Virus record (IMG/VR): IMGVR_UViG_3300046457_000170
Coordinates: 1 to 21,586 of that record
Direction: 5' to 3' (one strand)
DNA: 21,586 nucleotides
Origin: a virus
This document shows positions 1 through 21,586 of this stretch, in pieces. A program made the position numbers and the translations under genes. Under the pieces are notes generated by a model. That model ran no database searches, had not been told where the DNA came from, and worked only from the letters and a program-made list of their open reading frames with translations. Numbering within the stretch: position 1 is the stretch's first letter; each line of letters starts with the position of its first letter.

Positions 1-175
1 CGGTTGCCTCCAGCTCTCTTTTGAATTGCTCAACGGTATTGAGGAGCGTGTTCTTCACTTCCTTGAGGTCGATCGAATAGAACCATTCGTCGTCCTCGCC
101 TTCCATTTCACGCATACCGGCAGCACAGCCGGATACGATAAGGATGTCTGTGTCAATCAGCAGTGTACGTTTCAC
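1..175 (-). CDS. Probable T7 gp6-like 5'-3' exonuclease, N-terminal part (3' end outside window)
   Basis: About 58 codons are visible before the gene leaves the window. It starts at a GTG that overlaps the TGA of the preceding 50-aa gene (GTGA). The N-terminus reads KRTLLIDTDILIVSGC followed by an acidic stretch and EWFYSIDLKEVK. A hydrophobic strand ending in an acidic pair (LLIDTD) is how the FEN/5'-3' exonuclease fold of T7 gp6-type proteins begins, where these aspartates bind metal. Position supports this: in T7-like phages gene 6 follows the DNA polymerase gene after a few small ORFs. The role would be to remove RNA primers and degrade host DNA. The catalytic core is not visible, so the call rests on the N-terminal motif and gene order. 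Confidence 0.6.
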   Translation of the reverse strand, partial: MKRTLLIDTDILIVSGCAAGMREMEGEDDEWFYSIDLKEVKNTLLNTVEQFKRELEAT

Positions 176-324
176 CAAGCTGTCCGGGCCACGCGAACGA
201 GTTCGATTGTCAGCTCAGCGGCACCGAGGGCGGCACCCACGACCATTACTCCAGCACAGACTGGGCCGATGACCACAAGCCACACAGCGCGGCGAAGGTA
301 TTTATTTTTGATGCGTTTGATCAT
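172..324 (-). CDS. Small single-pass membrane protein, 50 aa
   Basis: This short ORF starts at ATG with AGGAG nine bases upstream. The N-terminus is strongly basic (MIKRIKNKYLRR), followed by one long hydrophobic segment (about residues 13-38, rich in V, A, G and I) and a short C-terminus. This predicts one transmembrane helix with the basic end in the cytoplasm. Its TGA overlaps the GTG of the exonuclease-like gene, so the two are probably translationally coupled. I do not recognise a family. Tiny membrane proteins of unknown function are common between replication genes in T7-like phages. Confidence 0.6.
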   Translation of the reverse strand: MIKRIKNKYLRRAVWLVVIGPVCAGVMVVGAALGAAELTIELVRVARTAW

Positions 325-381
325 GCGTAGATGCTCCTGATGCCGTAGGTGTTGGTGAGGTTTTCTTCCATCGCCGCTTCG

Positions 382-684
382 TCAGCCTTCGATAACGGTG
401 GAGGCGTGGAGGGTACGAAGGGTACGTATTGCGTCGTCTTGGTGCAGCTTGAACCACTCCGTTTTGCCGACGCGATACGAAGCCAGCAGGCGATGTATAG
501 CTTGCTCACCCAAGCGACGATCAAATGTTTCTTCGATGTGTGCATACGTATATCTCCGGTGCGGGTCAGATGTGTTGTAGACAGACAGCCGCTCTTTAGG
601 GCGACAAGTCTTTCCGATCTTGCAGATGTTCGGGTAGAGTGGGTGGACGAGTACATAAAGATACTCGCCCTTCAGTGACGTCAT
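382..684 (-). CDS. GIY-YIG-type (T5orf172-like) nuclease-domain protein, 100 aa
   Basis: The N-terminal half reads LYVLVHPLYPNICKIGKT, then RPKERLSVYNTSDPHRRYTY. This is the pattern of T5orf172/GIY-YIG-like domains: a YVYV-like first strand, KIGKT as the second motif, then an arginine helix. The later ERLGEQAIHRLL-like helix (written DRRLGEQAIHRLL here) supplies the conserved glutamate position. The protein is about the size of one domain, with no added DNA-binding region. Its ATG shares a base with the DNA polymerase TAA (TAATG), so it is coupled to the polymerase. It could be a homing-type endonuclease or a nuclease acting on host DNA or nucleic-acid intermediates; the sequence does not say which. 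Confidence 0.72.
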   Translation of the reverse strand: MTSLKGEYLYVLVHPLYPNICKIGKTCRPKERLSVYNTSDPHRRYTYAHIEETFDRRLGEQAIHRLLASYRVGKTEWFKLHQDDAIRTLRTLHASTVIEG

Positions 685-2723
685 TAGTGGGTTTCGCCCC
701 AGTTCTTGCCCTTGTCGAAGTTACCCTTCAGAGGGCAGCGGAAGTTCAGAGCTTCACCAGCCAGACGGATTGCCTCGGTGGCCAAGAAGCCCACGCGATC
801 GGCGATGTCGGGGTTGGTGCTGATCTGCCATTCGTCATGGATGTTACCGACGAACTCGTAGTGCTGACCGGGGACGAACCCTTCGGCCTGGAGGAGTGCG
901 TCGAGGATGACGAGACCCTTCTTCATGATGATCGCACCGGCAGACTGCAGGAGCGTGTTGAGTGACGAGTGAGCCGAGCGGACAGGTACGAAGCGACCGT
1001 CGATACCCTTGAGCTTACCGTCGAGAGCGCGGGCCTTGCATGCATCGACCAGCTTCTTGAGTGCCGGGAAGGCCTTCATCAGCTTGACGCGAGCAGCTCG
1101 GCCAGCGCCTGCCACCTTCTGGTCGGAGCCTCGGACACCGAGAACAGACCCGAGGTTCAAGTCGCCGGAACCGTAGAGCATGGCGTAGATCCACGTCTTC
1201 GCGGTGTCACGGTCACAGCCGAGCGCCTTAGCGTTCAGCGTATGCATGTCCGTGCCGTCTTCCTTCTTCCCCTCAAGGATGGTCTTGATGTACGCGCCGT
1301 TGTCCCACGCGGCCATGTAGCCAGCGAGGCAGCGCAGTTCGAGCGCATCGGCGTCACAGCCAACGAGAACCTGACCCTTGTTCGCGGTGAACAGAGCGCG
1401 GCATTCGTGGCCCCAGCGGATCTTGCCTGACGGAACCTGAGCCATGTTCGGCTTCGAGTGCGTCATGCGGGATGTCACGGTGCCCATGGTGTTGACGCGA
1501 CCGTGGATGCGTCCGTCCCTGACAGCCTTGAGCCAAGCTTCCTTGCCCTCGGACAACATGCCGGTGAGCTTGTCGATCTGGAGGTACTCGGTCAGCAAAG
1601 CCGCTGCCGGATACTTCAGGCCGCTCAGGACTTCATCGTCCACCTTCGCCTGACCATCGGGGGTGAACAGCGCAGGCTGCCAGCCGTAGAGGGTCTTCAG
1701 TCGGTTCGCGATGTCCTGACGAGATGAAGGGTTGAACGGCTTCATCTTGATCTTCGTGTAGGGCGCATCCTCGTGATACGTCTCCTGCACTGGACCCACG
1801 TAAGGCGTCAGTTCCTTGCCGGTCTTGTCGGAGAACCTGCGCTTGGTGATGGTGACATCGAGATCGGTACGCTTGACCGTCCGGTCGGCCTTCGGTGTCA
1901 TGACGCCGTCGAAACGGAACCATGGTGCGAAGATGCCAGCCAGCTTGTCCTCGATCTCAGTCTGGGCACCGCGCAGTTTGCCGTACAACTCATAGGCTGC
2001 CTGCTCGTCGAAGGCCCAACCGTGGGCTTCCTGCCTGCTGATGATCCGCTGGACGTCGTGCTCTAGCTGGATGCTCTGGTCGGAAAAGTTCTTCTTCTGC
2101 AACTTCTGCAACAGTGCATAGGTTACCTCAACGTCTTGCTCGCAATAGTCCTGCATCTCTACAGACCACTTGCCCCAGACGTGGAGTGTCATGAGCGAAC
2201 CCTTGAGGCCCAACTCACGAGCCTCGGCTTCCTTCTGTTTGCCGTAGTCACCCTTCCAGAGACCGAGGCGGTATCCCCAGCTTTCGAGGCTGTGGCGTCC
2301 GTTCATCTGGCCCGGTATCCACTTGCCACCGGTCTTTTCGCATTTCTCGGCTTGCCGGAAGTCGGCGTCTCGCATGTCTGGGTAGATCGTGCGTGACATG
2401 ATGACGGTATCGAGAACCAAACCCTCTGGCTTGAACCAAGGGTAAAGCTTCTGGATAGCCGGGATGTCGAAGCCTTGAATGTTGTGACCGGCGATGCGCT
2501 TGGCTCGCATGAGGAGCTTGACGCCCTCGATCACAGGAAGTGCGCCAGGATAATCGTGGTCGGTGAAGTGGACCACCGTGCCGCTGACCATGTCCTTGAT
2601 GACCAGCGAGTGGATCACGGTCATCTCTGGTATCAGGCCATCGCTTTCGATGTCGAATACGACGTCCTCAATTTCGGAGAGGAGTGTACCGTTGATCCGC
2701 CACTGGAAGTCTAAGCCGTCCAT
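684..2723 (-). CDS. T7-type family A DNA polymerase with 3'-5' exonuclease domain
   Basis: This 679-aa protein (T7 gp5 is 704 aa) is the phage replicative polymerase. The exonuclease domain begins with VVFDIESDGL, giving metal ligands D24 and E26; a later YCEQDVEVTYALL segment is the Exo III region. In the polymerase domain motif A is VGCDADALELR, motif B includes KTWIYAMLYGSGD, and motif C is NIHDEWQ with D630 and E631. The protein ends ...NWGETH, like the histidine end of T7 gp5 near the gp4 contact. The start ATG overlaps the TGA of the upstream coiled-coil gene (TGATG). T7 gp5 uses host thioredoxin as processivity factor; whether this one does cannot be told by eye. Confidence 0.97.
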   Translation of the reverse strand: MDGLDFQWRINGTLLSEIEDVVFDIESDGLIPEMTVIHSLVIKDMVSGTVVHFTDHDYPGALPVIEGVKLLMRAKRIAGHNIQGFDIPAIQKLYPWFKPEGLVLDTVIMSRTIYPDMRDADFRQAEKCEKTGGKWIPGQMNGRHSLESWGYRLGLWKGDYGKQKEAEARELGLKGSLMTLHVWGKWSVEMQDYCEQDVEVTYALLQKLQKKNFSDQSIQLEHDVQRIISRQEAHGWAFDEQAAYELYGKLRGAQTEIEDKLAGIFAPWFRFDGVMTPKADRTVKRTDLDVTITKRRFSDKTGKELTPYVGPVQETYHEDAPYTKIKMKPFNPSSRQDIANRLKTLYGWQPALFTPDGQAKVDDEVLSGLKYPAAALLTEYLQIDKLTGMLSEGKEAWLKAVRDGRIHGRVNTMGTVTSRMTHSKPNMAQVPSGKIRWGHECRALFTANKGQVLVGCDADALELRCLAGYMAAWDNGAYIKTILEGKKEDGTDMHTLNAKALGCDRDTAKTWIYAMLYGSGDLNLGSVLGVRGSDQKVAGAGRAARVKLMKAFPALKKLVDACKARALDGKLKGIDGRFVPVRSAHSSLNTLLQSAGAIIMKKGLVILDALLQAEGFVPGQHYEFVGNIHDEWQISTNPDIADRVGFLATEAIRLAGEALNFRCPLKGNFDKGKNWGETH
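2107..2126 (-). promoter_or_regulatory. Weak candidate phage-RNAP promoter inside DNA polymerase gene
   Basis: The minus strand reads GTAACCTATGCACTGTTGCA. The last ten bases are identical to the promoter copy after the RNA polymerase gene, but the upstream half matches poorly (15 of 20 overall). It is inside coding sequence (VTYALLQ), so chance is possible. If active it would boost the exonuclease end of the operon. Confidence 0.25.
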
Positions 2724-2992
2724 CAGGAGAACGCCGCCTTGACCTGACGTTCCATCTCGATCTGGGCCTGCTCGTTTGTCATCTGCTTGTGGAGCAGCCC
2801 GTCGAGCGTGACGACCTCGGCCTTGGCGGCGTCGAGCATCTCATGAACATCGCGGTGCTGTTTGCGAAGCTCTTCGAGGGCCGAAGCTAGACTGTGAGAG
2901 TGGCGCTCCAACTCCTTGTATTTGTTGTAGAGTTGGCGGGAACGCTCCTGCTCGGCGAGGATGATGTCAGCCAGTTTGTCTGCTAGTTTCAA
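2723..2992 (-). CDS. Small coiled-coil protein, about 89 aa
   Basis: The product is almost entirely charged helix with a heptad-like pattern (for example ERSRQLYNKYKELERHSHSLASALEELRK), so a coiled coil is likely. I do not recognise a family. I place the start at the TTG at 2992, which has GGAG at good spacing. An ATG at 3028 in the same frame would add 12 residues but overlaps the upstream gene by 62 bases. The TGA overlaps the ATG of the DNA polymerase gene. The gene lies between primase-helicase and polymerase, where T7 carries small accessory genes. Confidence 0.65.
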   Translation of the reverse strand: MKLADKLADIILAEQERSRQLYNKYKELERHSHSLASALEELRKQHRDVHEMLDAAKAEVVTLDGLLHKQMTNEQAQIEMERQVKAAFS

Positions 2993-3146
2993 GAGGGATG
3001 ATCTCCAATATTGCGTGTGCCAGATCAACTGCCCCAGTCTTCGTCAGGGTGATCGTGGCCGTGCGGAACTTGATGGTGAGGCTGTCCCCCGAGCGCTTGA
3101 TGTGGACGCTCGAGAGAATGTTTTCGTTTGTGTGCTGGTCGATCAT
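2967..3146 (-). CDS. Hypothetical protein, 59 aa
   Basis: The start ATG has AAGG nine bases upstream and overlaps the TGA of the 49-aa gene before it (ATGA). The protein begins MIDQHTNENILSSVHIKRSG and contains an alternating strand-like pattern (DSLTIKFRTATITLTKTGAV), suggesting a small beta fold followed by one helix. I do not recognise the family. Its 3' end overlaps the start of the coiled-coil gene by about 26 bases, which fits the tightly packed operon. Confidence 0.6.
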   Translation of the reverse strand: MIDQHTNENILSSVHIKRSGDSLTIKFRTATITLTKTGAVDLAHAILEIIPLETSRQTG

Positions 3147-3292
3147 TCGTGAGTGCCTTGGGTGGCAGCTCTGGCAAGCATCCGCGCTTCATGCTCGCGC
3201 TTCATCTGCAGGCCTAGACGCACAGCTTCGCGTACTTTGTCTTGGTGGACTTCAGCCGCTTTACGGGCGGCAATCACAGCTTGGTACGCCAT
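3143..3292 (-). CDS. Hypothetical helical protein, 49 aa
   Basis: A short basic, Ala-rich and probably all-helical protein (MAYQAVIAARKAAEVHQDKVREA...). Its ATG overlaps the TGA of the primase-helicase gene (TGATG) and its own TGA overlaps the next ATG (ATGA), so it is coupled on both sides. A GGGGACG stretch upstream may act as ribosome site. No family recognised. Confidence 0.6.
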   Translation of the reverse strand: MAYQAVIAARKAAEVHQDKVREAVRLGLQMKREHEARMLARAATQGTHE

Positions 3293-4992
3293 CAGAACGG
3301 TACGTCCCCGCTCTCGTCTTCGAAGCTGGAGACAGCGCCTCTGTTGCTCTTCTCGCCCTTCTCCGCGAACGGATCAGAGTGGATTTCGCTGAGCCTGCCT
3401 GTCTTGCGATCGTAGGCCAGCCAACCGGCCAGTCCGGTCTCGCCAGTCCATCGGCACTTCAGGACGCGGAGGGTCGTGATCTCCTTGACCAGAAGCGTAA
3501 GTCCCCCAACGGTGACCTCCTCCTCGGACTGCTGATTGCGCTCGATGCCGATGACGGTGTGGGATAGCTGGGCGATCGAATGAGAACCGCGAAGCTGCGC
3601 GAGGGAAACCTCGGCCCCCTGCTCGTGACCTTTGTCACCGCTCGGTCTCTTAAGGTGCGTCACGAGAAAGATCGTGATGTCACATTCGAGAGCCAGGGTG
3701 GCCAGAGCCGTCATGATGAAGTCGATGTTGCGCCGTTCGTCGCCGTCTTCCTGACCACTGACAACGATGCTGAGATGGTCGAGGAAGATGCGCTTACAAC
3801 CGCACCCTTTGGCCAGATACCTGATCTTAGCCAATAGGTTGTCAGAGGATGTTGAACCGAAATGATCGTATAGAAATACACGACCCGAGCCGACCGTCGC
3901 CTCATAGGCTGCCCTCCGTTCCTCTGCAGTAGCGAGATCTTTGTCAAGGTGGATAGGTTTGGACAAACGAATGCCTACGAGGCCCCGCGCTGTCCGCTTG
4001 ATCGGCTCCTCCAACATGAGGATACCGAGGTTGTCTGTGGTCGTCCTGAGAAGGTAGTCCACGGTCTCTCGGATCAGGGCTGACTTGCCCATGCCTGAGC
4101 CAGCGGTGAGCGTCACCACTTCACCAGTTCGGAAGCCCAAGGTCATTTCGTTGATCTTGGTCCACGGGAGGTCGGCCTGCTCCTCCGTGTCGTCCTCTTC
4201 CATGATGTCCCAGAGATCGCTACCGTCCACGATGCCGTCCGGTCGGAGGACCTTGGCACCCCAGAGGCAGTCGATAAGCTCCTTGACCTCACCATGCATG
4301 AGCATTTCGTTGGCGTCCTTGCGAGGAAGGATGGCCGTCTTGCACTTGCCGGGTTCGAACAGTTGGACACATTCGTCAACCGCGTTCCGCCCAGGCTCGT
4401 CCATGTCGAAGCAGAGGATGACCTCGTCGAAGGTGTTGATCCATTCGAGGTTCTTCTTGATCGCGCCCTTGGCACCGTTGGCACCGGTCGGCAGCGACAC
4501 GACAGGCCACTTGTGACCCTGCGCCTTGCTGATGGAGATGGCGTCGATCTCACCTTCCGTGATGATCAGCTTGCGACCACCATCGCGCCACAGATGCATA
4601 CCGTAGAGGCCAGCGTTCTTTGTATCGCCGAGGAACACGAAGTCCTTGCTGGCGGTACGAACCTTCTGAGCGACGATCTGCTGGTTGATGTTGCGGTAGT
4701 TGAAGATGCGAACGGCCTCGCCGCCCATCTCCGATCGAGTGAAGCCCCACTTGGCGGCGCTCTCAAGGTCGATCTTTCGGCTGGACCAGTCGCTGGCCTC
4801 GCCTATTGGTAGGAGGTTCTTGGCCTTGCTCGTAGGTGGAGCTGCCTCGTCATTCTCTTGTATGGTTCCGTCTCCACGTTCTCGATAGCCGCAGCCGAAG
4901 CAGTGGGCATGGCCATCTGAGTATCTGCCAAGGTTGTCTTTGGAACCGCACTTCGGGCACGGCTCCTTTCGGACGAACTCGCTTTCTTGCAA
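3292..4992 (-). CDS. T7 gp4-like primase-helicase
   Basis: At 566 aa it has exactly the length of T7 gp4A. An N-terminal zinc ribbon is formed by C12, C15, C31 and C34. The TOPRIM primase core shows EGEID (146-150) and DMDEPGR (196-202). The DnaB-type helicase half carries Walker A GSGMGKS (298-304), Walker B RIFLDHLS (about 401-408), the VTHLKRP switch (H446) and IERNQQ near R485. The C-terminus is acidic and ends in Phe (EDESGDVPF), as in T7 gp4, where the tail contacts the DNA polymerase. It unwinds DNA and makes RNA primers at the fork. The start is a TTG just after the TAG of the upstream gene with only a weak ribosome site, so it probably depends on coupling. Confidence 0.96.
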   Translation of the reverse strand: MQESEFVRKEPCPKCGSKDNLGRYSDGHAHCFGCGYRERGDGTIQENDEAAPPTSKAKNLLPIGEASDWSSRKIDLESAAKWGFTRSEMGGEAVRIFNYRNINQQIVAQKVRTASKDFVFLGDTKNAGLYGMHLWRDGGRKLIITEGEIDAISISKAQGHKWPVVSLPTGANGAKGAIKKNLEWINTFDEVILCFDMDEPGRNAVDECVQLFEPGKCKTAILPRKDANEMLMHGEVKELIDCLWGAKVLRPDGIVDGSDLWDIMEEDDTEEQADLPWTKINEMTLGFRTGEVVTLTAGSGMGKSALIRETVDYLLRTTTDNLGILMLEEPIKRTARGLVGIRLSKPIHLDKDLATAEERRAAYEATVGSGRVFLYDHFGSTSSDNLLAKIRYLAKGCGCKRIFLDHLSIVVSGQEDGDERRNIDFIMTALATLALECDITIFLVTHLKRPSGDKGHEQGAEVSLAQLRGSHSIAQLSHTVIGIERNQQSEEEVTVGGLTLLVKEITTLRVLKCRWTGETGLAGWLAYDRKTGRLSEIHSDPFAEKGEKSNRGAVSSFEDESGDVPF

Positions 4993-4995
4993 GGA

Positions 4996-5247
4996 CTAGA
5001 CGTCCACCCGCACGATCACGCCCTGATGGGTCCAGTACCAAACCACGGTCCCGTCGAGGGAACCGCGCACAGCACGGAAGGTCAGCTTGTATTGGTGAAG
5101 GTCGTCATACGGCGAGTGGGAAGCGTAGTAGGCAGGTGAATAGTGCAGGCGGCGCACCATGTGATGCTCCTCACCTCGGGCACGGCTGGCAGCCGGAAGC
5201 TCCCTTGCGTGTTCCTTCAGTTCGTCCATGGAAATCGGTCGGCTCAT
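4996..5247 (-). CDS. Hypothetical protein, 83 aa
   Basis: The ATG has AAGGA seven bases upstream. The N-terminus is helical and charged (MSRPISMDELKEHARELPAA); the C-terminal half is aromatic and strand-rich (HQYKLTFRAVRGSLDGTVVWYWTHQGVIVRVDV), suggesting a small beta domain. No family recognised. It sits immediately before primase-helicase and its ATG overlaps the TGA of a 27-codon membrane ORF. Confidence 0.65.
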   Translation of the reverse strand: MSRPISMDELKEHARELPAASRARGEEHHMVRRLHYSPAYYASHSPYDDLHQYKLTFRAVRGSLDGTVVWYWTHQGVIVRVDV

Positions 5248-5327
5248 GCAGGCATCCTTAAAACAGCGAGGGGAAAGATGGTGGCGAACCCGAGGATCAC
5301 CACCCAGATGAAAATCTGCAGAGCCAC
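5244..5327 (-). CDS. Putative tiny membrane peptide, 27 aa
   Basis: A GTG directly follows the TAA of the upstream gene (TAAGTG) and the ORF ends in a TGA that overlaps the next ATG. The peptide is almost wholly hydrophobic (LQIFIWVVILGFATIFPLAVL), one transmembrane helix. There is no clear ribosome site, so translation would rely on reinitiation. The exact fit between two genes supports it, but it may only be a spacer. Confidence 0.4.
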   Translation of the reverse strand: MALQIFIWVVILGFATIFPLAVLRMPA

Positions 5328-5558
5328 TTACGAGAGAAGCGATGCCAGACGAGCGGACACGCGCTGAGCACGATCGGCAGCAGCCAGAGCATCAGCCTCG
5401 GCAGCCTTGGTCTTCTCGATGAGAAGCGCATGCTTGTCGGCTTTGTTGTTCTGGTGGACCACGACAGCGTCGAGGTGACCGAGGGTCTTCTCAAGCGATG
5501 CCAGGGCGACTTCGATGGTCGGACGACGGGCGATGAGGGCGATGAGCTTCTGGATCAT
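5328..5558 (-). CDS. Small helical protein, 76 aa
   Basis: I choose the ATG at 5558 rather than an upstream start because AAAGG lies six bases before it and it overlaps the TGA of endonuclease I (ATGA). The protein begins MIQKLIALIARRPTIEVALASLEK and continues as an Ala-rich charged helix likely to form a coiled coil. In T7 this interval between endonuclease and primase holds the gp3.5 lysozyme/amidase. This protein shows no amidase motifs, so gp3.5 is absent here. Function unknown. Confidence 0.65.
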   Translation of the reverse strand: MIQKLIALIARRPTIEVALASLEKTLGHLDAVVVHQNNKADKHALLIEKTKAAEADALAAADRAQRVSARLASLLS

Positions 5559-5977
5559 TGGATACCTTTCGGGGGCTCGTGGAGCCATGATGTTGGGATT
5601 GACTTGTCTGCGTAAATAAAGCCGTTCGACTGACACCAGATGGCGTAAGTCGTCTTGGACTGTTTACTGATCTTTGTGCGGGAGTTGCTGAACACAAACC
5701 GAATGTCGTACTCGGGATGCTGTTGTTTGATCAGGATATGCTTCTGACGGTCATCACATTCGAAGCGACCCTTGGTCTCTACTATGATGCCGTTAGACAG
5801 GAGTAGAAAATCGGGCGTATACCGAGCCTTGCGGGAAGGCTTGACGTACTCGATCTTCATCTTTTCGTATTCGAACGCATGACCACCAGCGGTCAGCTCA
5901 GAGGCCACTTTGTCTTCCAACCCCGACCGGAAGCCCTTGAGCTTCGCGGCCAGAGCCGGAGATATTTTGCGTGCCAA
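5555..5977 (-). CDS. T7 endonuclease I (gp3-like Holliday-junction resolvase)
   Basis: This 140-aa protein (T7 gp3 is 149 aa) matches the family along its length: FRSGLEDKVASEL, FEYEKMKIEY, YTPDFLL, IIVETKG, DDRQKHILIKQQHPEYDIRFV and a closing ADKSIPTSWL. The PD-(D/E)XK active site is present: E21, D56, E67 and K69, corresponding to E20, D55, E65 and K67 of T7. It cleaves branched DNA, resolves replication intermediates before packaging and helps degrade host DNA. The TTG start follows the TAA of the SSB gene by two bases, with no clear ribosome site, so coupling to SSB is likely. Confidence 0.96.
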   Translation of the reverse strand: MARKISPALAAKLKGFRSGLEDKVASELTAGGHAFEYEKMKIEYVKPSRKARYTPDFLLLSNGIIVETKGRFECDDRQKHILIKQQHPEYDIRFVFSNSRTKISKQSKTTYAIWCQSNGFIYADKSIPTSWLHEPPKGIQ

Positions 5978-5979
5978 GA

Positions 5980-6696
5980 TTAGAAGTCGTCCGAGCCAGC
6001 CGGTGCCTTGGCATCCGTGCCTTCGCTGCCCGTGTCGTCCGAGGTCTCTTCTTCGGAGAACCCGTCGTTGGCCTCGTAGCCTTCCTCTTCGTCGAAGCCC
6101 ATGTCCTTGGCCGAGCGGCCACCGGCAGACACAAGCTCGATGACCTGAACGCCTTCAAGCTGGAGCGAGACACCGAAGGTACCCTGCCCTGCTACGAAGT
6201 ACGGCAGAGCGCCACCGGACACGCGGACCACAGAGCCACCCCAGATGGCCGTGCCCTTCTTCAGTTTCTGAAGCTTGGCGTCGATCAGCGTCGGGTAACG
6301 CTTCCAGTCCTTGCCCTTGGCCGTGGTGCCCGAGTGCTTCATCTTGAACTTCAGGATGATCTCGCCGGTTTCCTGCTCGTCCTCGTCGTAGACCTGCGTG
6401 AAGTATTCCTGACGCTTCGGCTCACCGAGCTTCTTGCGGGTTGCAACCGGGAGGGCTGCGAACTTCTCAGCGGCTTCAGCCTCGGCGACTTCCATCACCT
6501 TCTCGATCTTGGCGAGCAGTGCCTGGACAGCCGGATCACTCTGGACCAGACGAACCTGAACCGAGAACGCACCGCCTTCGATCGGGTACTGGTCGGAACC
6601 GTAGTCAGGGTTTGCAGGGTCGAGCTTCGGGAAGACTGCCGGTGCCCGTGGCGTGGTGATCTTTACGGCTTCAGTGCGCTTCTTGTTGTCGGCCAT
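5980..6696 (-). CDS. Single-stranded DNA-binding protein, T7 gp2.5-like
   Basis: This 238-aa protein (T7 gp2.5 is 232 aa) has a basic and hydrophobic N-terminal half that would form the OB fold, and a long acidic tail from about residue 200 ending in Phe (GSDDF). An acidic tail with terminal Phe is the hallmark of gp2.5; it contacts the DNA polymerase and primase-helicase and competes with ssDNA for the binding groove. Position just before endonuclease I also matches T7. The ATG has AAAGGA at good spacing. A phage-type promoter lies about 22-42 bases upstream, so it is probably the first gene of a strongly transcribed replication unit. Confidence 0.93.
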   Translation of the reverse strand: MADNKKRTEAVKITTPRAPAVFPKLDPANPDYGSDQYPIEGGAFSVQVRLVQSDPAVQALLAKIEKVMEVAEAEAAEKFAALPVATRKKLGEPKRQEYFTQVYDEDEQETGEIILKFKMKHSGTTAKGKDWKRYPTLIDAKLQKLKKGTAIWGGSVVRVSGGALPYFVAGQGTFGVSLQLEGVQVIELVSAGGRSAKDMGFDEEEGYEANDGFSEEETSDDTGSEGTDAKAPAGSDDF

Positions 6697-6718
6697 TTGT
6701 ATTCCTTTGTGTGATTGT

Positions 6719-6738
6719 TGCGATAGTGAAGAGGATTA
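6719..6738 (-). promoter_or_regulatory. Phage RNA polymerase promoter before the SSB gene
   Basis: The minus strand reads TAATCCTCTTCACTATCGCA. It shares TAAT and CACTAT with the T7 promoter at the same spacing, with the expected start at the G after CACTATC. It recurs with variation elsewhere in the window. It lies between the 44-aa gene and SSB, where T7 has its gene 2.5 promoter. The TAA stop of the upstream gene is the first three bases of the motif. Confidence 0.82.
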
Positions 6739-6870
6739 GGCGCGATACTTCGCTTCGAGGGCGGGCATATTGTGGCCCTCGTTGTGAAGCTGGATGAAGA
6801 GGTCTACCGGAATGGGCAGCCCTCGTTTCCACAGGATGATGGCTCGTACCATCGGAGGTGTAAGGTTCAC
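6736..6870 (-). CDS. Hypothetical protein, 44 aa
   Basis: The GTG start overlaps the TGA of the upstream 175-aa gene (GTGA). The sequence MVRAIILWKRGLPIPVDLFIQLHNEGHN looks like a small helical, possibly DNA-binding unit, but I do not recognise it. The ORF ends in a TAA that forms the start of the promoter before SSB. Size and position resemble T7 gp2 (host polymerase inhibitor), but I see no sequence likeness. Confidence 0.6.
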   Translation of the reverse strand: MNLTPPMVRAIILWKRGLPIPVDLFIQLHNEGHNMPALEAKYRA

Positions 6871-7394
6871 GCTGGTACACCCAAGGTGAGCTTGAAGCCT
6901 TCGGTGGTCTTGTCGATACCGACGACCTGCAGAGTACCCAGGTAGACCTTGGACTGCAGCATCTTGGCGATCGCACCGTAGACGTCGGCCTCGGAGACCT
7001 CGGTGAACAGGAGCGGCGTCCTGAACTTCGGTTCCTTCATGGCGGCAGCACGGGCGACACCCTTGGCCTTGTGGGCAGCTTCAGCGGCCTTGCGTTCTTC
7101 ACGCTGCTTGTCGATCAGCGACGGTGCCAACTTCGGGGACCTGAGGCCATAAGGCTGGACCATACGGATGCTTTCGGCACTGACGTGCAGCACGAAGCGG
7201 CTTGCGAAGCAGTTCACATTTCGACCGTTGTCTCCGGTGACGTCCACGAGGGGACCACCGACGATGTTATTATCCACCCGCACGACCGTATAGAGCCCGC
7301 CTCTGGTCAATCGACCGTAATAGGCGCTGCCGGGGGAGATGCTGGAGATGCACTTAACGATGTCACCGGCTTTGATCTGGGTCTTGTCTGTCAA
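6867..7394 (-). CDS. Hypothetical protein with small N-terminal beta domain, 175 aa
   Basis: The TTG start has AAGGAG seven bases upstream and overlaps the TGA of the preceding gene (TTGA). The N-terminal part (residues about 8-70: GDIVKCIS...GGLYTVVRVD...VNCFASRF) has the strand pattern of a small SH3/KOW-like barrel and resembles the N-terminus of the 162-aa protein at 11320-11808. A charged Ala/Lys-rich helix follows (about 95-120), then a C-terminal domain (FRTPLLFTEVSEADVYGAIAK...). Function unknown. It lies upstream of the SSB promoter, in the early-to-middle block after RNA polymerase. Confidence 0.75.
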   Translation of the reverse strand: MTDKTQIKAGDIVKCISSISPGSAYYGRLTRGGLYTVVRVDNNIVGGPLVDVTGDNGRNVNCFASRFVLHVSAESIRMVQPYGLRSPKLAPSLIDKQREERKAAEAAHKAKGVARAAAMKEPKFRTPLLFTEVSEADVYGAIAKMLQSKVYLGTLQVVGIDKTTEGFKLTLGVPA

Positions 7395-7663
7395 ATCATT
7401 TCTCCTTGGATGTAGTCTTGGATGGCCGTGAACTCAGCACGTTTGCCGTCCTGTCCGTTGATGAGGTTCTTGGTAGCGGCGAAGACTTCCTGAGGAGGAA
7501 TGTCGAGAGCTTCTGCGAGTTCGAGAAACACTGCCGCTGCGCCCATGACCTGAATTTCAGGGGTGAAATCCTGAAGGCCATTGAGCGTCATCATGACTGC
7601 CGCCGCCACTTCGCGAGGCTTGGCCATGTTGATTTTGTCTCGGTTGAGTTTAAGCCGGGGCAT
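7391..7663 (-). CDS. Hypothetical protein, 90 aa
   Basis: The ATG has AAGGA five to six bases upstream. A basic N-terminus (MPRLKLNRDKINMAKPREVA) is followed by Ala-rich helices (VMGAAAVFLELAEALDIPPQEVFAATKNLI). The segment VFLELAEALDIPPQEVFAATKN could be a helix-turn-helix-like unit, but it is not convincing as a DNA-binding motif. An alternative start is the ATG of MAKPRE at 7627. No family recognised. Confidence 0.68.
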   Translation of the reverse strand: MPRLKLNRDKINMAKPREVAAAVMMTLNGLQDFTPEIQVMGAAAVFLELAEALDIPPQEVFAATKNLINGQDGKRAEFTAIQDYIQGEMI

Positions 7664-7745
7664 GGGGGTCCTTGTTTGTGAAGAGGAACCAGACGAGGAG
7701 GACGATCAGAAGAAGGTCCACGTACAGGGAAAGTGGATCTGTCAA
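7650..7745 (-). CDS. Putative tiny membrane peptide, 31 aa
   Basis: The TTG start overlaps the TGA of the 66-aa gene (TTGA) and has an AAGGTGG ribosome site just upstream. The peptide has one clear hydrophobic helix (YVDLLLIVLLVWFLF) with charged flanks (TNKDPH). It overlaps the start of the 90-aa gene by 14 bases. It fits the pattern of single-pass micro-proteins in this genome. Function unknown. Confidence 0.5.
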   Translation of the reverse strand: MTDPLSLYVDLLLIVLLVWFLFTNKDPHAPA

Positions 7746-7942
7746 GCTGCCACCTTGCGGAAGGCCTTGTTGCGGATCATGGCGTCACGGGAGAAGTAAC
7801 GCTCAGTCTTGAGGCCCTCGATCAAAGCCTTGCGAGCTTCGTATCTCTGATCCTTACTGAGACCGTTCAGGTCGAGGCTGATGTCGCCTACGGTGAGACT
7901 ATTGTGAGCCGCACCAAACCTTAGTGTAACCTTATGTGTCAT
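7742..7942 (-). CDS. Hypothetical protein, 66 aa
   Basis: I choose the ATG at 7942 because AAGGA lies seven bases upstream; the longer frame to 8014 runs back into the promoter and repeat region and lacks a ribosome site. The N-terminus is strand-like (THKVTLRFGAAHNSLTVGDISLDLNG), the C-terminus basic and helical (KDQRYEARKALIEGL...RNKAFRKVAA). It is the first gene after the RNA polymerase and its promoter, equivalent in place to T7 gene 1.1. No family recognised. Confidence 0.7.
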   Translation of the reverse strand: MTHKVTLRFGAAHNSLTVGDISLDLNGLSKDQRYEARKALIEGLKTERYFSRDAMIRNKAFRKVAA

Positions 7943-7972
7943 TGTATGTTCCTTCGTTGGAAATCGAAATGA

Positions 7973-7991
7973 GCTAGGGGAGTACCTATTC
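7973..7991. repeat. 19-bp exact dispersed repeat, copy 1
   Basis: GCTAGGGGAGTACCTATTC occurs here and again at 19821-19839 in the same orientation. This copy is 36 bases downstream of the RNA polymerase stop codon; the other is 45 bases downstream of the terminase stop. TAGG and CCTA arms give a weak hairpin. The shared position suggests an RNA-processing, pausing or DNA-cleavage signal. Confidence 0.75.
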
Positions 7992-8009
7992 CTCCACAGT
8001 TGCGATTGT

Positions 8010-8029
8010 TGCAACAGTGAAGACGTTTA
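8010..8029 (-). promoter_or_regulatory. Phage RNA polymerase promoter after the RNAP gene
   Basis: The minus strand reads TAAACGTCTTCACTGTTGCA, close to the copy before SSB and to the copy inside the Gly/Ser-rich gene (17 of 20). It begins with the TAA stop codon of the RNA polymerase gene. The position matches the first class II promoter of T7, just after gene 1. Confidence 0.82.
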
Positions 8030-10492
8030 GGCGAAGAAATATTTGGCTCTCAGCACCTCCTTGATATCGAGGGTTCCCATGGGTGGCCTCGGTTTGATTT
8101 CGCTGTCTTCGGTGTCGAGCATGTTGAGGAAGTCGGACAGGACATCCCCTCGGTACATCTCGACGAACTCGTAGCGGAGCAGGTTGGACAGCTTGGTCGC
8201 ATTGCAGGCATGAGTGCCATAGCTGTCGTGGATCATGGCAAACGAGGTGACACCCCGTAAGGCCAGTGCGATGACGGTGCGGAACAGAGCCGCCGCGTCT
8301 AGGCTGTGGACGAAGTTTGGACTGATCGACGTCGCCTGCTTGGACGAGTTGATCCTATCGCCCTCCTCGGGGAGCCTCGGCCTGACCATCACACCGTGCA
8401 GCTTGGTCTTGATCTGACGGCTGGTGATCTCCCGGATGTCCTGATAGGCGACGAACCCTGAGGGCGTCTCCCATGCAAGGGGCCGGTTCTCCTTGGATAG
8501 TTCACGAGCGACACTCTGCAGCCAAGCCATGGCATCACGGGCAGCCACGACGACATCGCCGATGCTTTCCCAGATGATGGTGCTCAGGAAGCCTGTTGCC
8601 TTCCCCAGCTCCTCGCCGAAGTTGTGATCCTGGCCGTCCTTGATCCTCTCAGCCACGGCCTCTTGGACGTACTTGAGGCAGGACCGAGGCGTTCCACCGT
8701 ATGGCAGCACCATGACAGGACGCTTGGTGATCTTCCGGTTGAGCCCGAAGTGGACCCAGCCTTCCGCCCAGCGCTGCCTGTCGAATGGCGTTGGCTTGCC
8801 ATCCTTTTGCGCTTCGTCAACTACTGCATCAGTGCAAGCAATTAGACGGAGCTTCGCCATGGCAACGTCCGCAACACGCTGGTAGATGTCCTGCGGCTTC
8901 TCGCTGTCCGTGAGGTTGACCGCCACGCCACCGACGCTGTCCCTCAGCATTGCCGAGAAGTGCTGCAGTCCGTTGCATGAGCCGTCGAGCGCCACAGGGA
9001 TGTGCGACACGAAGTCAGGGTGATCCCGCTTGCCCCACTCGAAGCAGAACGCGAGGAAGCACCAAGGGCTGTCGGCCTTCATCCACCATTTGAACCCGAG
9101 AGGATCATTGCAGACCGCACGGATCAGCATCTCGTTGTCAGCTACCCATTCCACCCGCTCGTCGAAGCTGACCTTGTCCACCCCGAAGCAGTTCGCCCCG
9201 TGAATGGCCAGCCAGCGTTCACCATCGTCACCGAGAGGAAGACCTTCGGAGAACCGAAGCAACCCCTTGACCACGTCGGTCCCCTGCGGATGCAGAAGTG
9301 CCGGGATAGGATACGCACGTCCCCTGAAGTCGAGGTTGTGCGGGAAGTAGATGTGCGGCTCATGCTCGAACCGCTTGACGACGTCCATGAGATCGCCCTG
9401 CCCCTTGCGGGCCAGCTTCAGCGCATAGTTCTCGTTGTGGACGTCCCTCGCCGCCCAGCGCCACGCCTTAGCAGCATCCGGGTTGATGTCGATGTCTGGC
9501 GGTTTGTTCGGTAGCGGGATGTCTTCCAGACTGACCAGCCCCGCCTCACCCGAGCCCACAGCCATCAGCTCACGCATGACTTCGAGGACTTGTGGGTTGA
9601 TCTGCCATGCCGTGTTCTGGATGGCGTTGAGGCCAGCGTAGACCCTCGTCAGGTCTGCCTTTTCGAGCAGCTTGCGATGCTCTGACCGGGGTCGCTTCAC
9701 CAGAGGCAGGGGCCGGATGGCGTTGGAGAAGTATCCGCCTCCAGAGAGGGCCGACCAAGGCTTGGGGTGGATGACGGTCGGCATGAAGAACTGAGATAGC
9801 TCCTCGCCCTTCAGGGCTGCCGCCTCGACCCACTTGGCTGCCTTCTCGGTGATCTGAACGACGTACTGGTCAACGCGGGTATCCTTGTCCGCGCTGTCGG
9901 CACCTGTGAGGATCTCAGCCAGGGCGGTGGTATCCGCGAACAGCTCGATCATCTTGAAGCCGAGGTGCAGTCGATCGGTAGAAGACCAGCGGTCCCACGG
10001 AACCTCGTACTTACCCATGGCATAGGCCAGCACGGTGCGTTTGTGGGCGTCGGTCGCCCCGTCCTTCTTCAGCCGGTCCTCGACGAGCCGGAACTGATCC
10101 CTGTGTTCGGTCTCGAACTTGTTGAAGCGAGCCTCGTCCTCCAGCGCTGACGCCACGAGGCGGGACAGTGTGGTGAAGCCGACTGCCTTCTTCGACAGCA
10201 AGCGATTGAGGATGACGCGGGTGACGATCAGGGACACGGCGCTGTAGTTCATGCCCTTGATCAGCTTGGCCGCGACCGCCTTCGGCCCCGGCTTACCAGA
10301 GTAGACCCCGTCGACAAAGGCCTCGATAGCCCCCGCCAGTGGACGAATGGCCCTCTTCACGAGAACGCTGCCGCCGTCAGTCTGCGAGCCGCGATCCTGC
10401 GCGATGTTCTTGTCGTACTGAACGCGGAACCTCTCTGTGCCGAGGCCCGCCATGGTTATCTCAAGTTGGATTTGGCGTTCGTATGGTGTCAC
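8027..10492 (-). CDS. T7-type single-subunit DNA-dependent RNA polymerase
   Basis: This 821-aa protein (T7 gp1 is 883 aa) transcribes the middle and late phage genes. Motifs seen: DFRGRAYP (388-395, T7 DWRGRVY); motif A PVALDGSCNGLQHF with D503; motif B RKITKRPVMVLPYGGT with K590 and Y598 (T7 K631 and Y639); SPNFVHSLD (724-732); and motif C MIHDSYGTH with D756 (T7 D812). The C-terminus ends KYFFA, like FAFA of T7. The specificity-loop region lies at about 695-722 and should read the CACTRTYGCA-type promoters. The GTG start has AAGGA at five bases and overlaps the 65-aa gene by 32 bases. Full length, with no missing catalytic residue. Confidence 0.98.
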   Translation of the reverse strand: MTPYERQIQLEITMAGLGTERFRVQYDKNIAQDRGSQTDGGSVLVKRAIRPLAGAIEAFVDGVYSGKPGPKAVAAKLIKGMNYSAVSLIVTRVILNRLLSKKAVGFTTLSRLVASALEDEARFNKFETEHRDQFRLVEDRLKKDGATDAHKRTVLAYAMGKYEVPWDRWSSTDRLHLGFKMIELFADTTALAEILTGADSADKDTRVDQYVVQITEKAAKWVEAAALKGEELSQFFMPTVIHPKPWSALSGGGYFSNAIRPLPLVKRPRSEHRKLLEKADLTRVYAGLNAIQNTAWQINPQVLEVMRELMAVGSGEAGLVSLEDIPLPNKPPDIDINPDAAKAWRWAARDVHNENYALKLARKGQGDLMDVVKRFEHEPHIYFPHNLDFRGRAYPIPALLHPQGTDVVKGLLRFSEGLPLGDDGERWLAIHGANCFGVDKVSFDERVEWVADNEMLIRAVCNDPLGFKWWMKADSPWCFLAFCFEWGKRDHPDFVSHIPVALDGSCNGLQHFSAMLRDSVGGVAVNLTDSEKPQDIYQRVADVAMAKLRLIACTDAVVDEAQKDGKPTPFDRQRWAEGWVHFGLNRKITKRPVMVLPYGGTPRSCLKYVQEAVAERIKDGQDHNFGEELGKATGFLSTIIWESIGDVVVAARDAMAWLQSVARELSKENRPLAWETPSGFVAYQDIREITSRQIKTKLHGVMVRPRLPEEGDRINSSKQATSISPNFVHSLDAAALFRTVIALALRGVTSFAMIHDSYGTHACNATKLSNLLRYEFVEMYRGDVLSDFLNMLDTEDSEIKPRPPMGTLDIKEVLRAKYFFA

Positions 10493-10658
10493 TGCGTTCC
10501 TTAAAGATGCGCTCGGTCATGGCTGGGCCACCCTGCGCAATGATCGTGTTGCCGTACCAGACGGAGTAATCGTCATGCCGTGGATGCTTGGTGAGCCGGT
10601 GTGGGCCGCGCTGTTGCACGACCAGTATCTCCGGTGAGTGGACGAAGGCGTCGATCAA
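10461..10658 (-). CDS. Hypothetical protein, 65 aa
   Basis: The TTG start overlaps the TGA of the 222-aa gene (TTGA) and has AAGGGA seven bases upstream. The sequence includes GPHRLTKHPRHDDYSVWYGNTIIAQGG and a basic C-terminus. The 3' end overlaps the RNA polymerase start by 32 bases. No family recognised; being upstream of gene 1 it would be expressed early with it. Confidence 0.6.
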   Translation of the reverse strand: MIDAFVHSPEILVVQQRGPHRLTKHPRHDDYSVWYGNTIIAQGGPAMTERIFKERSDTIRTPNPT

Positions 10659-11323
10659 GCAGCCATCCCTTGTGGGCAGTTGCGTTCAGCCTGCCGCACC
10701 AGCGTAGGCAGCGGATGCCAAGGCAGTTCATGGTTGATCGAGTTGCCGATCTGGGCGTACGGCTTGTCGGAGACCGAGACCTTGATGAAGGCCCGCTTGC
10801 CGCTTTCGACGTTGACCGACACCCGATGGATGTTCGTCTGGTCGAGACGGTACAGGTGGTTCACCTTGGCGTGTTCAGTGCGGTCGTTGAACTTCTTCCA
10901 CGGGCTGTCGGCGATGGTCTCCAGATCAACGAGGCTTTCGGCATGATCCTCGGATACCTTGAACGGCCTGTCCGTCACGAAGAACTCTGTCGGGTTCCGA
11001 TCGGCCCAGATGTAATTCAGGTCGTCCGTCAGGAAGCCATCGCTGTGCCAGCCAGGGCGATTGCCGGGGGCGTCCGGGGTGACGTGGGTGATCTTGACCG
11101 AGAGGTAAACGTAGCTGGCGACCCAGCGTTCATAGCTTAGGTCTTGAAAGACAGCCTGAACGATCGGCATGTGGTTAGCAAGCTGCGGAGGGACGGTCGG
11201 CTGGAACTGTCCCGGCACCTTGATCGGGAGATACAGCCAGAACATCATCTCGGACGTGTCGAGATCGAAGCGGCCCAAGTCCACCGGGGCTGCACCATAG
11301 ATTGCTGGGGTGAGTTTGGTCAT
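10655..11323 (-). CDS. Possible 2OG-Fe(II) oxygenase-like protein, 222 aa
   Basis: The central part reads RPGWHSDGF (an HxD motif, about residues 89-97), then NPTEFFV, and later LDQTNIHRVSVN followed by RAFIKVSVS. An HxD pair, a distal His about 75 residues later and a downstream Arg are the iron- and 2-oxoglutarate-binding pattern of Fe(II)/2OG dioxygenases, and WHxDG is common in that fold. If right, it would oxidise a nucleotide, nucleic-acid base or protein side chain. The ATG overlaps the preceding TGA (ATGA). It lies just upstream of RNA polymerase. The call is by motif only; it could instead be an unrelated early protein. Confidence 0.45.
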   Translation of the reverse strand: MTKLTPAIYGAAPVDLGRFDLDTSEMMFWLYLPIKVPGQFQPTVPPQLANHMPIVQAVFQDLSYERWVASYVYLSVKITHVTPDAPGNRPGWHSDGFLTDDLNYIWADRNPTEFFVTDRPFKVSEDHAESLVDLETIADSPWKKFNDRTEHAKVNHLYRLDQTNIHRVSVNVESGKRAFIKVSVSDKPYAQIGNSINHELPWHPLPTLVRQAERNCPQGMAA

Positions 11324-11808
11324 CGTGCCGTGTCCTCGAAGATGTAAAGACCCAGCTCCTGCTGCACATGTATCTTGCAGAAGCCGACGTACGGGCCGTG
11401 GAAGTTGTCGGGGATGGAAGCTCCGGTCTTGAACGCTCGGAACTTGCGGGTCTCATCAGGGGCTTTGGTATCGACCACGGCCCAGAGCCAGAACATGCCG
11501 CCTTGGTCTTCCATGCGGATGATCGAGGAATCCTTCGGCAGCTTCATTTCGAACTGCTCAAGGACCGGCATCTGGTACTTGAATATCGCCTTACCGGCAG
11601 GGCTGGCCATCTTCGGTCCACGAGAGGCGTCCCACTGGTCGGCCTGGGGTTCATCGCGGACAGGTGTGAACCGACGTGAGAAGTAAGCCATCTGCTTACC
11701 CTTGTCGTTCACGATGGTAATCTTGTTCCGATCGGCACCCTTGACCTCGTAGACATTTCCGGTGGTGAGGGAGGCGCTCCCCCCGCTGTCTATGCACTTA
11801 ACTTTCAT
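11320..11808 (-). CDS. DUF7352-like protein with N-terminal SH3-like segment, 162 aa
   Basis: The ATG has AAGGGA six bases upstream. The N-terminal 50 residues (VKCID...LTTGNVYEV...ITIVNDKGK...FSRRF) look like a small beta barrel similar to the start of the 175-aa protein at 6867-7394. The C-terminal part (about 70-135: FKYQMPVLEQFEMKLPK, then FWLWAVVD and TRKFRAFKTG) matches the pattern I know from DUF7352 proteins of phages and bacteria: an EFTLELPKG-like strand, a LWALVD-like core and an RRFRIFGTG-like end. Function of that domain is unknown. The TGA overlaps the next ATG. Confidence 0.68.
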   Translation of the reverse strand: MKVKCIDSGGSASLTTGNVYEVKGADRNKITIVNDKGKQMAYFSRRFTPVRDEPQADQWDASRGPKMASPAGKAIFKYQMPVLEQFEMKLPKDSSIIRMEDQGGMFWLWAVVDTKAPDETRKFRAFKTGASIPDNFHGPYVGFCKIHVQQELGLYIFEDTAR

Positions 11809-11987
11809 CGTGTTTCCCTTGCGAACTGCAAGACGCTGATCCGCTCGTAACGGACAGGCTTGTCTGAGCTGAATTTGAAGAAGTCACGGACTGCGGACCC
11901 CGGCCATGCGATGCCGATGTGGACCCGATAGGACGGCTGAGACTTCTTCAGTGTGAAGCTGCGGATGCGGCAATGGGCGTTAGCCAT
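11805..11987 (-). CDS. Hypothetical basic protein, 60 aa
   Basis: A small basic protein with strand-like pattern (HCRIRSFTLKKSQPSYRVHIGIAWPG...VRYERISVLQFARETR). The ATG at 11987 follows a GAGG stretch and overlaps the 3' end of the upstream membrane gene; its TGA overlaps the next ATG. No family recognised. Confidence 0.62.
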   Translation of the reverse strand: MANAHCRIRSFTLKKSQPSYRVHIGIAWPGSAVRDFFKFSSDKPVRYERISVLQFARETR

Positions 11988-12165
11988 AGTGGGAACCTCG
12001 GAAGACCGAGAGAAGCATGAGGTAGACCAGCGCGATCACGCCCCCAACCAAGCCCACCCCGAAGCACAGGCCGAGAATTGCCGCGAAGGTCTGACTGGCA
12101 AGGGCACCGGCGAGTAGCGCGAACCAGAGGATGATTAACCCTGCTGCTAAAAGATGAGGCCTCAT
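11980..12165 (-). CDS. Small two-helix membrane protein, 61 aa
   Basis: I choose the ATG at 12165, which overlaps the TGA of the Gly/Ser-rich gene (ATGA), over the longer frame to 12210. After MRPH come two hydrophobic segments (about residues 5-25 and 29-54: LLAAGLIILWFALLAGALA and AAILGLCFGVGLVGGVIALV) and a short polar end. It predicts a hairpin in the inner membrane, and its size and topology would suit a holin or an exclusion protein, but nothing specific supports either. It lies downstream of the internal promoter at 12315-12334. Confidence 0.6.
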   Translation of the reverse strand: MRPHLLAAGLIILWFALLAGALASQTFAAILGLCFGVGLVGGVIALVYLMLLSVFRGSHYG

Positions 12166-12662
12166 GCGAAGGCCCCCTTCCGATTGCTCGAGCGGCGGAT
12201 GAGCCACCAAACGAGACCGCCGAGACCGATGGCGATCAGGAACGAACCGAAGAGCCCGATGCCGCCGTCCTCAGGTTCCTGCTCGATGACCGGTGCTGGC
12301 GTTGGTGCAATAGGTGCAACAGTGGAGACGTTCGGAGAAATGGCAGGCGCAGTTGCACCCCCTTGTGGCACGACAACGACAGTAGGTGCCGCCGGTGCCT
12401 GCGCGTGTGATCCTGAGTTCCCCAGCAGGTATCCCCACAGGAACCCGCTCGAACCCATCCCACCGCCACCGTAGTTGTGGTTCTGGATGACGGTCGTATT
12501 GCGGCTGGAATAGCTGGAACTGGGACGAGAGTAGGAGCGGCTGAAGCTGCCCGAAGACCGGAAGCCACTCGAACGAAAGCCACCGCCGCCACCCCTGAAA
12601 CCAGCGTGAGCCGGGGCTGCGAGAACGGCCAGAATTGCTACTGCTGAGGCAAGTTTCTTCAT
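12162..12662 (-). CDS. Exported Gly/Ser-rich membrane-anchored protein, 166 aa
   Basis: I choose the ATG at 12662 (AAAAGGAT upstream) because it gives a textbook signal peptide: MKKLASAVAILAVLAAPAHA, with cleavage after AHA. The mature part begins with Gly-, Ser-, Arg- and Tyr-rich low-complexity sequence (GFRGGGGGFRSSGFRSSG, then SFSRSYSRPSSSYSS), continues with Ala/Pro/Val/Thr-rich sequence, and ends in a transmembrane helix (about 140-157) with a basic tail (RRSSNRK). It looks like a host-type envelope protein rather than a T7 core gene. Between attP and the RNA polymerase region it may be a lysogenic-conversion or exclusion gene. Function unknown. Confidence 0.72.
   Translation of the reverse strand: MKKLASAVAILAVLAAPAHAGFRGGGGGFRSSGFRSSGSFSRSYSRPSSSYSSRNTTVIQNHNYGGGGMGSSGFLWGYLLGNSGSHAQAPAAPTVVVVPQGGATAPAISPNVSTVAPIAPTPAPVIEQEPEDGGIGLFGSFLIAIGLGGLVWWLIRRSSNRKGAFA
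12315..12334 (-). promoter_or_regulatory. Promoter motif inside the Gly/Ser-rich gene
   Basis: The minus strand reads CGAACGTCTCCACTGTTGCA, 17 of 20 identical to the copy after the RNA polymerase gene. It lies in coding sequence for NVSTVA. It points to the genes at 12165 and below, including RNA polymerase itself. Confidence 0.62.
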
Positions 12663-12700
12663 ATTTTCCCATCCTTTTTTCCCATTGGGGATTTTCCCAC

Positions 12701-12720
12701 AAATCTGTTGCACTATTGCA
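12701..12720 (+). promoter_or_regulatory. Promoter motif on the plus strand (1)
   Basis: The plus strand reads AAATCTGTTGCACTATTGCA. From the tenth base it is nearly identical to the minus-strand copy at 17926-17945. Transcription would run towards tRNA-Leu and int, antisense to both. TTGCA-CTAT-TGCAA is also a small palindrome, so a protein-binding site is an alternative. Confidence 0.55.
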
Positions 12721-12777
12721 AGTATCCATTTTCCCATGGAGGACCTGCGCTAGTGGGCTGTAATTATTTCGCTTTGT

Positions 12778-12797
12778 GAGATGTTTGCACTATCGAG
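12778..12797 (+). promoter_or_regulatory. Promoter motif on the plus strand (2)
   Basis: The plus strand reads GAGATGTTTGCACTATCGAG, close to the copy at 18697-18716 (AGATGTTT and CACTRTCG shared). It lies 77 bases after the other plus-strand copy and, like it, reads into the antisense strand of tRNA-Leu and int. Confidence 0.5.
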
Positions 12798-12806
12798 AAG
12801 GTTGCG

Positions 12807-12838
12807 GGTGGGAACCTAAATCTGGTCCATGGGAAAAT
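12807..12838. other. Putative attP core (tRNA-Leu anticodon-loop identity)
   Basis: On the minus strand 12826-12812 reads ACCAGATTTAGGTTC. This equals the anticodon stem-loop of the common bacterial tRNA-Leu(UAG), stem CCAGA, loop UUUAGGU (from my knowledge of E. coli leuW). A 12-base part (GGAACCTAAATC on the plus strand) also occurs in the phage tRNA at 12892-12903. An inverted ATTTTCCCA site adjoins. Tyrosine integrases often cross over in a tRNA anticodon loop. Core limits are inferred. Confidence 0.5.
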
Positions 12839-12844
12839 CCTGGC

Positions 12845-12933
12845 TGGTGCGGCTGAGGAGACTCGAACTCCTAAGCCCTTGAAAAGGCACTGGAACCTAA
12901 ATCCAGCATGTCTACCAATTCCATCACAGCCGC
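12845..12933 (-). tRNA. tRNA-Leu (anticodon UAG), complete with encoded CCA
   Basis: The minus strand folds into a full class II tRNA. The acceptor arm is GCGGCTG with CAGCCGC, seven pairs, followed by A and the encoded CCA. A D arm with GGAATTGGTAGAC, the anticodon arm CTGGA-TTTAGGT-TCCAG (anticodon TAG), a long variable arm (GCCTT/AAGGGC) and the T arm AGGAG-TTCGAGT-CTCCT are all present without mismatch in the main stems. It lies downstream of int in the same orientation, next to the putative attachment site. It is not just a 3' fragment, as in many attP sites, so it is probably a working tRNA. It reads CUA and other CUN codons. Confidence 0.95.
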
Positions 12934-13069
12934 TGAGCCGATTTTATCCCATGGGAGAAATTCTCCCACCCATTTTCCCACACCTGACCGGTCTTTCGGA
13001 CCTAAGCAAATCTTGTGTGGAACACCAAGTGTCGGGCGTGTACCGCCGCAGCCCTTGGCAGTCAAGGCT

Positions 13070-14062
13070 TTACTGGAAAGCCACCATGTTGGCCTGAAGG
13101 TGATCAGGTGCCAGCTTGGCATACCGTTGGGTCGTCAGCGGGTTCGTGTGCCCGAGGAACTGACCGATGTGGTAGAGGGGAACGCCCTCCTGAGCCTGCC
13201 ACGATGCGCAGGTATGTCGGCAAGTGTACATGACCGTATCGTCGAGGCCAGGGAGAGCCGCCTTCACGACTTTCCAGAAGTCAACCATGGTGCGGCAGCG
13301 GAGACCAGTCCATGGCCCGTTCTGCCCGAGTGCCCGTTGGTTGTTGACGGCCTCCAGCGCCCGAGGCGACAGAGGAACCGTGCGAGGCTTGCCGGTCTTC
13401 GTCAGGAGGAACGACACGCGCCCATCGTTGACGTTGGCCCACTTCAGCGTCTCACCCTCAGACCAAGGTCGAGCCCCGGTATGGCAGAGGAAGATGAAAA
13501 AGTCCCGCTGCCGGTGGAAGCCGTTCTTGGTCATCCAGTCGACGATGGTTTCGAACTCGGCCTTGGTGAAGAACCGTGTCCGACCGTTCCGGCCCTCGGC
13601 AGCCGCGTCATGCGGCAGCGTGAAGTCGAGCTTGATCTTTGCCTTATCGGCGACCGTGCGCAGCATCGACATGTAGCGGTTCTGCGTGGTCGGAGCGATC
13701 TCCCGATCGTCGATGAGGTGGAACCTGAACTCGGTCAGGGTCTCCTCGGAGAAAGCGTCCTTGGTCGGCGTTGCCGGTCCAACCCACTTGAGGAAGTAAT
13801 TGGCGTTGGCGATCTGCCCCTTCCCTCCCCGCATTGGTTCCCAGTAGTCCTTGATGACGCGCTTGACGGTGTTCCCGACCGTCCCGACGTCACCGCCACC
13901 GATCATCCCGACCGGCTTCTCGACGGTAAGGCCGCGCTTGATGCGCCGCCTCTGGTCCGTCTCCCAATCCTCGGCAGCATCGCGGGTCTCGAAGGACGCC
14001 ACGTAGCTCTGCCCTTGCACCATGAATTTGGCGCGAAAACTGTTTCCTCTAGCTTCAATCAA
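13070..14062 (-). CDS. Tyrosine-family site-specific integrase
   Basis: This 330-aa protein has the two-part layout of phage integrases: an N-terminal arm-binding and SAM-like core-binding region (about 1-160) and a C-terminal catalytic domain. Catalytic residues seen are R198 (HTGARPWSEGE), the beta-hairpin Lys in LTKTGKPRTVPL, R282 and H283 in YTCRHTCASW, H305 in FLGHT and nucleophile Y314 in TTQRYAKL. The box II His three residues before R282 is Tyr (Y279), a variation I believe occurs in related integrases. The TTG start has GGAGG six bases upstream and overlaps the end of the winged-helix gene. tRNA-Leu and repeats downstream form its likely attP. It makes this a temperate T7-like phage. 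Confidence 0.95.
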   Translation of the reverse strand: MIEARGNSFRAKFMVQGQSYVASFETRDAAEDWETDQRRRIKRGLTVEKPVGMIGGGDVGTVGNTVKRVIKDYWEPMRGGKGQIANANYFLKWVGPATPTKDAFSEETLTEFRFHLIDDREIAPTTQNRYMSMLRTVADKAKIKLDFTLPHDAAAEGRNGRTRFFTKAEFETIVDWMTKNGFHRQRDFFIFLCHTGARPWSEGETLKWANVNDGRVSFLLTKTGKPRTVPLSPRALEAVNNQRALGQNGPWTGLRCRTMVDFWKVVKAALPGLDDTVMYTCRHTCASWQAQEGVPLYHIGQFLGHTNPLTTQRYAKLAPDHLQANMVAFQ

Positions 14063-14405
14063 GCAATGCCTCCAATGCTGCCATCACCCGCACACCCTTT
14101 GGTGTCAGTGTTACGCGCTTATTCCTGCGGTCCATGATGTCCTCCTTGCTGACGAGGATATTCAGGCCCGGCATGCCCTTACGGTGATATTCACTGAGAG
14201 CAGCGACGTTCCGCGAGACCGAGCCAGTCGAGTGACCGGTTACGTTCGCGAGGTCCGTTATTGTGCTCTCAGGTTTTGCTGCGGCGGCGAGGAAGATCGC
14301 CATCTGCTGTGCCTGCATCTCGGCGTTCAGCTTCCTGAACTCTTCGATGAATGATGCGACCTTGCGGGCCACCTTGGCGGTCTTAATCTGTTCTTCTCTG
14401 GTCAT
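14055..14405 (-). CDS. MarR-like winged-helix regulator, 116 aa
   Basis: After a charged N-terminal helix (MTREEQIKTAKVARKVASFIEEF) comes a helix-turn-helix, ITDLANVTGHSTGSVSRNVAALSE (about 49-71), then a wing with DRRNKRVTLTPKGVRVM. The last segment is the typical MarR-family wing and return to helix. It overlaps int by eight bases, so both are made together. It could be the lysogeny repressor, an int regulator or an excisionase-like factor; the sequence does not decide. The ATG has AAGGTGG, but 12 bases away, so translation may be weak. A TATAAC -10-like element lies about 50 bases upstream. Confidence 0.78.
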   Translation of the reverse strand: MTREEQIKTAKVARKVASFIEEFRKLNAEMQAQQMAIFLAAAAKPESTITDLANVTGHSTGSVSRNVAALSEYHRKGMPGLNILVSKEDIMDRRNKRVTLTPKGVRVMAALEALLD

Positions 14406-14490
14406 AGCTGTGTGTATCCACCTTTAGTCGGTTGATTTGTTATACTTTCACAGGCGCAATCTTCCTCAATGTCGAGATAATTGCAAGAGG
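14406..14490 (-). promoter_or_regulatory. Possible host-type promoter for regulator-int
   Basis: The minus strand of this 85-base gap holds GTATAACAAATC, with TATAAC matching the sigma-70 -10 box in five of six bases. No good -35 lies at 17 bases (TTGAGG is 19 bases away). It is the only apparent place for a promoter serving the regulator and int without the phage polymerase. Confidence 0.3.
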
Positions 14491-14679
14491 CTAATTAAAC
14501 CGTTCGTGCAACAGTTCAACCGCAAAGAGAATTTCTCCCCCTTCGGCTGGACAGATTACGCGAAGGCCGCGAGCTTCAGACTGCTCTACAAGCCATAGGG
14601 TGTCTTCGTTGTAGTCGGGCATCAGGTCCGCCGCTTCCGGATTGATGCTCTGGAAATACTCTGGGGCAGTTGCATACAC
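14491..14679 (-). CDS. Hypothetical acidic protein, 62 aa
   Basis: The GTG start has GAGGA ten bases upstream. The protein is acidic (MYATAPEYFQSINPEAADLMPDYNEDTLWLVEQSEARG), followed by a strand-like RVICPAEGGEILFAVELLHERFN. No family recognised. It stands alone between two non-coding gaps, just before the lysogeny genes, and may belong to that control region. Confidence 0.55.
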   Translation of the reverse strand: MYATAPEYFQSINPEAADLMPDYNEDTLWLVEQSEARGLRVICPAEGGEILFAVELLHERFN

Positions 14680-14880
14680 GATGCGTTATTCCTCGTGGAA
14701 TTTGGGGTTGATTTTATTGTCTTTTTCGTGGGGGACGTTGGATCACCAAGACGAAGGTACGCTATACCCCAGCCCCGGCTTGGCGATCAATTATTAACAA
14801 AAGTTAATGCTGTCTATAACGAAATTTCATTACCATCACAGATAGAATCACATGTTGTAATTTTAACGCCCCTCCCCATA
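14680..14880. promoter_or_regulatory. AT-rich intergenic region with operator-like palindrome
   Basis: This 200-base gap is clearly more AT-rich than the genes around it. It contains TTAACAAAAGTTAA (14794-14807, arms TTAAC/GTTAA) and GAAATTTC (14821-14828). On the minus strand TTGATC lies 18 bases before TATAGC, a weak sigma-70-like pair. It separates the HTH_39-like gene from the lysogeny module and could hold an operator or promoter switch. Confidence 0.4.
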
Positions 14881-15381
14881 TCAGGCGGCCAAAATATACC
14901 GAGCGTAACGCTGACCGGTGTGATCCTCATGAAGCGTCCGGTTGATCTTATGGCCGAGGCGCTTCAACTCCGTGATTCGCTTGGACAACGACCGGCACCG
15001 CAGAACACCCTGAGCCTCGATCGAGGTCACATCGCCCTTCTTGCGCAGCATCTGGAGAACCTGAGAGGTCATCGGTGCCGTGGGTTCGATCGGTGTCGTG
15101 GGGATGGCCGATTGTGCGGGTTCAGCCTGGACGATTTCGGACAGAGGGGTGATCACGCCGACGATCTGGGTGGCATCGACCCACCAGAACGTGGGATTTG
15201 TCGGCAGCTTAAGGCCCAATGCTCTGGCCGATCCGGTGAAGTCCTCGCTTGAGGCTTCGGCCCAGCCCTTACCGTCGAGACGAAGGATGGTTACGTCGTC
15301 GCTACCTACATCAACGACGATACCGCTGATGTTTTCGTAGTTGATGAAGACGGTCTTACCGAGGAGGTTCTTGAGGTTCAT
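14881..15381 (-). CDS. Protein with C-terminal HTH_39-like winged helix, 166 aa
   Basis: The N-terminal half (1-75) is strand-rich (NLLGKTVFINYENISGIVVDVGSDDVTILRLDGKG). A Pro/Thr-rich linker (about 85-105) leads to the C-terminal domain, SQVLQMLRKKGDVTSIEAQ, then RSLSKRITELKRLGHKI and RYARYILA. This is the order of HTH_39-type phage domains: VL..L, T..EA, RI.EL+..G..I and Y.L. It should bind DNA. The ATG has AAAGGA nine bases upstream. It sits between the early small genes and the lysogeny module, next to an AT-rich gap with a palindrome, so it may regulate that region. Confidence 0.75.
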   Translation of the reverse strand: MNLKNLLGKTVFINYENISGIVVDVGSDDVTILRLDGKGWAEASSEDFTGSARALGLKLPTNPTFWWVDATQIVGVITPLSEIVQAEPAQSAIPTTPIEPTAPMTSQVLQMLRKKGDVTSIEAQGVLRCRSLSKRITELKRLGHKINRTLHEDHTGQRYARYILAA

Positions 15382-15407
15382 GTCAGTTTTCCTTTGTTGT
15401 CGAGAGA

Positions 15408-15560
15408 TCAGTTGAAGCGAACGCCGAGAGCCGCAGCCCCGGTGATGTGGTACGCACTGTTACGCACCATCGCCGCAGCCGGTGAAGGGATGCGAACGTT
15501 GGCGAGGTGGGCGACGGCAGCCTTACGGGCAGCGACGAGCTTGGGATGGTTCAGATGCAC
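15408..15560 (-). CDS. Hypothetical basic protein, 50 aa
   Basis: I choose the GTG at 15560 with AAGGGA nine bases upstream; the longer frame to 15722 has shadow-like His/Arg-rich sequence. The product (VHLNHPKLVAARKAAVAHLANVRIPSP, then a Gly/Ala-rich end) is small, basic and helical. Its start lies inside the end of the 39-aa membrane gene. No family recognised. Confidence 0.5.
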   Translation of the reverse strand: MHLNHPKLVAARKAAVAHLANVRIPSPAAAMVRNSAYHITGAAALGVRFN

Positions 15561-15670
15561 GACTTTTTGTCCCTTACAATCATGAGGATGATGGTGAAGA
15601 TCAGCGCGGAGGCCGTGACGACCCCGGCGACGATCAGAAACTGGATGAGGGCGAGGAACGCGGTGATCAC
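15551..15670 (-). CDS. Small membrane protein, 39 aa
   Basis: The GTG start overlaps the TGA of the preceding gene (GTGA). Nearly the whole chain is hydrophobic (ITAFLALIQFLIVAGVVTAS and ALIFTIILMIV), ending in a basic RDKKSCI tail; one long or two short membrane helices. No family recognised. It is part of three consecutive tiny membrane genes. Confidence 0.55.
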   Translation of the reverse strand: MITAFLALIQFLIVAGVVTASALIFTIILMIVRDKKSCI

Positions 15671-15816
15671 TTGACGCCACTCTGGCGCTTCCAGCGGCGC
15701 TTGGCCCGATACCGGTAGACAAGCCAGCCCATGAAGAGGATGGAAATCACGATGGCCATGAACAGGACCGGCGCGAAGACGTGCCAGACGAACCAGAGGA
15801 TGAGGATGTTAATCAT
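15667..15816 (-). CDS. Small membrane protein, 49 aa
   Basis: A hydrophobic N-terminal region (INILILWFVWHVFAPVLFMA, then VISILFMGWLVY) is followed by a strongly basic tail (RYRAKRRWKRQSGVK). One or two membrane helices with the tail in the cytoplasm are expected. The ATG lies within the last codons of the 26-aa ORF upstream; the ribosome site is weak. Function unknown. Confidence 0.55.
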   Translation of the reverse strand: MINILILWFVWHVFAPVLFMAIVISILFMGWLVYRYRAKRRWKRQSGVK

Positions 15817-15889
15817 TGGTTGTGATTGCCTTTACTTGAAGCCAGAGGATGAAAGCGATTGCGATTGGGAGGAGCCAGAGCGCGTTCAT
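15809..15889 (-). CDS. Putative tiny membrane peptide, 26 aa
   Basis: The ATG overlaps the TGA of the upstream 88-aa gene (ATGA), and the end overlaps the next ATG. The sequence is a single hydrophobic helix (ALWLLPIAIAFILWLQ) with a short polar end. The overlap on both sides argues for translation, though its size leaves doubt. Confidence 0.42.
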   Translation of the reverse strand: MNALWLLPIAIAFILWLQVKAITTND

Positions 15890-16152
15890 GCGGCTGCTGC
15901 CTCTCTCGTGTGCCAGACCGGCGGCTCATAGAGCGGCCAATGCATTGGTCCATCGGTTGGGAGGTGGTACCAGTAGCCAACGTCGATGATGTCGATCTCG
16001 GCAGGCAGCGCGTTACCGTGGGCCGCTTTGAACTCCTCCAGATCGAACCGAGCGATCACATGGGTGCCGTAGCGTGTCCCTCCGATATTCACGCCAGTCT
16101 CTGGGTTGCAGAAGAACGTGCGGTTGTTGCTCTTGATGAGAATGTTTCTCAC
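15886..16152 (-). CDS. Hypothetical protein, 88 aa
   Basis: I choose the GTG at 16152, which overlaps the TGA of the upstream gene (GTGA), because the longer frame to 16248 runs antiparallel to no ribosome site and reads Arg/Pro-rich shadow sequence. The product is strand-rich (NILIKSNNRTFFCNPETGVNIGG, then HVIARFDLEEFKAAHG and EIDIIDVGYWYHL). No family recognised; an early phage protein by position. Confidence 0.6.
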   Translation of the reverse strand: MRNILIKSNNRTFFCNPETGVNIGGTRYGTHVIARFDLEEFKAAHGNALPAEIDIIDVGYWYHLPTDGPMHWPLYEPPVWHTREAAAA

Positions 16153-16313
16153 TGGACGAGGACCTTCCCTGTTCGGCCAGCGAGGACCCTTGCGGTGGTC
16201 ACGGCTGCCGTGCGTTTCGTGTAGAAACCGAGGTGAGTACCGATCCACCCCGGCTGATTGTGGCGAAGCTCCCAGCGACCCGGAGCGAGCTTTTCGATGA
16301 CGTAGGTGCTCAT
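16149..16313 (-). CDS. Hypothetical protein, 54 aa
   Basis: The ATG has GAGGG six bases upstream. The sequence MSTYVIEKLAPGRWELRHNQ, then GWIGTHLGFYTKRTAAVTTARVL looks like a compact strand-strand-helix unit with aromatic residues. No family recognised. The TGA overlaps the next GTG, so it is coupled to the 88-aa gene. Confidence 0.62.
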   Translation of the reverse strand: MSTYVIEKLAPGRWELRHNQPGWIGTHLGFYTKRTAAVTTARVLAGRTGKVLVQ

Positions 16314-16322
16314 TGGTTGCCC

Positions 16323-16613
16323 TCAGCAGTTGATGGTTAGGATCAGGCCCGACAGGCTCGACAGGTATCTTGCGACCACCTCAGCCTCGGCGAACGTCTC
16401 GCAGTCGGTGATTGCCTCGCAGCCGCCCCCTTTCAGGTGGCCGTAGACCGTGAAAAACTCAGCCTCATCGGCCCCGTAGCCGCCCTCGATACAGGTCGCG
16501 TCTTCGTAGGGGTCCGAGACGTCTACGCATCCGCCCAGTTCGAGCCAGTTGAACTGCGACCAGTCGGGCTCAGCGTAGTTGGAGCAGCAGTTGAAAAGCG
16601 TCTGGTTGTCCAT
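16323..16613 (-). CDS. Hypothetical acidic Cys-containing protein, 96 aa
   Basis: An acidic protein with seven Cys (MDNQTLFNCCSNYAEPDW, GGCVDVSD, TCIEGGYG, GGGCEAITDCETF and a C-terminal INC). The C-terminal part (CETFAEAEVVARYLSSLSGLILTI) is helix then strand. Low net charge with many Asp/Glu is typical of early phage inhibitors and DNA mimics, but nothing specific supports such a role. It starts five bases after the preceding stop codon. Confidence 0.65.
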   Translation of the reverse strand: MDNQTLFNCCSNYAEPDWSQFNWLELGGCVDVSDPYEDATCIEGGYGADEAEFFTVYGHLKGGGCEAITDCETFAEAEVVARYLSSLSGLILTINC

Positions 16614-16617
16614 GGTT

Positions 16618-17025
16618 TCACCATTGATCTGCAGGCACCGAAGAGACCTTGGTTGCCTTGGTTCCGTTGAAAGCGAGTTGCGTCTTGCCCATGAAGACGT
16701 GTTCGTCTGGGACTTCGTAGGTGACCATCAGGCCACCCGATTTTGCCATCGCCCTGCATCCCGGCTTGCTCCCAAACCAAGAGCGGAGCTGCTTCTTGCT
16801 CCGACAGGCGAAGTAGAAGTCGTGGCTATCCACCAACAACCGGTTGCCCTCATCGTCATAGCCACGGAAGAGATTGCAGAGCGGCGTCCCGTATTCTGAT
16901 GTCGGGCCCGGATGGTCGTAGGCCGACCGGCCATAGCGACGGTGCTTGTTGTCGTCGTGATCGTGGGCGAGGCCATAATCAAAGGCCCCTCCCCCAGATC
17001 GATGTTCGATGCGATAAACCTGCAT
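16618..17025 (-). CDS. Hypothetical protein, 135 aa
   Basis: The ATG has AAGAG upstream and follows a promoter motif by about 24 bases, so it should be well expressed. The protein begins MQVYRIEHRSGGGAFDYGLA, has a His/Asp-rich part (HDHDDNKHRRYGRSAYDHPGP) and later VDSHDFYFACRSKKQLRSWFG and GLMVTYEVPDEHVFMGKTQLAF. The second half looks like a small mixed fold. No family recognised. Confidence 0.7.
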   Translation of the reverse strand: MQVYRIEHRSGGGAFDYGLAHDHDDNKHRRYGRSAYDHPGPTSEYGTPLCNLFRGYDDEGNRLLVDSHDFYFACRSKKQLRSWFGSKPGCRAMAKSGGLMVTYEVPDEHVFMGKTQLAFNGTKATKVSSVPADQW

Positions 17026-17048
17026 GGTGGTTCTCTTGATGCGATAGT

Positions 17049-17068
17049 TGCAATACTGCAGGCATTAG
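17049..17068 (-). promoter_or_regulatory. Phage promoter motif before the 135-aa gene
   Basis: The minus strand reads CTAATGCCTGCAGTATTGCA, with one change in the CACTAT core (CAGTAT). It lies in the 39-base gap between two early genes, and the TAA of the upstream gene is within it. Confidence 0.6.
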
Positions 17069-17901
17069 CCCACGACAAAGCCAGAGGTGTCGCGCTTGGC
17101 TGGCCCCTTGGCATAGAGCCCGACGATCACGCCGGTTGGATCAAGGAAGCGCATGTCGTCGCTGTCACCGTCGATGACTGGGCGGATAATGCGTGTGGTT
17201 GAGACGACACCATTTGAGGCGTCACCGAAGGCATCACCGCTGTAGAGCATGTTGTCGCGGATTTCCTTGTCACGGTAGACGACTGCCATGTTAGCGCCGG
17301 TCTCACATGCCGCCTTGATGACTGCCGCCGCATAAGCCGGATTGGCACCCGAGTAGCTCAAAACCAACCGATAGTTCTTCGGCAGGTTGCGATAGACGCG
17401 CTTGTACACCTTGGTGTAGTCGTAGAACTGAACCGATGGGAAAGCCTCAAAGATCGAGGCGTAGCGGTCAGAACCCCATTCCTCGACATGCTGACCGGCA
17501 GCGTTGAGGTTGTTCGAGACCCACGGGATTTCGACAGGATGCGCGACCTCCCATTGAATGTCGCTGGTGCCGTTGAGGCGTATCGCAGGCTTGACGCCCT
17601 TGCGGTGGCAGTAGCGAACAAAGGCTTCAATGTCGCGGACAAGCTCAGCCATGAACTCCGCACGGTTAGCCAAGTAGCGCTTGGTCTTATTGATGCGAGA
17701 GGTCTGGATTGAGGAGTAGACACCGCCCAGACCGGCCTTGTTCAGGCAACCGGTGATGCAAGCGGCTTGTTCAGCCATCGGGCAGACATTGGAACCTGCC
17801 AGAGTATACGGCGCAAGGTACATGATGGCGGTTTCATACTCACCGTCACCTTTGATTGTCTTGGCGTTGTTGCCAGAGCGGATTGTGTTGCTCTTGAACA
17901 T
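17065..17901 (-). CDS. Early protein of gp88-like type, 278 aa
   Basis: I choose the ATG at 17901 because GGGGAT lies just upstream; an earlier ATG at 17913 overlaps that site, and the frame to 17988 runs through a promoter. The N-terminal third has clustered Cys (SNVCPMAEQAACITGCLNKAG), then Arg/Lys-rich helices (INKTKRYLANRAEFMAELV), the strand KPAIRLNGTSDIQWE, and later VQFYDYTKVYKR, YRLVLSYSGANPAY, NMAVVYRDK and a C-terminal FLDPTGVIVGLYAKG. This layout recalls phage gp88-type proteins of unknown function. The repeated strand-helix order suggests a TIM-barrel-like fold. It is the largest early gene. Confidence 0.75.
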   Translation of the reverse strand: MFKSNTIRSGNNAKTIKGDGEYETAIMYLAPYTLAGSNVCPMAEQAACITGCLNKAGLGGVYSSIQTSRINKTKRYLANRAEFMAELVRDIEAFVRYCHRKGVKPAIRLNGTSDIQWEVAHPVEIPWVSNNLNAAGQHVEEWGSDRYASIFEAFPSVQFYDYTKVYKRVYRNLPKNYRLVLSYSGANPAYAAAVIKAACETGANMAVVYRDKEIRDNMLYSGDAFGDASNGVVSTTRIIRPVIDGDSDDMRFLDPTGVIVGLYAKGPAKRDTSGFVVG

Positions 17902-17925
17902 GGTTATCCCCATTTGTGCAATGGT

Positions 17926-17945
17926 TGCGATAGTGCAACCGGTTG
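17926..17945 (-). promoter_or_regulatory. Phage promoter motif before the 278-aa gene
   Basis: The minus strand reads CAACCGGTTGCACTATCGCA; its last ten bases are identical to the SSB promoter. GGTTGC-ACTATC-GCAACC is also a perfect 6-bp palindrome with 6-base spacer. It is 25 bases upstream of the start codon at 17901. Confidence 0.75.
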
Positions 17946-17984
17946 GACATAGTGAGCCCGAGCGAGTGGCTCGAGCCTCTATGG

Positions 17985-18056
17985 TCAACGCTGGTGACCG
18001 TGGTTGAATTGAAGGAAGACAAGGATTGAAGCGACCGTGACCAGAGCGTCCGTCAT
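17985..18056 (-). CDS. Putative tiny membrane peptide, 23 aa
   Basis: The ATG overlaps the TGA of the upstream gene (ATGA). The peptide MTDALVTVASILVFLQFNHG is mostly one hydrophobic stretch. It is very short and may be fortuitous, but it repeats the coupled micro-protein pattern of this genome. Confidence 0.3.
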   Translation of the reverse strand: MTDALVTVASILVFLQFNHGHQR

Positions 18057-18286
18057 GCGGTCACCTCAGCGACAATATCGTTAGCGCTGGTAAATCCTTT
18101 GAATAGGCGGCCACTGCGGTGCCAGCCCTCGGAAGTCCCGTCAGAGTAGCGCCCCTTACAGCCGAAGTCGTGGCGATTGGATACAGTCTCAATTGTCACC
18201 GTCTCACCTGAACGAGTGAGGTATTGGCCAGCCGCCTTTATGACGACCGGAAGAGTTACAAATGCTGCGAAGTATGCGCCGGTCAT
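18053..18286 (-). CDS. Hypothetical early protein, 77 aa
   Basis: I choose the ATG at 18286, with AAGGAG 11 bases upstream; a TTG at 18424 in frame would add 46 residues of uncertain quality. The protein has a beta-rich pattern (GQYLTRSGETVTIETVSNRH, then CKGRYSDGTSEGWHRSGRLF), as in small phage proteins with repeated Gly turns, ending in a helix (SANDIVAEV). It is the first minus-strand gene after the non-coding end region, so it is probably among the first expressed. Confidence 0.6.
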   Translation of the reverse strand: MTGAYFAAFVTLPVVIKAAGQYLTRSGETVTIETVSNRHDFGCKGRYSDGTSEGWHRSGRLFKGFTSANDIVAEVTA

Positions 18287-18517
18287 AGTGGCCTGTACTC
18301 CTTCGAGAGGCAGAACATTAGTGTGAAGCGGCCAATCTTCAGGAAGCGGAGACCGCCAACCCTGCGAGTTGTAATGTTGAACATCGGTTGTCCCCGGTTG
18401 ATGACATTGGCAAGTGACACACAACCCGAAGGCTGTGGTCTCTAGCTAAGGTCATACCTTAGGTAGTTTGGTGGTTCCGATTGGCGTTCGCGGCCTTTAG
18501 TCTCGGTTTCCTTAACT

Positions 18518-18535
18518 GCCAGCCTTACGGTTGGC
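18518..18535 (-). other. Stable GNRA-type hairpin in leader region
   Basis: On the minus strand GCCAACC-GTAA-GGCTGGC forms seven pairs (one G-T) closed by a GNRA tetraloop. There is no U-run, so it is not a standard terminator. It may be a transcript-stabilising or RNase III-type element of the early leader. Confidence 0.45.
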
Positions 18536-18696
18536 GCTCATCTATTGAAGCGGGACTAGATGACGTCCGGTGATTATGAGATTGTCAAAGAACCCAGTGA
18601 CCGTAGCCGCTGCTTAGTACCAGTGAGGAGGAAGCTCCCCGCCACCCCGTCCCGCCGAAGCGCTTCGTTTGGTGTGATTTGAATGTACGGATTAAC

Positions 18697-18716
18697 CGCG
18701 ACAGTGAAAACATCTA
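18697..18716 (-). promoter_or_regulatory. Phage promoter motif in the genome-end region
   Basis: The minus strand reads TAGATGTTTTCACTGTCGCG. It matches the window's promoter family in the core (CACTGTCGC) and upstream half. It points to the early genes and may correspond to T7 phiOL, which also serves replication. Its AGATGTTTTCAC part recurs at 19415-19426 without the downstream half. Confidence 0.65.
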
Positions 18717-18739
18717 TTTTCATGATGGGAGGATAAATC

Positions 18740-18850
18740 ATGCAACCGATTGAATTTACTCATCTATTTCTTCAAACCCACAAGACAGAAATAGCTTCAC
18801 AAGTGCGATATTTGGCCTGTTTCAATGGTTGGAATAGCGAAGAATATTGA
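18740..18850 (+). CDS. Small plus-strand ORF, 36 aa
   Basis: ATG preceded by GGGAGGA at ideal spacing, the best ribosome site on this strand. The peptide MQPIEFTHLFLQTHKTEIA and an aromatic/Cys-containing end (YLACFNGWNSEEY) have no recognised family. It is opposite to the main operon, starting 24 bases from the edge of a minus-strand promoter motif. No plus-strand promoter was evident. Confidence 0.4.
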   Translation: MQPIEFTHLFLQTHKTEIASQVRYLACFNGWNSEEY

Positions 18851-19036
18851 GTCCGATCAACAACTTAGGAGAGGTAAAGGCACTGATTTGCAGCGCTATC
18901 GGCCTAAGATCGGCCTTAAAACAGGATCAAGAACGCTGTGCATGTTACGCGCGGTATAGAGCACACGCATGTAAGGCCCATCGGGAACCATCGCCGACCG
19001 GAGGCAACTATCGCGTACCTCAGCAACGAATAAGTT

Positions 19037-19205
19037 GCATGCAATTCACTTGGACGCAAAGCTATAGAACGCCAATGATTACCACGGTAGACTATCGTGG
19101 ACTATGGTGTCGTGCGTCATGCTATGGTGTGCTATGGTGTCGTGTGCTCTTTGTTATCGCATACATCGATATCGAGATGAACGCATGCAAACAATTCAAT
19201 TGGAC
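19037..19205. repeat. Phased decamer array between direct repeats
   Basis: Ten-base units of form RCTATSGTGK lie at 19091, 19101, 19121 and 19131, all in the same ten-base register; the last two are identical (GCTATGGTGT). Flanking them are related sequences at 19037-19055 and 19183-19205, sharing GCATGCAA and CAATTCA(C/A)TTGGAC-like parts. T7 has short heptamer repeat arrays beside its terminal repeats; this may be the equivalent. Confidence 0.55.
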
Positions 19206-19475
19206 ACGACCATTCTACCCTCGCAAACCACAGATAGCGCTTGGTAACAGATGTTGCATCTGGTGTTGGCCATTGATTTCATTGGATAATCTGCCTCGAA
19301 TGGGCAAAACGATGGGAGAATGGGACGAATCGGGCCAGCCGCCAGCCGATCGAAGGGGGGCACGGGGGGTCCACGGCGCGGGCTATCTATATGATGCCAC
19401 CTGATAAATTTGTGGTGAAAACATCTGGACACCTCGGTCCACCATGGTCTACCTCAGCTCACCAAGGAGAAGCTA

Positions 19476-19661
19476 ATGAACCCATTCGTCGTATTCGTCT
19501 CGCTGCTCGGCATCGCCTGCGGCTTGGCTGTGGTTGCCCTACTGGTTTACATAGTTGTCAAGGGTTTCCGCGAAGGTAATTACACCGGCCCTTATCTGGT
19601 GTTCGGTGCGGTGGCTTTGGTTGCCATCGGTCACCAGCTCTTCCCTAACGTTCAGCCTTAA
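19476..19661 (+). CDS. Small plus-strand two-helix membrane protein, 61 aa
   Basis: The ATG has AAGGAG at ideal spacing. The product has two hydrophobic segments (about residues 3-30: FVVFVSLLGIACGLAVVALLVYIVV, and 40-53: YLVFGAVALVAIG) joined by a charged turn (KGFREGNYTG). The topology suits a small inner-membrane hairpin such as a holin or T7 gp19.5-like end gene, but no family is recognised. It converges on terminase, leaving a 220-base repeat-rich gap between them. It is the most gene-like plus-strand ORF in the window. Confidence 0.68.
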   Translation: MNPFVVFVSLLGIACGLAVVALLVYIVVKGFREGNYTGPYLVFGAVALVAIGHQLFPNVQP

Positions 19662-19883
19662 GCTTACCTTGGTGGGGGTCCCCTGATGGGGGTGGCCCCT
19701 TTAACCCATGGCTACCGGGTATGACCTGGGTCTCCTCGGGTGGGACCATGGTGGCCTATGCCTACTTAGGTAAGACCATGGTTGACCATAGGTAACCTTA
19801 GGGGACATAGGGGGACCCGTGCTAGGGGAGTACCTATTCAACAGAGGGGGAACCCCAGTGGTACTGAGGTCCCCATGGTAGCG
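19662..19883. repeat. GC-rich palindromic region between convergent genes
   Basis: This gap contains CCATGG at 19706, 19746, 19776 and 19873, CTTAGG at two sites (one as CCTTAGG), several GGTAACC/GGTACC-like palindromes and G-run/C-run pairs near 19674-19700 that could end transcription from the plus-strand gene. The second copy of the 19-bp repeat is inside. It lies just past the terminase stop, where T7 has its right-end repeats and concatemer junction. Confidence 0.5.
19821..19839. repeat. 19-bp exact dispersed repeat, copy 2
   Basis: GCTAGGGGAGTACCTATTC, identical to 7973-7991. On the minus strand it is preceded by CTCTGTT, one base off the ATCTGTT class II pause signal found at the T7 concatemer junction; that likeness may be chance. 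Confidence 0.75.
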
Positions 19884-21586
19884 TTAGAAGAAGCGAAGGG
19901 CAGAGCCCTGAGCCCCGTCACCGAAGACGTCAAGGAACTTGTCCAGCTCGGCTTGGAGGGCATCCTCCTTCATCTGGACAGCAGAGGTGCGATCGTTCCG
20001 AGAGAGAAACTCGACCCAATAGGCGACAGCCCCAGCAAGAGCATCGACACGGTCATCCTTGGCCAGAGAGCCCCGCTGAGCGGTAAGCCGAGTTAGCTGA
20101 TACATGAGACGCATGTACGTCTGTTCCTCGCGAGCGTAGCCCTCCGTGGACGTGTAGTCCCATTCAATGACAGCCTCATCCACGATCAACCGGTGTTGGT
20201 TCATGATGGGTTCGAGGGTGTCGATGATGCGGACCTCCTTCTGGTTCTTGGCCCATTCGCTGTCCTCGATCTCGCACCGGTAGGTGGACATCGCTTCATT
20301 GCGGAGGAGCTGGGCGAACATGCCGTCGCCGAAGTTGGGCTCGACGATGATCTTGTTGACCTTCTGCTTGGCAGCGCATCTCAGGATGTCTTGGAGGACA
20401 GACTTGTCGTAGCCCTTGTTTCGGGCAGTGCCCATTGCCGTGAGGAACAGGTTGCCGTGAAGGTGCTTGACGACAGCCCAGACGGTCTCGTCACCACCGC
20501 GACCCGAGGGGTCCACGAACATGACCGAGCCTTCGTACGGCAGGCTTTCCTTATCCCACCACATTGGCCGGTGGTAGCCGTCTCCGGGGAGACCGACAGC
20601 CTGAAGGTGGTCAATGCGCTGATCCTTACCAGAGGCCCACGAGAGAGCCTTGGGGGCACGATTGATATCCATCGGCATGACGATCAGGTCGGAGAGCTTC
20701 AGCGGGAACTTGTCTTGGTCAGACAGGCTGGTGTCGAGCATGAACTGCAAGGCGAAGCCAGAGCGACCATAGGACAACTCTCGTTCACCGAGGTCGGTGT
20801 CGGAGAAGCGCTGGGGGTCCGTAGACTTACCAGAGATGTCGTCACCGGCATCAGCAGCGGCGCTGAGGGCCTTGGTGATCATGGGTGCTAGACGCGGACC
20901 ATACTTGGAGAGCTGCGCCTCAGTGGGATACCTGGCAGGCCAGACGCGGAGGATATAGCCACGCTCGGGCAGGACGTTGTAGAGCGACTGTTCTGACTGC
21001 GGTGTCCCGAGGTAGATGATGCGGCCCCCAGGTTTGAGGACGGCGTCGAACTCCTTGACCTTCTCGCCCAGCAAGTCGCGCTTGATCTGGGTGTCGGAGT
21101 TGTTCGGGACTTCGATGTCGTCGGCGATCAGGATGTCAGCACGGGAACCAGCGATCTGCGAGTTGATGCCGAGCGACTTGACTGACGGTGCATGCGATGC
21201 GGTAGCTGGCCCGACGTCAAAGGCGATCATGGACGAGCGCTGATCTGGGCCCGGAATCAGGTGGGCGCACATCGGCATCTCAAGGATGATACGCATCGTG
21301 AAGATCGAGAAGTCGTCCGATCGGTTCTTCGACGCGGAGATGACGAGGATGTTGAGGTTGGGATTGCGGAGCAGGCACCAGACCACGAAGGCCGAGGTGA
21401 CCCAAGACTTCCCTACCCCACGAAAGGCTTCGATGACGGAGCGCTTGGGGCCATGCTGTAGGAAGTCTGCGATGTCGTACTGAACTGGGGTCGGCAGCTT
21501 GCCGTCGAGGAACTGCTTCCAGACGAGGAAGAGGAAGTTCTTGAAATTGGACAGGATCGGGTCGGCCTGCGTGGTTAGCGCGGTCG
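19884..21586 (-). CDS. Large terminase subunit, T7 gp19-like (5' end outside window)
   Basis: About 567 codons are present and the frame stays open to the window edge (T7 gp19 is 586 aa), so only a short N-terminal piece is missing. The ATPase domain shows Walker A in EAFRGVGKSWVT near 21440-21410 and Walker B in ADILIADDIEVPNN. The nuclease domain has MFVDPSGRGGDETVW (first Asp), IIVEPNFGDGMF and DDRVDALAGAVAYW (last Asp), the RNase H-like metal sites. It pumps DNA into the procapsid and cuts the concatemer. It is the last late gene in T7-like phages, so the repeat-rich DNA after it is the expected genome-end region. Confidence 0.96.
   Translation of the reverse strand, partial: TALTTQADPILSNFKNFLFLVWKQFLDGKLPTPVQYDIADFLQHGPKRSVIEAFRGVGKSWVTSAFVVWCLLRNPNLNILVISASKNRSDDFSIFTMRIILEMPMCAHLIPGPDQRSSMIAFDVGPATASHAPSVKSLGINSQIAGSRADILIADDIEVPNNSDTQIKRDLLGEKVKEFDAVLKPGGRIIYLGTPQSEQSLYNVLPERGYILRVWPARYPTEAQLSKYGPRLAPMITKALSAAADAGDDISGKSTDPQRFSDTDLGERELSYGRSGFALQFMLDTSLSDQDKFPLKLSDLIVMPMDINRAPKALSWASGKDQRIDHLQAVGLPGDGYHRPMWWDKESLPYEGSVMFVDPSGRGGDETVWAVVKHLHGNLFLTAMGTARNKGYDKSVLQDILRCAAKQKVNKIIVEPNFGDGMFAQLLRNEAMSTYRCEIEDSEWAKNQKEVRIIDTLEPIMNQHRLIVDEAVIEWDYTSTEGYAREEQTYMRLMYQLTRLTAQRGSLAKDDRVDALAGAVAYWVEFLSRNDRTSAVQMKEDALQAELDKFLDVFGDGAQGSALRFF

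Follow-up and report, generated by a model that had tools for sequence, protein, structure and literature searches.

Gene content and layout of the locus

The window, by which is meant the whole 21.6-kb virus record analysed here (57.6% GC), is that of a T7-like phage of the Autographiviridae, carrying both a single-subunit RNA polymerase and T7-type replication genes. The polymerase gene (8027-10492, minus strand; Pfam PF00940, E 2e-104) lies downstream of the attachment region, and the closest RNA polymerase of a named phage is that of Mesorhizobium phage Lo5R7ANS, at 52.8%. Further Pfam matches identify a family A DNA polymerase (DNA_pol_A) and a T7 primase-helicase, and the PHROG families represented include a Gp2.5-like SSB, an endonuclease and a terminase. 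A GP88-family protein (PF17338; 17065-17988, minus strand) is kept in two close relatives (L002 and L003) as well as in L012, L014 and L047.

The genes of the attachment region are read from the minus strand, in the order MarR-like regulator (14405-14055), integrase (14062-13070), tRNA-Leu(UAG) (12933-12845) and, after 18 bp, the core site (12826-12812). The winged-helix regulator, the gene for which overlaps the integrase start, matches PHROG 9665 (E 6.5e-30), with Pfam MarR_2/HTH_27 falling under the cut-off, and is likely to be a lysis-lysogeny regulator. The 330-aa integrase is of the tyrosine type (Pfam PF00589, E 1.4e-14; PHROG 1 integrase), with arginine, histidine and tyrosine columns that are invariant in 13 relatives, and 80% identity to the enzymes of L002 and L003. 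Beyond the core lie unrelated DNA and a gene for a small Gly/Ser-rich protein (12162-12737, minus strand) with an apparent signal peptide. This protein has no match in Pfam or PHROG, and is kept in L002 and L003 at 56-59%.

The core site and the phage tRNA

At 12812-12826 on the minus strand, ACCAGATTTAGGTTC, which occurs once in the record, reproduces the 5′ half of the anticodon stem and the loop of host tRNA-Leu(UAG), as the sequence-only reading had recognised. Identity to the tRNA ends after TTC, and what comes next is CCACCCGCAACC, without any tRNA 3′ half; compared with CCAGA-type anticodon arms, the core is 14-15 bp long. As all 15 bases are retained in L002 and L003 between flanking segments that have diverged, and as the same layout is seen again in many diverged phages, the match exceeds chance.

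ARAGORN finds a single tRNA in the window, a complete tRNA-Leu(UAG) at 12845-12933 on the minus strand, with an acceptor arm of GCGGCTG/CAGCCGC, discriminator A, encoded CCA and an anticodon arm reading CTGGA-TTTAGGT-TCCAG. Inspection of the arms, which are intact, and the RNA fold agree with this assignment. In L002 and L003 the anticodon stem CTGGA/TCCAG is replaced by CGGGA/TCCCG, a paired substitution that preserves pairing and is thus expected of a working tRNA. The gene had also been described as adjacent to the core, which holds, and as 19 bases from it, where the actual spacing is 18 bp (12844-12827). A weak candidate promoter for the tRNA lies at 13037-13065 on the minus strand (TTGACT, 17 bp, TACACG; TAAACG in L002 and L003), and a scan for sigma-70 promoters and terminators around the tRNA called none. 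TTGACT is kept in both relatives, and in L002 an insertion of ~190 bp after the integrase gene leaves it with the tRNA. This extra segment (L002 5990-6190), placed between the integrase gene and the conserved TTGACT, contains a small ORF.

Putative integrase arm sites

All six exact copies of TTTTCCCA in the window fall inside 12655-12990 (binomial P 1.4e-11), with one-base variants adjoining them, and these repeats are putatively the arm sites of the integrase, to judge from their placement. A P-side cluster (12664-12736, plus strand) has copies at 12664, 12677, 12692 and 12729, and overlaps the start of the Gly/Ser-rich protein gene; a lone copy (12830-12837, minus strand) lies between core and tRNA; and a P′-side cluster (12943-12980), comprising TTTATCCCA at 12943, TGGGAGAA at 12952, TTCTCCCA at 12961 and TTTTCCCA at 12973, is found just upstream of the tRNA and is kept in L002 and L003. 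Similar sites, of the form TTTCCCAC/GTGGGA, are present in L047. With arm-like repeats on both sides of the core, the tRNA gene would therefore lie inside attP.

Attachment junctions in relatives

Integration at such a core was predicted to split the host gene, and junctions of this kind were read in three relatives, the integrases of which are only 29-42% identical to that of the window. The attR of L014 runs from integrase through tRNA-Leu(UAG) and the core AGATTTAGGT into TTCCAGTGCCGAAAGGCGTGGAGGTTCGAGTCCTCTCATCCGCACCA, the 3′ half of a host tRNA, after which comes a non-phage autotransporter-like gene. L014 resembles the window in TerL (65%), in GP88 (62%) and in having the MarR-like/integrase cassette, and a search of the viral contigs for its host 3′ half returned L014 itself only. 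At the attR of L047 (integrase 42% identical), a phage tRNA-Leu(UAA) and the core are followed by a 3′ half belonging to a host tRNA-Leu(UAA); the attL was looked for at the far end of this record and not found. The complementary junction comes from L146, another integrase relative, in which a host tRNA-Leu(UAG) is represented by its 5′ half, GCGGGTATGG...ACGCCAGATTTAGGTTCTG, and the core, after which comes phage DNA that is not tRNA; ARAGORN calls no complete tRNA there. Together, these junctions bear out, in relatives, both the splitting of a host tRNA-Leu within its anticodon loop and the supply by the phage of a replacement with the same anticodon.

The proposed search for prophages with the window integrase, a screen of 385 alphaproteobacterial genomes run without a positive control, gave no match at E<=1e-30; the junctions of the predicted form come from relatives. 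A tRNA-anchored pattern for a lysogen of the exact window phage, run over 84,980 genomes, gave 14 matches, none of which was judged a lysogen; to go by the 110 bases past the site, each resembles an undamaged host tRNA that happens to have TTTAGGT downstream. A pattern of two copies of GATTTAGGTTC returned mostly low-complexity coding repeats in viral contigs, and L005, L006 and L008 were inspected and rejected.

Host tRNA-Leu(UAG) genes and the anticodon stem

In a sample of Alphaproteobacteria, a tRNA-Leu(UAG) pattern gave exactly one match in each of the 36 genomes that matched. Without tRNA-Leu(UAG), CUA codons go unread, and splitting the gene should consequently remove the host's only CUA-reading tRNA. 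Since the host tRNA is seen to be broken in relatives, a replacement would be needed.

The anticodon stem had been taken to be CCAGA/TCTGG in the usual bacterial gene. This stem is indeed present in 11 of the 36 genomes, but CTGGA/TCCAG, the phage's own stem, occurs in six, and is therefore an ordinary host stem. The distinction bears on the proposal, also made in PMC8631192, that selection altered the phage tRNA stem so that the phage's own integrase would not target it. Such self-protection would add to a replacement role and is compatible with it; as the main design feature, we regard it as doubtful. The 5′ stem does differ (CTGGA in the tRNA, CCAGA in the core), and in Lo5R7ANS, L052, L019, L017, RHEph01, RHEph21 and L079 the tRNA and core share only the 7-bp loop. 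In the window, however, the two have 12 bp in common (GATTTAGGTTCC), as they do in L076, and 13 bp are shared in L002 and L003. A host of the CTGGA type matches the core over the same 12 bp as the phage's own tRNA does, and the TCCAG of the host 3′ half at the attR of L014 implies an attB with a CTGGA/TCCAG arm. The suggestion that a changed stem hides the tRNA from the integrase is accordingly poorly supported and weak for the window phage; it is plausible for Lo5R7ANS-like and RHEph01-like phages, where the fit is better because only the loop is shared.

Anticodon concordance across phages

Among phages ascertained through their integrase and carrying a nearby tRNA-Leu, all 20 have the same anticodon in the phage tRNA and in the core, although these include close relatives and do not amount to 20 independent lineages. 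In the attachment region, UAG tRNAs accompany UAG-type cores in 9/9 cases, and UAA tRNAs accompany UAA-type cores in 11/11. L013, L015 and L017-L019 were left out of the count, as the pattern that found them demanded a core. The core of Pasto, 175 bp from its tRNA, was seen in the first concordance pass and falls outside the narrower region examined in the second. One UAA phage, L134, has an additional stray TTTAGGT. The tRNA-Leu(UAG) of L100 (2309-2394) has an unusual loop, CTTAGGA, and its core at 2547 reads GATTTAGGTT, giving the same anticodon in a different loop. T7-like integrase phages without a tRNA in the regions inspected are CRP-118, 804, 403, 361, 171, BB8, ProddE, S-TIP37 and S-SRP01.

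Concordance extends to phages with a different gene order. In RHEph01, RHEph21, LUZ100 and L061, the tRNA lies upstream of the integrase gene, ~1.1-1.2 kb from the core, and the anticodons still agree. The tRNA-Leu(UAG) genes of RHEph21 (L041 1487-1571) and RHEph01 (L044 2894-2978), just upstream of the integrase gene, are unannotated in these GenBank records, and the matching core is 1.1 kb away, past the integrase gene. The tRNA-Leu(UAA) of LUZ100 (L042 2658-2743) pairs with the core GACTTAAAA at 3916-3925, between the integrase and RNA polymerase genes.

A remnant origin has been proposed for the tRNA-Leu of LUZ100 and for those of pelagiphages (PMC10134795), and by extension the tRNA of the window could have been left behind by imprecise excision, as a relic of past integration with no function in lysogeny. 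Its position beside the attachment site is what such an origin would leave, but the tRNA is complete, its stem changes in pairs among close relatives, the host gene broken in relatives calls for a replacement, and the core anticodon is matched in every one of the 20 phages, even where tRNA and core are far apart. We therefore consider a remnant very unlikely here, and for LUZ100 too, the concordance suggests something other than the published reading.

Also very unlikely is that the tRNA serves lytic growth, by assisting translation of CUA codons or by replacing tRNAs cut by host defences, and lies near attP incidentally. Roles of both sorts have been suggested for phage tRNAs in general, the latter in the discussion of PMC10865867. 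CUA accounts for 20 of the 424 Leu codons of the phage (4.7%), and for 0.40% of codons overall, where base composition predicts 0.65%, a rarity that argues against a translation-boosting role; furthermore, the isoacceptor always tracks the att core.

A probable tRNA-dependent route to lysogeny

The reading that best accommodates these results, to which we assign a probability of roughly 0.87, is that the window holds the attP of a temperate T7-like phage using tRNA-dependent lysogeny at host tRNA-Leu(UAG), the likeliest host being a rhizobium-like alphaproteobacterium. The direct observations behind it are the core, tRNA, integrase and arm-like repeats of the window, the attL and attR of relatives, and the concordance of anticodons across phages. 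Several features of tRNA-dependent lysogeny are found together: a tyrosine integrase; a phage tRNA with the isotype and anticodon of the target gene; a short core matching the inside of a host tRNA gene, which integration would not restore, the broken gene having been seen in relatives only; and putative arm-type sites flanking the core, as suggested by the clustering of TTTTCCCA around it.

The integrase would bind the TTTTCCCA-type arm sites to either side of the short core, which would recombine with the identical stretch of the host gene's anticodon loop. The host tRNA-Leu would be split in two, the 5′ half ending up at attL and the 3′ half at attR, and the complete phage tRNA-Leu(UAG) would come to lie beside the 3′ half at attR, from where it could take over CUA decoding and keep the lysogen alive. 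Integration of the window phage itself by this route, expression of its tRNA in the lysogen and the need for it there, and the identity of the host are inferences. The main idea of the sequence-only reading, a prophage that breaks a host tRNA and brings its own, is in this way well supported, and its interpretation as a whole partly so.

On balance, it also seems probable that temperate T7-like phages of Alpha-, Beta- and Gammaproteobacteria, pelagiphages included, commonly integrate by tRNA-Leu-dependent lysogeny, and that whenever the anticodon-loop core changes between UAG and UAA, the phage tRNA changes with it. LUZ100, Pasto and HTVC119P, among others, have tRNA-Leu genes which the literature examined either notes as remnants or leaves unexplained, and which would then be lysogeny genes. 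This would explain simply why temperate T7-like phages have a single tRNA-Leu, and it predicts the host gene that each of them breaks. Should the tRNA prove necessary, T7-like phages seemingly unable to lysogenize in the laboratory could be examined afresh, with both the attB and the tRNA requirement defined. For the window alone the value is modest, as neither the principle nor even the site is new.

Comparison with known systems

The principle of tRNA-dependent lysogeny has been proven in mycobacteriophages, with genetic tests of the need for the tRNA (PMC10865867). The actinobacteriophages Fionnbharth, LeBron and Gaia share with the window a tyrosine integrase, a phage tRNA matching the target gene in isotype, arm sites around the core, and a core that is short and falls within a host tRNA gene left unrestored. 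They differ in using tRNA-Lys, Ile2 or Leu-CAA in Actinobacteria, whereas the window concerns tRNA-Leu(UAG) in a T7-like phage.

The site itself was described in 2021, when CAGATTTAGGTT was reported at the ends of Rhizobium prophages, and also in the tRNA-Leu of phage-free strains; a phage tRNA-Leu lacking this motif was proposed presumably to replace the broken gene and to prevent super-integration (PMC8631192), so that both replacement and the avoidance of self-integration had already been put forward. These vTRX32-1-like Rhizobium phages, which include RHEph01, are likewise temperate and T7-like, with the 12-bp CAGATTTAGGTT as att site in the host tRNA-Leu and a complete phage tRNA-Leu. Their tRNA, however, lies upstream of the integrase gene, 1.1 kb from the core, rather than 18 bp from it inside attP, and their arm-site sequence differs. 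With an integrase about 24-25% and an RNA polymerase 37% identical to those of vTRX32-1 and RHEph01, the window phage falls outside the close relatedness that defines the group.

Mesorhizobium phage vB_MloP_Lo5R7ANS has the same arrangement of integrase, tRNA-Leu(UAG), short gap and core (AGATTTAGGTTC), with repeats on both sides, but its integrase is 30% identical, its arm-like repeats read TGACAAA and its tRNA stem is CTTGG/CCAAG. In this phage, genes for a BglII-like restriction enzyme and a methylase stand between integrase and tRNA, and a gene annotated as RtcB (RNA ligase) is found near the tRNA-Leu (L012 7319-7972). The roseophage CRP-810, for which integration has been demonstrated by PCR (PMC11288001), offers a further parallel, with 13 bp that match the middle part of a host tRNA gene and an adjoining phage copy of the same tRNA, although here the tRNA is tRNA-Thr and the phage belongs to another family.
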